A stretch of 64,000 nt of DNA from an uncultured Microbacteriaceae bacterium (GTDB lineage Bacteria > Actinomycetota > Actinomycetes > Actinomycetales > Microbacteriaceae). Both the position numbers and the translations under genes were made by a program. The notes under the pieces are model-generated. The model made no database searches and was not told where the DNA came from. It saw only the letters and a list, made by a program, of their open reading frames with translations. This document shows positions 1-64,000 of this stretch, piece by piece; the first letter of the stretch is position 1, and each line of letters opens with the position of its first letter. The stretch lies in the NCBI GenBank assembly GCA_947487835.1, contig CANKXX010000007.1, positions 62,001-126,000 on the forward strand. Reading direction: 5' to 3'.

Positions 1-79
1 CCGGCGCCGCTTGTTCGTTCCCGGCCGCTCCCGCGCCCGTGGCCGTGGCCAACGTTTTCGGCTCGGTAGCCTGTCGGAC

Positions 80-1309
80 ATGACCTTCGCACCGGACTCA
101 CCGGTGGGCTCCGCGCCCGCCGTCGCCGTCGTCGTCGTCGCCGCCGGATCCGGCACCCGGCTGGGGCGCCCGGAGCCCAAGGCGTTCGTGCCCCTCGTCG
201 ACCGCACCCTCCTCGAGTGGGCGATCGACGGGGTGCTCGCGCTGGCCGAGCCCGTTCAGGTCGTGCTCGTCGTCCCCGCCGATCAGGCGGAGACCGCGCA
301 CCGGCTCGTGTCCGTCACGGCGGGCGCCGCCTCCGCCTACGTCACGGTCGTCGCCGGGGGAGCGAGCAGGCAGGAGTCCGTCGCCGCCGGCCTGGCCGCG
401 CTCGGCGATGCGGTCGACACCGTGCTGGTGCACGACGCGGCCCGCTGCCTCACCCCGGTGGATCAGCTCGCCCGGGTGCTCGACGCGACCCGCGCGAGCG
501 GCGCGGGCGTCATCCCGGGCCTCCCCGTCAGTGACACGATCAAGCGCCGCGACGCGTCCGGCGAGGTGCGGGCGACGGTGGACCGCTCGGAGCTGGTCGC
601 GGTGCAGACGCCGCAGGGCTTCCCCCGCGCCGAGCTCGTGGCGGCATACGCGCGGGCGGCCGCCGACGGCATCGAGTACACGGACGACGCGGCCCTGTTC
701 GCGGCCGCGGGCGGTTCCGTTCGGGTCGTCGAGGGCGACGCCCGGGCGTTCAAGATCACGACGCCGTGGGACCTCCACCGCGCCGAGCAGCTTGTCGCCC
801 CCGAGCGTGCGTGGACCGCGGCGCCGCGCACCGGGGTCGGCGTCGACGTGCACGCATTCGACCCGGCGGAGCCGCTCTGGCTGGCCGGGCTGCACTGGCC
901 GGGCGAGGTGGGCCTGTCCGGGCACAGCGACGGCGACGCGGTCGCGCACGCGATCTGCGACGCGCTGCTCTCCGCTGCCGGCCTCGGTGACATCGGCGGG
1001 CTGTTCGGGACGGCCGACCCCGCCCTCGAGGGCGCGCACGGCGACGTCTTCCTGCGCCGCACGGCGGACCTCCTGCGGGCCGAGGGGTACGAGATCGGCA
1101 ACGTCGCCGTGCAGGTGCTGTCCAACCGACCCAAGGTCGGCCCGCGCCGGGCGGAGGCCGAGGCTGTGCTGGGCGGGGCGCTCGGCGCGCCGGTGAGCGT
1201 CGCGGCCACGACGACGGACGGCCTCGGCTTCCCGGGCGAGGGGCGAGGCCTCACCGCCATCGCGACGGCCCTCGTCCTTCCGGCGGGGCGGCGCGTGCCG
1301 CCCAAGTAG
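80..1309 (+). CDS. ispDF: Bifunctional IspD/IspF (MEP isoprenoid pathway)
   Basis: Fused enzyme of about 409 residues for two steps of the MEP isoprenoid pathway in the cytoplasm: CTP-dependent cytidylylation of MEP (IspD) and cyclisation to MEcPP (IspF). The N-terminal half begins with the nucleotide-binding motif AAGSGTRLG and ends around residue 235. The C-terminal half begins near GVDVHAF (metal-binding Asp and His) and carries [13 protein letters not shown]. The ATG at 80 was chosen over an upstream in-frame start because a TAGCCT box lies exactly 7 bases before it (67-72), the leaderless pattern seen repeatedly in this window, and because homologs start just before the hydrophobic VAVVVVAAG strand. 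cysS follows after 10 bases. Confidence 0.95.
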
Positions 1310-1319
1310 GCTGGACGCC

Positions 1320-2738
1320 GTGACCGTACAGCTCTACGACTCCCAGACGCAGTCCCTCCGGGATTTCGTTCCCCTCGTCGAGGGTCAGGTCGGTCTGTAC
1401 GTCTGCGGGCCGACGGTGCAGTCGTCCCCGCACATCGGTCACCTGCGCTCGGCGCTCAACTACGACCAGCTGCGGCGCTGGCTCGAGTACTCGGGCTACA
1501 CCGTCACGCTCGTGCGCAACGTCACGGACATCGACGACAAGGTGCTGGTCAACGCCACGGACACCGAGCCGTGGTGGGCGCTCGCCTACCGGGTCGAGCT
1601 CGAGTTCAGCCGCGGCTACACCGCCCTCGACATTCTGCCGCCCACCTACGAGCCGCGGGCCACGGCCAACATCCCCGACATGATCGCGCTCATCGAGCGT
1701 CTCATCTCCCGTGGCCACGCCTACGCGGCGTCGGACGGCTCCGGCGACGTCTACTTCGACACGCGCTCCTGGCGCTCCTACGGCTCGCTGACCCGCCAGC
1801 GCCTCGACGACATGGAGGCTGCGGCGGACTCCGAGCTGCGCGCCAAGCATGACGCGCGCGACTTCGCGCTCTGGAAGGGCACGAAGGAGGGCGAGCCGGA
1901 CACCGCGTCCTGGTCCTCTCCCTGGGGCCCCGGCCGCCCGGGCTGGCACATCGAGTGCTCCGCCATGTCCACCCGCTACCTCGGACCGCGGTTCGACATC
2001 CACGGCGGCGGCCTCGACCTGCGCTTCCCGCACCACGAGAACGAGCTCGCCCAGTCGACGGCGGCCGGCGACGACTTCGCGAACTACTGGGTGCACAACG
2101 GCCTCGTGTCCGTGGCCGGCCAGAAGATGAGCAAGTCGCTCGGTAACTCGATCTACGCGGCCGATCTGCTCGCGTCGGCCCGGCCCATCGTCATCCGCTA
2201 CTTCCTCGGCGCCGCGCACTACCGCTCGACGCTGGAGTTCCACGACGGCGCGCTCGCCGAGGCCGAGGCCGCGCTCGACCGCATCGAGGTCTTCCTCACC
2301 CGGTCGAGCCGCCGGCTCAAGTCGACGCGCTTCGAGAGCGCCGAGATCGTGGTCGTGCCCGACGAGTTCCGCGAGGCCATGGACGACGACCTGAACGTGC
2401 CCCAGGCGCTCGCCGTGCTGCACGACCGGGTGCGCGCGGGCAACGCCGCCCTCGACGCCGAGCAGCTCGAGAACGCGGCGACGTCCCGCGGCGAGGTGCT
2501 CGCGATGACCACCGTGCTCGGCATCAATCCCCTCGCGCCGCAGTGGCAGTCCACGAGTAGCGTCGCCGTGCGCGACGCGCTGCACAATCTCATCCGCCGA
2601 CTCCTCACCCAGCGGCAGGAGGCCCGTGCCGCGCGGGACTTCGCCGCCGCGGACCGCATCCGTGCGGAGTTGGCCGACGCCGGAATCCTGATCGAGGACG
2701 GCCCCAACGGATCACACTGGAGGATCGATGGCGAATAA
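1320..2738 (+). CDS. cysS: Cysteinyl-tRNA synthetase
   Basis: Class I aminoacyl-tRNA synthetase charging tRNA-Cys, 472 residues, a normal length for the family. The HIGH signature is seen in [10 protein letters not shown] (near residue 38) and the KMSKS loop in [10 protein letters not shown] (near 270). The family's zinc ligands are visible as the Cys of YVCGPTV, the Cys of IECSAMS and the His pair of RFPHHENE. The GTG start lies 7 bases after a TAGGCT box (1307-1312) that overlaps the ispDF stop codon, so this gene can probably be transcribed leaderless as well as from the upstream gene. Its last 11 bases overlap rlmB, giving the conserved ispDF-cysS-rlmB order of actinobacteria. Confidence 0.97.
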
Positions 2739-3738
2739 GCCCGGACGCGCCGGAGCGGTGCGCAAGACGAAGAAGGGTCCGCAGGTCGGATCCGGGGGAC
2801 AGGGCCGGCAGGCGCTGGAGGGCAGGAAGCCCACGCCCAAGGCGGAGGACCGCCCCTACCACCCCGCCGGCAAGCGGAAGGCGGCGCAGGAGCGCTACGA
2901 GAACACCGCGGGCGGCCGTGCGAAGGCGCAGCGCACGGAGGCGCCGTCGCGCGGACGCCGCCCCAGCTCGTCGTCCGCCGGCTCCGCCGAGTTCGTGACG
3001 GGGCGCAACTCCGTCGTCGAGGCTCTGCGGGCCCGCATCCCCGCAACCACGCTGTATGTGGCGACCCGCATCGAGGTCGACGAGCGGGTGAAGGAGGTGC
3101 TCGCGCTCGCGACGAACCGCGGCATCCCCGTGCTCGAGGTCATGCGCCCCGAGCTCGACCGGCTCGCCGGGCCCGACTCCGTGCACCAGGGCCTCGTGCT
3201 CAAGGTGCCCGCGTACGACTACGCCGACCCGATCGACCTGCTCGACAGGATCGAGGGCCGCGGCCAGACCCCGCTGCTCGTCGCGCTGGACGGCATCACC
3301 GATCCCCGCAACCTGGGCGCGATCATCCGCTCCGTCGCCGCGTTCGGCGGGCAGGGCGTCATCCTGCCGCAGCGCCGCTCGGTCGGCATGACCGCGTCGG
3401 CGTGGAAGACGTCGGCGGGTGCCGCCGCGCGCACGCCGGTCGCCATGGCGGGGAACCTCACCCAGACGCTCAAGGTGCTCAAGCAGCGCGGCCTGTTCGT
3501 GATCGGTCTCGACGGCGGCGGGGACGTGCAGCTGCCCGGCCTCGAGCTCGCGAACCAGCCGGTCGTGGTCGTCGTCGGCAGCGAGGGCAAGGGGCTGTCG
3601 CGCCTCGTCACCGAGACCTGCGACGCCGTGGTGTCCATCCCGATCAGCGCATCGACCGAGTCCCTGAACGCGGGCATCGCGGCGAGCGTCACGCTCTACG
3701 AGATCTCGCGCCTCCGCGCGGCGGCCGCCCGCCGGTGA
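2728..3738 (+). CDS. rlmB: 23S rRNA (guanosine-2'-O)-methyltransferase, TrmH/SpoU family
   Basis: SPOUT-class methyltransferase of 336 residues, expected to 2'-O-methylate a guanosine of 23S rRNA using SAM. Residues 1-85 are a basic, Lys/Arg/Ser-rich disordered extension typical of actinobacterial homologs. A substrate-binding domain starting at [12 protein letters not shown] follows. The SPOUT domain shows motif 1 ([14 protein letters not shown]), motif 2 ([12 protein letters not shown]) and motif 3 ([15 protein letters not shown]). The start overlaps the end of cysS by 11 bases and is preceded by GGAGG inside cysS, indicating translational coupling. RlmB versus another TrmH group-3 paralog cannot be separated by eye. 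Confidence 0.92.
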
Positions 3739-3766
3739 GCATCCGGCGAGAACGCGAGAAGCGCCC

Positions 3767-4459
3767 GTGCCTCAACCCGGTGACGGCGCGTTCCGCAACT
3801 ACGGCCGACGGCTCCCACTCCTGGTGGGGGCCGTCGTCCTCGTGGCGATCGCGGCGGCCTTCTTCGTGTTCGACGCGAGCACGGGGGAGCGGGGCGACGG
3901 CGGGTCGCTGATCAGGTCCGTCCTCTCCGTGGCCACCCTCGCTCTGGGGATCGGCTGGGTCCTGCTCGGCAACGCTCTGCGCGCGCGGTTCCAGCACCTG
4001 CGGACCGAACGACTCGCGGAGCGCCACCCGTGGGCCGTCGTGGCGGACGTCGTGCCGAGCGGCGACTTCTGGGATGCGTTCTACGCGCTCGCCTCGAACC
4101 CTCCGGGTGGTGCACCCACCTGGGCCTTCAGCTTCTCCAACGACAGCGTCCTCTCCGTGCTGGCCGACTCCACCGGGATCTCGCTGTGGAACGGCTCGCG
4201 CGCGAGGCCGTACCGCCACGTGTTCGTTCCGTGGCAGCGGGTGCACGACGTACAGCCGGCGAACATCGCGGTCGATGTCCGCCGGAGCCGCGGCCTCGTC
4301 ATCGTGGTGGGCGACGGACCGAAGCGGATCGAGCTTCCGCTCACGATCTCGGGCTTCGGCTGGAGCCGCCGCGGGGGGCCGACCGAGTCCAAGTTGCTCG
4401 CGATGCACGCCCGCATCGAGGAGCTCCGCCACCGGGGCGCTCCGGGCGAGACGGACTAG
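3767..4459 (+). CDS. Hypothetical membrane protein with a PH-like cytoplasmic part
   Basis: 230 residues from a GTG start. Two hydrophobic segments are visible (about residues 16-35 and 49-68), followed by a soluble C-terminal domain of roughly 140 residues. That domain has alternating beta-strand character and ends in an Arg/Glu-rich helix. The segment around PYRHVFVPWQRVHDV resembles bacterial PH-like (YdbT/DUF304-type) folds, but no diagnostic motif is present and this is only an impression. It lies 28 bases after rlmB on the same strand, so it may be the last gene of the ispDF operon. Function unknown. Confidence 0.7.
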   Translation: MPQPGDGAFRNYGRRLPLLVGAVVLVAIAAAFFVFDASTGERGDGGSLIRSVLSVATLALGIGWVLLGNALRARFQHLRTERLAERHPWAVVADVVPSGDFWDAFYALASNPPGGAPTWAFSFSNDSVLSVLADSTGISLWNGSRARPYRHVFVPWQRVHDVQPANIAVDVRRSRGLVIVVGDGPKRIELPLTISGFGWSRRGGPTESKLLAMHARIEELRHRGAPGETD

Positions 4460-4516
4460 CCGCCCACGACCGCTGCGCCGTCAAAGCGGGGTGGGTGCCT
4501 CTCGAGGAGGGCGTAC

Positions 4517-4613
4517 GTCCCTTCGACAAGCTCAGGGACCGTGTGGTTCGCCGAGCAGGCTCGCGCGGAACGACGTGCGTAGGCACAACTCGGTCGCTGA
4601 GCCTGTCGAAGCG
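4517..4613. repeat. Dispersed repeat class A, inverted pair
   Basis: Two copies of a roughly 25-base element in opposite orientation, at 4517-4543 (core CCCTTCGACAAGCTCAGGG) and 4591-4613 (core CTGAGCCTGTCGAAG), separated by 47 bases. Each copy is itself semi-palindromic. The same core occurs at 4860-4886, 46695-46719, 46745-46770, 49041-49067 and 49098-49123, always between genes. No open reading frame is convincing in the whole 4460-4925 gap. Confidence 0.85.
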
Positions 4614-4780
4614 AGGTGGACACGGTCTGCATGCCCCGTCGCACACAACGCAGGCTCACCGATTTGCAACACAGGCTCCCTCCCAGGGACAGGGGCGGAA
4701 CCTCGGGCTGATCGAGGATGCTGGCGTCGCGGGGGCCTGTATGGGAATTCGCGGGGCCTGTGTTCGGAACTCGCCGCCCG

Positions 4781-4860
4781 CGCAATTCAGCAGATGTCAG
4801 GGCGGGGTCGGAGTGTCGTCACCCCTGGGCGGCGTGTCGGGTCGGATCTGCTGAGTTGCG
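4781..4860. repeat. 15-base inverted repeat
   Basis: CGCAATTCAGCAGAT at 4781-4795 is matched by its reverse complement at 4846-4860 (14 of 15 bases), with a 50-base GC-rich spacer. The right arm abuts the class A repeat that starts at 4860. It could be a hairpin in a read-through transcript or the termini of a tiny non-autonomous element; no target duplication was recognised. Confidence 0.5.
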
Positions 4861-4886
4861 TCCCTTCGACAGGCTCAGGGACCGTG
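4860..4886. repeat. Dispersed repeat class A, single copy
   Basis: Copy with core CCCTTCGACAGGCTCAGGG followed by ACCGTG. It lies 40 bases beyond the stop codon of the converging DUF4032 gene and so could also serve as a transcript 3' end. The same sequence is found at four other sites in the window. Confidence 0.85.
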
Positions 4887-4925
4887 TACGCCGGTCACCA
4901 CGCACCGCGGCACCCCCTCACGCAC

Positions 4926-6224
4926 TCAGACGCGGGCGCGCCAGTCCTCGGACTCGTCCGCCGAGACCTCGACGGGCTGGGTGATCGTCGAGATGGCCTC
5001 CGTGGGCGGGGAGCCGATCACGGTCGCCTCGTCGCGGCGGTGACGCAGGATGTCGTTGACGTACGCCGTCAAGGCCTCGGCCAGCGGCACGTCGCGGAAC
5101 TCCTGCTGGGACATGTACCAGCGGTGCTCGAGCAGCTGGTGGAACACCTCGGCCGGCTCCAGCTTGCCGCGCAGCTCGCGCGGGATCGCGCGCACCACGG
5201 GCTCGAACACGCGGGCCAGCCACTCGTGCGCGACCTGCTCCTCGTCGAGGTTCTGCTTGCCGTACGCCACGGTGTACGCGTCGAGGTCGTTGAGCAGGCG
5301 CCGGGCCTGGTTCTCCTGGGCGTCGAGACCCGTGAGCCGCAGCAGCCGGCGGGAGTGGTGCCCGGCATCCACGACCTTGGGCTGGATGTGCACCTGGTTC
5401 CCGGACGCGATGGTGCGGATCGCGAGCTCCTCGATGTCGAAGCCCAGCGCGTTGAGGCGGTCGACGCGCTCGTTGATGCGCCAGCGCTCGGACGTGGAGA
5501 ACTGCTCCGCGGCGGTCAGCTCGCGCCACAGCATGCGGTACTGGGCGACGATGCGCTCGCTGGTCTCGACGGGGTCGACGTCCTCCTCCATGTGGCCGCC
5601 GGCGGCGAGGTCCATCAGCTCGCCGGCGATGTTCACGCGGGCGATCTCGAGGTCGTTCTCGCGCTGCCCGTTGGAGAGCCCACCGCTGTAGAGCTTGCCC
5701 GTCTCGGCGTCCACGAGGTAGGCCGCGAATGCGCCCGCGTCGCGCCGGAACAGCGTGTTGGACAGCGACACGTCACCCCAGAAGAAGCCGATGATGTGCA
5801 GGCGCACGAGAAGCACGGCGAGGGCGTCGACGAGGCGGGTCGCCGTGTCCGGCCGGAGCGTCTGCGAGAAGAGCGCGCGGTAGGGCAGCGAGAACTTGAG
5901 GTGCCGGGTGACCAGCACGGACATGAGCGGCTTGCCGTCCTCGTCGGTGCGGTTCGTGATGACGGCGACCGGCTCGACGCACGGGATCTCCAGGCGCTGG
6001 AGAGTCCGGAGCATGTCGTACTCGCCCTTCGCCATCACGTCGGTCGTCTCCTTGATGGCGATGACGTAGCCGGACAGGTTGGCGAAGCGCACGAGGTGCC
6101 GGGAGATGCCCTTCGGCAGGGTGGCGATGTTCTCGGACGGCCAGTTCGCCAGCGGGAGCGCCCACGGCAGATCGAGCAGTGCGGGGTCGACCGTCGCCGC
6201 GGTGATGTTGAGTGAACCGTCCAT
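4926..6224 (-). CDS. DUF4032 protein with protein-kinase-like catalytic loop
   Basis: 432 residues. I recognise the actinobacterial DUF4032 family, annotated as related to lipopolysaccharide/Kdo kinases. The central part holds a kinase-like catalytic loop, LHIIGFFWGDVSLSNTL (about residues 140-156), in which D and N sit where aminoglycoside/Kdo kinases have HGD-N, followed by YLVDAETGK in place of the DFG-like metal loop. The N-terminal IAIKETTDV could supply the ATP-binding Lys. The C-terminal 200 residues are family-specific and helical. The start is preceded by a TACGCT box 6 bases upstream. The substrate is unknown; kinase activity is inference. Confidence 0.8.
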   Translation of the reverse strand: MDGSLNITAATVDPALLDLPWALPLANWPSENIATLPKGISRHLVRFANLSGYVIAIKETTDVMAKGEYDMLRTLQRLEIPCVEPVAVITNRTDEDGKPLMSVLVTRHLKFSLPYRALFSQTLRPDTATRLVDALAVLLVRLHIIGFFWGDVSLSNTLFRRDAGAFAAYLVDAETGKLYSGGLSNGQRENDLEIARVNIAGELMDLAAGGHMEEDVDPVETSERIVAQYRMLWRELTAAEQFSTSERWRINERVDRLNALGFDIEELAIRTIASGNQVHIQPKVVDAGHHSRRLLRLTGLDAQENQARRLLNDLDAYTVAYGKQNLDEEQVAHEWLARVFEPVVRAIPRELRGKLEPAEVFHQLLEHRWYMSQQEFRDVPLAEALTAYVNDILRHRRDEATVIGSPPTEAISTITQPVEVSADESEDWRARV

Positions 6225-6279
6225 GGTACGAGCGTACCCACTTCTCCCGGGGCCGATCAGCGGGGGAGCGGGTGGTTAA

Positions 6280-6320
6280 CGGACTCTGCCGCGGCCCGAA
6301 AAGGGCCGCGGCAGAGTCCG
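6280..6320 (-). terminator. Strong hairpin downstream of the ABC ATPase gene
   Basis: An uninterrupted 18-bp stem (6280-6297 with 6303-6320) around a GAAAA loop. It begins 17 bases after the stop codon of the gene at 6338-7441 when read on the minus strand. There is only a weak T-rich tail, as is common in high-GC actinobacteria. Confidence 0.9.
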
Positions 6321-6337
6321 GTGGTGCTGGTGCGGAA

Positions 6338-7441
<1,104 letters not shown>

Positions 7442-7722
7442 TTTCTCTGTCTCCTTCACCGGCAGGTACGTGCCGGACGATCCGTAGTGAATGGATGTTG
7501 CGATGTGGCGCATCGACGAGGACGTCGTCGGCCACTCGCAACAGTATGCCACGCCGCGGCAGCAGGGAAAGGGAAGGCGTGGGGCGACACGGACGGGGCG
7601 CTGCCGCGCCGCCGCGTCCAGGGGCCGTTTGGTCTATTCCCAGACAGTCGACTTACTATTTCTCCGGCGCATCCGGGGGGACTGCGCCACTGTTCTTTAT
7701 ACGCACCTCGGAAGTGACATCT
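7442..7722. promoter_or_regulatory. Divergent control region between the ATPase and DsbA-like genes
   Basis: 281 bases without a gene, separating two divergent transcription units. In the ATPase leader there is a perfect hairpin CCGGCA-GGTACG-TGCCGG (7459-7476) immediately upstream of its ribosome-binding site, which may be an operator or mRNA structure. Near 7650-7665 the AT-richer stretch TTACTATTT is a candidate -10 for the plus-strand gene. No known regulator box was recognised. Confidence 0.5.
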
Positions 7723-8697
7723 ATGGCCCACGGCGATTCCGGAGACGGTCGACCCAGCAAGAATCAGCGGCGTGAACTCGCCCGCGAGAAGGCTCGACTC
7801 AACCGCGAGAAGCAGAAGAAGCGCGACCGCCGTTCCCGGTGGGTCCTACAGGGCGGCATCGGCCTCGTGCTCGTCGCGATCATCGCCATCGTCGGCCTCA
7901 TCATCTGGAACGGCGTCCGCCCGGCCGGCCCCGGTCCCGCCAACATGGCGAGCGACGGCATCCACATCGGCGAGGGCTTCAAGGCGACGCCGACGATGGC
8001 GCTCGCGTCCGACGCCGATCCGGTGCCCACCGCCACCGAGGACTCCGGCGTCGTCAACATCCGCGTCTACGTCGACTACCTCTGCCCCTACTGCAAGGAC
8101 TTCGACGAGGCCAACGCCGAGCAGCTCGAGGGCTACATCGAGACGGGTGCCGCCACCGTGGAGATCCACCCCCTCGCCGTGCTCACGAGCCGCGCCCAGG
8201 GCTACTCCCTGCGCGCCGCGAACGCCGCCGCCTGCGTGGCCAACTACTCGCCGGACACGTTCTGGGAGTTCAACCGCCTTCTGTTCGACAACCAGCCCGC
8301 GGAGCAGTCGAGCGGCCTCGACAACGCGGCGATCATCAAGATCACGGAGGAGGCGGGGGTCGGCAAGGCCGACGCCGTGGCCGGCTGCATCACCGACCAG
8401 CGCTACAAGGCCTGGGTGGACGCCGCGACCGACCGCGTGCTGATGGGCGACATCCCCGACTCCAACATCGAGCAGGTGCAGGGCACCCCGATCATCGTCG
8501 TGAACGGCAAGCAGTACCGGGGCGAGCTGAGCGACCCGAGCGAGTTCGCCGCCTTCGTGCTCGCGCAGTCGACCGAGGAGGACGCGGACGCCGAGGCGAC
8601 CCCCGCGCCGTCCGCGACCCCGGACGCCCCCGCGACCCCGGAGTCATCCGCGACGCCCGACCCCTCCGCGACCCCGGCCGGGACCACCACGCCGTAG
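7723..8697 (+). CDS. Membrane-anchored DsbA-family thioredoxin-fold protein
   Basis: 324 residues. A basic N-terminus (about 40 residues) precedes one transmembrane helix (IGLVLVAIIAIVGLIIW), placing the thioredoxin-like domain outside the cytoplasm. The domain opens with VRVYVDYLCPYCKDF-type sequence in which CPYC is the CXXC redox site, followed by the helical insertion and the cis-Pro region GTPIIVVNGKQY. This is the DsbA/MdbA layout used for oxidative folding of exported proteins in actinobacteria. The C-terminus is a repetitive Ala-Thr-Pro tail of about 35 residues, perhaps spanning the wall. Start chosen at the ATG that yields the short basic cytoplasmic tail. Confidence 0.85.
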   Translation: MAHGDSGDGRPSKNQRRELAREKARLNREKQKKRDRRSRWVLQGGIGLVLVAIIAIVGLIIWNGVRPAGPGPANMASDGIHIGEGFKATPTMALASDADPVPTATEDSGVVNIRVYVDYLCPYCKDFDEANAEQLEGYIETGAATVEIHPLAVLTSRAQGYSLRAANAAACVANYSPDTFWEFNRLLFDNQPAEQSSGLDNAAIIKITEEAGVGKADAVAGCITDQRYKAWVDAATDRVLMGDIPDSNIEQVQGTPIIVVNGKQYRGELSDPSEFAAFVLAQSTEEDADAEATPAPSATPDAPATPESSATPDPSATPAGTTTP

Positions 8698-8778
8698 GCC
8701 GGGAGCAGGCGCTGAACGGGCCGGAACGGGCCTGTCCGCTGTCCTAGGATGGGGAGGCCGGTCCCTCGGGGGCGGCGT

Positions 8779-8851
8779 GCCGGCTTGGCGCAATTGGTAG
8801 CGCATCCGACTTGTAATCGGAAGGTTGCGGGTTCAAGTCCCGCAGCCGGCT
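8779..8851 (+). tRNA. tRNA-Thr (anticodon TGT)
   Basis: Complete cloverleaf: acceptor GCCGGCT with AGCCGGC, D-stem GCGC/GCGC, anticodon stem TCCGA/TCGGA around loop CTTGTAA with anticodon TGT, and T-arm GCGGG-TTCAAGT-CCCGC. The 3' CCA is not encoded. A TAGGAT box about 30 bases upstream (8745-8750) may be its -10. Confidence 0.96.
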
Positions 8852-8929
8852 CGTGGGGGCCTGGAGACCTCCCGGATCATCGGGGATGATGGCCGGGAGA
8901 CTTCGCTTCGCCGCCGAGCAGGAGAGAAC

Positions 8930-9760
8930 ATGGCACTTCCGACGCCGGTCGAGCACGCCACGGGGGCGGGCGTGCTGCGGCGCAACAACGTCCGCGTCCT
9001 CGGAAACCCCGAGGGCCGCCCCATGGTGTTCGCCCACGGATTCGGCTGCAGCCAGGAGATGTGGCGGCTCCTCACGCCCGGGTTCGAGCCGGATCACCGC
9101 GTCGTGCTCTACGACCTCGTGGGGGCGGGCGGCTCCGACCTCGCCGCGTACGACCGCGGTCGGTACGACTCTCTGCACGCCCACGCGGACGACCTCGTCG
9201 ACATCCTCACGGTGCTCGACCTCCGCGACGCCGTGCTCGTCGCCCACTCCGTGAGCACGATGATCGCCGTGCTCGCGGCCGTGCGGGCGCCCGAGCGGGT
9301 GGGGGCCCTCGTCCTCGTCGGTCCGTCGCCGCGGTACATCAACGACGACGACTACGTCGGCGGGTTCGAGCGCGCGGACATCGACGCCCTGCTCGACACC
9401 CTCGACGCGAACTACCTCGGCTGGTCGTCCACCATGGCGCCGGTGGTCATGGGCAACCCCGACCGGCCGGAGCTCGGCCAGGAGCTGACCGACAGCTTCT
9501 GCCGGGTGGATCCGGCCATCGCCGCCCATTTCGCGCGGGTGACGTTCCTCTCCGACAACCGGAGGGACCTCGCGGCGGTCCGCACGCCGACGCTCGTCGT
9601 GCAGTGCTCGGACGACGTCATCGCGCCCTACGAGGTCGGTGCCTTCGTGCACGCGTCGATCCCGGGCAGCGAACTCGCGGTGCTCTCCGCGACCGGTCAC
9701 GTTCCGCACCTCTCGGCGCCCGAGGAACTCGCCGCCGCCATGCGTCGCTACCTTGGCTGA
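8930..9760 (+). CDS. RsbQ-like alpha/beta hydrolase
   Basis: 276-residue alpha/beta hydrolase of the RsbQ/D14/KAI2 group. Visible are the oxyanion strand FAHGFGCSQEMW, the nucleophile elbow VAHSVSTMIA (Ser near residue 98), the acid in QCSDDVIAPYEVG and the catalytic His in ATGHVPHLS. In Bacillus, RsbQ binds a small hydrophobic ligand and activates the PAS-containing phosphatase RsbP. Here the next gene, overlapping by 8 bases, begins with an RsbP-type PAS domain but ends in GGDEF, so I infer that this protein delivers or senses the ligand for the cyclase. Start at an ATG preceded by GGAGAG. Confidence 0.88.
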   Translation: MALPTPVEHATGAGVLRRNNVRVLGNPEGRPMVFAHGFGCSQEMWRLLTPGFEPDHRVVLYDLVGAGGSDLAAYDRGRYDSLHAHADDLVDILTVLDLRDAVLVAHSVSTMIAVLAAVRAPERVGALVLVGPSPRYINDDDYVGGFERADIDALLDTLDANYLGWSSTMAPVVMGNPDRPELGQELTDSFCRVDPAIAAHFARVTFLSDNRRDLAAVRTPTLVVQCSDDVIAPYEVGAFVHASIPGSELAVLSATGHVPHLSAPEELAAAMRRYLG

Positions 9761-11171
9761 GCGGCTCGCCGGCGGCGGAAGCGAGCAGGAGGACGCGCTC
9801 TCCACAGTCGACCGCCTGGTGGAGAGCGCCCCGTGCGGCCTGCTCACCACGACGACGGACGGAAGCGTGCTCCTCGTCAACGAGACGCTCCTGCGCTGGC
9901 TGGGCCGCGCCCGGGAGGACCTCGTGGGGCGGCCGTTCGAGGAGCTGCTGACCACCGCGGGCCGGCTGTTCTACCAGACCCGCTACCTGCCGGTGCTTCG
10001 CCTCCGCGGCGAGGTGCGGGAGGCGGCGCTCACCCTCCGCACGGCGGACGGCGGGGAGCTCCCCGTGCTCGCCTCGTCCGTGCTGGGCGGCGGAGCCGAG
10101 GGCGAGGCGGTCTTCGTCGCGCTGTTCGACGCGACCGGCCGGCGGAACTACGAGCGCGAGCTCCTCGCCGCCCGGAGGGAGGCCGATCGCTCCGAGCGCC
10201 GGGTCCGGGTGCTGCAGGAGGCGTCGGTGTCGTTCGACGGCTGCGAGACGGAGGGCGCCCTCGCCCTCGCGCTCGCCGAGGTGGCCAGAACCGCGGCGGA
10301 GGCCGCATCGTCCGCAGTGTTCGTGCTCGACGGCGCCGTGCTACGGCGGGTGGCGGGCGACTCCCCGCTCGGGGACGCGCCGGATGGCGGGCCGGAGGCC
10401 GAGGCGGCACGGGCATCCGTGCCGGTGACGGTCGACGGGCCGAGCGACGCGGACCGGTATGCGGGGCTGGCCGAGCGCCTGTCAGCCGGACGCGCGGAGG
10501 CGATGTCCGCCGTGCCGATCCTCGCGGAGGGCGAGCCCCTCGGCGTCGTGTCCTGCTACTTCGGCCGGGCCCGCGGGGTCGACGGCGACGCGCTCGAGCT
10601 GCAGGCGGCCCTCGCCCGGCAGGCCGGGCAGGTGCTGCGCCGGATCCGCCTGCAGGACCGCCTGCGCCACTCCTCGCTGCACGATCCGCTGACCGAGCTG
10701 CCCAACCGCGCCCACCTGCAGTCGCGGCTCACCGAGGCGCTCGAGTCCTCCGCGAAGACCCGGCGGCCGCTCGCCCTGCTGTTCGTCGACCTTGACGGCT
10801 TCAAGGCGATCAACGACCGGCTCGGGCACGCCGGCGGCGACGCTGTGCTCGCGCAGGTCGCCGAGCGCCTGCGCCGCCTCGTGCGCCGGGGCGACACGGT
10901 GGCGCGCTTCGGCGGCGACGAGTTCGCGATCGTGTGCGTCGAGGCGGACGCGGCGGCGGCGGTGCGGGTGGCGGACCGCGTGCGCGAGGCGATGCGGGAG
11001 CCGCTCCGTGGGGTGCCCGGGGGCTACCCCCTCACCGCGAGCATCGGCGTCGCCCTGCACGAGCCGCACGGCGAGGTGGTGTCCGCGAGCGACCTGGTGC
11101 TCGCGGCGGACGGCGCGATGTACCGGTCGAAGAGCGAGGGGCGCGACCGCAGCGTCGTCGTGCGGGCGTGA
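9753..11171 (+). CDS. PAS-GAF-GGDEF diguanylate cyclase
   Basis: About 472 residues. Residues 20-150 form a PAS domain with the FYQTRYLPVLRLRGEVREA segment seen in RsbP-like PAS sensors. Residues 150-310 form a GAF-like domain. The C-terminal 165 residues are a GGDEF domain with an intact active site RFGGDEFAIV and an RxxD inhibitory site (RRGD, five residues before GGDEF). It should make cyclic di-GMP with product inhibition. There is no EAL domain and no membrane segment, so it is cytoplasmic. The start is uncertain: TTG 9753 overlaps the hydrolase stop and gives a sensible N-terminus but lacks a clear ribosome-binding site, suggesting translational coupling. Confidence 0.88.
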   Translation: MAERLAGGGSEQEDALSTVDRLVESAPCGLLTTTTDGSVLLVNETLLRWLGRAREDLVGRPFEELLTTAGRLFYQTRYLPVLRLRGEVREAALTLRTADGGELPVLASSVLGGGAEGEAVFVALFDATGRRNYERELLAARREADRSERRVRVLQEASVSFDGCETEGALALALAEVARTAAEAASSAVFVLDGAVLRRVAGDSPLGDAPDGGPEAEAARASVPVTVDGPSDADRYAGLAERLSAGRAEAMSAVPILAEGEPLGVVSCYFGRARGVDGDALELQAALARQAGQVLRRIRLQDRLRHSSLHDPLTELPNRAHLQSRLTEALESSAKTRRPLALLFVDLDGFKAINDRLGHAGGDAVLAQVAERLRRLVRRGDTVARFGGDEFAIVCVEADAAAAVRVADRVREAMREPLRGVPGGYPLTASIGVALHEPHGEVVSASDLVLAADGAMYRSKSEGRDRSVVVRA

Positions 11172-11217
11172 TCAGCGTGGCGGACGCCTCCGGTGCTTCC
11201 GACGCGGCCAGTGCGGC

Positions 11218-11904
11218 TCAGGCGGTGCGGGGAGGACGCGCGTCCCAGTAGGGGTCCCAGCCGTACGCGTCGAACTCCTCGATGGTGCGCGCGTCGGCAT
11301 CCCGGACGCTGTCGGCGATCGCCACGATCGCGATGGCGGCCGCTCGCGGGCTGTCGACCCAGTCGAACTCGCTGCCGATCTCGCTGCTGAGCTCGCCGTC
11401 CGGCGCGAAGGACCGCGGAACGACGACCGGGAGCGGCCGATGGCGGGCGATCACATCTCTGCCCATCTCGCGGGCGCGGGCGGGCGCTGCGACGTCGCCC
11501 TCCACCACCCTCACGGCGGTTCCCCTGAGCAGGAGGTGCCATGACTCGGCGAACCCCTCGACGTCGACGAGGCCGGCCTGATGGCCTAGCTCGACCACGA
11601 GCGCGCGCATCCGCTGCGTCTGCTGGGACACGACCCGCCCGACGGGATGCCTGTCGTTCAGTCGCATCAGGGCCTCGACGACGGAGGCGGCCTCGCTGTC
11701 CCGCCCGTCCAGCCAGCTCTCGAGCACGTCGAAGATGGCGAGAAGTCGCCCCTCGCCGGTCGCGGCCCGGGCGCGGACACCGTTCTCGGCCCGGGTGACC
11801 AGCCAGCCGGCACACTCCGCGGCGAACGCGTTCCAGCGAGCGCCGCTCGCGCTGCAGATGACCAGGGGGGTGAAGGACGAACGGCGCTCTCGCGTCTTCT
11901 GCAC
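11218..11904 (-). CDS. TetR C-terminal ligand-domain-like protein without a DNA-binding domain
   Basis: 228 residues. The middle part (about 50-150) reads like the C-terminal domain of TetR regulators: RLLAIFDVLESWLDGRD, then HPVG, then LGHQAGLVDVEGFAESWHLL and LLRGTAVRVVEGD, in the usual order and spacing. The first 45 residues do not form a recognisable helix-turn-helix, and about 55 extra residues follow the domain, ending in WDPYWDARPPRTA. It may be a ligand-binding or dimerisation-only derivative. The gene converges on the diguanylate cyclase gene with a 46-base gap. The GTG start has AAGAGG 8 bases upstream. Function unknown. Confidence 0.65.
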   Translation of the reverse strand: MQKTRERRSSFTPLVICSASGARWNAFAAECAGWLVTRAENGVRARAATGEGRLLAIFDVLESWLDGRDSEAASVVEALMRLNDRHPVGRVVSQQTQRMRALVVELGHQAGLVDVEGFAESWHLLLRGTAVRVVEGDVAAPARAREMGRDVIARHRPLPVVVPRSFAPDGELSSEIGSEFDWVDSPRAAAIAIVAIADSVRDADARTIEEFDAYGWDPYWDARPPRTA

Positions 11905-12156
11905 GGTGGTACCTCTTCTTTCGGCGGCCCGGCTGACCCTGGGGGTCCCGTGGCTTTGCGTCGCCGGCTCGCGCCGGGTTTGCCTTTGTCGGTGAATGGT
12001 TCGTTCGGTGGTCGCGTGTCCTCGACGAGCGCAGCGGTCACCGGGTCCGAAGATAGCCCCGCGGCGTCCGCCGCACCACCTCGCAATGCGGGATCGACGA
12101 CGCGGAGGCGGCAGCGCGAGAAGCCGGCAGCGCGAGAAGCCAGCGTGAGAAGTGCG
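11905..12156. other. Gap with a short direct tandem repeat
   Basis: 252 bases with no convincing gene. It holds the leader of the TetR-like gene and, near 12110-12150, a 16-base unit GGCAGCGCGAGAAGCC repeated about two and a half times with decay. Nothing else is recognised. Confidence 0.45.
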
Positions 12157-12303
12157 TCAGGATGCCGCGGACACGAGGCCGTGCAGCGGGCACACGTAGA
12201 ACCAGACCGGACCGCGAAGTCCGGGCTCCACGAGCACCCGCAGGGCCGCGCCGCAGTCCGGGCAGGTGGGAGGCGCCGACTCGTCGTTCGGGTACTGCCT
12301 CAT
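12157..12303 (-). CDS. Small zinc-ribbon-like protein
   Basis: 48 residues starting MRQYPNDESAPPTCPDCG. It carries CPDC and, about 25 residues later, CPLH, a CxxC/CxxH pair compatible with a single zinc site. A longer in-frame reading exists but its N-terminal part is Arg/Pro-rich and looks non-coding. Similar tiny ribbon proteins are common in this family and usually unannotated. Role unknown. Confidence 0.5.
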   Translation of the reverse strand: MRQYPNDESAPPTCPDCGAALRVLVEPGLRGPVWFYVCPLHGLVSAAS

Positions 12304-12457
12304 ACTGACGAAAGGTACGCCTGTGGCGGGGGCATATCCATGGCCCGGTCGCCGGAATTCCGGGCCAGTCCACGGGTATCGCGTGGGGCGACGGGAGTGC
12401 GGAGGGGACGGCCGCGTCCTCGGTCGTCGTCTAGGGTGAATCGGTCGGAAAGGCATC

Positions 12458-13453
12458 ATGACCCCTTCGTCCCACCCGCCCGCAGCTCACCCGCCCGCAT
12501 CCCGCGCGCTCGTCGCCGTCACCGTCGCGTGCGCCGTCGTGTTCGGGGCGTTCGTCGCCCTCCAGTCCCGCATCAACGGGGAGCTCGGCCGCGCCCTCGG
12601 CGACGGCTACCTCGCCGCCGTGATCTCGTTCGGCTCCGGTCTCGTGGTGCTGGCGGTCGCGATGCTCGCGTCCCGCGTCGGGCGCAGGGGCCTCGGACAG
12701 GTGGTGTCGACCGTCCGCGCCGGCCGCGCGCCGGTCTGGTACGTGCTCGGCGGGGGAGCGGGCGCGTTCCTCGTGCTGTCGCAGGGGCTCACGGCGTCCG
12801 CGCTCGGGGTGGCCCTGTTCACCGTGGCCACGGTCTGCGGGCAGACCGTCAGCGGCCTGCTCATCGACCGCCGGGGCCTCGGCACCATGGCGCCGAAGCC
12901 GCTCACGGTGCCCCGCGTGGTCGGCTCGCTGCTCGCCCTCGTCGCCGTGGTCTGGGCCGTGTCGGCCCAGCTGCAGAGCGACATCCCGATCTGGATGATC
13001 GTGATGCCCTTCCTCGCGGGCCTCGGCATCGGCTGGCAGCAGGCCGTCAACGGGCAGGTCCGCGGCATCGCCGGGTCGGCGCTCACCGCCACGTTCGTGA
13101 ACTTCGTGGTCGGCACCGCGGTGCTCCTCGTGGCGTTCGGCATCCACGCGGCGTTCGTCGGCCTGCCGAGAGGCCTGCCCTCGGAGCCGTGGCTCTACGT
13201 CGGCGGCCTCATCGGTGTCGTCTTCATCGCCGGGGCCGCCGTCGCGGTGCGGATCACGGGAGTACTCCTGCTCGGGCTGGGCACCATCGCCGGTCAGCTC
13301 GTGATGTCGCTGGTGCTCGACCTCGCGGCGCCCGCCGTCGGCCACACCGTGGCGTGGACGACCATCGCGGGCACCGCGCTCACGCTCGTCGCCGTCGGCA
13401 TCGCATCGGTGCCGACCAGGCGACGGGCGACGGGACTCAGTCCTTCGTCGTGA
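12458..13453 (+). CDS. DMT-family (DUF606/YdcZ) integral membrane protein
   Basis: 331 residues with about ten hydrophobic helices forming two similar halves. Each half contains the family pattern of a small-residue helix followed by Gln/Asn (FGAFVALQSRINGELG in the first, MPFLAGLGIGWQQAVNGQ in the second). DUF606 proteins belong to the drug/metabolite transporter superfamily; substrates are mostly unknown. GGAAAGG sits just upstream of the ATG. The last 17 bases overlap the 3' end of the converging msrB gene. Confidence 0.85.
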   Translation: MTPSSHPPAAHPPASRALVAVTVACAVVFGAFVALQSRINGELGRALGDGYLAAVISFGSGLVVLAVAMLASRVGRRGLGQVVSTVRAGRAPVWYVLGGGAGAFLVLSQGLTASALGVALFTVATVCGQTVSGLLIDRRGLGTMAPKPLTVPRVVGSLLALVAVVWAVSAQLQSDIPIWMIVMPFLAGLGIGWQQAVNGQVRGIAGSALTATFVNFVVGTAVLLVAFGIHAAFVGLPRGLPSEPWLYVGGLIGVVFIAGAAVAVRITGVLLLGLGTIAGQLVMSLVLDLAAPAVGHTVAWTTIAGTALTLVAVGIASVPTRRRATGLSPSS

Positions 13454-13838
13454 AGGACAGCGACACGGAGTTCATGCAGAACCGGTCGCCGGTCGGGGTC
13501 TGCGGCGCGTCGTCGAACACGTGCCCCAGGTGGGAACCGCAGTTCGCGCAGACGACCTCGACGCGGGTCATGCCGAGGGAGTTGTCCGTGAGGAGCTTCA
13601 CGGCGTCGCCCTCCTTCGGGGCGTAGAAGCTCGGCCACCCGCAGTGCGAGTCGAACTTGGTGTCGCTGGTGAAGAGCTCGGCGCCGCACGCCTTGCAGCC
13701 GTACACGCCGAGGCGGTTCTCGTCGAGCAGCTCGCCCGTCCAGGGGCGCTCGGTGGCCTGCTGGCGCAGCACCTGGTACTCCTCGGGGGAGAGCTCGTTG
13801 CGCCACTCCTCGTCAGTCTTCGTGACCTTGTAGTCCAC
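13437..13838 (-). CDS. msrB: Peptide-methionine (R)-S-oxide reductase
   Basis: 133 residues, a full MsrB domain that repairs methionine-R-sulfoxide in proteins. Two zinc-binding CxxC pairs are present (GCKACGAELF and CANCGSHLG). The catalytic Cys lies in RFCMNSVSL, and GWPSFY and GHVFDDAP are family signatures. The GTG start is preceded by AAAGGA at 6 bases. In-frame extension upstream is possible but matches no MsrB N-terminus. The stop overlaps the tail of the converging DUF606 gene. Confidence 0.95.
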   Translation of the reverse strand: MDYKVTKTDEEWRNELSPEEYQVLRQQATERPWTGELLDENRLGVYGCKACGAELFTSDTKFDSHCGWPSFYAPKEGDAVKLLTDNSLGMTRVEVVCANCGSHLGHVFDDAPQTPTGDRFCMNSVSLSFTTKD

Positions 13839-13907
13839 GGGGAATCCTTTCGTCGGTGACCCGCCCGGCGGGCGGCCGGGGTGGGCCACATACGTAAACT
13901 CGCCCCT

Positions 13908-14381
13908 GTGCCGAACCATTCCATCACGCGCAAGACCTGGCCCGAGCTCAGCACGGACGAACTGTTCGCCTTCCTCAGGTTGCGGACGGCGGTCTTCTTC
14001 GTGGAGCAGCGCATCGATGAGGAGGAGCTCGACGACCGGGATCCGGACCCGCGCACCGAGCACCTGTGGATCGAGGACGAGCGGGGCGTCGCCGCGTACC
14101 TGCGTCTCGTGCTGCTGGACGAGCCCGAGCACCGGGGCGCCAGGCGGCTGCCCGGCCGGGTCGTGGTGCGGGCGGACCGGCGGGGCGAGGGGCTCGCGAA
14201 GGCCCTGCTCGAGTACGTGATCGAGCTTCACGGGCACGAGCCGCTCCTCCTGCACTCCCAGTCCTACGTCGCGCCCCTGTACGAGGCGCTCGGGTTCGAG
14301 GCGTTCGGGGAGGAGTACGTGGAGGCCGGCATCCCGCACATTTCCATGTACCGGGCGGGGCGCAGCGGCTCCTCCGCCTGA
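13908..14381 (+). CDS. ElaA-type GNAT acetyltransferase
   Basis: 157 residues. N-terminal KTWPELSTDELFAFLRLR and FFVEQR match the ElaA subgroup of GNAT enzymes. The acetyl-CoA loop is seen as VRADRRGEGLAKALLE and the C-terminal motif as YVAPLYEALGF. The substrate is unknown. The GTG at 13908 is chosen because TAAACT (13895-13900) lies exactly 7 bases upstream, the leaderless pattern; an in-frame GTG at 13881 would start inside the promoter. The gene is divergent from msrB with 69 bases between starts. Confidence 0.88.
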   Translation: MPNHSITRKTWPELSTDELFAFLRLRTAVFFVEQRIDEEELDDRDPDPRTEHLWIEDERGVAAYLRLVLLDEPEHRGARRLPGRVVVRADRRGEGLAKALLEYVIELHGHEPLLLHSQSYVAPLYEALGFEAFGEEYVEAGIPHISMYRAGRSGSSA

Positions 14382-14422
14382 CCCACCTACGATGTGGACG
14401 ATCGGCGAAGGAGGTCTGGGCT

Positions 14423-14884
14423 GTGGAGGAACCGACGCGGCACGCACCGGATCCCTCGCCCGGAACCGCGCCGGAAGCGTCGGCTCCAGCCGAAGCGGGA
14501 CCGTCGGCGCCGGTCGAGACTGAACCGACGAATGCAGCCGAGTCGGAGTCCGGCCCCGGATTCAACCCTGGAGCGGCCCCGGGAGCGGACGCTCCGGATG
14601 CCTCGGGCCTGGGCGAGCGCGACCTGCGGGTGCTCGCCTTCGAGCGGCAGTGGTGGCGTCATGCCGGCGCCAAGGAGCAGGCCATCCGCGAGGACTTCGG
14701 GCTCTCCTCCGCCCGGTACTACCAGATCCTCGGGGCGCTGATAGATTCGCCAGCGGCCCTCGCCCACGACCCGATGCTCGTGAAGCGGCTGCAGCGCGTG
14801 CGCGACAGCAGGGCCGCGACCAGGGCCGACCGGGCCCGACGCATGGGGGACGACCTCCGTCGCCGCACCGACCGCCTCGACTGA
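14423..14884 (+). CDS. DUF3263 protein
   Basis: 153 residues. The first 65 are acidic, Pro/Ala-rich and disordered. The rest matches the actinobacterial DUF3263 domain: LGERDLRVLAFERQWWRH, then AIREDFGLSSARYYQILGAL, which looks like a helix-turn-helix. It may therefore bind DNA, but no function is established that I know of. GAAGGAGG precedes the GTG by 8 bases and TACGAT (about 14389) is a possible -10. It is followed at 21 bases by a LytR_C gene, a neighbour pair conserved in Microbacteriaceae. Confidence 0.82.
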   Translation: MEEPTRHAPDPSPGTAPEASAPAEAGPSAPVETEPTNAAESESGPGFNPGAAPGADAPDASGLGERDLRVLAFERQWWRHAGAKEQAIREDFGLSSARYYQILGALIDSPAALAHDPMLVKRLQRVRDSRAATRADRARRMGDDLRRRTDRLD

Positions 14885-14905
14885 CAGAAACGCCACAACC
14901 GCCCG

Positions 14906-15475
14906 ATGCCCACCTACCCCCGTGATCGCTTCGACGACATCCCCGAGGATCTGAAGCGCGTCGGCGCCCACCGGGCCGCCGGCCGACGCCACCGTGGCTG
15001 GCTCGTGTTCGGCTGGGCGCTCGCCGCGACGCTCGCCCTCGTGGCGGCCGGGGTGATCGCCCTCACGGTGATCGGCGACGGCATCGCGTTCGAGGGCGGT
15101 TCTGTGCTGCCGGTCGCCGAGAGCGCGACGCCGACCCCCACGCCGGACTCGACCCCGGAGGCCGTCGTGGACGCGACGATCCTCGTCACGGTGCTCAACG
15201 GCACCGGTACGGCCGGGCTCGCCGCCGAGGTGGGCGAGAGGCTCATCGCGGACGGCTGGAACGTCGGATCGCGGGCGAACGCGAGCACGCGGGACGTCGA
15301 GACGACCACGGTCTTCTACTGGGACCCGGCGAACGAGGGTGCGGCGCTCGGCGCGGCCCAGTCGCTCGGGACCGGCGAGGTGCGGCTCTCGGAGAGCTAC
15401 GCGCCCCAGGACGGCGAGGACCCGGCCGGGGTCGCGCGCCTGACCGTCGTGGTCGGCGCCGACTACCCCCGCTGA
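14906..15475 (+). CDS. LytR C-terminal-domain membrane protein
   Basis: 189 residues: a 30-residue cytoplasmic stretch, one transmembrane helix (about 33-57), a Thr/Pro linker, then an extracellular LytR_C domain starting VTVLNGTGTAGLAAEVGERL. LytR_C domains occur at the ends of LytR-CpsA-Psr wall-polymer ligases and as stand-alone membrane proteins like this one, thought to act at the cell wall. It lacks the catalytic LCP domain. Probably co-transcribed with the DUF3263 gene. Confidence 0.87.
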   Translation: MPTYPRDRFDDIPEDLKRVGAHRAAGRRHRGWLVFGWALAATLALVAAGVIALTVIGDGIAFEGGSVLPVAESATPTPTPDSTPEAVVDATILVTVLNGTGTAGLAAEVGERLIADGWNVGSRANASTRDVETTTVFYWDPANEGAALGAAQSLGTGEVRLSESYAPQDGEDPAGVARLTVVVGADYPR

Positions 15476-15819
15476 CGCCTCCGATACGCCTCGCCCTCGA
15501 CTGCGATCGGCTTCGCCGGAACTCCCTTTCGGTCCCGTCCGAGCGCAGAGCGCGGTCCTTTTCCCGGCCGCGGTGTTACCGCCAGGTTTAATCTTCCGCC
15601 GATATCGGCATTCGACGCAATAAGCGGCGAATAGCACTCCCGGAAAGGCGTGCTTCGTCATTATCATCCTGTGTTGGTCGTCATCATTTGGCTCGTCGAT
15701 GTGCAACCCGTTGTCGTCCCTTTGCAGGCCGGGGCGGATTGAACGGACACCGGTGCGGAGGACCCGGGCGGAGCCAGTTGCTCCGAGCCGCACGTAAAGG
15801 AACAGCACAGGGAGTACAC
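15476..15819 (+). promoter_or_regulatory. Long AT-richer leader of the cold-shock gene
   Basis: 344 bases without a gene. The part from about 15570 to 15720 is clearly lower in GC than its surroundings, with GTTTAATCTT, CGATATCGGC and TTATCATCCTG stretches, consistent with a promoter and long structured 5' UTR as known for csp genes. AAAGGAAC and GGGAG lie just before the ATG. Short open frames on either strand here look spurious. Confidence 0.5.
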
Positions 15820-16023
15820 ATGGCGAACGGAACCGTGAAGTGGTTCAACGCTGAAAAGGGATACGGCTTCATCACCGTCGATGGGGGAGGACAGGACGTC
15901 TTCGTGCACTACTCCGCCATCGAGATGGGCGGCTACAAGTCGCTCGAAGAGGGCCAGCAGGTGACATTCGAGGTGGGAACGGGATCGAAGGGTCCGCAGG
16001 CCGAATCGGTCCGCCCCGCCTGA
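15820..16023 (+). CDS. cspA: Cold-shock protein
   Basis: 67 residues, a single OB-fold with both RNA-binding motifs, KGYGFI and DVFVHYSAI, beginning [12 protein letters not shown]. It acts as an RNA chaperone and transcription antiterminator. The ATG is preceded by GGGAG at 6 bases. Standard length, nothing unusual. Its long leader suggests post-transcriptional cold control. Confidence 0.97.
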
Positions 16024-16083
16024 TCCCCCTCGTCCCACCGGTACTGACGCCGTCCGCATGCGGGCGGCGTTAGTCTTTTCGCC

Positions 16084-17130
16084 ATGACGCGAACGGGGGG
16101 CGCGCTCGCGGGGGGTCGCGGGCGCAGGGCGGTGCTGCTTCTTGCGGCGGGCGCCCTCGCGCTCGCCGGCTGCACGCCGTCCCCGCCGTCCCCGCCGTCC
16201 GGCGAGCCGACCCCCACGGCCTCGGTCCAGGCGCCCGTGCTGCTGTCCCCCCTGCGCGGCACCCCCGTCGAGGAGGGCGACGCCGAGCACCCGTCGCTCG
16301 CCGCGAAGATCGACAACCATCCGTCGGCCCGGCCGCAGTACGGACTCGAGCACGCCGACATCGTCTACGAGGAGCTCGTCGAGGGCGGCATCACGCGCTA
16401 CGTCGCGGTCTGGCACTCGGACCTGCCCCCCGCCGTCGGACCGATCCGGTCGATCCGGCCGATGGATCCCGACATCGTCTCGCCCTTCGGCGGGATCGTC
16501 GCGTACTCCGGCGGCCAGGACCGGTTCGTGCGCGCCATGCGGGAGACGGGCGTCCTGAACGCCGTCGAGGGGGAGGAGGGCATGGCCGACGTCTTCTGGC
16601 GCTCGCTGGAGCGCCAGGCGCCGCACAACGTCCTGCTCCGGGCGGACCGGATCGTCGCCGAGAATGCCGGCCTCGACGCCCCGCCCCTTCAGTTCCGCTA
16701 CGCCGTGACACCGGACGAGGCGGCCGCCGTCACCGCGGGCGAGCCCTCCGTGACCGTCGAGACCACGTTCTCGCCGACGAGCACCTCCGCCTGGACGCAC
16801 GACGGGCGCGCCGGCAACTACGCGCGGTCGCAGAACGGCGTTCCGGATGTCGCCCAGTCCGGTGCCCCCATCACCGCCGTCAACGTCGTCGTGGTGCGGG
16901 TGGACATCGACGAGTCGCCCGGGGTGCCGCGTACCGAGCTCGAGGGCAGCGGCGAGGCGTGGGTCGCCACCGGCGGCCACCTGCTCCGCGGCACCTGGGT
17001 GAAGGAGGGCGCGCGGGCGCCCCTCCGGCTCGTGAGCGCCACCGGCACGGTGCTCACCCTCGCGCCGGGCAACACCTGGGTGGAGCTCGTGCCGAACGAC
17101 ACGGGCGCCGTCCGCAGCGCGATCTCCTGA
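16084..17130 (+). CDS. DUF3048 lipoprotein
   Basis: 348 residues. A lipoprotein signal peptide ends in the lipobox LALAGC (Cys near 30), followed by a Pro/Ser linker and the DUF3048 domain: [49 protein letters not shown]. The family is exported and of unknown function (YerB-like in Firmicutes). The ATG lies 7 bases after TAGTCT (16071-16076), so the message is probably leaderless. It sits between csp and groL, as in related genomes. Confidence 0.9.
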
Positions 17131-17160
17131 CCGGCATCTCCCGGCCGCTCCGCCGCTCAG

Positions 17161-18892
<1,732 letters not shown>

Positions 18893-18920
18893 GTCCGGCG
18901 CGTAGGCACCTACGCACGCA

Positions 18921-18960
18921 CGACAGTGGGCGGTTCCCCTCGGGGAGCCGCCCACTGTCG
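18921..18960. terminator. Bidirectional terminator between groL and the WXG100 gene
   Basis: A 13-bp perfect stem, CGACAGTGGGCGG with its complement ending at 18960, closed by a GC-rich apical region that can pair further (TCCCC/GGGGA). It lies between two converging genes, 29 bases after the groL stop and 31 bases from the WXG100 stop. Confidence 0.88.
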
Positions 18961-18991
18961 CGTTCGGGATGGGGTCGAACCGGCCGCGGCG

Positions 18992-19285
18992 TCAGCGACC
19001 CGAGAAGAGCCGCGCGTTCGCCACCTCGACCTCGGCGTACTGCTGTCCGGCGGCGGCCAGGCCCTGGTTGACCACGGCGATGCCCTCCGCGATGCGCTGC
19101 TGGGTCGCCCGCCAGTCGGCGAGCACGGTCTGGAACGCCGCGGCCGCCGGCCCCGACCACGAGTTCTGCAGATCGACCAGCAGGGCGTAGAGCCCCGCGG
19201 CCTCCGCCTCGATGCGTCCGATGTAGCCGTGGGCGGATGCGGTCGCCGAGGCGACGACGTCGCTGTCCACCTGGTATCTCGTCAT
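18992..19285 (-). CDS. WXG100/ESAT-6-family protein
   Basis: 97 residues, two predicted helices around the WXG turn in LQNSWSGPAAAAF (near residue 43). The C-terminal part carries QQYAEVE, matching the YxxxD/E secretion signal of type VII substrates. The ATG is preceded by GAAGGAGG. No EccC ATPase or partner Esx gene is nearby, so the secretion machinery must be encoded elsewhere. Effector versus structural role cannot be told. Confidence 0.9.
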   Translation of the reverse strand: MTRYQVDSDVVASATASAHGYIGRIEAEAAGLYALLVDLQNSWSGPAAAAFQTVLADWRATQQRIAEGIAVVNQGLAAAGQQYAEVEVANARLFSGR

Positions 19286-19324
19286 GACAAGCCTCCTTCG
19301 TTGACAAACGGTGAGGCTCACAGG

Positions 19325-21088
19325 TTAGGAGCGGGGCGCTGTTCCGCCGTCCGCCGGCGTCGCGCTGGTGACAGCGAGGCCGGGCTCGCTCCTCTGGAGG
19401 AGGGGAAACACCAGGCGGAACGTGGCCCCGCCGCCCGGGGTGTCGAGCACCTCGACGCGCCCGTGGTGGGCGGAGATGATCGCCGCGACGATGGCCAGGC
19501 CGAGGCCGCTGCCACCGGTCTCCCGGGTGCGGGAGGTGTCCGCACGCCAGAACCGCTGGAAGATCTTCTCCCGGATCTGCGGCGGGATGCCCTCGCCGTG
19601 GTCGATCACCGCGATGCTCGTCTCCCCGGCCGCCGGGTCGACGGTGACGGCGAGCTCGATGGGAGTGCCCTCGGGCGTGTACCGCACGGCGTTGCCGAGG
19701 ATGTTCGTGACCGCCTGGCGGATCTTGTTCTCCTCCGCGAGCACGAGCGCGGGGATCGCCACGTCCGTCGTCTCCGCGTCGACGAGCAGCGGCGCGTCGG
19801 CGGCGACGCCGTCCGGGGCGGCACCGGCCGGGTCGGAGCGGCGCGGTCGCCGCGCCCGCAGTCGAGCGAGCCGCGCACCGGCGAGAGCGATGGCTCCCGT
19901 CGTGGTGGCCGACGCGGCCGAGTTCGGGTCGTCGAGGACCGGCAGCGGCGCCGTGGTGTTCTCGGTGTCGTCATCGACCGCCGGTGCTGAGGAGGAGAGG
20001 ACGACGGGAGGCAGTGCCGTCACCACGCGGTCGGGCGACGACGCCATCGTGTCGAGCGCCGCGTCCCGGGCGATCGGATAGAGGTCGACCGGCTGCACCT
20101 CGAGCGGCCGCGTCTCGTCGAGCCGGGCCAGCGCGAGCAGGTTCTCGACGAGGCCGCCCATGCGGATGGCCTCCTTCTCGATGCGGTCCATGGCCTTCGC
20201 CACGTCCTCCGGCGTCTGCAGCGCGCCCATCCGGTACAGCTCGGCGTAGCCGCGCACCGAGACCAGCGGCGTGCGCAGTTCGTGGCTCGCGTCGCCGACG
20301 AAGCGCCGCATCTGCTCGATGGTGGCCGCCCGGTCGGAGAGCGCGCTGTCGATGTGGTTCAGCATCGTGTTCAGCGAGCGGTTGAGGCGGCCGACCTCGG
20401 TGTTCGGCGTCGCCCCGCCGAGGCGCTGGCTGAAGTCGCCGTCCGCGAAGGCGGCTGCGGTGCGCTCCACCTCGCGCAGCGGCGCGAACGTCGTCGTGAC
20501 GAGCAGGCGGGTGAGCGCGGCGCCGAGCACGACGACGGCGACGCCGAAGCCGAAGAAGACCGCGAGGTAGGTCGCCATGAACGTCTCGATCGGCCGCATC
20601 GGGGAGGCGACGACGAGCGTGTAGAAGACGGGGCTGCCCGAGAGGGTGCTCTGCCGCACGGCGGCGTGCCACTCGTTGCGGCCCGAGGTGTCGGTGAGCG
20701 GCACGATCGAGGTGCCGATCTCCTTGGCCTCCGCCACGGTGAGGTCGGGCAGCACGGGGCGCAGGCGCGTGTCCCGGTCGGGGCGCCAGTTGTCGGCGAT
20801 GACGTCGCCCTCGGGATCCACGAGCGCCACGTAGTAGTTCTCGTTCGCCCCCTCGACGTGCGCCTGACGGAACGTCGTGCCCGCGAAGTCCTGGCCGAAG
20901 ATGGTTTTCATGTCGCTGAGCGAGGAGACGAGCTGATCGTCGACGTTCCGCACCAGCTGAGGCTTCAGGAACGCGGTCGTGCCGAGGCCGGAGATGAGCA
21001 GGCCGAGCGTGAGGAGGAGCACGGTGACGCCCGTGATCTTCGTCCTGAGGGAGATCGACGCCCAACGCTCGGCAAGCTTCTCGTGCAC
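19325..21088 (-). CDS. Membrane sensor histidine kinase
   Basis: 587 residues. TM1 at about 17-40, an extracellular sensor region of about 145 residues, TM2 at about 190-212, HAMP, then HisKA with the phospho-acceptor in GDASHELRTPLVSVRG. HATPase_c shows the N-box ILGNAVRYTPEG, G1 DHGEGIPPQ and G2 GGSGLGLAIV. Between HisKA and HATPase_c there is an unusual insertion of about 100 residues rich in Asp/Thr then Arg/Ala, containing RLARLRARRPRR. The GTG start follows its response-regulator gene by 71 bases. The stimulus is unknown; cognate partner is the gene at 21160-21852. Confidence 0.93.
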   Translation of the reverse strand: MHEKLAERWASISLRTKITGVTVLLLTLGLLISGLGTTAFLKPQLVRNVDDQLVSSLSDMKTIFGQDFAGTTFRQAHVEGANENYYVALVDPEGDVIADNWRPDRDTRLRPVLPDLTVAEAKEIGTSIVPLTDTSGRNEWHAAVRQSTLSGSPVFYTLVVASPMRPIETFMATYLAVFFGFGVAVVVLGAALTRLLVTTTFAPLREVERTAAAFADGDFSQRLGGATPNTEVGRLNRSLNTMLNHIDSALSDRAATIEQMRRFVGDASHELRTPLVSVRGYAELYRMGALQTPEDVAKAMDRIEKEAIRMGGLVENLLALARLDETRPLEVQPVDLYPIARDAALDTMASSPDRVVTALPPVVLSSSAPAVDDDTENTTAPLPVLDDPNSAASATTTGAIALAGARLARLRARRPRRSDPAGAAPDGVAADAPLLVDAETTDVAIPALVLAEENKIRQAVTNILGNAVRYTPEGTPIELAVTVDPAAGETSIAVIDHGEGIPPQIREKIFQRFWRADTSRTRETGGSGLGLAIVAAIISAHHGRVEVLDTPGGGATFRLVFPLLQRSEPGLAVTSATPADGGTAPRS

Positions 21089-21159
21089 GATGCGGTGGCC
21101 TCCTCGGGTTCGGGTCGTTTCGGACTAGCCGACCTTAGGCGACGGAAGCTGGGGGAGAG

Positions 21160-21852
21160 CTAGACCTTCGCCGCCTTCAGCATGTACCCGAAGCCGCGCT
21201 TCGTCTGAATGACCGGCTCGCTCGAGAACTGATCGAGCTTGCGACGGAGGTACGAGATGTACGACTCGACGATGCCAGCATCGCCGTTGAAGTCGTACTC
21301 CCAGACGTGATCAAGGATCTGCGCCTTCGACAGCACGCGGTTCGGGTTCAGCATGAGGTAGCGCAGAAGCTTGAACTCGGTGGGGCTCAGCTCGATCGGC
21401 TGGTTGCCCACGAGCACCTCATGCGTGTCCTGATCCATCGTCAGCTCGCCGGCCCGGATGATCGCATCCTCGTCGGCGTGCATCGTGCGGCGCAGGATGG
21501 CCTTGATGCGGGCGACGATCTCGTCGAGGCTGAACGGCTTCGTGACGTAGTCGTCGCCGCCGACGGTGAGGCCGGTGATCTTGTCCTCGGTGTCGTCCTT
21601 CGCCGTGAGGAACAGGATGGGCGCGGTGTATCCGGCCGCGCGGAGGCGCTTGGTGACGCCGAACCCGTTCATGTCGGGCAGCATGACGTCGAGGATGATC
21701 AGGTCCGGCTCCTCCTCGAGCACTGCGGAGATGGCCTGGGCGCCGTTCGCGACCGCGCGCACGGCGAAGCCGGCGAAGCGGAGGCTGGTGGTCAGCAGGT
21801 CGCGGATGTTCGGCTCGTCGTCGACGATGAGGATCTTCGGTCCGTCAGTCAT
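21160..21852 (-). CDS. OmpR/PhoB-type response regulator
   Basis: 230 residues. The receiver domain has the acidic pair in IVDDEP, the phospho-Asp in LIILDVMLPDMNG and the conserved Lys in VTKPFSLDEI. The C-terminal winged helix shows ELSPTEFKLLRYLMLNPNRV and the recognition helix region ESYISYLRRKLD. The ATG giving MTDGPKILIVDD is preferred over an upstream in-frame start that adds ten residues. It is the first gene of a regulator-kinase operon. Specificity unknown; no target site was recognised. Confidence 0.94.
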   Translation of the reverse strand: MTDGPKILIVDDEPNIRDLLTTSLRFAGFAVRAVANGAQAISAVLEEEPDLIILDVMLPDMNGFGVTKRLRAAGYTAPILFLTAKDDTEDKITGLTVGGDDYVTKPFSLDEIVARIKAILRRTMHADEDAIIRAGELTMDQDTHEVLVGNQPIELSPTEFKLLRYLMLNPNRVLSKAQILDHVWEYDFNGDAGIVESYISYLRRKLDQFSSEPVIQTKRGFGYMLKAAKV

Positions 21853-21926
21853 GCGAACATTATCTGCGGGTTCGCTGAACACCGTCTGGGAGTCGAATGG
21901 GCGCGGCGGGAGTACGCGCAGAACGG

Positions 21927-23573
21927 CTAGGCGGCGCGCTCCAGACTGTGCGAGTCGAGGATCGTGTAGCTGTAGCCCTGCTCCGCGAGGAAGCGCTGCC
22001 GGTTCTGGGCGAAGTCCTGGTCCACGGTGTCACGCGAGACGAGCGTGTAGAAGTTCGCGGACAGCCCGGACTCCTTCGGCCGCAGCAGCCGGCCGAGGCG
22101 CTGCGCCTCCTCCTGGCGCGAGCCGAACGAGCCGGAGACCTGGATGGCGACCGTCGCCTCCGGGAGGTCGACGGAGAAGTTCGCGACCTTGCTGACCACG
22201 AGCACCTTCTCGTCGCCGTCGCGGAACGCCTGGTACAGCCGCTCGCGCTCGTCGACCGGCGTTGCGCCGGTGAGCTGCGGCGCGTTCAGCTCGTCGGCCA
22301 GCTCCTCGATCTGGTCGAGGTACTGCCCGATCACGAGGATGCGCTCGCCGCTGTGCTTGGCGACCAGCTGCTTCACGACCTCGAGCTTCGCGGGGGCGGA
22401 CGCGGCGAGCCGGTAGCGCTCCTCGTCCGCGGCCGCCGCGTACTGCAGCCGCTCCTGCTGCGGCAGGTCGATCCGGACCTCGAAGCACTCGGCCGGCGAG
22501 ATGAAGCCCTGCGCCTCGATCTCGCGCCACGGCGCGTCGAAGCGCTTGGGGCCGATCAGGCTGAACACGTCGCTCTCCCGCCCGTCCTCGCGCACGAGCG
22601 TCGCCGTGAGGCCCAACCGGCGGCGCGCCTGGAGGTCGGCGGTGAGCTTGAACACCGGGGCGGGGAGCAGGTGCACCTCGTCGTAGACGATGAGGCCCCA
22701 GTCGAGGGCGTCGAGCAGCGCCAGGTGTGCGTACTCGCCCTTCCGCTTCGCGGTGAGGATCTGGTACGTCGCGATGGTGACGGGCTTGACCTCCTTGGTC
22801 TGGCCCGAGTACTCGCCGATCTCGTCCTCGGTCAGGGTGGTGCGCTTCAGCAGCTCCGAGCGCCACTGCCGCGCGGACACCGTGTTCGTCACCAGGATCA
22901 GCGTGTTCGTCTTCGCCGCGGCCATCGCGCCCGCGCCGACCAGGGTCTTGCCCGCGCCGCAGGGGAGCACCACGACGCCGGAACCGCCGCCGAGGAAGTT
23001 GTCGACCGCGCGGTGCTGGTAGTCGCGGAGTGCCCAGCCCTCCTCCAAGAGCTCGATGTCGTGCGGCGTGCCGGGCGTGTAGCCCGCGAAGTCCTCGGCC
23101 GGCCAGCCGATCTTGACCAGCTCCTGCTTGAGCTGGCCGCGGGCCCACGGCTGGACGGTGAACGCATCGTCGTCGCGGCGCCCGGTCAGCAGCGGCGTGA
23201 TGCGGCGCGCCCCGGCGACCTCGGTGAGCACGGCGATGTCGGAGCTGCGGATCACCAGCTCGTCCTCGTCGTCACGCTCGATGCGCAGCCTGCCGTAACG
23301 GCCGACGGTCTCCGTGATGTCGACCGTGACGGTCTGCGGCACGGGGAACTTCGCGTAGCGCTCGAGCGTCCCCAGCATGTCCTCCGCGGTGTGCCCGGCC
23401 GCCCGGGCGTTCCACAGGCCGAGCCGCGTGATGCGATAGGTGTGCACGTGCTCCGGCGCCCGCTCCAGCTCGGCGAAGACCGCGAGGTCGTGCCGCGCGT
23501 CCTCCGCCTGGGGGTGCGCGACTTCGAGCAGAACCGTGCGATCGCTCTGGATGATGAGGGGGCCGTCTGACAC
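21927..23573 (-). CDS. XPB/Ssl2-type DNA helicase
   Basis: 548 residues, a superfamily-2 helicase of the bacterial XPB group related to the TFIIH helicase. Motif I is LPCGAGKTLVGAG, motif II YDEVHLLPAPVF (DEVH), motif III LTATLVRED, motif VI EAQRLGRLLRPK. The first 170 residues are the XPB damage-recognition/N-terminal domain. The GTG start has TACACT exactly 7 bases upstream (23581-23586 on the plus strand), so it probably has a leaderless promoter inside the operon. A longer in-frame reading upstream is antisense to the next gene and was discarded. A role in repair or transcription-coupled unwinding is inferred. Confidence 0.93.
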   Translation of the reverse strand: MSDGPLIIQSDRTVLLEVAHPQAEDARHDLAVFAELERAPEHVHTYRITRLGLWNARAAGHTAEDMLGTLERYAKFPVPQTVTVDITETVGRYGRLRIERDDEDELVIRSSDIAVLTEVAGARRITPLLTGRRDDDAFTVQPWARGQLKQELVKIGWPAEDFAGYTPGTPHDIELLEEGWALRDYQHRAVDNFLGGGSGVVVLPCGAGKTLVGAGAMAAAKTNTLILVTNTVSARQWRSELLKRTTLTEDEIGEYSGQTKEVKPVTIATYQILTAKRKGEYAHLALLDALDWGLIVYDEVHLLPAPVFKLTADLQARRRLGLTATLVREDGRESDVFSLIGPKRFDAPWREIEAQGFISPAECFEVRIDLPQQERLQYAAAADEERYRLAASAPAKLEVVKQLVAKHSGERILVIGQYLDQIEELADELNAPQLTGATPVDERERLYQAFRDGDEKVLVVSKVANFSVDLPEATVAIQVSGSFGSRQEEAQRLGRLLRPKESGLSANFYTLVSRDTVDQDFAQNRQRFLAEQGYSYTILDSHSLERAA

Positions 23574-23593
23574 GGCGGTCAGTGTAATCGGGC

Positions 23594-25474
23594 TTACTGC
23601 GCGCTGTCCGACGGGCCGAGGCCGGTGATGTGCGACACGGGCAGCGTGCGCTCGATGTCCGCCCAGCGGTCCCGGGCGCGGAGCCGGCCGCCGGAGAGCC
23701 CCGTCGGCTCCAGCTCGTACTGCACCTCGGCGCCGTTGGGCATCGCGACCCGCACGATCAGGGTCAGGCGGCCGCGGATGGCGATGTCGAGCTGGCGCGC
23801 GAGCCAGTCCGCGCCCATCGAGCCGGGGTCGGAGGACTCCGCCAGGCGGAGGCGGTCGAGGATCGTGCGGGCGGGATCCGGCCGGTCCTCGATCGGGCGG
23901 CTGCCGACCCGCGTCCTTCGCAGGGGCACGACGCGGTGCTCGCGGTCCTCTGCCGCCGCGGGGTAGCGCGCGTCGACCAGCGCCCAGAACACGGCGTCGC
24001 GGTCCGCGGGGGAGAGGAGGCGTCCGCCGGCGCTGCGGGTCAGGCGCAGGGCGCCGATGGCCTGGTCGACCGCGAGCGTGGTCAGCAGGTGCTCGTCGTC
24101 GGAGCGCACGTAGCTGCGGTAGACGTCGTCCCCGGTGTCGACCCTGCCCACCCGGAGCAGGCCGAAGCGCGAGGCCACGTCGTGCACGAGGTAGTCGAGC
24201 GGCTGCGGGATGCCGGTGAGCGAGATGCCGCGCAGGAAGGCGAGGATGCTGTCCGCGCTCTCGCCGGACGCGAGGGCTCGGTTCACGCTGTCCGCGGCGA
24301 TGCGGTAGGTGGACGCCTGGGCGCGGCTCTCGACGTGGGCCATGGTGCGCAGCCGGGCGTCGAGGGCGGGCGCCAGGGGACCGGGCGAGACGATGGAGAG
24401 GTCCTGCTGCACGTAGACGCGGTCCACCTCCGGGGGGAACAGCGTGCCGAGCACGTCGGCCGCGGCCTCGGCGCCGTGCTCGAGCAGCACCGATCCGGGC
24501 AGGCTCGGCGAGCCCTGGGCGGTGATGCCGAGGAGCTCGGCCTCGGTCACGATCGCGTCGATGCGGGTGCTCAGCCAGGCCTGACCGGCGGGGTAGGACC
24601 AGGCGACGAACGCGAGCAGCCCCTCGCCCCACATGGCGCGGGAGCGCAGCCGGAGGATGCCGCGCACGTCCTCGGACAGGCCGTCCAGCCAGGACCGCGC
24701 GAGCGAGCACCAGCGATCGGCGGAGGACTCGAGCGACCACGCCGCGGCGGAGCCGGTCGGCAGCCACAGGTTGCCCTCGCGGGCCGCGAGGTCGACGCGC
24801 TCGGCCATGGCGAGGACCGACGGCACGGCGGAGAGCTCCACCGCGAGGGCCGAGGACAGCCGCTTCGTGTCGGGCAGCGCGAGCCCGCCCCGGCTCAGCT
24901 CCCGGGCCGGCTCCTCCGCGAGGGCGGCGACGAGCTCGGTGACCGCCGTGACGGTGGCGAACGCCCGCTCGGCGGCGAGGCGGTCCGTTCCGCCCTCACG
25001 CGAGAGGTCGACGGCGTCGAGGAACGGCGGCGGTGCCGCGGCCAGGTCGGCCTCCGAGGGCAGACCGAGCTCGGGCCAGCGCTCCAGCTGGGCGCGCACG
25101 CCCTCGTACGGGCGCACCTCGTTCTCCGTCGCCTCGGCGAGCAGGAGGCGGTCCAGCGCGATGGCGCGCTCGTCGGCATCGGCCGGGACGGCGTCGTCGC
25201 GGCCGGAGAGGGCGAGGATGCGCTCCCGCACGGCGGTCATCGTCGGCGGGGTCCCCTCGGCGGCGACCGCCCCCGCGGACGCGAGGATGCACAGCGTCGG
25301 CCGGTCGAGTCGCTCGAGCGCGCGCTGCACGCTGTCCGGGGAGAGCAGCGAGTCGGCGAGGTCGAAGACGTCGGAGATGCCGTTGGCAGGGACGGCCCGG
25401 GCGTGCAGGACGGCCAGGAGCGCGTCGTCGGACATGGCGCGCAGCCGCGTGGCGAGCGCGAGGACGGTGCTCAT
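23594..25474 (-). CDS. Helicase-associated (XPB partner) protein
   Basis: 626 residues with no helicase motifs. I recognise the actinobacterial family labelled helicase-associated or Helicase_C_3, encoded just upstream of XPB. The N-terminal half is helical and Ala/Leu-rich. The C-terminal half includes TVRYVQQDLSIV-type sequence (RVYVQQDLSIVSPG) and a final segment IRGRLTLIVRVAMPNGAEVQYELEP, split here at about residues 570-600, that resembles a WYL/beta-strand module. The gap to XPB is 20 bases, so the two are co-expressed and probably form a complex. That is inference. Confidence 0.85.
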   Translation of the reverse strand: MSTVLALATRLRAMSDDALLAVLHARAVPANGISDVFDLADSLLSPDSVQRALERLDRPTLCILASAGAVAAEGTPPTMTAVRERILALSGRDDAVPADADERAIALDRLLLAEATENEVRPYEGVRAQLERWPELGLPSEADLAAAPPPFLDAVDLSREGGTDRLAAERAFATVTAVTELVAALAEEPARELSRGGLALPDTKRLSSALAVELSAVPSVLAMAERVDLAAREGNLWLPTGSAAAWSLESSADRWCSLARSWLDGLSEDVRGILRLRSRAMWGEGLLAFVAWSYPAGQAWLSTRIDAIVTEAELLGITAQGSPSLPGSVLLEHGAEAAADVLGTLFPPEVDRVYVQQDLSIVSPGPLAPALDARLRTMAHVESRAQASTYRIAADSVNRALASGESADSILAFLRGISLTGIPQPLDYLVHDVASRFGLLRVGRVDTGDDVYRSYVRSDDEHLLTTLAVDQAIGALRLTRSAGGRLLSPADRDAVFWALVDARYPAAAEDREHRVVPLRRTRVGSRPIEDRPDPARTILDRLRLAESSDPGSMGADWLARQLDIAIRGRLTLIVRVAMPNGAEVQYELEPTGLSGGRLRARDRWADIERTLPVSHITGLGPSDSAQ

Positions 25475-25493
25475 CGCGGCAGCCCGCCGGTCC

Positions 25494-25769
25494 TCAGTGT
25501 GAAGCCCGCTTGTTCTCGCGTGCGCGGCGGCTCCACGACACCACGAGGAGCGCGAGAAGGAGCACGAGGCCCAGGGTGAGGCCGGGGGCGGGGAGCACGA
25601 TGACGAACGGCCAGATGCCGCGGCTGAACCCGTCGTCGTTCCCGGCGCCGAAGCCGGTGCCGATGATCACGGCCAGGATCGCGAGCACGGAGACCGCGAC
25701 AAGCGTCAGCGACATGAACGCGAGGATGCGTTCGACTCGGGAGACGGGACGCTCGGCTTCGGTGGGCAT
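25494..25769 (-). CDS. Small two-helix membrane protein
   Basis: 91 residues: MPTEAERPVSRVERILAFM, a first transmembrane helix (about 17-39), a short loop, a second helix (about 56-78) and a basic tail RRARENKRASH. Homologs in this family often carry misleading transporter names. It starts the three-gene operon with the helicase-associated protein and XPB (19-base gap). TATCCT lies 6 bases before the ATG, suggesting an almost leaderless message. Function unknown. Confidence 0.75.
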   Translation of the reverse strand: MPTEAERPVSRVERILAFMSLTLVAVSVLAILAVIIGTGFGAGNDDGFSRGIWPFVIVLPAPGLTLGLVLLLALLVVSWSRRARENKRASH

Positions 25770-25853
25770 CCACCCAGGATAGGGCGGACCTCGCCGGGCG
25801 CGGACGGTTAAACTAGGCTGGCAGGTTCCTGCACGCATCCGAAAGAGGTCTCC

Positions 25854-26237
25854 ATGCCCACCGGCAAGGTCAAGTTCTACGACGACGAGAAGGGCTTCGG
25901 CTTCATCAGCTCAGATGACGGCCAAGAGGTCTTCCTCCACGCGTCCGCCCTGCCCGCAGGCGTGTCAGGCGTCAAGCCGGGCACCCGCCTCGAGTTCGGC
26001 GTCGTCGCCGGGAAGCGCGGCGTGCAGGCCCTGTCCGTGCGCGTGCTCGACGCCCCGCCCAGCCTCGCGAAGATGGCGCGGAAGCCCGCGGACGACATGG
26101 CGATCATCGTGGAGGACCTGGTCAAGCTCCTCGACGGCATCGGCACGAACCTGAAGCGTGGCCGCTACCCCGACAGCACCCACGGCCGCAAGATCGCCGC
26201 CGTGCTGCGCCGGGTCGCGGACGACCTGGATGTCTGA
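25854..26237 (+). CDS. Cold-shock protein with C-terminal extension
   Basis: 127 residues. The first 65 form a cold-shock domain (KVKFYDDEKGFGFI and EVFLHASAL). A conserved extension of about 60 residues follows, AKMARKPADDMAIIVEDLVKLLD, ending RRVADDLDV, likely helical. This longer actinobacterial form is distinct from CspA at 15820. AAAGAGG precedes the ATG; TAAACT and TAGGCT upstream (about 25811-25820) are possible -10 boxes. The stop codon overlaps the start of the DUF3027 gene, a conserved coupling. Confidence 0.92.
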   Translation: MPTGKVKFYDDEKGFGFISSDDGQEVFLHASALPAGVSGVKPGTRLEFGVVAGKRGVQALSVRVLDAPPSLAKMARKPADDMAIIVEDLVKLLDGIGTNLKRGRYPDSTHGRKIAAVLRRVADDLDV

Positions 26238-27153
26238 CCCCGCGTCCGTCGGCGAGGCGGAGCCCGTCGGCGAGAGCGCGAACGACACGGCATCCCGGGA
26301 TGAGGCCGCGCCCGTCGAGAACGCTGTGCCCGTCGAGGACGCGTCACCTCTGAATGCGGCTGCGCCGATCGATGATGCTGCGCCTGCTGGAGAGCCTGCG
26401 CCGATCGATGATGCTGCGCCGCTCGACGAGCCTGGGCCCGTCGACGATGGTGCACCGGTCGACGAGACGGCGGAAGCCGAGCCCGAATCTGACGACGACC
26501 CGGCGGACCCGGACGTGGTGACCGACGAGGCGCTGCCGGCGTTCCAGGCCGTGCCCGTCGACGTTCCGCCGGCTACCGTGCAGATCGCCCGCACGGCGCT
26601 GCTGGACGTGACCCCGGCGTCGACCGTCGGCCCGGAGTGGAGCGGCCTGCTGATCGCCGAGAACGCGGTCTCCGTGCTCTTCCCGTGCACCATGGCGGGC
26701 TATCCCGGCTGGAACTGGACCGTCACCCTGTCCGTGCTCGGCGGGGACGAGCCGCCCTCGGTGCTCGAGATGGAGCTTCTCCCCGGCGAGGGCGCCCTGC
26801 TCGCTCCCGAGTGGGTGCCCTGGTCGGACCGTCTCGCGGAGTACAACACCGCGCAGGAGCTCGCCGAGGAGGAGGCCGCCCGCGCGGCCCTGGCCGACGA
26901 CGACGACTCCGACGATGACGAGGACGCCGAGGAGACGCTCGAGGAGACGGACCTCACGGACGACCTCGACGACGTGCTCGACGGCGTCGAGTTCGAGGAG
27001 ACGGACGACGACGAGGACGACGCCGACGACGACGACGCCGAGGAATCCGACGACGAGGACGACGACTCCGAGGACGAGGACGACGACGAGGACGAGGACG
27101 ACGACTACGACTCGCCGCGCACCGACGAGGACGACGAGGGCAACGTCTACTAG
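26230..27153 (+). CDS. DUF3027 protein with extreme acidic tail
   Basis: 307 residues. The DUF3027 core spans about 115-220: ARTALLDVTPASTVGPEW, FPCTMAGYPGWNWTVTL, GALLAPEWVPWSDRL. The first 100 residues are a repetitive Ala/Pro/Asp region with APIDDAAP units. The last 85 are almost entirely Asp and Glu, ending TDEDDEGNVY. Start and stop overlap the extended cold-shock gene by 8 bases, implying translational coupling and possibly a joint nucleic-acid role; no function is established. Its end overlaps the converging DUF2530 gene by 4 bases. Confidence 0.85.
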   Translation: MSDPASVGEAEPVGESANDTASRDEAAPVENAVPVEDASPLNAAAPIDDAAPAGEPAPIDDAAPLDEPGPVDDGAPVDETAEAEPESDDDPADPDVVTDEALPAFQAVPVDVPPATVQIARTALLDVTPASTVGPEWSGLLIAENAVSVLFPCTMAGYPGWNWTVTLSVLGGDEPPSVLEMELLPGEGALLAPEWVPWSDRLAEYNTAQELAEEEAARAALADDDDSDDDEDAEETLEETDLTDDLDDVLDGVEFEETDDDEDDADDDDAEESDDEDDDSEDEDDDEDEDDDYDSPRTDEDDEGNVY

Positions 27154-27389
27154 CCGGGCCGACGGCTCGTGTAGACGAGGCCGATCAGCCCCAGGGCGAC
27201 CCCGACCCCGCACGTCACGATGACGGCGGGGTCGCCGTCGGCCCCGGTCACACCGGGGAACGCGAGCACCGCGACCGTGGCCGCGGCCCACGCCGCGGTG
27301 CCGATCACCACGGCCCTGCGCCCGGTCGCGTCCGCGGGCGCAGGATCCGGCCGCCGGTCGCGGTCCCGGATCCACAGGCGTAGGGGCAT
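27150..27389 (-). CDS. DUF2530 small membrane protein
   Basis: 79 residues: basic N-terminus MPLRLWIRDRDRRPDP, then two transmembrane helices (about 25-45 and 53-73). It matches the actinobacterial DUF2530 family of unknown function, commonly found beside DUF3027 and serC. It lies 5 bases after serC on the same strand and is probably co-transcribed with it. Confidence 0.75.
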   Translation of the reverse strand: MPLRLWIRDRDRRPDPAPADATGRRAVVIGTAAWAAATVAVLAFPGVTGADGDPAVIVTCGVGVALGLIGLVYTSRRPG

Positions 27390-27394
27390 CGCGG

Positions 27395-28507
27395 TCAGCC
27401 GAGCCGGTCGACCACGTACTCGATCGAGGCGATGAGGGCGCGCACGTCCGCGGGGTCGATGCCCGCGTAGGTCGCCACCCGCAGCTGGTTGCGGCCGAGC
27501 TTGCGGTACGGCTCCGTGTCGACGACGCCGTTGGCCCGCAGGGCGGACGAGATGGCCTTCGCGTCGACACCGTCGGCGAAGTCGATCGTCACGACCACCT
27601 GCGAGCGGTCGGCCGGGTCGGCGACGAACGGCGACGCGTAGTCCACCCTCTCGGCCCAGTCGTACAGCGCCGCGGAGGACTCCCCCGTGCGCCCCGCGGC
27701 GAAGGAGAGCCCGCCGGACGCGTTCATCCAGTCGAGCTGGGCCTCGAGCAGCACGAGCGTCGCGAGGGCCGGCGTGTTCAGGGTCTGGTTGAGGCGCGAG
27801 TTGTCGAGCGCGTTCTTCAGGCTGAGGAACTCGGGGATGTAGCGGTCGCCGCCGGCGATCCGCTCGACGCGCTCGACGGCGGCGGGCGACAGCAGGGCCA
27901 GCCAGATCCCGCCGTCGGACGCGAAGTTCTTCTGCGGGGCGAAGTAGTAGACGTCGGACTCCGCCGCGTCGACCTCGACCCCGCCCGCCGCGCTCGTGGC
28001 GTCGATGACCGTGAGGGCGCCGGGGTCGCCGTGGACACGCGTCACCGGCGCCATGACGCCGGTCGAGGTCTCGTTCTGCGGCCAGGCGTACACGTCGACG
28101 CCCTCGACCGGCTCCGCGGTGCTGCGGGTGCCGGGCTCCGCCGTGCGCACGTCCGGCTTCTCCAGCCATGGCGCTGCCGCGGCGGAGGCGAACTTCTGCC
28201 CGAACTCGCCGAACACGAGGTTCTGGCTGCGCCGCTCGATGAGCGAGAACGTCGCGGCATCCCAGAAGGCCGTCGAGCCGCCGTTGCCGAGGACGACCTC
28301 GTAGCCCTCCGGCAGGCGGAACAGGTCCGCGATGCCGGACCGCACGCGGCCGACGAGGTCCTTCACGGGCGCCTGCCGGTGCGAGGTGCCGAGTATCTCG
28401 CGGGAGGCCATCAGGTGGTCGAGCTGCTCCTGACGCACCTTGGTCGGACCGCTGCCGAAGCGCCCGTCCGCGGGCAGGAGCGAGGTCGGGATGGTGATCT
28501 CAGGCAT
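27395..28507 (-). CDS. serC: Phosphoserine transaminase
   Basis: 370 residues of the actinobacterial SerC type. PLP-dependent transamination of 3-phosphohydroxypyruvate to phosphoserine in serine (and possibly pyridoxine) biosynthesis. The N-terminus PADGRFGSGPTKVRQEQL and the lysine that binds PLP in YYFAPQKNFASDGG are recognisable, as is NETSTGVMAPV. The ATG lies 6 bases after TAGGAT, consistent with a near-leaderless transcript. It is divergent from the DtxR-family gene. Confidence 0.94.
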   Translation of the reverse strand: MPEITIPTSLLPADGRFGSGPTKVRQEQLDHLMASREILGTSHRQAPVKDLVGRVRSGIADLFRLPEGYEVVLGNGGSTAFWDAATFSLIERRSQNLVFGEFGQKFASAAAAPWLEKPDVRTAEPGTRSTAEPVEGVDVYAWPQNETSTGVMAPVTRVHGDPGALTVIDATSAAGGVEVDAAESDVYYFAPQKNFASDGGIWLALLSPAAVERVERIAGGDRYIPEFLSLKNALDNSRLNQTLNTPALATLVLLEAQLDWMNASGGLSFAAGRTGESSAALYDWAERVDYASPFVADPADRSQVVVTIDFADGVDAKAISSALRANGVVDTEPYRKLGRNQLRVATYAGIDPADVRALIASIEYVVDRLG

Positions 28508-28605
28508 GGCGGCATCCTATCGACAGGCCCGTCCGGACCCGTCCGGCGGGCAAGAGGTCAGACAGTAGGCTTGACGGGGTCGGGCATCGTGAGGGAGAGG
28601 CAGCT

Positions 28606-29298
28606 GTGACAGATCTTGTCGACACGACGGAGATGTACCTGCGCACGATCCTCGACCTCGAGGAGGAGAACATCGTCCCCCTCCGCGCCCGCATCTCCGA
28701 GCGCCTCGGCCACTCCGGCCCGACCGTGTCGCAGACCGTCGCCCGCATGGAGCGCGACGGCCTCGTTGTCGTCTCCGGCGACCGCCACCTGGAGCTGACC
28801 GCCGAGGGCCGCAACAAGGCCGTGCACGTGATGCGCAAGCACCGCCTGGCGGAGCGGCTGCTGCACGACGTCATCGGACTCGAGTGGGAGTTCGTGCACG
28901 AGGAGGCGTGCCGCTGGGAGCACGTGATGAGCGAGCAGGTCGAGCGGAAGATCCTCGACCTCCTCGGCCACCCGACGGAGTCGCCCTACGGCAACCCGAT
29001 TCCCGGCCTCGACGAGCTCGGCGATTCGCCCGCCGTCGCGTTCATGTCCGGGGTCGCCAACGTCGTGCCGGTCGTCGCGGCGGCCACGGGCGCCGTGACG
29101 GGCGAGATCCGTCGGCTGGGCGAGCCGGTGCAGTTCGATCCCGAACTGCTCGCGCAGCTCAAGCACGCTGGCGTCGTGCCCGGCGCGACGGCGACGTTCG
29201 CCCAGTCGGGGCGGTACGTGCTCGTGCAGGTGGAGGGCTTCGGCGACGGGCTGGAACTGCCCACCGAGGTCGCCAGCCACATCTTCATCACAGCCTGA
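28606..29298 (+). CDS. DtxR/IdeR-family metal-dependent repressor
   Basis: 230 residues. N-terminal winged helix starting TEMYLRTILDLEEENIVPLR with recognition helix SGPTVSQTVARMERDGL. Dimerisation/metal-binding domain with HRLAERLLHDVIGLEW and EEACRWEHVMSEQVE (Cys, Glu and His ligands in DtxR-like positions) and HPTESPYGNPIP. The C-terminal SH3-like domain is also present. Length and ligands fit the iron-dependent DtxR/IdeR branch better than MntR. The GTG start is preceded by GAGAGG. No DtxR box was recognised in the window, so its targets lie elsewhere. Confidence 0.92.
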   Translation: MTDLVDTTEMYLRTILDLEEENIVPLRARISERLGHSGPTVSQTVARMERDGLVVVSGDRHLELTAEGRNKAVHVMRKHRLAERLLHDVIGLEWEFVHEEACRWEHVMSEQVERKILDLLGHPTESPYGNPIPGLDELGDSPAVAFMSGVANVVPVVAAATGAVTGEIRRLGEPVQFDPELLAQLKHAGVVPGATATFAQSGRYVLVQVEGFGDGLELPTEVASHIFITA

Positions 29299-29507
29299 GT
29301 GTTATCGATTTGTTAGCGCAGGCTCTTGCCAGCGTGACAAAACCGTTATCTTCCCTTACCCTCGAACGAGCCCACTGACCGACACCCCGGTCCGAGGGCC
29401 CGAGTCAAGACGTCTCCATCTCCCGTCTCTTGAGCTCGATGATCAAGGACTACTTGTTCTGGACGGGACAACGCCGTTTGCGCGTTGAGGCGCTGGAGGC
29501 CGAGTAA
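29299..29507 (+). promoter_or_regulatory. Leader of the NlpC/P60 gene
   Basis: 209 bases between the DtxR gene and the NlpC/P60 start. TTGCCA (29326-29331) followed by TATCTT (29347-29352) is a possible, short-spaced promoter. TGTTA occurs twice at 29300-29315, reminiscent of direct-repeat sites of wall-stress response regulators, but this is weak. An inverted repeat CAACGC-N7-GCGTTG lies at 29468-29486. A 22-codon open frame fills its end. Confidence 0.4.
29439..29507 (+). CDS. Possible 22-codon leader peptide coupled to NlpC/P60
   Basis: ATG at 29439 opens a 22-residue frame reading MIKDYLFWTGQRRLRVEALE and ending in TAA at 29505-29507, directly abutting the TTG start of the next gene (TAATTG). 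Its composition looks protein-like and it contains the GGAGG used by the downstream start. No good ribosome-binding site precedes its own ATG, so translation is unproven. If used, it would couple or gate translation of the hydrolase. Confidence 0.3.
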   Translation: MIKDYLFWTGQRRLRVEALEAE

Positions 29508-30524
29508 TTGACCCTGACTGATGCCCCCGGTTCGCTCACGAACCGTCGCAACCCGAATGCAGAACCCCCGATGACGCACCCCGCCAACACCGGCGAACTC
29601 CGCATCATCCGCCCCATACCCGCCGTCTCTCCCGCACTCCGTGCCGAGCAGCACGCGCTGACCCAGCGCCTGAACACCGCATCGATCTCAGTGGTCAAGC
29701 CTGTTCGGCCTACGTACCGCAAGCGCGGTGTCGTCAACGTCGTCGTGATGACCTTCGTCTCCGGCCTCATCGGCGTTCTGGCCCTCCCGGCCTACGCCGT
29801 CGGTCCCGATGACGCCGCCGCGGCAACCGCGTCGGCCCCGGCGTCGCTGCAGACGCTGAGCGCCGTGAACGCTCAGACTGTCTCCGTCCCGGCCGCGGCT
29901 CCCGTGCTCGCCCGCGACACCTTCACCGCGACGAGCCTCGCCGAGATCCAGGCCGCCGAGGCGGCCGCCGCTGCGGCAGCCGCCGCAGCCGCGGCTCAGG
30001 CGGCAGCCGAGGCTCAGGCCGCTGCGGCCGCGGCCGCTGCCGCGGCAGCCCCGGCGGCTCGATCCACCGGCTCCGCGTCCGCGAGCAGCAGCAGGAGCAC
30101 CGCCCCCGCGGCGGACTCCAGCAGCACCTACACGGGACCCACCGCCGACCAGCTCGTCGAGGCCGCACCGTACGCCAGCTCCAGCCTCAGCCAGGTCGTG
30201 TCCGTGGCCCGCCAGTACATCGGCGTGCCCTACCGCCTCGGCGGCGCGACGCCGGCCGGGTTCGACTGCTCGGGCCTCGTGAAGTACGTCTTCGCCCAGT
30301 TCGGCGTGAACCTCGCCCACGGCGTGAGCGCCCAGGGCGCGGCCGGCACCCGGATCTCACGGTCCGAGGCCGTCCCCGGCGACCTCGTGGTGTGGAACAA
30401 CCACAGCCACATCGGCATCTACACGGGCAACGGCAACTTCATCGACGCCCCCCGCCCGGGCAAGAGCGTCAGCGAGCGGCCCATCTGGTCCGGAAGCGTC
30501 TACTTCGTGCGGATCGGCCTCTAG
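29508..30524 (+). CDS. Secreted NlpC/P60 peptidoglycan endopeptidase
   Basis: 338 residues from TTG 29508, which has GGAGG at 8 bases; a later ATG at 29571 has no ribosome-binding site. A long cytoplasmic N-terminus (about 75 residues) precedes one hydrophobic export helix (VVNVVVMTFVSGLIGVLAL) with a signal-peptidase-like AYAVG site. Then comes a poly-Ala/Gln segment of about 35 residues, a Ser linker, and the NlpC/P60 domain with catalytic Cys in GFDCSGLVKYV, His in HIGIYTG and a third polar residue in NFIDAPRPG. It cleaves wall peptides during growth or separation. Confidence 0.92.
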   Translation: MTLTDAPGSLTNRRNPNAEPPMTHPANTGELRIIRPIPAVSPALRAEQHALTQRLNTASISVVKPVRPTYRKRGVVNVVVMTFVSGLIGVLALPAYAVGPDDAAAATASAPASLQTLSAVNAQTVSVPAAAPVLARDTFTATSLAEIQAAEAAAAAAAAAAAAQAAAEAQAAAAAAAAAAAPAARSTGSASASSSRSTAPAADSSSTYTGPTADQLVEAAPYASSSLSQVVSVARQYIGVPYRLGGATPAGFDCSGLVKYVFAQFGVNLAHGVSAQGAAGTRISRSEAVPGDLVVWNNHSHIGIYTGNGNFIDAPRPGKSVSERPIWSGSVYFVRIGL

Positions 30525-30553
30525 GACTCCGCCGACTCCTCTCTGCAGCGCCA

Positions 30554-30598
30554 CGACGGGTGCGCCTCCCACGCGGGGGTGCACCCGTCGCCGTTTTT
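30554..30598 (+). terminator. Rho-independent terminator of the NlpC/P60 gene
   Basis: CGACGGGTGC (30554-30563) pairs perfectly with 30581-30590, followed by CCG and five T residues (30594-30598). It begins 30 bases after the stop codon. Confidence 0.93.
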
Positions 30599-30800
30599 CT
30601 GGTTGCCATGGGTTACCCTGTTTGCCGACACCACTACGGATCCTGTAGGAGCACTGATGGACTCGGTACGGATCATCCCCACCAGGGATGGACGCGGCCA
30701 ACGGGTACCTCGGTGCTGCCTGGGGGAGCATTGCGTGCACACGTGTCCGGGCAGCGAGCTGCTCGGGTTAGGCACTGTCGTTTACGACAGTGCCTTTTTT
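30599..30800 (+). ncRNA. Candidate small RNA bounded by two terminators
   Basis: A 170-base interval between the NlpC/P60 terminator and an independent strong terminator (30771-30800) that precedes the HNH gene. TTACCC (30613-30618) and TACGGA (30635-30640), 16 bases apart, could form a promoter. Internal structure includes CATCCC-N5-GGGATG at about 30674-30690. An ATG at 30657 with AGGAG upstream opens a 57-codon frame, but it runs through the terminator, so a non-coding or short-peptide transcript is more likely. No known RNA family was recognised. Confidence 0.45.
30771..30800 (+). terminator. Rho-independent terminator upstream of the HNH gene
   Basis: GGCACTGTCG, loop TTTA, CGACAGTGCC, then six T residues. 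A textbook terminator 76 bases before the next gene, implying that something is transcribed from 30.6 kb. Confidence 0.95.
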
Positions 30801-30875
30801 GTTGCCCGGAAAGCACCCGCAGCGGCGTGAGCTCGACAGCCTGGAAGCCGTCCAGGCCGGTCCGAAAGGAAGAAC

Positions 30876-31373
30876 ATGCGCACACTGGTCCTCAACGCCG
30901 GATACGAACCGCTCTCCATCGTCTCGTTCAAGCGGGCGCTGGTGCTCGTGCTCGAGGGCAAGGCGACGGTGCTGGCCAGCGACGACGAGCACCCGATCTG
31001 GAGTTCGGCCGGCGCCTGGGAGCGCCCGTCGGTGATCCTGCTGCGCCGCTACGTGCGCATTCCCGGGGCCCGGGCGGTACCCGTGTCACGGCGCGGGGTG
31101 CTGCGGCGCGACGGATCCCGCTGCGCCTACTGCGCGGCGTCCGCGACGACGATCGACCACATCATCCCGCGCTCCCGCGGCGGCGAGGACACCTGGGAGA
31201 ACCTGGTGGCCTGCTGCCTGCGCTGCAACAACGTCAAGGGCGACCGCACCCCCATGGAGATGGGCTGGATGATGCGGACGGTGCCGAAGGCGCCCTGCGG
31301 CACGACCTGGATCGTGAAGGGGATGGAGCGGTCCCTCCCCGAGTGGGACGAGTTCCTGCAGGCCGCCGCCTGA
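30876..31373 (+). CDS. HNH endonuclease-domain protein
   Basis: 165 residues starting MRTLVLNAGYEPLSIVSFKR, the standard N-terminus of a small actinobacterial HNH family. The HNH/beta-beta-alpha-metal site is intact: CAYCAASATTIDHIIPRSRG, then NLVACCLRCNNVKGDRTP, with two CxxC pairs for zinc. Homologs occur singly in most actinobacteria, not linked to phage; their role (repair or housekeeping nuclease) is unsettled. GAAAGGAAG precedes the ATG. No mobile-element signatures surround it. Confidence 0.9.
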   Translation: MRTLVLNAGYEPLSIVSFKRALVLVLEGKATVLASDDEHPIWSSAGAWERPSVILLRRYVRIPGARAVPVSRRGVLRRDGSRCAYCAASATTIDHIIPRSRGGEDTWENLVACCLRCNNVKGDRTPMEMGWMMRTVPKAPCGTTWIVKGMERSLPEWDEFLQAAA

Positions 31374-31406
31374 TCGCCTACCGGCGCCGGCGGCGCTCAC
31401 CGCGGG

Positions 31407-31736
31407 TCAGACCCGTGGTCTCGGGCGGCCCGGCGGGTCGGGCTCCCGGAGCACCTGCATACCGGTCGGGCCGTTCGCCGACTCCATCAGGACGGAGATC
31501 CAGTCCCGGTTGACCTCCGGCGTGCGACCGCCGAAGTAGCGGAAGTAGAGCGGGATCGCCGAGTCGAGCCAGATGCTGCTCCGCCCGAACCCCGTCGCGT
31601 CGGAGTCGTCCCGCCAGGACAGGAAGAAGCTCTCGTGCCGGCGCAGCTTCGCGCCGATGGCGATCTGGAGATGCACGAGCACCCGATCGTCGAAGACGAT
31701 CTCCGCACCCGACTCCCCGTACATCAGCCTGCCCAC
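31407..31736 (-). CDS. DUF7882-family protein, copy 1
   Basis: 109 residues. I recognise a small family that is abundant in Microbacteriaceae and historically misnamed ATP-dependent DNA ligase; it has no ligase motif. Shared features with the copies at 31952 and 60721 are the start GRLMYG, an early FDDRVLVHLQIAIGAKLRR, a central RSSIWLDSAIPLYFRY, and late NRDWISVLMESAN. The GTG start matches the MGTLMYG start of the paralogs and is preceded by AGGGA. It is divergent from copy 2 with 215 bases between. Function unknown. Confidence 0.82.
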   Translation of the reverse strand: MGRLMYGESGAEIVFDDRVLVHLQIAIGAKLRRHESFFLSWRDDSDATGFGRSSIWLDSAIPLYFRYFGGRTPEVNRDWISVLMESANGPTGMQVLREPDPPGRPRPRV

Positions 31737-31951
31737 GTCGTTCCCTGCCTCTCCGCTCTGCACACCGCGGTCCGGGCCGATCCCGGTGGGCGACGGTGCC
31801 TCCTCCGGAGGGCGAGAACGGACAGGACCGGAAGGGAGCACTGCGCGCCCGGCGGACGTGGTATCACTGTAGTGAGGCGCAGCGGCGCTCGCCGCTTCCG
31901 GTGCAAAACGCCCCTCGACGATGAGCCGGCGAGCGTACCGGGACGTGTTCG
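31737..31951. promoter_or_regulatory. Divergent region between two DUF7882 paralogs
   Basis: 215 bases with no gene. A small perfect palindrome, TCACT-GT-AGTGA, sits at 31864-31875 and could be an operator or part of a promoter (TATCACTGTAGT). Nothing else recognised. Confidence 0.4.
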
Positions 31952-32284
31952 ATGGGCACTCTGATCTACGGGCACGGTGACCTCACCATCGACTTCGACG
32001 ATCGCACGCTCGCCCACCTCCAGGTCGTCATCGGCACCAAGCTGCGCAGGCGCGAGTCCTTCCTCCTGTCCTGGAACGACGACGGGCAGGACGGCGAGCG
32101 GCGCTCGTCCATCTGGCTCGACACGTCGGTGCCGCTGTACTTCCGCTATCTCGGCACCCGGATGCCGGACCTCAACCACGACTGGATCGCGCAGCTCATG
32201 GCCGGCGCGAACAGCGGGCCGGGGCTCGTGCTCATGTCAGAGCCGGCCGGCCGGGCCGAGGGATCCCGGTTCCCGCGCTCCTGA
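31952..32284 (+). CDS. DUF7882-family protein, copy 2
   Basis: 110 residues: MGTLIYGHGDLTIDFDDRTL, LAHLQVVIGTKLRRRESFLL, RRSSIWLDTSVPLYFRYLG, LNHDWIAQLMAGANSGPG. It is clearly paralogous to the neighbour on the opposite strand and to the gene at 60721. The pattern of a short beta-rich N-terminus, two Arg-rich strands and a C-terminal helix suggests a compact domain of about 95 residues with a disordered tail. No catalytic residues stand out. Function unknown. Confidence 0.85.
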   Translation: MGTLIYGHGDLTIDFDDRTLAHLQVVIGTKLRRRESFLLSWNDDGQDGERRSSIWLDTSVPLYFRYLGTRMPDLNHDWIAQLMAGANSGPGLVLMSEPAGRAEGSRFPRS

Positions 32285-32369
32285 CGGGACGCAGCGCTCC
32301 CCACCTGACCGCGGAGCGTCGGTGCTCAGGGAGCCTCGGTGACGTTCAAGGCTCAGTGATGTTGGAGGC

Positions 32370-32741
32370 TCAGTAGCCGCGGAGCCGGTCGAGGTCGCGA
32401 CGGTCGCGCTTCGTGGGGCGCCCCGCGCCCCGGTCGCGCACGCCGGCGATCGCCACGTGCTCGCGAGGCGGGGGAGGTGGCGTGTGGTCGACGACGCACT
32501 CCGCGGCGACGGAGGCGCCGACCCTCTTGGCGACGATGCGTGCGACCTCGACGATCCGCTCCCGCTCGCCCAGGCGCACGCGCACGGTGTCGCCGACCTT
32601 CAGCGTCTGCGCCGGCTTCACGCGGTCGCCGTTGACCCGCACGTGGCCGGCTTTGCACGCCGCGGTGGCGAGCGAGCGCGTCTTCGTCAGCCGGACTGCC
32701 CAGATCCAGGCATCGACCCGCACCGAGGAAAGCTGCTCCAT
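32370..32741 (-). CDS. S4-domain RNA-binding protein (HslR-like)
   Basis: 123 residues. An S4 fold occupies the first 60: VRVDAWIWAVRLTKTRSLAT, AACKAGHVRVNGDRVKPAQ, LKVGDTVRV. The basic tail ends RPTKRDRRDLDRLRGY. This is the Hsp15/HslR type, which in E. coli rescues stalled 50S subunits carrying peptidyl-tRNA. TAGCAT lies 6 bases before the ATG. It converges with the DUF7882 copy 2 gene. Confidence 0.9.
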   Translation of the reverse strand: MEQLSSVRVDAWIWAVRLTKTRSLATAACKAGHVRVNGDRVKPAQTLKVGDTVRVRLGERERIVEVARIVAKRVGASVAAECVVDHTPPPPPREHVAIAGVRDRGAGRPTKRDRRDLDRLRGY

Positions 32742-32957
32742 GACTCGATGCTATGTCTCCCCGGTGTGCCCGGCCGGACCGGGCGCCGCACATCCGTAGG
32801 TCCGCCGACGGCGCCGTCCTCACGCCCCCGCGCGGGCGAGAGGGGCGGCGGCGTGTCGCACCGTCCCGCAATCCCTACTACCGTTGGGCGAACCGGGGAC
32901 CCGCACCATGCGTGTGCGGGTGCCGAGAACGAAACCTGTCGATGGCGGAGGAACAGC
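32742..32957 (+). promoter_or_regulatory. Control region of the kinase/dehydrogenase operon
   Basis: 216 bases between divergent genes. A perfect inverted repeat CCCGCAC-N7-GTGCGGG (32900-32920) lies about 40 bases before the first gene of the operon and could be an operator or leader hairpin. GGCGGAGGAAC forms the ribosome-binding site. No promoter hexamers are obvious. Confidence 0.45.
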
Positions 32958-33920
32958 GTGACCGGAACACCCCACCTCGGACTGAACGGCCCCCTCGGGC
33001 GGGACAGCTGGCCCATCGCCGCGGCGATGATCAACTTCGCCGGCTCCACCATGAACGGTGTCGCCGTGCAGGACCAGAGCGTCGAGCAGTGGGCGAAGAC
33101 CCTCGGCCAGGTGCGGGACGCCGGCTTCCGGCACGTCGACCCGACGGACTCGTGGCTCCGCGTCGCCGACCTCTCGCCGGAGCGCCGCACCGACTTCGCG
33201 GCCGTGGTCGAGGACCTCGACCTCGCGATGGTGTCCCTGTCCACGGCCAGGCGCAGCGTCGTCGACCCGGACCACGGCGACGAGTACCTCGAGTACAGCC
33301 ACCGCGTGCTCGACGTCGCCGCCGAGCTCGGCATCGGGACCGTGTCGTTCGGCCTGTTCCGGGCGCTCACGCCCGAGCAGCAGCGGGCGCTGTGGTTCTG
33401 GACCGTGCAGGGCGCGGAGGACCCCGACGACGACGACGTACGCCGCACCGCGGTAGAGCGCATCCGCGAGCTCGGCGTGCACGCGGAGTCGATCGGCGTG
33501 CACGTGTCGCTCGAGATGTACGAGGACACCTACATCGGCACGGCGGACGGGGCCGTGAGCTTCGTGCGCGATGTGGACCACCCGCACGTGGGGCTCAACC
33601 CCGACCTCGGCAACATCGTGCGCCTGCACCGCCCTGTCGAGTCCTGGCAGGACATGGTGGCCAAGACCGTGCCGTACGCGAACTACTGGCACGTCAAGAA
33701 CTACTACCGAGCGGAGGACGCCACCACGGGCGCGGTGATGACCATACCGTCGCCCATGGAGTTCGGAGTCATCAACTACCGGGACGCCGTCGCGTTCGCC
33801 ATCGAGTCCGGCTACCGCGGGGCGTTCTGCGTCGAGCACTACGGCGGCGACGGGCTCAGCGTGAGCGCGACCAACCGGGACTACCTGCGCCGGATCCTTC
33901 CGGCCGAGGTGCCGGCCTGA
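32958..33920 (+). CDS. Sugar-phosphate isomerase/epimerase-like TIM barrel
   Basis: 320 residues of the xylose-isomerase-like (AP endonuclease 2) TIM-barrel superfamily. The four expected metal ligands can be followed: Glu in VSLEMYEDTY, Asp in LNPDLGN, His in YWHVKNYY, Glu in CVEHYGGD. That points to an aldose-ketose isomerase or epimerase. First of four genes with a dehydrogenase, a DhaK-DhaL kinase and a Gfo/Idh/MocA-like gene. The GTG start has GGAGGA at 6 bases. The substrate is unknown; a tetrose, tetrulose or sugar-acid intermediate would fit the kinase. Inference only. Confidence 0.85.
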   Translation: MTGTPHLGLNGPLGRDSWPIAAAMINFAGSTMNGVAVQDQSVEQWAKTLGQVRDAGFRHVDPTDSWLRVADLSPERRTDFAAVVEDLDLAMVSLSTARRSVVDPDHGDEYLEYSHRVLDVAAELGIGTVSFGLFRALTPEQQRALWFWTVQGAEDPDDDDVRRTAVERIRELGVHAESIGVHVSLEMYEDTYIGTADGAVSFVRDVDHPHVGLNPDLGNIVRLHRPVESWQDMVAKTVPYANYWHVKNYYRAEDATTGAVMTIPSPMEFGVINYRDAVAFAIESGYRGAFCVEHYGGDGLSVSATNRDYLRRILPAEVPA

Positions 33921-33967
33921 TCGGTCGGCACCCGCACCACTCGTCACAACGAAAAGGAACCGAAAGC

Positions 33968-34930
33968 ATGATCGAACGCATCGAGAGCGTCGCCGTGATC
34001 GGCGCCGGGTACATGGGCGGCGGCATCGCCCAGTCGCTCGCCATGACGGGCATGCCCGTCGTGATCGCCGACGTGTCGGCGGAGGTGGCCGAGCAGCAGC
34101 TCGCGCGCCTGCTGCGGGAGGCGGAGCAGTTCGAGCTGCAGGGGCTCTTCCCCGCGGGCAGCACGGACGCCGTGCGGGCCAACCTCCGCGCCGCGGCGAG
34201 CATCGAGGAGGCGGTGGCGGGCGTCGACTTCATCGAGGAGGCCGTGCTCGAGATCGTCGAGGTGAAGCACGACGTGCTCCGCCGCATCAGCGCGGCCGCG
34301 CGCCCCGACGCCATCATCGGCAGCAACACGTCCACCATCCCGGTCAGCGTGCTCGCCGTCGCGGTCGACCGCCCCGAGCGCTTCCTCACGGTGCACTGGA
34401 GCAACCCTGCCCCGTTCATCCCGGGCGTCGAGCTGGTCGCGGGGGAGGCGACGGACCGGTCGCTCGTGCCCGTCGTCAAGGAGATGCTCGCGCGTGCCGG
34501 CCGGCAGAGCGCGCTCGTCGCCGACGTGCCCGGCTTCGTGCTCAACCGGCTGCAGTACGTCCTGCTCAAGGAGGCCATGTCCATCGTCGAGGAGGGCATC
34601 GCGACCCCCGAGGACGTCGACACGATCGTCAGCTCGACGTTCGGCTTCCGGCTCGCGTTCTTCGGCCCGTTCAAGATCGCGGACATGGCCGGGCTCGACG
34701 TCTACGCCAACTGCTTCCGCACGTTCGAGGAGGCCTTCGGGCCGCGTCTCGGGACGCCGCGCATGCTCAAGGAGGCCGTCGACGCCGGCCGCTTCGGCAC
34801 GAAGAACGGCCAGGGCCTCACCACCGACTACACGCCGGAGCAGGTCGACGGCGTCGTGGCGTACCGGAGCGAGGCGTACAGCAAGCTGTCCCAGCTGCTG
34901 CGCGAGCTCGGTCCGTCACCCATCCACTAG
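33968..34930 (+). CDS. 3-hydroxyacyl-CoA dehydrogenase-family NAD oxidoreductase
   Basis: 320 residues. The Rossmann motif GAGYMGGGIAQSLAMTG binds NAD. The catalytic His lies in FLTVHWSNPAPFIPGVEL, and the C-terminal helical domain has PGFVLNRLQYVLLKEAM. The family covers 3-hydroxyacyl-CoA and hydroxy-acid (e.g. L-gulonate 3-) dehydrogenases. In this sugar-type operon a small hydroxy-acid substrate is more likely than an acyl-CoA. AAAAGGAACCG precedes the ATG. It lies 47 bases after the isomerase gene. Confidence 0.87.
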   Translation: MIERIESVAVIGAGYMGGGIAQSLAMTGMPVVIADVSAEVAEQQLARLLREAEQFELQGLFPAGSTDAVRANLRAAASIEEAVAGVDFIEEAVLEIVEVKHDVLRRISAAARPDAIIGSNTSTIPVSVLAVAVDRPERFLTVHWSNPAPFIPGVELVAGEATDRSLVPVVKEMLARAGRQSALVADVPGFVLNRLQYVLLKEAMSIVEEGIATPEDVDTIVSSTFGFRLAFFGPFKIADMAGLDVYANCFRTFEEAFGPRLGTPRMLKEAVDAGRFGTKNGQGLTTDYTPEQVDGVVAYRSEAYSKLSQLLRELGPSPIH

Positions 34931-35017
34931 TCCTACACCGGCGCCTGTTCTCGAAGGCCCGTTCCACCGACGTCCGTTCCACGAACGCTTGATGCACCGA
35001 CGCATAGGAGGTCCGGC

Positions 35018-36790
35018 ATGACCCGGCTGTTCAACGATCCGACCGCTTTCGCCGACGAACTGGTGGAGGGATTCGTCGCCGCCAACCGGCGCTGGGTACG
35101 CAGGGTCGAGGGCGGCGTCGCGCGCCGGTACCGGACCCCTAAGGGGCAGGTCGCCGTCGTGATCGGCGGCGGGTCGGGCCACTACCCGGCGTTCGGCGGT
35201 CTCGTCGGACCCGGGCTCGCGCACGGCGCCGCCATGGGCAACCTCTTCGCCTCGCCCTCCGCCCAGCAGGTGTACGCCGTCTCGAAGGCGGCCGAGAACG
35301 GCGGGGGAGTGTTCCTCAGCTACGGCAACTACGCGGGGGACGTGCTCAACTTCGACAGCGCCCAGCAGCGGCTGAACGACGAGGGCATCCCCTGCCGCAC
35401 CGTGACCGTGACGGACGACATCTCGAGCGCGCCCATGGATCAGATCGCGCGCCGACGCGGCATCGCCGGGGACCTCACGGTGTTCAAGGTCGCCGGCGCG
35501 GCGGCGGAGGAGGGGGCGGACCTCGACGAGGTCGTGCGCGTCGCGGCCCTCGCGAACGACCGCACCCGGAGCATCGGCGTCGCGTTCTCCGGCTGCACGC
35601 TTCCCGGCGCGGACGCTCCGCTGTTCGAGGTGCCCGAGGGTCGCATGGCGGTCGGCCTCGGCATCCACGGCGAGCCCGGCATCAGCGAGACGGACGTGCC
35701 GACGGCCGACGGCCTCGCCGAGCTCTTCGTCTCCAGCCTGCTGGGCGAGCTGCCCCCGGGCGTCGAGGACGCGAACGGGCAGCGGGCGGCCGTGATCCTG
35801 AACGGGCTCGGCACCGTCAAGTACGAGGAGCTCTTCGTGGTCTACCGCAGCGTCGCCCGGCTGCTCGAGGAGGCCGGGGTCACGGTGGTGGAGCCCGAGG
35901 TCGGCGAGCTCGTGACCAGCTTCGACATGGCGGGCGCATCGCTGACGATCCTGTGGCTCGACGACGAGCTCGAGCGGCTCTGGTCCGCTGCCGCGGACAC
36001 GCCCGCCTACCGCAAGGGCAGCATCGGCGCGGCACAGGACGAGCCGACGGACGACGAGGCCGACGCGCTCGAGGACGAGGGCGACTCCGCGAGCGAGGCG
36101 GTGCCGGAGGCCAGCCCGGCGTCACGCGCCGCCGCCACCGTCGTGACCGCGCTCCTCGAGACCCTCGCGCACGAGATGGACGAGCACGCCGACGAGCTCG
36201 GCCGCATCGACTCCGTCGCCGGTGACGGCGACCACGGCATCGGCATGCAGCGCGGCGCCTCGGCGGCCCTCACGGCGGCGAAGGACGCTCAGCAGCGCGA
36301 GGCCGGCGCGGGCACGGTCCTCGCCCGCGCGGGGGACGCCTGGTCGAACCGGGCCGGCGGCACGTCCGGCGCGCTGTGGGGACTCGCCCTGACGACCCTC
36401 GGCACGCGCATCGGCGACGACAGCGATCCCGCCGCGTCGGATATCGCGGAGGCCGTCCAGGCCGCCGTCGACGCCATCCGCGGCGTGGGCAAGGCCGAGG
36501 TGGGTGACAAGACGATGGTCGACGCGATCGTGCCCTTCGCCGACCGGTTCCGCGAGGAGCTCGACCGCGGGTCCGCGCCTGGCGACGCCCTGGCCGCCGC
36601 CGCGCTCGCCGCAACCGAGGCGGCCGCGGCGACCTCGGACCTGATGCCGCGCATGGGTCGCGCCCGCCCGCACGCCGAGAAGAGCCTCGGTTCGCCCGAC
36701 CCCGGGGCGCACTCGTTCGCCCTCATCGTCACCGCGATCGCGGCGGCCCTGCCCACCGTCGCGGCTCAGCCCGAGCAGGGAACGTCGTGA
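35018..36790 (+). CDS. Fused DhaK-DhaL dihydroxyacetone/tetrulose kinase
   Basis: 590 residues, an ATP-dependent single-chain kinase. The DhaK half (1-330) carries VIGGGSGHYPAFGG and the His that binds substrate covalently in GLGIHGEPGIS. After an acidic linker (about 335-365) the DhaL half shows the Mg-ATP Asp cluster VAGDGDHGIGMQRGAS and GGTSGALWG. Kinases of this build phosphorylate dihydroxyacetone or, in tetritol pathways of mycobacteria, erythruloses. The operon lacks a PTS, supporting ATP use. Its stop codon overlaps the next start by 4 bases. Confidence 0.92.
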   Translation: MTRLFNDPTAFADELVEGFVAANRRWVRRVEGGVARRYRTPKGQVAVVIGGGSGHYPAFGGLVGPGLAHGAAMGNLFASPSAQQVYAVSKAAENGGGVFLSYGNYAGDVLNFDSAQQRLNDEGIPCRTVTVTDDISSAPMDQIARRRGIAGDLTVFKVAGAAAEEGADLDEVVRVAALANDRTRSIGVAFSGCTLPGADAPLFEVPEGRMAVGLGIHGEPGISETDVPTADGLAELFVSSLLGELPPGVEDANGQRAAVILNGLGTVKYEELFVVYRSVARLLEEAGVTVVEPEVGELVTSFDMAGASLTILWLDDELERLWSAAADTPAYRKGSIGAAQDEPTDDEADALEDEGDSASEAVPEASPASRAAATVVTALLETLAHEMDEHADELGRIDSVAGDGDHGIGMQRGASAALTAAKDAQQREAGAGTVLARAGDAWSNRAGGTSGALWGLALTTLGTRIGDDSDPAASDIAEAVQAAVDAIRGVGKAEVGDKTMVDAIVPFADRFREELDRGSAPGDALAAAALAATEAAAATSDLMPRMGRARPHAEKSLGSPDPGAHSFALIVTAIAAALPTVAAQPEQGTS

Positions 36791-37875
36791 CGGAAGCCGC
36801 GTCGCCCATCCGCTTCGGCATCGTCGGCAGCGGCTGGCGGAGCGAGTTCTTCCAGCGGATCGCCCGCGCGCTGCCGGAGCGCTTCGAGATCACCGGCGTC
36901 GTCACCCGTTCCGCCGACCGCGGTCGCGAGGTGGAGCACGCGTGGGGCGTTCCGACGTTCCGCACGGTCGAGCAGCTGGTCGCGACGCGGCCGACGTTCG
37001 TCGTCGTCTCGGTACCGCGGGAGCAGGCCCCGGCCACCATGATCCGGCTCACCGAGCTCGGGGTGCCCGCGCTCACCGAAACGCCGCCGTCGTTGGATGC
37101 GGAGTCGTCCGAGCCGCTGCACCGGCTGGTGGCCGACGGCGCCATCCTCCAGGTGGCCGAGCAGTACCACCTGTCGCCGCTGCTGCGGGCGCAGCTGGCC
37201 GTTGCGGCGTCGGGCCGGCTGGGCGCCGTCAGTCAGGTGCTCGTGGGTCAGTGCCACGACTATCACGGCGTCAGCATCATGCGCCGCGCGCTCGGGGTGA
37301 CCTTCGAGGACGCGACGATCACCGCGTCGGTCTTCCGGTCACCGCTCGCCCAGGGACCGGACCGCACGGGCGACCCGACGGAGGAGAGGAGCGTCACCGC
37401 GGAGCAGGTGACCGCCCGCTTCGCCTTCGGCGACGACCGCCTCGGCGTCTACGACTTCGCCGGCGAGCAGTACTTCTCCTGGATCCGCCGCAACCGGCTG
37501 CTCATCCGGGGCGAGCGGGGCGAGGTGAGCGACCTCGAGGTCAGCTATCTCAAGGACTTCCGCACGCCCATGTTCGGCACGATCCACCGGGTCGAGGCCG
37601 GCCAGGGCGGCAATCTCGAGGGTCAGTTCCTGCGCGGCCTGATCCTGGGCGACGAGTGGATCTTCACGAATCCCTTCCTCCCCGCTCGGCTCAGCGACGA
37701 CGAGATCGCCATCGCCGAGTGCCTCGTGCGGATGAGCGACCACGTCGACGGGGGCCCGCCGTTCTACAGCCTGGCCGAGGCGTGCCAGGACAACTACCTG
37801 GCGCTGCTCATGCAGGAGTCCGCGCGCACCGGGCAGCCGGTGCACTCCCGCCCGCAAATCTGGGCGAGCGCATAG
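36787..37875 (+). CDS. Gfo/Idh/MocA-like protein lacking the usual Lys
   Basis: 362 residues. The N-terminal Rossmann domain starts RFGIVGSGWRSEFFQRIARA. The second domain has the family's mixed sheet (e.g. RFAFGDDRLGVYDFAGEQY). The family motif EKP is replaced by TETPPSL (near residue 99), removing the Lys usually needed for catalysis or substrate binding. It may thus act in a different reaction or bind without redox chemistry. The GTG start overlaps the kinase stop (GTGA), so translation is coupled. Last gene of the operon. Confidence 0.85.
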   Translation: MTEAASPIRFGIVGSGWRSEFFQRIARALPERFEITGVVTRSADRGREVEHAWGVPTFRTVEQLVATRPTFVVVSVPREQAPATMIRLTELGVPALTETPPSLDAESSEPLHRLVADGAILQVAEQYHLSPLLRAQLAVAASGRLGAVSQVLVGQCHDYHGVSIMRRALGVTFEDATITASVFRSPLAQGPDRTGDPTEERSVTAEQVTARFAFGDDRLGVYDFAGEQYFSWIRRNRLLIRGERGEVSDLEVSYLKDFRTPMFGTIHRVEAGQGGNLEGQFLRGLILGDEWIFTNPFLPARLSDDEIAIAECLVRMSDHVDGGPPFYSLAEACQDNYLALLMQESARTGQPVHSRPQIWASA

Positions 37876-37926
37876 TCACGCGCGAACGACGGAACCCGCG
37901 GTGGCGTCGCGCTTCCGCTGAGCATT

Positions 37927-37980
37927 TCCTCCACACCCCCCGTAGTGGGGTCCCCCAAGTGGAGGACAACGCGCTATGTT
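37927..37980 (+). promoter_or_regulatory. Palindromic C/G element and -10 upstream of the 6C RNA
   Basis: TCCTCCAC (37927-37934) and GTGGAGGA (37959-37966) form an inverted repeat around ACCCC-N7-GGGGT and a further C5 run. TATGTT at 37975-37980 is a candidate -10 for a transcript starting near 37987. The block CCCCCGTA/GGGG/CCCCC/AAG/GGAC recurs at 40474-40503. It may be a regulator site, or partly the terminator of the operon ending at 37875. Confidence 0.5.
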
Positions 37981-37986
37981 AACTCC

Positions 37987-38138
37987 TGGCGGTACGCGCG
38001 ATCCGATGCGAACCCCGGCCCCCGGCCGAACGGATACCCCCCTACCCGTTCCCGAGTGCGAGCCGGTTTTCGTGGGTCGCCGTGCTCCGAGGCCCGGCTC
38101 CACGACCCCCCTTGTTGGAGCCGGGCCTCAGCCCTTTT
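37987..38138 (+). ncRNA. 6C-type small RNA
   Basis: Matches the definition of the actinobacterial 6C RNA: two stem-loops each presenting six consecutive cytosines. Hairpin 1 is GAACGG-ATACCCCCCTAC-CCGTTC (38028-38051). Hairpin 2 is a perfect 12-bp stem, GGCCCGGCTCCA with TGGAGCCGGGCC (38091-38127), whose 13-base loop holds CCCCCC (38106-38111), followed by TTTT (38135-38138), so it doubles as terminator. The 5' end is placed from a TATGTT box. In mycobacteria 6C RNAs base-pair through their C-rich loops with G-rich mRNA sites. Confidence 0.75.
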
Positions 38139-38479
38139 CCCGCTCCGATCCGGGCTTCTTCTTCTCTTCCATGCCCCCGGTCGCGCGGCTTTCCCGCGCG
38201 CCACGCCGTGCGCCGCCCCATATTGGGGGCAAGACGCCGCGGACCCCGGCCCCCAGAATGGACGAGGACACCGCGGCGGACGCCGCCGCTGGTGAGGATG
38301 GCGACAGCGCTCCGCCCGGTCTTCCAACCGGGGTGCGGGGTCGCTGATCGGGCCCGTGGGGACGGTGCTCGACGCCGTCGGGGGATCACGAGATGGGCCG
38401 AGGGGGACGGGTGTGCCCGCGCTGACGCGCGCGGTCGCCCGCATTTCCTCTCGCTCACCGAACGAGGGAAGAAAACACA
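38139..38479 (+). promoter_or_regulatory. Leader of the M23 peptidase gene
   Basis: 341 bases downstream of the 6C terminator. It contains a palindrome GCCCC-ATATT-GGGGGC (38214-38229) resembling the C/G element near 37.95 and 40.48 kb, and a hairpin-prone GCGCGGCTTTCCCGCGC. Open frames across it are Arg/Pro-rich and look non-coding. GAGGGAAG lies 8 to 15 bases before the GTG start. Confidence 0.4.
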
Positions 38480-40459
38480 GTGCACAAGTCCAACAAGCAG
38501 TCTGCCTTCCGACGGAATGGACGCGGCGCCGCACTCGTCACCGCAGCGGTGATGAGCGGATGCCTCCTGTTCCCGACCGCGGCGCAGGCGGCGACCGGCG
38601 CTCCGGTGCCGGCGACCGACGCGGTGAGCACGGTCACCACCGAGGGCGCGACGCCGTCGGCGACGACCCCGCCCGCGGCACGCACCGGAACGGGGGCGCC
38701 GGCCGCCGCCACGACGCCCGCGCCGACCGCGAGCGCGACCGCGACGCCGAAGCCCGCCACGCCCGCCGCGACCGCGACGCCGAAGCCCGCGCCGACCACG
38801 TCGGCGACACCGGCCCCGGCTGCGACGACCGCTCCCGCTCCGGTGAAGACGCCCGTGAGCGCGCCGGTGGCCACCGCCACCCCGAAGCCCGCCGCGACCG
38901 CGGAGGCGAGCGCCAGCGGGCCGGCCCCGGTGGACGCGACCGCGACCGCGACGACCTGGAGCATCTACAAGACGCCCTACTCGTCCACCATCTACGAGCT
39001 CGTCAACGGCACGACGCCCACGCCGCTCACGTACAAGCGCTGGTCGACCGTGTACGGCAGTGCGACCCCGGGCCGCACCGCGACGGACTACGTGCGCTAC
39101 CCCTGGTCGCCGACCATCTACGCCGTCACCTACTGGCCCGGCGGTGAGAGCGCGTGGCAGTGGGAGGCGCTCAGCTTCGAGCAGTGGCGGACCGCCGGAT
39201 CGCCGACGGCCCGCGCCGCCGGCTGGATCAAGGGCAGCTACTTCTACCAGTGGGCGACGTCGAAGGACATCCTCGTCGAGGGCCCTGACGGCATCAACCA
39301 CGCTCTGACGAACAAGGAGTGGGCCGACTCGGGCTACCGGTCCTTCGACGTCCGCAAGAACGAGGGCTTCCGCAAGCTCTCCTGGGCTCCCGAGATCGTC
39401 CGCTACTCCGACATCGCCGGTGGGCGCGGACGGGCCATCACCGGCTCCGAGTGGTCGGCCGAGGGCTTCCCGCGTCCCGAGACCCTGACGGCGGCTCCCG
39501 GCGGACACTTCCACAAGACCGCCGACGACACGACGATCTGGTACACGGGTCTCGCCCTCGACCGGCCCATCAGCTACGCCGAGTGGGTGGCAGCGGGCAA
39601 GCCGGAGCCCACGGTGACCCAGCCGATCAAGGCCACCAGCCTGTCCGGTGGGAGCCCCATCGGCGCCGTCGAGCAGTTCATCGGGCAGGTCGGCACGCTG
39701 TCCGTCCGCGGGTGGGCGCTCGACCCGAGCGCCACGGGCCCGATCCTGGTCGACGTCTACGTCGACGGGAAGTACGCGGCGACCACCAAGGCCGATCGTC
39801 TGCGCCCCGACGTTGCCGCGGTCTACCCCAAGTACGGGGCTGCCCACGGCTTCACCGTCGACGTCGTCACGAGCTCGGGCAAGCACGACGTGTGCGTCTA
39901 CGGCATCAACACCGGCTCCGGCAGCAACGTGAAGCTCTCCTGCTCCGCCGTGACCGTTGCCGCGCCCGTGTTCCCGAAGGCCAACGTCTCGACGTACAGC
40001 CGGACCGCCAACACCTTCACGAACAACCGGTACGCCGCCGTCCAGTGGCCGTTCCTGACGGGCGTGCCGATCACGGATCGCTTCGGCCCGCGCCCGTACG
40101 TCTGCTCGGTGTGCCAGCCCATCCACAACGGCCTCGACTTCACGCCGGGCAGCGGATCCGACATCGCCGCGATCGCCGACGGCCGGGTCAGCAAGGTCGT
40201 CCGCAGCTCCGCGACGAGCGGCTTCGGGACCTACGTGGTGATCGACCACACGATCGACGGCAGGAAGGTGCAGTCGCTGTACGCGCACATGCTGGTCAAC
40301 TCGCCGGTGTTCTCGGTCGGTGACTGGGTGCAGCAGGGCGACCGCGTCGGCCGCGTCGGCAACACCGGCTCGTCGACCGGGGCGCACCTCCACTTCGAGA
40401 CCATCGTCGAGGGCGTGAAGGTCGACCCCTACGGCTGGCTGACCGAGCACAACCGCTGA
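38480..40459 (+). CDS. Secreted M23 peptidase with aromatic surface repeats
   Basis: 659 residues. Signal peptide with TAAQAATG cleavage site (about 37), then a Thr/Ala/Pro linker with ATPKPA units to about 155. About five repeats of 40-45 residues follow (155-380), each with paired aromatic strands and an LTxxxWxxxG ending (LSFEQWRTAGSP, LTNKEWADSGYR, ITGSEWSAEGFP, ISYAEWVAAGKP). Residues 395-490 form a further beta domain. The C-terminal M23 (LytM) domain has HNGLDFTPG, YAHM and GAHLHFE zinc ligands and should cut peptidoglycan cross-links. GTG start. Confidence 0.92.
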   Translation: MHKSNKQSAFRRNGRGAALVTAAVMSGCLLFPTAAQAATGAPVPATDAVSTVTTEGATPSATTPPAARTGTGAPAAATTPAPTASATATPKPATPAATATPKPAPTTSATPAPAATTAPAPVKTPVSAPVATATPKPAATAEASASGPAPVDATATATTWSIYKTPYSSTIYELVNGTTPTPLTYKRWSTVYGSATPGRTATDYVRYPWSPTIYAVTYWPGGESAWQWEALSFEQWRTAGSPTARAAGWIKGSYFYQWATSKDILVEGPDGINHALTNKEWADSGYRSFDVRKNEGFRKLSWAPEIVRYSDIAGGRGRAITGSEWSAEGFPRPETLTAAPGGHFHKTADDTTIWYTGLALDRPISYAEWVAAGKPEPTVTQPIKATSLSGGSPIGAVEQFIGQVGTLSVRGWALDPSATGPILVDVYVDGKYAATTKADRLRPDVAAVYPKYGAAHGFTVDVVTSSGKHDVCVYGINTGSGSNVKLSCSAVTVAAPVFPKANVSTYSRTANTFTNNRYAAVQWPFLTGVPITDRFGPRPYVCSVCQPIHNGLDFTPGSGSDIAAIADGRVSKVVRSSATSGFGTYVVIDHTIDGRKVQSLYAHMLVNSPVFSVGDWVQQGDRVGRVGNTGSSTGAHLHFETIVEGVKVDPYGWLTEHNR

Positions 40460-40460
40460 T

Positions 40461-40500
40461 CCCCTCAGGGGGTCCCCCGTACGGGGAACCCCCTAAGGGG
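40461..40500. promoter_or_regulatory. 40-base palindrome after the M23 gene (terminator and/or operator)
   Basis: Starting 2 bases after the M23 stop codon, two 20-base arms meet at CGTACG and match at 18 of 20 positions. It is made of nested palindromes CCCC-TCA-GGGG, CCCCGTACGGGG and CCCCC-TAA-GGGGG with centres about 14.5 bases apart. There is no T tract. It can end the M23 transcript, but its similarity to the element before the 6C RNA also suggests a regulatory site. Confidence 0.6.
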
Positions 40501-40503
40501 GAC

Positions 40504-40634
40504 TATGGCGAATCCCCACCGTCGCCTAGATTTCTAGATGTGGGAGCCGGGGGGCTCGCACACAGGGGGGTAACGGTCGCTACCGGGGGGTATGCGACTA
40601 CGGAGAATGCCGCGGACCGGGGGGTCCGCGGCAC
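40504..40634 (+). ncRNA. Candidate G6-rich RNA with terminal hairpin
   Basis: Four runs of exactly six G occur at 40549-40554, 40565-40570, 40585-40590 and 40619-40624. The first and last sit in hairpins: GAGCC-GGGG-GGCTC, and GCCGCGGACC-GGGG-GGTCCGCGGC (a 10-bp terminator-like stem at about 40610-40633, followed by ACTCCTATTT). No open frame is plausible. TAGATT (40527-40532) or TATGGC (40504-40509) might be -10 boxes. The G6 runs are complementary to the C6 loops of the RNA at 38.0 kb. The transcribed strand is not known. Confidence 0.4.
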
Positions 40635-40700
40635 TCCTATTTAACGACCGGGCTGCGCACTCGGATCCGGCCGACTCCGCCGTGGCCGACGCCAACCCGT

Positions 40701-40764
40701 CCCTGAGGTGCCCGACTCGGTCCTTTCCTGCCCCGAAACGGAGCCGAGTCGTGCACCTCACGGG
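40701..40764. repeat. Dispersed palindromic repeat class B, copy 1
   Basis: Left arm GAGGTGCCCGACTCGGTCC (from 40705) pairs with GAGCCGAGTCGTGCACCTC (40741-40759), about 18 bp with two imperfections. The left arm sequence recurs identically at 58132-58150 in another gene gap. It is a REP-like element just upstream of a small membrane-protein gene. Confidence 0.75.
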
Positions 40765-40789
40765 TCGGGCCGGGGCGTAGGGTCGGACC

Positions 40790-40960
40790 ATGGTGGTTCT
40801 GCTGATCGTGCTTCTCGTCCTGTGGGCGATCCTCGCCGTGATCGGCTTCGTCGTGGAGGGCCTCGTCTGGCTCTCGATCATCGCGATCATCCTGATCGCC
40901 GGCACGATCGCCATCGGGTTCGTGCGCCGGTCCATCACCACCAAGCGCAACCGCGTCTGA
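40790..40960 (+). CDS. Small hydrophobic membrane protein
   Basis: 56 residues, MVVLLIVLLVLWAILAVIG at the start, a second hydrophobic segment, and a basic end RRSITTKRNRV. Two short helices with a Glu between them (FVVEGLVWL). Very similar tiny hydrophobic proteins occur widely in actinobacteria. TAGGGT lies 6 bases before the ATG, fitting the near-leaderless pattern, and a terminator follows at once. Too short for routine gene calling; function unknown. Confidence 0.7.
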   Translation: MVVLLIVLLVLWAILAVIGFVVEGLVWLSIIAIILIAGTIAIGFVRRSITTKRNRV

Positions 40961-40994
40961 CCCCGCGCACCCCCTCGCGTCAGGGGTGCGGGTC
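40959..40994 (+). terminator. Terminator of the small membrane-protein gene
   Basis: GACCC and GCACCCC (40959-40963, 40967-40973) pair with GGGGTGC and GGGTC (40983-40994), a 12-bp stem with a 3-base bulge and a 9-base loop. It overlaps the stop codon of the gene. Confidence 0.7.
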
Positions 40995-41175
40995 GGCCGT
41001 GTAGATCGCTCCCGTCGGGCTGACGGGCGGCCGCCTGCTTCGGCGCGCGCAACGCAGGGACCCAGGCGTCGAGCTTCCCGGTGGGGACCGGGGAAACGTA
41101 ACGGAGGCGTAACGGCGCGGAAACAGCCGGCCGCCATGCTCACGGAATACCCCTTTCCCCCACTGAAGGAACTCC

Positions 41176-43206
41176 ATGACAGAACCGGCACGCGCATTCC
41201 GCCGTGTGACCCGCGCCTCCGCCGCGCTCGCCCTGTGCTCCGGCATCGCCCTCGCGGCCACGGTGACCGCCCCCGCCGCCCTCGCCGCGACGACAGCGGC
41301 CGCGCGCCCGTCGGTCGTCGACCTCGGCGTCGCCGACGTGCTCGACCTCCTCGAGTCGGGGGAGCAGACGTCCGTCGCGCTCGTGACGGAGTACCTCGAC
41401 CGCATCGCGGTCTACGACGACCCGTACGGCGACCAGCCCGGCCTCGCGGCGGTCATCCGCACCAACCCGGAGGCCCTGGCCACCGCGGCCGAGCGCGACG
41501 AGGAGCGGGCGGCGGGGAACATCCGGGGTCCGCTGCACGGCGTGCCGGTGCTCGTGAAGGACAACTACGCCACGTTCGACCTGCCCACCACCGCGGGCAG
41601 CGCATCCCTGCACACCTACCAGACGGCGGCCGACTCGACGGCGGTCGCCCGGCTGCGGGACGCCGGGGCGATCATCCTCGCGAAGACCAACATGTCCGAG
41701 TTCGCGTGGCACGGCCGGTTCACCCTCAGCTCGGAGCGTGGACGCACGAACAACCCGTACGACCAGGCCCTGAGCGCCAGCGGCTCGAGCGGCGGCACAG
41801 GCGCCGGCGTCGCGGCGAGCTTCGGCCCGGCCGGACTCGGCACCGATTCGTGCGGGTCGATCATCGGCCCGAGCGCGCACGGCAGCCTCGTCGGCTACCG
41901 GCCCACGATGGGGCTCACCAGCGTGAACGGGATCGTGCCGCTGTCCGCACGCCAGGACGTCTCCGGCCCCATGACCAAGACCGTCACCGACGCCGCGCTG
42001 CTGATGGAGGTGCTGGCCGGGTACGACCCCGCCGACCCGCTCACCGAGATCGCGGTCGGCCAGACGACCGACGAGTACGTCGAGGGCCTCAGCGACACCG
42101 CACTCGAGGGCAAGCGCATCGGCTACTTCCACTGGGAGTTCGAGGAGCAGCCCGAGTACCCCGGGCTCGCCGAGACGACGGCCATCATCGACCAGGCGGT
42201 GCTCGACCTCGAGGCCCAGGGCGCCGAGATCGTGGACGTCCCCTTCACCCGGGAGTTCGTGCAGACCGTGCTCGCGAGCGGCGGCTGGATCGACATCCGC
42301 CCGAGCATCGACGCCTTCTTCGCCGCGACGGAGGCGGAGTGGCCGGAGGGGCTCGCCGAGCTGACCGCCCCGGCCGACGCGCTCACCTTCTCCGACGTCG
42401 TGGCCGACGGTACGACGTCCCTCACCCAGGACACGGTCGACTACTTCCTCAGCAACGAGGACATCCCGAACCCGGCGTACGACGCCGCCGTAGCGGCGCA
42501 GGACGCGGGCAAGCTGGCCATCGACGCGTTCTTCGAGGAGCACGACCTCGACGCCATGGCCATGCCCACCTCCGAGGTGCCCGCGGCGCCCGACGGCGCG
42601 GGCACGGCGTTCTGCGACCTGGGCGCGAACACCGGCATCCCGACGATGTCCGTGCCCGCCGGGTTCACCGGGTCCGGCCTGCCCATCGGGCTCGAGCTGG
42701 CGGCGCCCCGCAACCACGACGCCGAGCTGCTGGCCATGGCGTACGACTACGAGCAGGCGACGCTGCACCGGGTCGCCCCCGCGAGCACGCCCGAGCTGCC
42801 CCGACAGGGCGGGGAGCCCCCGGTGGAGGAGCCGCCCGTCACCGCGCCCGACCCCACCGAGCCTCCGGTCGTGGAGCCCCCGGTGGTCGAGCCGCCGATC
42901 ATGGAGCCGCCGGTTGTGGAGCCGCCGGTCACCGAGCCGGGGGTCGAGGAGCCGGGCACGGAGGATCCCGCGCCGTCCGTGCCGGCGGGGGAGACCCCCG
43001 TGGCGCTTCCCAGTGGCACGGACGACGACACCGATCCGGCCGGTTCGGACGACGCGCCTGACGCGCTCGCCGCCACCGGCGCGAAGGATGCGGTTCCGAG
43101 CGGCCTCGCCGCCTTCGGCCTGATGGTCGCGGGCGCGACGGCCCTCGTGCTCGGCAGGCTGCGCGACCGTCGACGCGGGACCGCGGCCCACCTGACGGAG
43201 CGCTAG
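41176..43206 (+). CDS. Wall-anchored amidase-signature hydrolase with LAATG sorting signal
   Basis: 676 residues. Signal peptide (about 1-37), then an amidase-signature domain to about 525. The Ser-cisSer-Lys triad can be placed at Lys in PVLVKDNYAT, the Ser-rich loop SASGSSGGTGAG and Ser in GTDSCGSIIGPSAHG. A Pro/Glu/Val repeat of PPVVEPP units (about 545-600) is a wall-spanning stalk. The C-terminus has LAATGA, a hydrophobic helix and RLRDRRRG, the LAXTG signal of class E sortases. The amide substrate outside the cell is unknown. GAAGGA precedes the ATG. Confidence 0.92.
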   Translation: MTEPARAFRRVTRASAALALCSGIALAATVTAPAALAATTAAARPSVVDLGVADVLDLLESGEQTSVALVTEYLDRIAVYDDPYGDQPGLAAVIRTNPEALATAAERDEERAAGNIRGPLHGVPVLVKDNYATFDLPTTAGSASLHTYQTAADSTAVARLRDAGAIILAKTNMSEFAWHGRFTLSSERGRTNNPYDQALSASGSSGGTGAGVAASFGPAGLGTDSCGSIIGPSAHGSLVGYRPTMGLTSVNGIVPLSARQDVSGPMTKTVTDAALLMEVLAGYDPADPLTEIAVGQTTDEYVEGLSDTALEGKRIGYFHWEFEEQPEYPGLAETTAIIDQAVLDLEAQGAEIVDVPFTREFVQTVLASGGWIDIRPSIDAFFAATEAEWPEGLAELTAPADALTFSDVVADGTTSLTQDTVDYFLSNEDIPNPAYDAAVAAQDAGKLAIDAFFEEHDLDAMAMPTSEVPAAPDGAGTAFCDLGANTGIPTMSVPAGFTGSGLPIGLELAAPRNHDAELLAMAYDYEQATLHRVAPASTPELPRQGGEPPVEEPPVTAPDPTEPPVVEPPVVEPPIMEPPVVEPPVTEPGVEEPGTEDPAPSVPAGETPVALPSGTDDDTDPAGSDDAPDALAATGAKDAVPSGLAAFGLMVAGATALVLGRLRDRRRGTAAHLTER

Positions 43207-43218
43207 CGCCGAACGCGG

Positions 43219-43256
43219 GGAAGGGCCCGAGCCGCCGGTGCGGCTCGGGCCCTTCC
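43219..43256. terminator. Bidirectional terminator
   Basis: A perfect 17-bp stem (43219-43235 with 43240-43256) closed by CGGT, between the amidase gene and the converging dioxygenase gene, 13 bases after the amidase stop. Confidence 0.95.
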
Positions 43257-43288
43257 TCGTTCCCCGTCTCGTGGCGGAGCACAGGGCG

Positions 43289-44152
43289 TCAGGCATCGCC
43301 CATCATCAGGCCCTCGATGGTGTGCTTCTGGTAGATCGGCTCCAGCTCGTCCACGACGGGGCAGACCAGGTGGTCCCGCACGCTCCGCGGCAGCGAGTCC
43401 CAGAACCCGTGCGTGACGGCCATGTCGTGGCGCTCGGCATTGCCGGCCCCCGGCGCGTCGACGCCCAGCACGAGCACGGGCCGCGCGGTCTGCGAGAAGT
43501 TCTGCGTTCCGCGGTGGATGGTGAGCGCCGACCGGGCGGAGATGTCGCCCATCTGCGGGAACTTCCGCACGGCGCGCTCCTGGTAGCGGGGGTACCAGGA
43601 CTTGGGCGGGAACATCCCGTGCTCGAACTCCTCCGACAGGTCCCACTGGGTGCCCGGGGCGATCTCGAACGGGCCCATGTCCTCCTTGGTGTCCACGGCG
43701 GTCGCGTTGAAGGCCAGGGAGTTGAGCCGCTTGTTCACCCGGGTCTCCTCCGGCATCGGGAAGTCGCGGTGCCAGGGCTGGTTCACGGCGCCGGCCTGGG
43801 GCACGTCGAAGCCGAGCTCGATGATCTGGTACTGGGGTCCGAGGATCGCCTCGCACACCGCACGCACCCAGGGGTGGTCGACGAGTTCCACGAATCCGCG
43901 GATCTGCTCGGGATGGATCTCGACGTAGTGCCGGTTGGGCCCGCGGCCCACCGCGCCGTTCTTGCGCGTCAGAGCTTCTCTGAAGGCGACATCGATGTCC
44001 TCCGCCAGCTCCTCGGCCCAGCGCCGGGGGAGCGCGCCCTTGCAGGCGATGATCCCGTCGCCGTAGATGCCCTCGATGATCTCCCGGGTCTGCTGGTCGG
44101 CGCCCTCCGGGATGGGGAGGCTCTCCGGCCGGTTGTCCGTGACGTGCGTCAT
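43289..44152 (-). CDS. Phytanoyl-CoA dioxygenase (PhyH)-family Fe(II)/2OG oxygenase
   Basis: 287 residues. The iron-binding facial triad is visible as HxD in NQPWHRDFPMP and the distal His in TIHRGTQNFSQ, with the 2-oxoglutarate Arg in SQTARPVLVLG. PhyH proteins hydroxylate diverse small molecules; the substrate here cannot be told. It is a single gene, in its own unit between two hairpins. GAACGAG precedes the ATG weakly. Confidence 0.88.
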   Translation of the reverse strand: MTHVTDNRPESLPIPEGADQQTREIIEGIYGDGIIACKGALPRRWAEELAEDIDVAFREALTRKNGAVGRGPNRHYVEIHPEQIRGFVELVDHPWVRAVCEAILGPQYQIIELGFDVPQAGAVNQPWHRDFPMPEETRVNKRLNSLAFNATAVDTKEDMGPFEIAPGTQWDLSEEFEHGMFPPKSWYPRYQERAVRKFPQMGDISARSALTIHRGTQNFSQTARPVLVLGVDAPGAGNAERHDMAVTHGFWDSLPRSVRDHLVCPVVDELEPIYQKHTIEGLMMGDA

Positions 44153-44266
44153 TGCTCGTTCTCCGCTCTTCGTTGTGCGGGTGGATCCCGTACAGCCACG
44201 CTAGGCCGGTGCCCCCGCCCGCGTCACGCCCGAACCGGCATCGATCTGCAGGCGGAAGGGAAGCAG

Positions 44267-44296
44267 AAGGCCCCAGATGTTTCCATCCGGGGCCTT
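44267..44296 (-). terminator. Terminator of the MFS-marR operon
   Basis: AAGGCCCC and GATG pair with CATC and GGGGCCTT around a TTTC loop, with one A/C mismatch. It is 11 bases beyond the marR-like stop on the minus strand. Confidence 0.9.
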
Positions 44297-44307
44297 CGTG
44301 GTGATCG

Positions 44308-44796
44308 TCAGCCCTCGAGGGGCTCGTTCAACCGCTCGATGTAGCGGGCGAACTGGCGCAGATCCTCCGTCGACCAACTCGCCAGCGTGCGGAAGAGCGG
44401 GGTCCGGTCGCCCCAGCCGACCTCCGCCATGCGCTCGGTGGCGCGCGGCGTGAGCGCGAGGAACCGGGCGCGCCCGTCGTTCTCGTCGGTGCGGAACTCG
44501 AGCAGGCCCAGCTCCTCGAGCTGCTTCGCCTGGCGGCTGATGATGCTGCGGTCCACGTCGAGCTGGTCCGCGACCGCGCTCGCGTGCGTCGGACCGTTGC
44601 GGCTGAGCAGGCGCAGCACCTTGAGGCCGAACGGGGGGAGCGCCGGGTCGATCTTCAGCGCCGCCTCCCGTGTGACGGCCCGGATGCGCTGGCCGAGCAC
44701 GCTCATCTGCGCCTCGACCGCGGCCAGGGCCTCGGCGGCCTCGTCCTCGGGCTCGAGTGCGCCGCCGGTGCTGGTGCTGTTCACCGTCTCGATCAT
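44308..44796 (-). CDS. MarR-family regulator
   Basis: 162 residues. The winged helix is seen as PPFGLKVLRLLSRNGPTHAS, VADQLDVDRSIISRQAKQLE and the wing FRTDENDGRARFLALTP. Helices at both ends mediate dimerisation. The start overlaps the stop of the efflux gene (ATGA), so the two are translated together, and it very likely represses its own operon through the palindromes at 46616-46661. Inducer unknown. Confidence 0.93.
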   Translation of the reverse strand: MIETVNSTSTGGALEPEDEAAEALAAVEAQMSVLGQRIRAVTREAALKIDPALPPFGLKVLRLLSRNGPTHASAVADQLDVDRSIISRQAKQLEELGLLEFRTDENDGRARFLALTPRATERMAEVGWGDRTPLFRTLASWSTEDLRQFARYIERLNEPLEG

Positions 44797-46598
44797 CGGC
44801 GTACCCGGGCGGCGCCGGAGTCCGCGTTCGCGCCCGCGTCCCCGTCCGCATCCGTGTCGATGACCCGGACGGACCCGGTCGGGTGCGCCTGACCGACGGC
44901 GCTCAGGGCGGCCGTCGCGGTGGAGGCCGTGATGGCCGCATCCCCGGCATCCTCGCGCTCGCGCTTGCGCTGGTCGTCGACCGCGGCCACGTCCACCGCA
45001 CCCGTGCGGGCGCCGCGCAGCTGCACGGCGTTCTTGGTGCCGAGCTTGGCGTTCGGCAGGAAGATGACGGCGAGAAGCGTTACGACGGCGAGCGGGACGC
45101 TGTAGGAGAAGACGCTTCCGACGCCGGAGCCGTACGCGCTCTCGACCAGGATGCGGATCGCGTCGGGAAGGTCCGCGACGTGCGGGATGGTGCCGTCGCC
45201 GAGCGTCTGCGCGGCCTGGGCCTGCTCGGCGGGGCTGAGCCTCACGATGCCGGTCGCGATGTGGTCCGCGATGAGCGTGCCGAGCACCGAGCCGAGCACC
45301 GAGACGCCGATCGTGCCGCCGAGGCTGCGGAAGAAGGTGACCGCGCTCGTGGCGACGCCCAGATTCTTCACCTCGATGGAGTTCTGCACGACGAGCACCA
45401 GGTTCTGCATGAGCATGCCGAGGCCGGCGCCGAGGATGAACATGAAGACGCCCACGAAGACCAGGCTGGTGTCGTACTGCAGGGTGCCGAGCAGGATCGT
45501 GCCGGCGACCACGAGCACGGAGCCGGAGACCATGATGGCCTTCCAGGTGCCGCGGCGGCTGATGATGCCGCCGAAGATCGTCGACGCGATGAGCAGGCCG
45601 GCCATCATCGGGATGGTGAGCAGGCCGGACTGGGTCGGGGTGGCGCCGCGGGCCAGCTGCATGTACTGCGCGAGGAACACGGACGTACCGAACATCGAGA
45701 CGCCGACCGAGATGCTGGCGATGACCGCGAGGGTGAAGGTGCGGTTCTTGAACATCGAGAGCGGGATGATCGGCTCGGGGGCCTTCAGCTCCACGACGAC
45801 CGCGGCGATCAGGAGCAGGGCCGCGCCGCCGACCATGACGAAGGAGGGCAGGGAGGCCCACTCGAAGTCCTTGCCCGCGAGGGAGACCCAGATCAGCAGG
45901 AGGGACACGCCCGCCGCGATCAGCACGGCGCCGAAGTAGTCGATGTGCACGGTGCGCTTGGGGTGCTTCGGCAGGTGCAGGGTGCGCTGCAGCAGGATGA
46001 TGGCGACCACGGCCACGGGCAGCGCGATGAAGAAGTTCCAGCGCCAGCCGAACCCGTCGGTGATCAGGCCACCGAGCAGCGGGCCGCCGACGGTGCCGAT
46101 GGCCATGACGCCGCCGAAGAGTCCGGCGTACTTGCCGCGGTCACGCGGGCTGATGATGTCGGCCATGATGATCTGGCTCAGCGAGGCGAGGCCGCCGGCG
46201 CCGAGACCCTGCAGCACGCGGAACACGATGAGCATGTCGGTGTTCTGCGAGAAGCCGGCGAGCGCCGAGCCCAGGACGAAGATCGTGAGCGCGAGCTGGA
46301 TGAGCAGCTTGCGGTTGAAGAGGTCGGCGAACTTGCCCCAGAGCGGGGTGCTGACGGTGGTGGCGAGCAGCGTCGCGGTGACGACCCAGGTGTAGGCGGA
46401 CTGGTCGCCCTCGAGGTCCGAGATGATGATCGGCAGCGACGTGGCGACGACGGTGCCCGCCAGGATCGACACGAACATGCCGAGCAGCAGGCCCGACAGC
46501 GACTCGAGCACCTGCCTCTGGCTCATGCTGCCGTCAGCCGATACGGGCTGGCGTGCTTCCTTTTCCTTGCGGTGCTTGGCGGTGGTGGTGCGCGACAT
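44793..46598 (-). CDS. 14-helix MFS drug exporter (DHA2/EmrB-QacA type)
   Basis: 601 residues. Fourteen hydrophobic segments begin at about residue 30. The DHA2 motifs WVVTATLLATTVSTPLWGK (motif A follows as GKFADLFNRK), RVLQGLGAGGL (motif B) and GGPLLGGLITDGFGWRWNFF (motif C of antiporters) are clear. A cytoplasmic tail of about 75 residues is Asp/Ala-rich. Proton-driven efflux of toxic compounds is expected. It is the first gene of an operon with marR and has a strong promoter overlapped by two operators. Confidence 0.94.
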   Translation of the reverse strand: MSRTTTAKHRKEKEARQPVSADGSMSQRQVLESLSGLLLGMFVSILAGTVVATSLPIIISDLEGDQSAYTWVVTATLLATTVSTPLWGKFADLFNRKLLIQLALTIFVLGSALAGFSQNTDMLIVFRVLQGLGAGGLASLSQIIMADIISPRDRGKYAGLFGGVMAIGTVGGPLLGGLITDGFGWRWNFFIALPVAVVAIILLQRTLHLPKHPKRTVHIDYFGAVLIAAGVSLLLIWVSLAGKDFEWASLPSFVMVGGAALLLIAAVVVELKAPEPIIPLSMFKNRTFTLAVIASISVGVSMFGTSVFLAQYMQLARGATPTQSGLLTIPMMAGLLIASTIFGGIISRRGTWKAIMVSGSVLVVAGTILLGTLQYDTSLVFVGVFMFILGAGLGMLMQNLVLVVQNSIEVKNLGVATSAVTFFRSLGGTIGVSVLGSVLGTLIADHIATGIVRLSPAEQAQAAQTLGDGTIPHVADLPDAIRILVESAYGSGVGSVFSYSVPLAVVTLLAVIFLPNAKLGTKNAVQLRGARTGAVDVAAVDDQRKREREDAGDAAITASTATAALSAVGQAHPTGSVRVIDTDADGDAGANADSGAARVRR

Positions 46599-46615
46599 CG
46601 ATCTCCTGCTGTTGG

Positions 46616-46661
46616 TTGACTGCAGTCAACTATACGCCGATAGTGGACCACGGTCAACTAT
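46616..46661 (-). promoter_or_regulatory. Efflux operon promoter with two MarR operators
   Basis: On the minus strand TTGACC (46652-46657) and TATAGT (46629-46634) are separated by 17 bases, a near-consensus promoter. It is covered by two related palindromes: ATAGTTGACC-GT-GGTCCACTAT-type at 46640-46661, and TTGACTGCAGTCAA at 46616-46629. Both share AGTTGAC half-sites, as expected for a MarR dimer blocking the -35 and the start site. Confidence 0.9.
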
Positions 46662-46694
46662 CGGCGGTGTGTGGGCACGGTCCTCGCGCCGGCC

Positions 46695-46770
46695 CACGGT
46701 CCCTGAGCCTGCCGAAGGGGCGCGACGAGTCCTCACGCGCCGGCCACGGCCCCTGAGCTTGTCGAAGGGA
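46695..46770. repeat. Dispersed repeat class A, two direct copies
   Basis: Copies at 46695-46719 (core CCCTGAGCCTGCCGAAGGG) and 46745-46770 (core CCCTGAGCTTGTCGAAGGG), same orientation, 50 bases apart. They match the elements at 4.5, 4.9 and 49.0-49.1 kb. Confidence 0.85.
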
Positions 46771-46840
46771 CGGGCCCTTCTCTCGGGTGCTCGATTTCAG
46801 GGCGAGAGCGCCCGTTCTTTCGATCACCGCGATTTCCCCA

Positions 46841-46900
46841 TTGCGGTCGCGTGCCCCGCTTCGGTACCGTGTTCCTCACGTGATGTGAACAGTGTCCACA
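46841..46900 (+). promoter_or_regulatory. Promoter and 17-bp operator of the second MFS gene
   Basis: TTGCGG (46841-46846) and TACCGT (46865-46870) with 18-base spacing form a candidate promoter. Directly downstream, TGTGAACAGTGTCCACA (46884-46900) is a palindrome of the form TGTGnACAnTGTnCACA, typical of a dimeric regulator such as TetR or GntR types. No regulator gene adjoins it. Confidence 0.6.
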
Positions 46901-46953
46901 TCGCCGGTTCCGTCGAAGCAGCTCCATCACGAGTCTCCGCAGGAGGAGCACGT

Positions 46954-48566
46954 ATGTCGCATCCGCTCGCCACCTCGGACAACGCGTCGAACGGGGGTAA
47001 GGACCCGATCAGTACACGCCCGGGCCGCGGACCGTTCGTGCCTTCTACCAGGTGTTGGCGAACACCGCGGTGGCCAACGTCACCTCGAGCTACCTCTGGT
47101 GGGCGCTGACCTTCTGGGCCTACCTCGAGACCCGATCGGTGCTCGCCACGGCCATCATCGGCGGCTCGTACATGCTGCTGGTCGCGGCGCTCGGTGTGGT
47201 CTTCGGAGTTATCGTCGACCACAACAAGAAGAAGGCGGTCATGGTGCTCGCGAGCGCCGTGACGCTCGTCACCTACCTGCTCGCCGGCGGGCTGTACCTG
47301 TCGTTCCCCGAGTCCGTGCTCGTGGACTGGGGCGGACCCTGGTTCTGGGTGTTCGCGGGCGTGATCCTCGTCGGCGGGGTGGTCGAGAACATGCGCAACA
47401 TCGCGCTGTCGACCACCGTTACGCTGCTGGTCCCCAGTGACCGCCGCGACAAGGCGAACGGCCTCGTCGGCGCCGTGCAGGGTCTCGCGTTCATGGTGAC
47501 CAGCGTGTTCTCCGGCCTCTCCATCGGGCTGCTCGGGATGGGGTGGACCGTCGTCATCGCGATCGTCGCCACGGCGCTGGCCCTCGTCCACCTGTTCTTC
47601 GTGCCGATCCCCGAGCGGGGCGTCGTGCACGTCGAGGGGGCGGCGCCGAAGGGCTACGGGTTCCGCGGCGTCATCCCGGCCGTCGTCGCGGTGCCGGGGC
47701 TCCTCGCGCTCATCCTGTTCTCCACCTTCAACAACCTCGTGGGCGGCGTGTTCATGGCGCTCATGGATCCCTACGGCCTGACCCTGTTCTCGGTCGAGAT
47801 CTGGGGAATCGTCCTCGGCGTCACGAGCATCGGCTTCATCGTCGGTGGCGGGCTCGTCGCCCGGTTCGGGCTCGGCAAGAATCCCGTGCGCACGATGCTC
47901 CTCATCAACATCGGCGTCGCCCTGCTGGGGATGACCTTCGCAATCCGCGAGGTGTGGTGGGTGTACGCGATCGGCATCCTGCTCTTCATGTGCCTGATGC
48001 CGATCGCCGAGGCGTCGGAGCAGACCATCGTGCAGCGGGTCGTGCCCTTCGAGAAGCAGGGACGCGTTTTCGGCTTCGCGGCGAGCCTGGAGTCCGCGGC
48101 GGCGCCGGTGTCGTCGTTCATCATCGGTCCGCTCGCGCAGTTCTGGCTCATCCCGTACATGAACACCCAGGCAGGCCGCGACTCGCTGGGCTGGCTCCTC
48201 GGCCCCGGTGAGGCACGCGGAATCGCGCTGGCCTTCTTCGGTGCCAGCGCGGTGCTGCTTGTGGTGGTGCTGCTCGCCTTCGTGTCGGCGCCGTACCGCC
48301 GCCTCTCCGCCGCCTACGCGTCCGCTCCGCCGCCCCTGCAGGGGGAGGGCGCGGATGCGGAAGATGTGGATGCGGATGCGGATGCGGAGGATGCGGACGC
48401 TGATGCGTCCTCGTCGGAAGCAGGGGCGGATGCGCCGGCCCCGAGCTACGTGGAAGCGACGACTCACGCCGCCACCGGGAGCGAGAACGCGGCGGTAGTG
48501 CAGAATTCGGACGCTGCCCGAAGTGGCGCGGACGCCGAAAGTACGGTCCGCTCGACCGCGCGCTGA
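46954..48566 (+). CDS. MFS transporter with apparent frameshift near residue 17
   Basis: A 12-helix MFS protein whose body (from GTG 47052) reads LANTAVANVTSSYLWWALTF onward to a tail rich in Asp-Ala repeats. The natural start appears to be ATG 46954, preceded by a strong AGGAGGAGC, giving MSHPLATSDNASNGGKD. These two parts are in different frames. One extra base in the CCC at 47004-47006 would join them as KDPDQYTPGPRTVRAFYQVL, a normal MFS N-terminus. So either a base is missing (sequencing or real mutation) or the transporter starts late at 47052 and loses the lead-in. Substrate unknown. Confidence 0.8.
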
Positions 48567-48614
48567 GGATCAGGAACCGGGGAGGCCTTGCCCGTCAGCG
48601 GCGATCTGCCTCGA

Positions 48615-48844
48615 TCATTCGCCGATCCCGAGTCGCCGGTTGTGGGCCGTGATGATGGCGGCCCAACGGTCAGCGCGCTCGAGAGCATCCTCTCGCCGCT
48701 GACGTCCATGAGGTTGCTGGGCTGGTAGGCGCGAAGGAACTCGCTGGCCGTAGGTGCGTCGGGCTGCGACCACGGACTCCTGCTGGAAAGTCGGCCGACA
48801 AAGGCGCGGAGGCGGTAGCTCTCGCCCTGCCGATGGAAATGCAA
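48615..48844 (-). pseudogene. Possible gene remnant beside tRNA-Arg
   Basis: Protein-like sequence on the minus strand is split over two frames: first RAYQPSNLMDVSGE, then, after a shift near 48690, DALERADRWAAIITAHNRRL to a stop at 48615. No start codon with a ribosome-binding site is seen. It lies just downstream of tRNA-Arg, a place where integrated elements decay. The family is not recognised; it may be noise. Confidence 0.3.
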
Positions 48845-48872
48845 GAGATGCGTGGGATTGCAGAAACCGGTG

Positions 48873-48944
48873 TGCCCCTGGAGGGACTCGAACCCCCAAC
48901 CCTTTCCTTAGGACGGAACTGCTCTTCCATTGAGCTACAGAGGC
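48873..48944 (-). tRNA. tRNA-Arg (anticodon CCT)
   Basis: Acceptor GCCTCTG pairs with CAGGGGC, D-stem GCTC/GAGC, anticodon loop GTCCTAA with anticodon CCT, T-arm with TTCGAGT loop. One mismatch at the top of the anticodon stem (27-43). CCA is not encoded. It reads the rare AGG codon. Confidence 0.93.
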
Positions 48945-49040
48945 TGACCCGGCCATGATACCCGGGGTCGCGGGGGAGGCGGTGCGACCTCGGTGACCCC
49001 GGTGTCTGAGGTGCAGGCGCGGGTGACACGAGGTGGCCGC

Positions 49041-49123
49041 GTCCCTTCGACAGGCTCTGGAACCGTGATGGACCGTCGGCCTCCCTGGGACCGTTGCGTC
49101 CCTTCGACGAGCTCAGGGACCGT
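49041..49123. repeat. Dispersed repeat class A, two direct copies
   Basis: Copies at 49041-49067 (GTCCCTTCGACAGGCTCTGG core) and 49098-49123 (CCCTTCGACGAGCTCAGGG core), same orientation, 57 bases apart, between tRNA-Arg and the large helicase-like gene. As at 46.7 kb, the two copies are tandem. Confidence 0.85.
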
Positions 49124-49257
49124 ACTCCGCACCTTCGCAACATCCGCACCACACGTAACACGGGGGACGGGCCGGGGTACAAATGGAGGACATCGATACC
49201 GTGACACCCGGGCGTGGTGGGGGAGCGGAGTCCTCATTGGCGCTTAGTCTGGGTGCC

Positions 49258-52200
49258 GTGTGGCGCGCCAATAACCGAACCGACGACGAGGACCTGCTGT
49301 CCGGAATCGTCGATGAGCATGCAGAGGATCCGTTGACGAACGCTTCGCACAACGACACTGCACCCCACGCCCTGAGCGTGGGCGACCCGCGTTTTCAGGC
49401 GACCAACGTCGCCGAGCCGTCGTGGCAGCGCTGGCGTGCCCAGCTCGCCCAGGTCGGCGGGCCGTCGCCGCTGCTGCACTTCTCCGACACCCCGCGCTCG
49501 CGCATCGAGCTGTCCACGACGCACCCGGGCGGGCTCGCGCAGTTCATCACCGGCAAGACGACGCTGCTGTCGAGCCTGATCCGGGACGAGATCGCGCTGC
49601 GCACGGCCCGCGTCGCGGCCGGCGAGCTCACCCAGAAGGGGATCGAGCTGCTGTCGTCGCGTGGCATCGAGTCGATCCACCTGGCCATCGGCCTCGCCGA
49701 GTGGACGAACGGCGAGAACTCCTACCGTGCACCGGTGCTGCTGCGCCCGTTGGCCATCCGCCGCCACGGCCGCGACTTCGAGATCAAGCTCAAGGGCCAG
49801 CCCTTCCTCAACCCGTCGCTGGCGCGCGCCCTGCACGAGCAGTTCGGCATCACCCTCGACGTGCGGTCCTTCGTCGCCCTCGCCCTGTCGGACGGATCCT
49901 TCAAGCCGCAGCCCGTGATCGACCGCCTGCGCGGCCTCACCACTCATCTGCCGAACTTCACGGTGCACCCGCGCCTCGTCGTCTCGTCCTTCGCCGAGGT
50001 GGGGCTCGCCATGGCGCGCGACGCGCAGAACCTCGACCACCTGGTGATCGACGCCATCGCCGGCAACCCCACTGCCCGCTGGGGCGTGGGGGAGGCCTAC
50101 GCGCCCGTCGAGCCCATCGCCCAGGACGACCGCCCGCCGGTCACCGACACCCTGCTGCTCGATGCGGACTCCGAGCAGGAGTACGTCATCGCGCAGATCA
50201 ACGCGGGCAACTCGCTCGTCGTGAAGACCCTGCCCGGCACGGGCGGCACGCAGACCATCGTCAACGCGATCGGCTGCCTCGTCTCCCAGCACAAGCGCGT
50301 GCTCGTCGTCAGCCCGCGGCACTCGACCCTCGCCGGCATCGCCCAGCGGCTCTCCGCCATCGACCTGCCCGGCCTCGCCGTGTCGCCGCGCAACCTGCGC
50401 CGCGACGTCGTCGCCGCCATCTCGCGCAACGAGAAGGCCCGCAAGCCCTCGATGAACGAGGTCGACGACGCGCTCGTGCGCCTGCGCCACGTGCTTCTCG
50501 ACTACCGGCACGCGCTCAGTCGCCAGGATCCCGTGCTGCACGTCTCGGTGCTGGATGCCCTGAGCGAGCTCGCGCGCCTCGCGCTGCTGCCCGCCCCGCC
50601 GTCCACCACGGCCCGCCTGACCCGCCGGTCCATCGAGGCGCTCGCGGACGATCGCGCCGGCGCGGCGGAGACGCTCGTCCGCGCCGCGGCCCTCGGCCAG
50701 TTCCGCTACGGGCCGGACGACTCGCCCTGGTACGGCGCGAGCTTCCCGACCACCGCCGCCGCGTCGAGCGCGCACCAGCTCGCCAAGACCCTGCACGACA
50801 CCGGTCTGCCGAACCTGCTCGAGCGCGCGACGGACCTCGTCGCCAAGACGCACATGCGCATGTTCGAGTCGATCGCCGAGCTCGGCCTCTACCTGCGCCT
50901 CCTGCTCGATCTGCGCGAGACGCTCGACAAGTTCCAGCCCGTCGTCTTCGACCGGCCGCTCACCGAGCTCATCATCGCGACCGGATCCCGCAAGGACTCG
51001 GCGGAGATGTCCGGCGCGAACCGCCGCCGTCTCCGCAAGCTCGCGAAGGAGTACGTGCGCCCCGGCGTGCACATCGCGGATATGCACGAGGCCCTCGTGC
51101 GCGTGCAGCACCAGCGCGAGTTGTGGCACCGCTTCGCACCGGGCGGCGTCACGCCCGAGGTGCCGACCGGCATCGGCGACGTGCACGGGGCGTACCAGCG
51201 CGTGGCGGAGGACCTGGCCGTGCTCGACGAGCCGCTGAGCCAGCTCACCAAGCGCGAGCCGCTCGCCGAGCTGTCGATCCCGGACCTGCTCTCCACGGTC
51301 GAGGGCCTCGCCGCGGAGTCCGAGGTGCTCAACAACCTTCAGGAGCGCACCGCCCTGCTCGCGGAGCTGCGCTCGCTCGACCTCGACCCGCTGCTCACCG
51401 ACCTGTCGCAGCGGCACATGCCCGCCGAGAGCGTCGGCGCCGAGCTCGAGCTGGCCTGGTGGCAGTCGGTGCTCGAGCACCTGCTCGCCAGCGACAAGCG
51501 GCTGCTCAACGCCAACACGGACATCCTCGACCGGCTGGAGGCGGACTTCCGCCTCGTCGACGAGGCGCACGCGGCCGGCAGCTCCCAGCTGCTCGCCTGG
51601 CAGCTCGCGGAGGCCTGGAAGATGGGCCTCGTCGACTGGCAGGAGGAGTCGCACGCGCTCAAGGAGCTGCTGCGCGGCGACGACGTGAACTCGTTCACCC
51701 TGCAGCGGACGGCGCCGCACCTGTCCCGCTCGGTCGCCCCGGTCTGGCTCGCCTCGCCGTACGAGGTGTCCGACATCACCGACACCATGCCGTTCGACGC
51801 GCTGTTCCTGGTGGATGCGGGGGCCATCACCCTGGCCGAGAGCCTCGGCGCGATCCGCCGGGCGAAGCAGACCGTCGTGTTCGGCGATCCGGTCACGCAG
51901 ACGCCGTCCCCGTTCTCGATCGCCGTGACGGAGCCCGTCCCGCCGGTCGACAGCACCTCGCGTCAGAACGACACGACGCTCGACGACCTGCACGCCGATT
52001 CCGCCCTTGCGCGGCTCGGCGAGCTGCTGCCGACCCTGTCGCTCACTCGCAGCTACCGTGCCGGTGGCGAGGACCTCGCCGAGCTGGTGAACCGTCGCTT
52101 CTACGGCGGCCGCATCCAGTCCCTGCCGTGGGCCGGCACGTTCCTCGGCCACAGCAGCCTCTCGCTCGACTTCGTCGAGAACGGGCACGGCATGGCAGAC

Positions 52201-53301
52201 GAGGACACCGGCGCCGTCGAGAGCGTGGACGCCGAGGTCACGCGCGTCGTGCAGCTCGTGCTCGACCACGCCAAGTGGCGACCCCGCGAGTCCCTCATGG
52301 TCATCACCGCCAGCGCGAAGCACGCCGTCCGCGTGCAGCAGGCCGTGCTCGCCGCCGCGGCGAAGCGATCCGACGTCACCGAGTTCTTCCTCGGCGAGCG
52401 GGCCGAGCCGTTCATGGTCGCGACCCTCGAGCAGTGCGTCGCGCAGAGCCGCGACCGGGTCATCTTCTCCATCGGCTACGGCCGCACCCCGCACGGGCGC
52501 GTGCTCTCCAACTTCGGCGCCCTCGCGGCTCCGGGTGGCGAGCGTCTGCTCGCGGTCGGCATGACCCGCGCCCGCCGCTCCATGGTCGTCGTCTCCTGCT
52601 TCCAGCCGGAGGACATCGATGAGGACCGGATGCGGCACGGCATCGTCGCGCTCGCGCAGATCCTTGGCGAGGCCAAGGCCCGCACGGTCGAGGAGCACCT
52701 CCCCGACGACAGCGACGCCATGCTCGTGGACCTCGCCCGCCGCCTCGAGGTGCTCGGCCTCACCGTGTCCCTCGGGCACCGCGGCAAGCTCGCGCTCGTC
52801 GCGTCCTACGAGGGCCGCGCCATCGCGATCGAGACGGACAGCACCGTCAACCGTTACAGCCTGCGCGAGTCGCTGCGCCTGCGCCCCGAGATGCTGAAGC
52901 GCCTCGGCTGGCACTACCTGCGCGTGCACAGCTTCGAGCTGTTCGCCGACCCGGACGCCGTCGCTGCGAAGATCGCCCGCGCGCTCGGCGCGGTGGGCGC
53001 CTCCGCGCCGCACACGGAGCCGATCCCGGTGCAGTCCGCCGAGGCGGTCGACGCCGAGGGCGGATCGACGCTGGATGCGGATGCCGCAGCCTCAGGAAGC
53101 GCCCCGGCCGATGCCGGGAACGCTCCGGTCGCTGGTGCCTCCGCCGATGCGACTCCGGTCGTTGCGACTTCGGTCGATGACGGCGAGCACGGCGTGGCAC
53201 AGCGCGGCGAGCCCGACGCGGTGACCGGCCCCATCCCCGTTGCGGACGACACGCGGCACGCGGAGTCCACGGCGTCGCCCTACCGGCCTGACGCGGAGTG
53301 A
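49258..53301 (+). CDS. Large SF1 helicase-like protein with degenerate ATPase motifs
   Basis: About 1347 residues. It follows the layout of actinobacterial DUF4011-type helicases with a C-terminal nuclease-like segment (LALVASYEGRAIAIETDST, then LKRLGWHYLRVHSFELF). The Walker A site reads LPGTGGTQT, with Gly for the essential Lys (about residue 330). Motif II reads ALFLVDAGAI, with Ala for Glu (about 852). GDPVTQTPSPF and the late MTRARRSM resemble motifs III and VI. It may thus be an ATPase-dead scaffold. GTG 49258 is 7 bases after TAGTCT (49245-49250); an in-frame ATG at 49183 is the alternative. The last 95 residues are Ala/Asp-rich. Confidence 0.82.
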   Translation: MWRANNRTDDEDLLSGIVDEHAEDPLTNASHNDTAPHALSVGDPRFQATNVAEPSWQRWRAQLAQVGGPSPLLHFSDTPRSRIELSTTHPGGLAQFITGKTTLLSSLIRDEIALRTARVAAGELTQKGIELLSSRGIESIHLAIGLAEWTNGENSYRAPVLLRPLAIRRHGRDFEIKLKGQPFLNPSLARALHEQFGITLDVRSFVALALSDGSFKPQPVIDRLRGLTTHLPNFTVHPRLVVSSFAEVGLAMARDAQNLDHLVIDAIAGNPTARWGVGEAYAPVEPIAQDDRPPVTDTLLLDADSEQEYVIAQINAGNSLVVKTLPGTGGTQTIVNAIGCLVSQHKRVLVVSPRHSTLAGIAQRLSAIDLPGLAVSPRNLRRDVVAAISRNEKARKPSMNEVDDALVRLRHVLLDYRHALSRQDPVLHVSVLDALSELARLALLPAPPSTTARLTRRSIEALADDRAGAAETLVRAAALGQFRYGPDDSPWYGASFPTTAAASSAHQLAKTLHDTGLPNLLERATDLVAKTHMRMFESIAELGLYLRLLLDLRETLDKFQPVVFDRPLTELIIATGSRKDSAEMSGANRRRLRKLAKEYVRPGVHIADMHEALVRVQHQRELWHRFAPGGVTPEVPTGIGDVHGAYQRVAEDLAVLDEPLSQLTKREPLAELSIPDLLSTVEGLAAESEVLNNLQERTALLAELRSLDLDPLLTDLSQRHMPAESVGAELELAWWQSVLEHLLASDKRLLNANTDILDRLEADFRLVDEAHAAGSSQLLAWQLAEAWKMGLVDWQEESHALKELLRGDDVNSFTLQRTAPHLSRSVAPVWLASPYEVSDITDTMPFDALFLVDAGAITLAESLGAIRRAKQTVVFGDPVTQTPSPFSIAVTEPVPPVDSTSRQNDTTLDDLHADSALARLGELLPTLSLTRSYRAGGEDLAELVNRRFYGGRIQSLPWAGTFLGHSSLSLDFVENGHGMADEDTGAVESVDAEVTRVVQLVLDHAKWRPRESLMVITASAKHAVRVQQAVLAAAAKRSDVTEFFLGERAEPFMVATLEQCVAQSRDRVIFSIGYGRTPHGRVLSNFGALAAPGGERLLAVGMTRARRSMVVVSCFQPEDIDEDRMRHGIVALAQILGEAKARTVEEHLPDDSDAMLVDLARRLEVLGLTVSLGHRGKLALVASYEGRAIAIETDSTVNRYSLRESLRLRPEMLKRLGWHYLRVHSFELFADPDAVAAKIARALGAVGASAPHTEPIPVQSAEAVDAEGGSTLDADAAASGSAPADAGNAPVAGASADATPVVATSVDDGEHGVAQRGEPDAVTGPIPVADDTRHAESTASPYRPDAE

Positions 53302-53332
53302 CCGCGGCTCGTCCGGTGACCGAGGCGACCCC

Positions 53333-53575
53333 ATGACCGAGCGCCCCGAGTCGGAGCAGTTCGGTACGACGCCGCGGAAGCGCGGCCCGCGGCGTGCGCG
53401 CACGGAGCCGGTGCCCGGGTCCGACCCGACCCCCCAGCGCGAGGTACCCGGAGCAGCGCCCGTGCGTGCGAGCGAGGACACCGACCAGGCCTGGGGCGAC
53501 CGGCCCGCATCCGGCGGCGGAAGCGGCGAGAACGACGAGCGCCTGCGCCTCGACGTCCCGCCCCACTGGGGCTAG
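53333..53575 (+). CDS. Small disordered actinobacterial protein
   Basis: 80 residues of low-complexity Arg/Pro/Glu sequence beginning MTERPESEQFGTTPRKRGPR and ending in ENDERLRLDVPPHWG. The terminal NDERLRxDxPPHW motif is one I associate with a conserved small family encoded near this helicase-like gene in Microbacteriaceae. It lies 31 bases after the helicase-like gene. Function unknown. Confidence 0.6.
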   Translation: MTERPESEQFGTTPRKRGPRRARTEPVPGSDPTPQREVPGAAPVRASEDTDQAWGDRPASGGGSGENDERLRLDVPPHWG

Positions 53576-53609
53576 CCCCGTCACGCCCTGCACGGTCCCG
53601 CCGTTCACG

Positions 53610-53680
53610 ATTCAGGCTGTGCTGCGACACGCCGCGTTTCGGGAGTGCCTAAGCGCGGCGTGTCGCAGTGGAGCCTGAAT
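53610..53680. repeat. Palindromic element class C, possible terminator
   Basis: Two 27-base arms (53610-53636 and 53654-53680) match at 24 of 27 positions: ATTCAGGCT, a 3-base internal bulge, then a perfect 15-bp CTGCGACACGCCGCG stem, with a 17-base loop. It lies between converging genes and can end both transcripts. The sequence style suggests a REP-like repeat; only this copy is seen in the window. Confidence 0.75.
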
Positions 53681-53705
53681 TCGGAACAGTGTGCCGGAGG
53701 CGGCC

Positions 53706-55271
53706 CTACCCCAGGGAGAGCTCCAGGGTGACGAAGGAGTGCGGCGGCAGGGTCACCCGGAGCCCGGTGTCCGTGGCCTCCGCGCCGTCGAAGTCGCGCG
53801 GCGCCACCGAGTCCAGGTGCTCCGGCGCGTTGTGGTCCTGCAGCGTGTCCGCGGTGAGGATGCGGCCCCGCACGGCGGTGACATCGCGGCCCCGAAGGTC
53901 GAACGACACCTCGCGCGGGCTCCCGGCATCGAGGTTGCTGACCGAGACGAGCGCGGTGTCGCCCTTCACGCTCGCGGAGGCGGAGAGCGTCCGCAGCTCC
54001 CCGCCCTCGACCTGGCGCTCCGCCACGCCCTGCAGGTGCACGTCGAGGGACGCCGCATCCTGATGCCCCTTGTTCATCTCGAACACGTGGTACGTGGGCG
54101 TGAGGACCAGGCTCTCGCCGTCCGTGAGGAGCATGGCCTGCAGCACGTTGACCGTCTGCGCGATGTTCGCCATGATCAACCGTTCCGCGTGGCGGTGGAA
54201 GATGTCGAAGTGCAGGCTCGCGACGAGGGCGTCACGCAGCGTGTTCTGCTGGAACAGGAAGCCCGGGTTCGTGCCCGGCTCGACGTTCCACCAGGTGCCC
54301 CACTCGTCGAGCACGAGGCCGACGCGCTTCTTCGGGTCGTAGCAGTCCATGACCCGAGAGTGGCCCGCGATGATCTCGTCCACGCGCTGCGCGTTGAGCA
54401 TCGTCAGGTAGTACTCGTCGTCGGTGAACACGAGCGCGTTGCCCTTGTCCTCCCACGGTCCGGGGATCGTGTAGTAGTGGAACGACACCGCCTGGAAGTA
54501 GCTCTTCGGCTCGCGCTGGCAGCCGAGGCAGTTCATGGACTCCATGAGCGTCCTCGTCCAGGAGTAGTCGTCGTCCTGGGCGCCGGCGGCGATGCGGTAC
54601 AGCGTGTTGTCGCCGTGGTCGCGGCAGTACGTCGAGTAGCGGCGGGCCTCGTCCGTGTATGCCTGCGCGCTCATGTTGCCGCCGCAGCCCCACGCCTCGT
54701 TTCCGATGCCCCAGAACGGCACGCGCCACGCCTTCTCGCGTCCGTTCTGCTTGCGCAGCCGCACCATGGGGCTGTCCCCGTCGCGGGTCAGGTACTCCAC
54801 CCACTCGCTCATCTCGCGCACGGTGCCGCTGCCCACGTTGCCGCTGATGTAGGGGTCCGCGCCGAGGAGCTCGCACAGGGCCATGAACTCGTGCGTGCCG
54901 AAGTGGTTGTTCTCCTCCACGTTGCCCCAGTGCGTGTTGACCATGCTCGGCCGCTCCTCCTTGGGGCCGATGCCGTCCATCCAGTGGTACTCGTCGGCGA
55001 AGCAGCCTCCCGGCCAGCGGAGGTTGGGGATGTTCAGCGCACGCAGCGCCTCGACGACGTCGAGCCGGATGCCGCCCTCGTTCGGGATGTCGCTGTCCTC
55101 GCCGACGTAGAACCCGTCGTAGATGCACCGGCCGAGGTGCTCCGCGAAGTGGCCGTAAACGTGCCGGCTGATCCGCGGCCCCTCGAGGTCGAGATTGATT
55201 ACGGCGCGGACCGGGGTGTCGGTCACCGTCGATTCGGCGGCTGCTGCGGGGGCGGTGGTGTCCTGGGGCAT
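53706..55271 (-). CDS. GH51 alpha-L-arabinofuranosidase
   Basis: 521 residues, glycoside hydrolase family 51, releasing arabinose from plant arabinan or arabinoxylan oligosaccharides. N-terminal signatures ISRHVYGHFAEHLGRCIYDG and NLRWPGGCFADEYHW are intact. The acid/base Glu is in WGIGNEAWGCGGN and the nucleophile Glu in VLDEWGTWWNVEPG. No signal peptide, so it acts inside the cell on imported oligosaccharides. Candidate -10 TACTAT lies about 60 bases upstream. No transporter is adjacent. Confidence 0.95.
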   Translation of the reverse strand: MPQDTTAPAAAAESTVTDTPVRAVINLDLEGPRISRHVYGHFAEHLGRCIYDGFYVGEDSDIPNEGGIRLDVVEALRALNIPNLRWPGGCFADEYHWMDGIGPKEERPSMVNTHWGNVEENNHFGTHEFMALCELLGADPYISGNVGSGTVREMSEWVEYLTRDGDSPMVRLRKQNGREKAWRVPFWGIGNEAWGCGGNMSAQAYTDEARRYSTYCRDHGDNTLYRIAAGAQDDDYSWTRTLMESMNCLGCQREPKSYFQAVSFHYYTIPGPWEDKGNALVFTDDEYYLTMLNAQRVDEIIAGHSRVMDCYDPKKRVGLVLDEWGTWWNVEPGTNPGFLFQQNTLRDALVASLHFDIFHRHAERLIMANIAQTVNVLQAMLLTDGESLVLTPTYHVFEMNKGHQDAASLDVHLQGVAERQVEGGELRTLSASASVKGDTALVSVSNLDAGSPREVSFDLRGRDVTAVRGRILTADTLQDHNAPEHLDSVAPRDFDGAEATDTGLRVTLPPHSFVTLELSLG

Positions 55272-55477
55272 GCGCGGATCCTGATCGTCGAGTGCGTGGC
55301 GTGTGCGACCCGGCCGGATGACGGGCGACAGTGCGCAATAGTAACGACGGGACCACGCGGTGGCGCGGGCAGGCGGAAACGGTCGAGCCGCGGGTTCCTA
55401 CGGCGATGTGGACGACGCCGCTACAGCCCAACCGCTCCGATAACCGCGGGCGATCGGCGCCGCTATGCCCCCGCGGG
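55272..55477. other. Gap between arabinofuranosidase and FmdB-like genes
   Basis: 206 bases. The arabinofuranosidase leader and promoter occupy the first 70; the rest is non-coding with no recognised repeat or hairpin strong enough to name. Confidence 0.4.
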
Positions 55478-55879
55478 CTACTTCGAGGAGGAGGAGCCGC
55501 TCGAGCTCGACGATCCGCCGCCGGACGAGGATCCGGCGCTCGAGGACGAGGATCCGCCGCTGGATCCCGACGAGCCGGAGCCGGAGGATCCCGACGAGGA
55601 GGACGACGAGTCGCCGCCGGAGGACTTCGAGGACTCGGACGACCCGGACGACGAGGACGAACCGGTCGAGGACGACTTCGAGCCCGACAACTTCGTGCCC
55701 GAGGTGCGGGAGTCGGTGCGGTAGAAGCCGGAGCCGTTGAAAGTGACGCCGATGGGCGAGAAGACCTTGCGCAGCACGCCGCCGCACACGGGGCACTCGG
55801 TGAGCGAGGCGTCGGTCATGGACTGCTGGATGTCGAAGGCGTTGCCGCACTCGGTGCAGCGGTAGGAATAGGTGGGCAC
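55478..55879 (-). CDS. FmdB-family zinc-ribbon protein with serine-rich tail
   Basis: 133 residues. The first 55 are the FmdB zinc ribbon (MPTYSYRCTECGNAFDIQQS and ECPVCGGVLRKVF, four Cys). The last 75 are almost pure Ser and Gly with some Lys, unusually long for the family. FmdB proteins are putative regulators or RNA-associated ribbons with unclear roles. It lies 6 bases after the 5-FTHF cyclo-ligase gene and shares its transcript, the usual actinobacterial order. Confidence 0.88.
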   Translation of the reverse strand: MPTYSYRCTECGNAFDIQQSMTDASLTECPVCGGVLRKVFSPIGVTFNGSGFYRTDSRTSGTKLSGSKSSSTGSSSSSGSSESSKSSGGDSSSSSSGSSGSGSSGSSGGSSSSSAGSSSGGGSSSSSGSSSSK

Positions 55880-55885
55880 GGTGTC

Positions 55886-56464
55886 CTAGAAGGTGAGGAT
55901 GCGAGTCGGGGTGACGATCCCGTTGACGGGCTGGTCGTGCACCTCGCGCGGCACGGAGTCCACGAATTCGGAATCGAACACTACAGCGTAGACCGGCGGA
56001 CAGGCCTCCATGGACCCGAGGGTCTTGTCGAAGTAGCCGCGGCCCCAGCCCATCCGCATGCCCTGCTCGTCCACGGCGGCGGCGGGCACGATGATGAGGT
56101 CCACCTGGTTGATCGCGATGGGCCCGAGAACCTCGCCGATCGGCTCCGGCATGCCGAAGAGCCCCTCGGTCTCCTCCTCGGCTCGGCTCACGGTCCAGTC
56201 GAGCAGGCCGTCCTCCCGGGAGATCGGGAACAGCACCCGCAGACTGTTGCGGTTCGCCCACTCGAGGAACGGCCTCGTGCTCGGTTCGTCCGTCGCGGAG
56301 AGGTAGCACGCTATGGACTTGGCCCGGTGTGTCGAGGCGAGGTCGATGAGGTTGCGCGTGAGGCCGTCGGTGGCCGCATCGCGCTCCGAAGAGGTGAGAT
56401 TGCGGCGGCGCTCGCGCAGTTCCATGCGCAGCGCCCGCTTGCGATGACTCGCCTCGGTAACCAT
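55886..56464 (-). CDS. 5-formyltetrahydrofolate cyclo-ligase
   Basis: About 192 residues. Converts 5-formyl-THF to 5,10-methenyl-THF with ATP. The ATP/Mg motif MRMGWGRGYFDKTLG is diagnostic, with RKRALRMELRERRRNL at the N-terminus and VDLIIVPAAAVDEQG before the motif. The ATG at 56464 is chosen because TAAAAT lies 7 bases upstream; an in-frame start 7 codons earlier would fall inside that promoter. Divergent from galU. Confidence 0.93.
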   Translation of the reverse strand: MVTEASHRKRALRMELRERRRNLTSSERDAATDGLTRNLIDLASTHRAKSIACYLSATDEPSTRPFLEWANRNSLRVLFPISREDGLLDWTVSRAEEETEGLFGMPEPIGEVLGPIAINQVDLIIVPAAAVDEQGMRMGWGRGYFDKTLGSMEACPPVYAVVFDSEFVDSVPREVHDQPVNGIVTPTRILTF

Positions 56465-56505
56465 GGCGACGATTTTAGTTAACAAATCTCGATAGCCTGT
56501 CCCTC
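56465..56505. promoter_or_regulatory. Compact divergent leaderless promoters
   Basis: Only 41 bases separate two divergent starts. TAGCCT (56493-56498) is 7 bases from the galU ATG, and TAAAAT (minus strand, about 56472-56477) is 7 bases from the cyclo-ligase ATG. The two -10 boxes face away from each other, with little room for separate -35 boxes. Confidence 0.7.
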
Positions 56506-57402
56506 ATGGCTTCTCACATCACCAAGGCCGTTATTCCTGCCGCAGGCCTCGGCACTCGCTTCCTGCCCGCGACGAAAGCGATGCCGAAGGAGATGCTGCC
56601 CGTCGTGGATCGCCCGGCGATCCAGTACGTGGTGGAGGAGGCGGTGACGGCCGGCCTCAACGACGTGCTCATGATCACGGGCCGCAACAAGAACGCGCTG
56701 GAGAACCACTTCGACCGCAACACCGAGCTCGAGGCGACCCTGCTGCAGAAGGGCGACAGCGAGCGCCTGCGCAAGGTGAACGAGTCCACCGACCTCGCCG
56801 ACATGCACTACGTGCGCCAGGGCGACCCCAAGGGCCTCGGCCACGCCGTGCTCCGCGCCGCCATGCACGTCGGCCGCGAGCCCTTCGCCGTGCTGCTCGG
56901 CGATGACATCATCGACGCCCGCGACCCGCTGCTGACGAAGATGATCGCGGAGCAGATCGGCCGTAACGCCAGCATCATCGCGTTGATGGAGGTCGACCCC
57001 GCCCAGACCCACCTGTACGGCGTCGCCACCGTCGAGGAGACGGACGACCCCGACGTGGTTCGCGTGACCGGGCTCGTGGAGAAGCCCGCCCCGGGCACCT
57101 CTCCGTCGAACCTCGCGATCATCGGCCGCTACGTGCTGCGCCCCGAGGTCTTCGACGTGCTCGAGAAGACCCCTCCGGGCAAGGGCGGGGAGATCCAGCT
57201 GACGGACGCGCTCGAGAAGCTCGCCGGCGCGCCGGAGTGGACTGGCGGCGTGTACGGCGTCGTCTTCCGCGGACGCCGCTACGACACCGGCGACCGGCTC
57301 GACTACCTGAAGGCCATCGTGCAGCTCGCGTCGGACCACGAGGACCTGGGCGACGACTTCCGCCCGTGGCTGCAGGAGTTCTCACAGAAGCTGGACGGCT
57401 AA
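56506..57402 (+). CDS. galU: UTP-glucose-1-phosphate uridylyltransferase
   Basis: 298 residues. Makes UDP-glucose for wall and storage polymers. The nucleotide-binding start KAVIPAAGLGTRFLPATKAM, the metal site in VLLGDDIID, the catalytic VEKPAPG and GGEIQLTDAL are all as expected. Predicted leaderless from TAGCCT at 7 bases. It heads the galU-rimJ-glpR group, where galU is commonly found in actinobacteria. Confidence 0.96.
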   Translation: MASHITKAVIPAAGLGTRFLPATKAMPKEMLPVVDRPAIQYVVEEAVTAGLNDVLMITGRNKNALENHFDRNTELEATLLQKGDSERLRKVNESTDLADMHYVRQGDPKGLGHAVLRAAMHVGREPFAVLLGDDIIDARDPLLTKMIAEQIGRNASIIALMEVDPAQTHLYGVATVEETDDPDVVRVTGLVEKPAPGTSPSNLAIIGRYVLRPEVFDVLEKTPPGKGGEIQLTDALEKLAGAPEWTGGVYGVVFRGRRYDTGDRLDYLKAIVQLASDHEDLGDDFRPWLQEFSQKLDG

Positions 57403-57436
57403 CCGCGCGGTCCGCGTGGTGCGGGGTTCAGAAGAC

Positions 57437-58099
57437 GTGCCGGCAACGATTCCGACGCTCCGGGAGGGGCACATCTCGATCCGCCCTGTGCGGGTGCGGG
57501 ATGCGCGCGCCCTCGAGCGCGAGCTCGTGCAGAACCGGTCCTGGCTGCGGCAGTGGGAGGCGACGAGCCCCCACGCGCCGCTGTCCTTCGACGCCCGCGC
57601 CAGCATCCGCTCGCTCCAGGCCAACGCGCGGGCCGGCCTCGGCCTGCCGTTCATCATCGAGTACGACGGCGAGCTGGCCGGGCAGCTGAACGTGTCCGGC
57701 ATCAGTTATGGGTCGCTGTCCTCCGCCACGATCGGCTACTGGGTCGCGGAGCGCTTCGCGGGCAAGAACGCGACGCCCATCTCGGTCGCGCTGGCCACGG
57801 ACTACTGCTTCTACCAGCTCGGGCTGCACCGGATGGAGATCTGCATCCGGCCCGAGAACGCCCCGTCGCTGCGGGTGGTGGAGAAGCTCGGCTTCCGGTA
57901 CGAGGGCCTCCGACGCCGGTACATCCACATCAACGGGGAGTGGCGCGACCACTTCTGCTTCGCGCTCGTGACCGAGGAGCTCGACACGGGCGTGCTGCGC
58001 CGCTGGCTCGATCGCGACGTGCCCACGGAGGCCGCCGCCATCCCGCAGGCCGACCGCGACGCCGCCGCGAACCCGCTCCCGATCGCCCGCCGCCGCTGA
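57437..58099 (+). CDS. RimJ/RimL-type GNAT acetyltransferase
   Basis: About 220 residues. GNAT fold with ISIRPVRVRDARALER at the start, the acetyl-CoA loop region YWVAERFAGKNATPISVALA and the RimJ signature LHRMEICIRPENAPSLRVVE then KLGFRYEGLRRRYIHINGEW. Expected to acetylate N-termini (in E. coli, ribosomal S5). The start is chosen at GTG 57437; another GTG at 57416 is possible and neither has a clear ribosome-binding site. The C-terminal 25 residues are Ala-rich. Confidence 0.88.
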   Translation: MPATIPTLREGHISIRPVRVRDARALERELVQNRSWLRQWEATSPHAPLSFDARASIRSLQANARAGLGLPFIIEYDGELAGQLNVSGISYGSLSSATIGYWVAERFAGKNATPISVALATDYCFYQLGLHRMEICIRPENAPSLRVVEKLGFRYEGLRRRYIHINGEWRDHFCFALVTEELDTGVLRRWLDRDVPTEAAAIPQADRDAAANPLPIARRR

Positions 58100-58126
58100 C
58101 GCGAGCCCGGGTTCCGGTCGCCCCTC

Positions 58127-58192
58127 CCCGTGAGGTGCCCGACTCGGTCCCGAATCCGGCGCGGGAAGCGCCGAATTCGGCACCTCGACGGC
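58127..58192. repeat. Dispersed palindromic repeat class B, copy 2
   Basis: Left arm GAGGTGCCCGACTCGGTCC (58132-58150) is identical to the one at 40.7 kb. It continues into CGAATCCGGCGC, which pairs with GCGCCGAATTCGG (58169-58181), and the outer GAGGTG pairs with CACCTC (58182-58187), so the hairpin has an asymmetric internal loop. It lies between rimJ and the glpR-like gene and could attenuate read-through. Confidence 0.75.
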
Positions 58193-58259
58193 GTTTCCGG
58201 GACAACACACCCCGGCCGCTTCGGCCGCCCGCAGCCGCCTGACTCCTAACGTGGGGAGC

Positions 58260-59240
58260 ATGGAGTTCGGCGGCATCATCATCGCGCTTTCGGCGCTGCT
58301 TTGGCTGGCATATCTGCTGCCGACGTGGCTGCGCAGGCGGCAGTACCTGGCGACGGAACGGAACGCGGTGCGCCTGCAGCAGACGCTGCGCATTCTCGCG
58401 GAGACGGCGGAGGTTCCGGACGAGGTCCGGGCCGAGACGTCCGCCCGGAGCGTCGCCGAGCAGCAGCGCGCCCTGCGCCGGGCCGCCGAGGAGGCTGAGG
58501 CCGCCGCCCGGGCCCGGGACGCCGCCGCCGCGCGGGCCCTGCCGAAGGTTGCCCCGCAGACCGTCGCGTCGCCCACCGCAGCCGTGCGACTGCGCCGCAC
58601 CCGCCTCACCGCGACGGGCGTGCTCGCGCTCGCCCTGATCGGGATCGTCGTCGGGCTCGGCCAGGTCGCATCCGCCGGCGCCTGGGGTCTGCTCGTGGTC
58701 AGCTCGATCGCCGCCATGCTCGCCCTCGCCGGGCTGCAGCGGATGTCGCGGATCGCCCAGGCCCGCAGGGTGGCCCAGACGCCCGTGCGTCGCGTCGTGC
58801 AGACCGCGTTCCCCGACTTCGGCGACCAGCAGGCCCCGCAGGCCGCGGAGCCCGCCGCCGAGGCGCAGCCGTGGACGCCGGTCCCCGTGCCGAAGCCCCT
58901 CTACCTCTCCCGCTCCGCCGCCCCCGCCGCGACCGCATCGGATGCCGGATCCGCCGAGCGCGAGCTGGCCGCCGCCCTCGCCGCCGCGGACCGCGCCCTG
59001 CGTCAGGCGCACCAGGAGCCCGAGATCGCTCAGCTTCCCGCCGCCGAGCAGCAGAGAGTCGAGCAGCAGCCCAACCAGCCCGCCGCCGAGCGCCAGCCGG
59101 CCGTCCAGGCCGTTCCGGTGGCCGTGGAGGCCCCGGCCGCGCCGCCCAGCCGCTTCGCCCGCATGGGCATCGTGGAGGAGGCCCAGCCGGGCATGGCCGA
59201 CCTCGACGCGGTGCTCCGCCGCCGCCGCCGGGCGAGCTAG
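58260..59240 (+). CDS. GlpR/SepX-like divisome membrane protein
   Basis: 326 residues. One N-terminal helix (MEFGGIIIALSALLWLAYLL), a basic/coiled Ala-Arg region, two central helices (about 115-160), then a long Ala/Pro/Gln-rich cytoplasmic tail ending LDAVLRRRRRAS. Position after galU and rimJ and this architecture match GlpR of corynebacteria, the membrane receptor for gephyrin-like Glp, and streptomycete SepX, both division proteins. The usual glp (moeA-like) gene is absent between galU and rimJ. TAACGT lies 7 bases before the ATG. Assignment rests on synteny and topology. Confidence 0.72.
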   Translation: MEFGGIIIALSALLWLAYLLPTWLRRRQYLATERNAVRLQQTLRILAETAEVPDEVRAETSARSVAEQQRALRRAAEEAEAAARARDAAAARALPKVAPQTVASPTAAVRLRRTRLTATGVLALALIGIVVGLGQVASAGAWGLLVVSSIAAMLALAGLQRMSRIAQARRVAQTPVRRVVQTAFPDFGDQQAPQAAEPAAEAQPWTPVPVPKPLYLSRSAAPAATASDAGSAERELAAALAAADRALRQAHQEPEIAQLPAAEQQRVEQQPNQPAAERQPAVQAVPVAVEAPAAPPSRFARMGIVEEAQPGMADLDAVLRRRRRAS

Positions 59241-59320
59241 GCGGCAGCCGGCCTCGTCGGCCGTCGCAGCCCGGGTGTCATTCGCACCTGCCGGGTCGTG
59301 ATAATCTCGACAGGCAGTTT

Positions 59321-59396
59321 GGGGCTATGGCGCAGTTGGTAGCGCGTCTCGTTCGCAATGAGAAGGTCAGGGGTTCGAATCCCCTTAGCTCCACCA
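59321..59396 (+). tRNA. tRNA-Ala (anticodon CGC)
   Basis: Full cloverleaf with acceptor GGGGCTA/TAGCTCC, D-stem GCGC, anticodon stem TCTCG/TGAGA around TTCGCAA (anticodon CGC), T-arm AGGGG-TTCGAAT-CCCCT and an encoded CCA end. TAATCT at about 59302 is a likely -10. Confidence 0.97.
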
Positions 59397-59398
59397 CA

Positions 59399-59428
59399 GA
59401 AGGGCCGGTCCGCGAGGACCGGCCCTTC
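59399..59428. terminator. Bidirectional terminator after tRNA-Ala
   Basis: GAAGGGCCGGTCC pairs perfectly with its complement (59416-59428) around a GCGA loop, immediately after the tRNA CCA and 35 bases from the end of the converging DUF427 gene. Confidence 0.93.
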
Positions 59429-59462
59429 GTCGTTACCCCGGACGAGCCGGGTGCGGTGCGCG

Positions 59463-59957
59463 TCACCAGCCGAGGGTGCCGGGGCTCCCCTTGAACGGTC
59501 CGACGACGCGGGACGTGATCCAGCCGCCATAGAACGTGCCCTCCTGCGGCACGACCCGCTCGCCGTTCACCTCGCAGGAGTCCATCGCCGCCGGGTAGAG
59601 GGAGACGTGGTCCGCGAGCGCCTCGTAGCCGGCCAGGGGGCTGCGGTAGATCCAGGCGGCGCGCTCGGCCACGGCGCCGCCCGCCCGCACGTCGAAGTAG
59701 GCCGCGCGGCCCTTGTACTCGCACATCGACGAGCCGGCGGCCGAGACGAGCGCGCCGGGCGCGAAGGCGGAGATCGGCAGGTAGTAGGCCGGCGGGTGGC
59801 TCGTCTCGAGCACGCGGAGCGCGCTGCGGGTGTCGACGACGACCTCGCCGCCGAGCCGCACCACGACGCGCTCGGTGGTCTCCTCGACGCGCGGCGGGCG
59901 GGGGTAGTCCCACACCGACTCCTGGTCGGGGCCGGGCTGGATGCGTGTGATGGTCAT
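59463..59957 (-). CDS. DUF427 protein
   Basis: 164 residues of the DUF427 beta-rich fold: VWDYPRPPRVEETTERVVVR, SHPPAYYLPISA, SMCEYKGRAAYFDV, RAAWIYRSPLAGYEALADHV, DHVSLYPAAMDSC. The family is widespread with no established activity. The ATG has TAGGTT 7 bases upstream on the minus strand, fitting the leaderless rule; a longer in-frame start is not supported. Length is typical. Confidence 0.9.
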   Translation of the reverse strand: MTITRIQPGPDQESVWDYPRPPRVEETTERVVVRLGGEVVVDTRSALRVLETSHPPAYYLPISAFAPGALVSAAGSSMCEYKGRAAYFDVRAGGAVAERAAWIYRSPLAGYEALADHVSLYPAAMDSCEVNGERVVPQEGTFYGGWITSRVVGPFKGSPGTLGW

Positions 59958-60020
59958 GCGGCCCAACCTAGGCAGCCGCGCTGAGCGCACGCCGACCGCG
60001 GACGGGGGGCCGACGGCGAG

Positions 60021-60048
60021 GACCGCCGACCGCCGACCGCCGACCGCC
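60021..60048. repeat. Heptamer tandem repeat
   Basis: Four perfect head-to-tail copies of GACCGCC (60021-60048) inside a 181-base gap between the DUF427 and DUF664 genes. Flanking sequence continues the theme imperfectly (GACGG, GCCGGCG). Likely prone to copy-number change; no function seen. Confidence 0.85.
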
Positions 60049-60138
60049 GGCGAGGAGGCGTAGGTTCGCTGAGGACCGCGTACCTGTACACGCACGGACA
60101 CGGAACCTACAGACGCACGGACCTACGGAGGGCGGAGC

Positions 60139-60651
60139 ATGGCGATCGACGACATCCTCATCGACGGATTCGACCGGGTGCGCCAGACGGTGCACTCCAC
60201 GCTGAAGCGCGTGACCGAGGATCAGCTCGTCTACCGTGCAGACCCCGAGTCCAACACGGTGGCGTGGCTCGTCTGGCACCTGACCCGCGTGCAGGACGAC
60301 CACATCGCCGAGGCGTTCGGACGCGAGCAGGTGTGGACGGCCAGCGGCTGGGTCGAGCGGTTCCAGCTGCCGTTCACCCCGGACGAGACCGGCTACGGCC
60401 AGAGCGCCGAGGAGGTCGGCGCCGTGCGCGCCTCCGCCGAGAACCTCGCGGGTTACCTCGACGCCGTGCACGCGCGGACGGTGGAGTGCCTGCGCGGCAT
60501 CGACGAGTCCGACCTCGAGCGGGTCGTCGACGACTCCTACGACCCGCCGGTCACGCTCGCCGTGCGCCTCATGAGCGTGCTCTCCGACGACCTGCAGCAC
60601 GCCGGACAGGCCGCATACGTGCTCGGAATCTCACGCCGCGCCGGATCGTGA
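60139..60651 (+). CDS. DUF664/DinB-family putative metal-dependent transferase
   Basis: 170 residues, a DinB-like four-helix bundle. The metal-binding His residues can be placed in AWLVWHLTRVQDDHIAEAF (two) and DDLQHAGQAAYVLG (one). The DinB superfamily in actinobacteria includes mycothiol-dependent transferases and isomerases, which makes a thiol-transfer role plausible but unproven. GGAGGGCGGAG lies upstream of the ATG. The DUF7882 copy 3 gene follows after 69 bases. Confidence 0.88.
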   Translation: MAIDDILIDGFDRVRQTVHSTLKRVTEDQLVYRADPESNTVAWLVWHLTRVQDDHIAEAFGREQVWTASGWVERFQLPFTPDETGYGQSAEEVGAVRASAENLAGYLDAVHARTVECLRGIDESDLERVVDDSYDPPVTLAVRLMSVLSDDLQHAGQAAYVLGISRRAGS

Positions 60652-60720
60652 CGCTGCACTAGAGTGTGGGCACGCGCCCTCACTCCGGGCGCCCCAGCAT
60701 CGACGCACAGGGGCAGCGAT

Positions 60721-61089
60721 ATGGGCACGCTGATGTACGGGGCCAACATCGAGGTCACTATCGACGACCGCACGCTCACGCACCTCCAGATCGTGATCAC
60801 GGGCAAGCTGCGCCGCGGCGAGTGCTTCTTCTTCAGCTGGCACGACTCCGCGGCCGTCGGCGGGGGCCGCAGCGCGATCTGGCTGAGCCGCAGCACGCCG
60901 GTCCAGTTCCACATGCAGGAGCAGGAGAAGGTGGCGGTCAACCGCGAGTGGCTGGAGCTGCTCATGACGAGCGCGAACTCGTCGTCCGGGCTGCAGTACC
61001 TGCCCGAGCCGGGCCAGGAGCCGCATCAGCCGGGAGCGCACCTGCATCATCGCCCTGTCACTACTGAAGCGCCCGCCCAGGCCAAGTAA
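60721..61089 (+). CDS. DUF7882-family protein, copy 3
   Basis: 122 residues: MGTLMYGANIEVTIDDRTLT, THLQIVITGKLRRGECFFFS, RSAIWLSRSTPVQFHM, NREWLELLMTSANSSSGL. It is the third member in the window, more diverged in the middle than the 31-kb pair, with a His/Pro-rich tail. The conserved DDRTL-HLQ-KLRR-SW-SxIWL-NREW-LM-SAN pattern defines the family. Function unknown; no membrane segment or signal peptide. Confidence 0.85.
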   Translation: MGTLMYGANIEVTIDDRTLTHLQIVITGKLRRGECFFFSWHDSAAVGGGRSAIWLSRSTPVQFHMQEQEKVAVNREWLELLMTSANSSSGLQYLPEPGQEPHQPGAHLHHRPVTTEAPAQAK

Positions 61090-61161
61090 CGTCGGTGGTC
61101 ACCCAGTAGCATCGATCCCGCAGTGGCCGGACTGCTCCCCGAACGACCGTGAGGAGCACTG

Positions 61162-61707
61162 GTGAGCTGGCAACCCCCGTGGCCCCCCATCCGCATCGGA
61201 CCGGGGGAGTGGATCCTGATGCGGGACAGCCGGCGCGAGCCCGCCGCCGTCGTGCGGCACCTGCAGCTGGGCCCGCGGCGCGAGTGGTACTTCCGGGTCG
61301 TCACCTGGGCGGAGACGTCGGGGGGACGCGAGCTCGTGGGCTACTACCGCACGCTCGAGGAGGCGGACCAGTCGGTCAAGTTCCGGCCCCCGGTGCTCTC
61401 CGCCCGCTCCGGACCGCCCAACGGCGGCGGCTCCACGCACGCCGGACTGTCGGGTCAACCGGGTGCGCCGCGGACGCGCCCGACCGGACCCGCGGGCGGT
61501 GGCGGAACGAGCGCCGGCCGATCGGGGCCGCCGAACGGCGGCGCCGGTGCCGCGGGGTCGCCGCGGCAGGGTCCATCCAGCGGCCCCGCGGGACAGCAGC
61601 AACGCCCCGCTCCCCGAACGACGGCGACCCCGTCCGGCGATGCCGGACGGGGTCAGGGTCGTGCGGAGCCGGTCAGGCCGCGGCGCGAGCCGGGCCGCGG
61701 GGGCTGA
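61162..61707 (+). CDS. Hypothetical protein with Gly/Pro-rich tail
   Basis: 181 residues from GTG 61162 (GAGGAG 6 to 11 bases upstream). The first 75 look like a small folded domain: WPPIRIGPGEWILMRDSRRE, REWYFRVVTWAE, LVGYYRTLEEADQSV. The rest is Gly/Pro/Arg low complexity with two GRSGPPNGG-like units. A 13-bp hairpin lies inside the last 30 codons (61626-61654), unusual for a coding region. Follows the DUF7882 gene by 72 bases. Family not recognised. Confidence 0.6.
   Translation: MSWQPPWPPIRIGPGEWILMRDSRREPAAVVRHLQLGPRREWYFRVVTWAETSGGRELVGYYRTLEEADQSVKFRPPVLSARSGPPNGGGSTHAGLSGQPGAPRTRPTGPAGGGGTSAGRSGPPNGGAGAAGSPRQGPSSGPAGQQQRPAPRTTATPSGDAGRGQGRAEPVRPRREPGRGG
61626..61654 (-). terminator. 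Hairpin beyond the GH42 gene, inside the neighbouring reading frame
   Basis: GACCCCGTCCGGC pairs perfectly (13 bp) with GCCGGACGGGGTC across a 3-base loop. It is 92 bases downstream of the GH42 stop on the minus strand and inside the 3' end of the hypothetical gene on the plus strand, so it may terminate both transcripts. Confidence 0.7.
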
Positions 61708-61745
61708 CCGCGTACGGGGCAGGCCGCTCGGAAGGCGTGCGTCGA

Positions 61746-63812
61746 CTAACGGGCGCCGGGGCTCGCCGCGTCGGCCCCGGTCCGGGCGGTGCGGAGGATC
61801 CGCACCCCGGCCGCGGGAACGACCGCGGATCCGACCGTCTCGCCCGTGACCAGGTCCGTGCCGGCGACCTCATAGGAGGCCTCCTGCTCCGAGTGGTTCA
61901 ACAGGAAGGTGTAGGTGGCGTCCGGCGCCTCGCGTCGCACGACCTCCAGGCCTGCCGCCGGAACGGGTCCCGTCGCGACACCGGAGCGCTCGAGAACGGT
62001 GTCGAGGAATGCGCCGAGGTCGGCGCCGTCGAGCTTCGTGGCGACGTACCAGGCCGTCCCGGCCCCGTGCGCGTTGCGCGTGATGGCCGCCCGGCCCTCC
62101 GCGCGTCCGTCGAGGTGGGTGGCCTCGGCCTCGGCGGTGCCGAGGACGATGTCGTCGGCCCACGACCGAGCGGTGGCACCCGAGCTGAGGCGTGCCGTCT
62201 CGTTCTCGCGGAAGGGAAGGAACTCCTCGATGCTGAGGCCGAGCACCGTGCGCAGGGCGCCCGGGAAGGGCCCGGCCGGCACGGCGTCGTTCTCGTTCAC
62301 GATGCCCGAGAAGTAGGACACGACGAGGTTGCCGCCCGCCGCGACGTAGCCCTCGAGGTTCGCCGAGGACGTGCCGTCGACGAGGTACAGCGCGGGGGCG
62401 ACGACGAGGTCGTAGCCCGACAGGTCGGCGGACGGGTGGGCGAAGTCCACGGTCACGCCCCTGCGCCACAGCGCCGAGTAGTACGCCTCGATGCGCTCGC
62501 GGTGGTCGAGCTCGATCGAGGGCCGCCACTCGAGGTCTTGTGCCCAGAAGGACTCGACGTCCCAGAGCAGGGCGACGCGGGCCTCGACGCGGGAGCCGCA
62601 CACCTCCTCGATGCCCTGCAGCACGGATCCGAGCGCCTCGACCTCGCGCCAGACGCGCGACGTCTCGCCGGCGTGCGGCAGCATCGCGGAGTGGAACTTC
62701 TCGGCGCCGTACCGTGAGGCGCGGAACTGGAAGAACAGGACGGCGTCCGACCCACGGGCGACGCTGCTGAGGCTGTTGCGGGCGAGCTCGCCGGGCCGCT
62801 TGGCGATGTTCCGGGGCTGCCAGTTCACCGCGGACGTCGAGTGCTCCATGAGCATCCAGGGCCGGTTCCCCGCGAGGGAGCGCGTGAAGTCGGAGTCCAT
62901 GGCGGCGAGGATGTGGTTGTCCTCCCGCTCGGCGACCAGGTAGTAGTCGTTGGCCACGACGTCGACCTCGCGCGCCCACTTCCAGTAGTCGACGGACGGG
63001 CAGTTGGTTGCCATGAAGTTCGTGGTGACCGGCAGGTGCGGGGTGGCCGCGCGCAGGATGTCGCGCTCCATCACGAAGCACTCGAGCAGGGCGTCGGAGG
63101 AGAAGCGCTTGAAGTCGAGGCGCTGGGCGGGGTTCACGATGCTCGCCGAGAGACGCGGGGCGTCGACCTCGTCCCACTCGCGGTACTGCTGGCTCCAGAA
63201 CGTGGTGCCCCAGGCGGCGTTGAGCCCGTCGAGCGACACGTACCGGCGCTGCAGCCACTCGCGGAAGGCCAGCACCGATTGCTCCGAGTAGCACTCGCTC
63301 ACCGGGGCGCCGTACTCGTTGTGCACGTGCCACATCACGACGGCGGGGTGATCCGCGTACCGCTTCGCGAGGGCCGACGTGATTCCCGCGGCAGCGCGGC
63401 GGTACTCCGGGGAGCTGGGGCTGCCCATGCCCCGGGAGCCGTGGCCGAGGGTGACGCCCTCGCGCGTCACGACCCGGGCGTGCGGGTACTTCTTCCAGAA
63501 CCAGGCTGGCGGGGCCGCGGTGGGGGTGCCGAGGTCGACGTCGATGCCGGCCTCGTGCAGCAGGCCGAGGATCTCGTCGAGGAACGAGAAGTCGTACTCG
63601 CCCTCGCGCGGCTCGAGCAGGCCCCAGGAGAAGATGCCGACGCTCACGAGGTTGATGCCCGCGCGGCGCATGAGCTCGATGTCGTGCAGCGAGGTGGCGC
63701 GATCCCACTGCTCGGGGTTGTAGTCGCCGCCGTAGCGGAGCTTCGTGCTCCCCGGCATCCAGGTGGGCCGGTCGACCTGCATCGGCAGGGCTTGAGTGAT
63801 GTCCTCGGTCAC
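61746..63812 (-). CDS. GH42 beta-galactosidase
   Basis: 688 residues, intracellular (no signal peptide), hydrolysing beta-galactosides from imported oligosaccharides. The catalytic TIM barrel starts LRYGGDYNPEQWD. The acid/base Glu is in WHVHNEYGAPVSECY and the nucleophile in WMLMEHSTSAVNW. A trimerisation domain and a small C-terminal beta domain ending ILRTARTG complete the family layout. GTG start. Together with the GH51 enzyme it suggests use of plant cell-wall sugars. A palindrome upstream is a likely operator. Confidence 0.95.
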   Translation of the reverse strand: MTEDITQALPMQVDRPTWMPGSTKLRYGGDYNPEQWDRATSLHDIELMRRAGINLVSVGIFSWGLLEPREGEYDFSFLDEILGLLHEAGIDVDLGTPTAAPPAWFWKKYPHARVVTREGVTLGHGSRGMGSPSSPEYRRAAAGITSALAKRYADHPAVVMWHVHNEYGAPVSECYSEQSVLAFREWLQRRYVSLDGLNAAWGTTFWSQQYREWDEVDAPRLSASIVNPAQRLDFKRFSSDALLECFVMERDILRAATPHLPVTTNFMATNCPSVDYWKWAREVDVVANDYYLVAEREDNHILAAMDSDFTRSLAGNRPWMLMEHSTSAVNWQPRNIAKRPGELARNSLSSVARGSDAVLFFQFRASRYGAEKFHSAMLPHAGETSRVWREVEALGSVLQGIEEVCGSRVEARVALLWDVESFWAQDLEWRPSIELDHRERIEAYYSALWRRGVTVDFAHPSADLSGYDLVVAPALYLVDGTSSANLEGYVAAGGNLVVSYFSGIVNENDAVPAGPFPGALRTVLGLSIEEFLPFRENETARLSSGATARSWADDIVLGTAEAEATHLDGRAEGRAAITRNAHGAGTAWYVATKLDGADLGAFLDTVLERSGVATGPVPAAGLEVVRREAPDATYTFLLNHSEQEASYEVAGTDLVTGETVGSAVVPAAGVRILRTARTGADAASPGAR

Positions 63813-63830
63813 AACTACTCCATCGTCTCG

Positions 63831-63850
63831 AACTGTGTGCGGTCACAGTT
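63831..63850 (-). promoter_or_regulatory. Putative operator of the GH42 gene
   Basis: AACTGTG-N6-CACAGTT, a perfect 7-bp inverted repeat, centred 28 bases upstream of the GTG start. Such sites suit GntR or LacI-type sugar regulators; the regulator gene is not in the window. Confidence 0.6.
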
Positions 63851-63913
63851 CTAACACACAGGTGGAGCGACAAGGGTTCTCAGCAGCGCGGTGCTCCGCT
63901 TGAATACGCCGGA

Positions 63914-63944
63914 TTGACATTGCGGAAACGGTGTGGATTACTAA
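63914..63944 (+). promoter_or_regulatory. Outgoing promoter at the window end
   Basis: TTGACA (63914-63919) followed by TACTAA (63939-63944) with 19-base spacing, or ATTACT with 17. It reads rightward out of the window, so the next gene probably starts beyond 64000. The last 55 bases contain no visible start with a ribosome-binding site. Confidence 0.5.
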
Positions 63945-64000
63945 TACCGCTCCCAGCCGTCTGCGAATCCGGTGCCCTTCCGGACGGGCGGTGACGAGCC

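Follow-up and report, generated by a model that had tools for sequence, protein, structure and literature searches.

Sponge RNAs of the CsrB/RsmY type consist of tandem hairpins with GGA in their loops, and ANTAR target RNAs consist of paired hairpins whose six-base loops have A in the first and G in the fourth position. The 6C RNA of M. tuberculosis reportedly acts independently of RNA chaperones, as the title of a 2019 paper by Mai et al. puts it. In the accessible parts of the respective sources, 6C is described from many genera of the Actinomycetales (PMC4046766), and B11, the mycobacterial 6C with its C-rich loops, represses a reporter via a six-G tract in the 5′ UTR of eccB4, a repression that was abolished by mutating both loops and restored by compensatory changes (PMC10470900). 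RosA is described, in the available portion of the source, as a G-rich RNA that is free-standing and taxon-restricted and acts as a sponge for C-rich sRNAs (PMC8216469). A literature search that extended to few subscription journals returned no report on switching 6C off or on a 6C sponge and none joining Planctomonas and small RNA, and what it returned on G-rich/C-rich RNA sponges concerned Bacillus or Staphylococcus or was general review. To our knowledge, no 6C antagonist has previously been described in Actinobacteria.

The locus analyzed here lies in a stretch of 64,000 nucleotides (the window) from an uncultured member of the Microbacteriaceae, the genome of which (G000) was compared with those of Planctomonas psychrotolerans (G001) and P. 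deserti (G002), making three Planctomonas genomes in all, each of a different species. The first-pass annotation of the window had described four G6 runs and a terminator-like hairpin and had read them as a possible decoy for 6C RNA. Runs and hairpin are present at the positions that it gave (Table 1), and GC content does not account for the cluster, because the window contains fewer G6 runs (21; 13 on the + and eight on the − strand) than its shuffled versions (mean 79). Four G6 runs on one strand within 76 nt did not arise once in 200,000 random placements of the window's runs. The + strand from 40535 to 40644 is predicted to fold at −62.3 kcal/mol (z −6.4; equally stable shuffles 0/200), and in this fold three of the runs, rather than the two proposed earlier, lie at hairpin tips, while the fourth (40565) is unpaired. 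At each tip the loop is GGGG and two further G's are within the stem. The last hairpin, H3, has a stem of 11 bp at 40608-40633 followed by a weak U-tail, and is the sole terminator-like match within 40400-40800, an interval in which no tRNA or tmRNA and, by a simple scan, no sigma-70-consensus promoter were found. No Rfam family matched at the element. In a longer fold the linker also pairs with the 3′ flank, forming a helix that is absent in P. deserti and was left out of the structure.

Table 1. Coordinates of the features discussed, in window numbering unless a contig (C) is named.
Feature	Position	Strand	Basis or remark
msiK RNA motif	7446-7503	-	above Rfam cut-off
c-di-GMP-I riboswitch	11920-11994	-	above Rfam cut-off
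C6-loop element, two hairpins (second 38089-38129, terminator-like)	38028-38139	+	upstream of M23; candidate partner
M23 peptidase gene, 659 aa, upstream of the G-element	38480-40459	+	PF01551, E 8.3e-23
Tandem CCCC/GGGG palindromes, operator-like	40461-40501	.	pattern and alignment of six loci
Proximal dyad CCCCCTAAGGGGG, then CT	40489-40501	.	portion conserved in 6/6 loci
-10 box TAGATT	40527-40532	+	25 bp past dyad
Hairpin H1, GGGG loop	40539-40562	+	fold; holds G6 40549-40554
Linker, unpaired	40563-40574	+	folds; holds G6 40565-40570, cheapest run to pair in the window copy (G000a)
Hairpin H2, GGGG loop	40575-40599	+	10 pairs; holds G6 40585-40590
Hairpin H3, GGGG loop, terminator-like	40602-40637	+	holds G6 40619-40624; tail UAUUUAA
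G6 runs	40549-40554, 40565-40570, 40585-40590, 40619-40624	+	four exact runs, span 76 bases
6C-like loci	G000 C3:15556; P. deserti C108:1390472; P. psychrotolerans C1:809420		

All three Planctomonas genomes contain two copies of this element (hereafter the G-element), giving six loci. In G000, one copy follows the M23 gene in the window (G000a) and the other follows an acetyl xylan esterase gene (G000b). The copies of P. deserti have the same two locations, the one after M23 being 90% identical to the window element, and in P. psychrotolerans one copy follows the esterase gene and the other has an alcohol dehydrogenase gene on one side and a transporter gene on the other. Three of the six loci were used to build a covariance model (R1) covering the last two hairpins; it recovers all six at 40.9-98.1 bits, with the next match in the genus at 24.5, and the three loci outside its training set score 69.1, 45.6, and 40.9 bits. 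The order of parts is common to the six loci: a CCCC..A..GGGG dyad, N-CT, a −10 box with an invariant TA..TT placed 25-26 bp from the G's of the dyad, four to six runs of G5-G7, and a last hairpin of the form GCCGCGG.YCGGGGGG.CCGCGGC. The promoter-like and terminator-like parts are conserved and the downstream neighbors vary from locus to locus; a convergent TetR gene (Pfam) lies downstream of the esterase-side copy of P. deserti, and G000 has a convergent frame at the same place. As a general explanation, a leader or attenuator acting on the following gene was therefore rejected, given these varying neighbors and the convergent gene on the esterase side.

It is well supported that 40539-40644 (+) represents a small non-coding RNA gene, one of two paralogs in each Planctomonas genome, and conservation suggests a promoter of its own, controlled by a CCCC..GGGG operator, with H3 as the gene's own terminator hairpin. 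Transcription of the window element would start near 40538-40540 and probably proceeds on the + strand, which is favored because the conserved dyad and the −10 box point that way. All six loci went into a sequence-only promoter profile (R2), so that their scores of 40-45 bits are by construction; over 398 genomes of the family, in which 56 genomes in total had matches at E ≤ 0.5, the profile found nothing above 21.4 bits elsewhere. The window's own genome has three occurrences of the tandem CCCC/GGGG pattern, as against one match for the reversed control pattern. Two of the three flank M23, one before the C6-loop element and one before the G-element, and the third is at C1:290042. RamA of Corynebacterium glutamicum binds GGGG/CCCC motifs, according to the accessible part of its description (PMC4847777). 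Dyads like CCCC-GAA-GGGG followed by CTR recur in other Microbacteriaceae genera (L168, L173, L174, and L175), where nine weak loci were read, some of them with a TA that resembles a −10 box at a similar distance, and such dyads may mark a wider regulon.

Base pairing in the G-element is kept where its sequence changes. In an alignment of three sequences (A2) all 74 cells are paired and four pairs are changed on both sides; slid control alignments have no such pairs, and 9 of 500 shuffles equal the observed result. Within A2, H2 has 10 pairs, every lettered cell of which is paired, and two of these have both sides changed. Between G000 and P. deserti there are four stem differences in H1-H3, with pairing kept at all of them. 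These include one compensatory double change in H3, where A 40616 and U 40625 become G and C, and a change of A 40562 to G in H1, by which a U-A pair becomes U-G. The linker G6 is shifted by one base in P. deserti through two substitutions, and its count is still six. Runs of at least five G have a perfect flanking stem of at least 5 bp in 17 of 29 cases inside elements vs. 18 of 347 elsewhere in the same genomes' loci, and in local folds they fall in terminal loops in 26 of 29 vs. 138 of 363 cases, where the 29 runs include orthologs and paralogs and are not independent. Folds of the whole RNAs place 24 of the 29 at hairpin tips and leave one run unpaired in each of the two M23-side copies; in G001b, G002b, and G000b the corresponding run is largely base-paired (0.18-0.27 unpaired on average). 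Sequence identity of the M23-side pair is 0.94 within the element and 0.32-0.48 beyond the terminator. For the esterase-side pair it is 0.36 in the intergenic DNA before the dyad, 0.84-0.94 in the dyad and the first half of the element, 0.74-0.78 in the second half, and 0.76-0.98 in the convergent gene beyond, and it is because this gene follows that conservation continues past the terminator on that side. The structure of the G-element is, by all appearances, under selection, and the conservation of G6 runs on covarying stems, which the first-pass annotation had suggested checking in relatives, is found within Planctomonas. A protein-coding role was considered for a GTG frame that spans the element in G000 and P. 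deserti and was rejected, as five of its six differences are non-synonymous and the frames of the other copies differ. The first-pass annotation, which could read no protein here, was correct in that there is no conserved protein frame.

Beyond the genus, R1 matched 41 of 299 family genomes at E ≤ 0.1, with scores of at least 40 bits only in the three Planctomonas, and gave 20 at E ≤ 0.005 over 396 genomes of the order, the window's own genome counted. Three of the 38 non-Planctomonas genomes in the family set were inspected and have ordinary-looking terminators, and the 12 order loci that were read are ordinary terminators or unrelated sequence, including one locus with a single G6 loop (L202) and one with two (L195). 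Since matches beyond Planctomonas reach 34.2 bits in the family and 37.8 in the order, close to the weakest member (40.9), the R1 bit score alone is insufficient to separate members, which are set apart from outside matches by the promoter and the further G-runs. A triple-G6 pattern matched 63 of 398 family genomes, Planctomonas included, with many of these equaled by the reversed control, and outside the genus the matches listed were, by eye, mostly low-complexity sequence or short tandem repeats. An exact-pattern search over genome contigs, possibly excluding the window's own genome, had four matches, all in Planctomonas. No comparable element was found outside Planctomonas in the genomes sampled, where elements with differing stems or loops might escape such searches. 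The L195 locus (G052 C1:1818666), from another family of the order, has its two G6-loop hairpins just past an apparent CDS end and looks like a double terminator.

The distribution of 6C is much wider than that of the G-element. A survey of the family with stricter filters (E ≤ 0.001), which is an undercount as it missed two of the three Planctomonas, found 6C in 39 of 150 genomes and 28 of 85 genera, with five genomes above the cut-off, and 27 of these 28 genera have no R1 match of at least 40 bits. The absence of G6 runs from relatives that keep 6C, which had been named in advance as an outcome that would speak against a decoy, is thus observed outside Planctomonas and not inside it. Because the runs are absent outside the genus where 6C is kept, any decoy role would be a genus-level addition.

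The 6C RNA itself had been placed 2.4 kb from the G-element. Hairpins with C6 loops do exist there, yet the 6C covariance model (RF01066) has no match at E ≤ 5 in 37860-40800, which covers both the G-element and the C6-loop element. Around the remaining five copies it has none at E ≤ 1 either; nothing in Rfam exceeds its cut-off there, and the only match of any family is ftsZ-DE (32.2 bits vs. a cut-off of 72.2). The C6-loop element, with C6 runs at 38037 and 38106, resembles 6C in design, has a CCCC/GGGG promoter region on one side and M23 on the other, recurs before the M23 gene of P. deserti, and is possibly a second C-rich-loop sRNA or an M23 leader. It cannot be the sole partner of the G-element, because P. 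psychrotolerans keeps two G-elements but lacks a close ortholog of M23 (48% identity at best). The best 6C match of the window's own genome is on another contig (40.7 bits vs. a cut-off of 47), and each of the three Planctomonas genomes has one such 6C-like match (39.2-40.7 bits, below the cut-off) that folds as two hairpins with a C6 loop on each and is not adjacent to a G-element. Two further loci of G000, L133 (C1:243262) and L136 (C14:6218), are terminator-like hairpins with C6 or C5 loops that score weakly as 6C (32.7 and 29.9 bits) and have CCCC..GGGG dyads ∼180 bases upstream.

We see a little under an even chance that the G-element is a G-rich sponge for C-rich-loop sRNAs in the manner of RosA, with an inferred partner. 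The runs at hairpin tips, where the stems vary, together with the linker run, would present G's from the RNA; these would base-pair with C6 loops left exposed in canonical 6C and/or in the element upstream of M23, and such pairing would sequester the C-rich sRNAs from G-rich ribosome binding sites. In all three genomes several G-runs are complementary to the C6 loops of the 6C-like locus of the same genome, which is weak evidence because any G6 pairs with any C6. Pairing energies were predicted with ViennaRNA, opening costs included, with no shuffled control and with kissing loops and quadruplexes outside the model. In these terms the linker G6 of the window RNA has a net energy of −11.8 kcal/mol with the 6C loop and −15.7 kcal/mol (9 bp) with the first M23-side C6 loop, the runs at hairpin tips gain about 4-10 kcal/mol, and the best value with 6C is only about −7.5 kcal/mol for G000b, G002b, and G001a. 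The weak U-tail of the terminator in the M23-side copies counts against the sponge. What survives of the proposed decoy for 6C is a non-coding RNA with G-runs on covarying stems and with complementarity to C6 loops, and what does not is the identification of the nearby element as an Rfam 6C.

The same G-runs and pairing energies would fit a G-rich regulatory sRNA with mRNAs as its direct targets, bound at C-rich stretches of leaders or of coding sequence, as would a free-standing gene with changing neighbors, but four to six repeats of one motif would seem to suit titration better, and we regard direct mRNA pairing as unlikely. We are similarly doubtful of a decoy for a protein, which would be a CsrB-like RNA of tandem hairpins with constant loops; these two readings take up most of the probability that the sponge leaves. 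The near-constant GGGG loops on variable stems and the 24 of 29 runs at hairpin tips are what it predicts, and it would also accommodate the copies in which the runs are less open to pairing. However, the GGGG loops of the window element are not of the GGA type read in CsrB/RsmY, in both M23-side copies an unpaired G6 retains its six G's, and we know of no protein in Actinobacteria that reads GGGG tetraloops. Such tetraloops do not follow the ANTAR loop rule either.

A repeated element or cluster of terminators with no function in trans is very unlikely. GC-rich terminators with G6 loops are found elsewhere, as in L202 and L195, but at all six loci here the operator and −10 box are conserved with fixed spacing, the stems show compensatory changes, and each genome has two copies. 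The G-quadruplex-forming transcript that was also suggested at first has four G6 tracts within 76 nt in its favor; canonical intramolecular quadruplexes, however, have four G-tracts only 1-7 nt apart, which does not fit spacings of 10, 14, and 28 nt, and a quadruplex would have no use for the covarying stems around the G-runs. Long-loop or intermolecular forms are conceivable, and a quadruplex as a whole is extremely improbable. Barely credible is a minus-strand RNA with C6 loops as a second 6C-type RNA, since 40461-40640 folds well on that strand (z −8.5, the palindromes included) but the conserved operator and −10 box are on the + side, conservation on the M23 side stops just past the + terminator, where a minus promoter would sit, and neither strand has an Rfam 6C match.

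Were the G-element a sponge, Planctomonas might possess two RNAs dedicated to antagonizing C-rich-loop sRNAs, and two of the three species might have a C-loop/G-loop pair around the M23 hydrolase with operators on both flanks, a more specific proposal that we consider rather unlikely. If true, a natural antagonist with G-loops would explain how 6C is switched off, and the principle of RosA would have arisen independently in another phylum.

Among known systems, the operators of the RamA type in C. glutamicum likewise have CCCC/GGGG half-sites in the promoter region, in the portion of the source available (PMC4847777), whereas the Planctomonas site is an ordered dyad at a fixed distance from the −10 box and is a candidate operator only. 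With CsrB/RsmY the G-element shares tandem hairpins with a constant loop motif. It resembles 6C (B11 in mycobacteria) in its runs of six at hairpin tips and its terminator-like last hairpin, and differs in having G rather than C on the promoter strand, in its four to six G-runs as opposed to two C-loops, and in the lack of a covariance-model match. From what is accessible of the RosA description (PMC8216469), RosA belongs to another phylum and has other partners, with binding demonstrated, whereas the G-element is known from sequence alone; RosA has three G-rich regions, two of them predicted to be single-stranded, and the G-element has four to six G-runs, the majority of them at hairpin tips. 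It shares with RosA of Bacillus subtilis, a sponge of RoxS and FsrA, and with RsaI of Staphylococcus a restriction to one taxon and several G-rich regions that are complementary to C-rich regions of sRNAs (PMC8216469, same portion). The G-element belongs to no Rfam family and would, as a kind, be a variation on the G-rich sponge RNAs.
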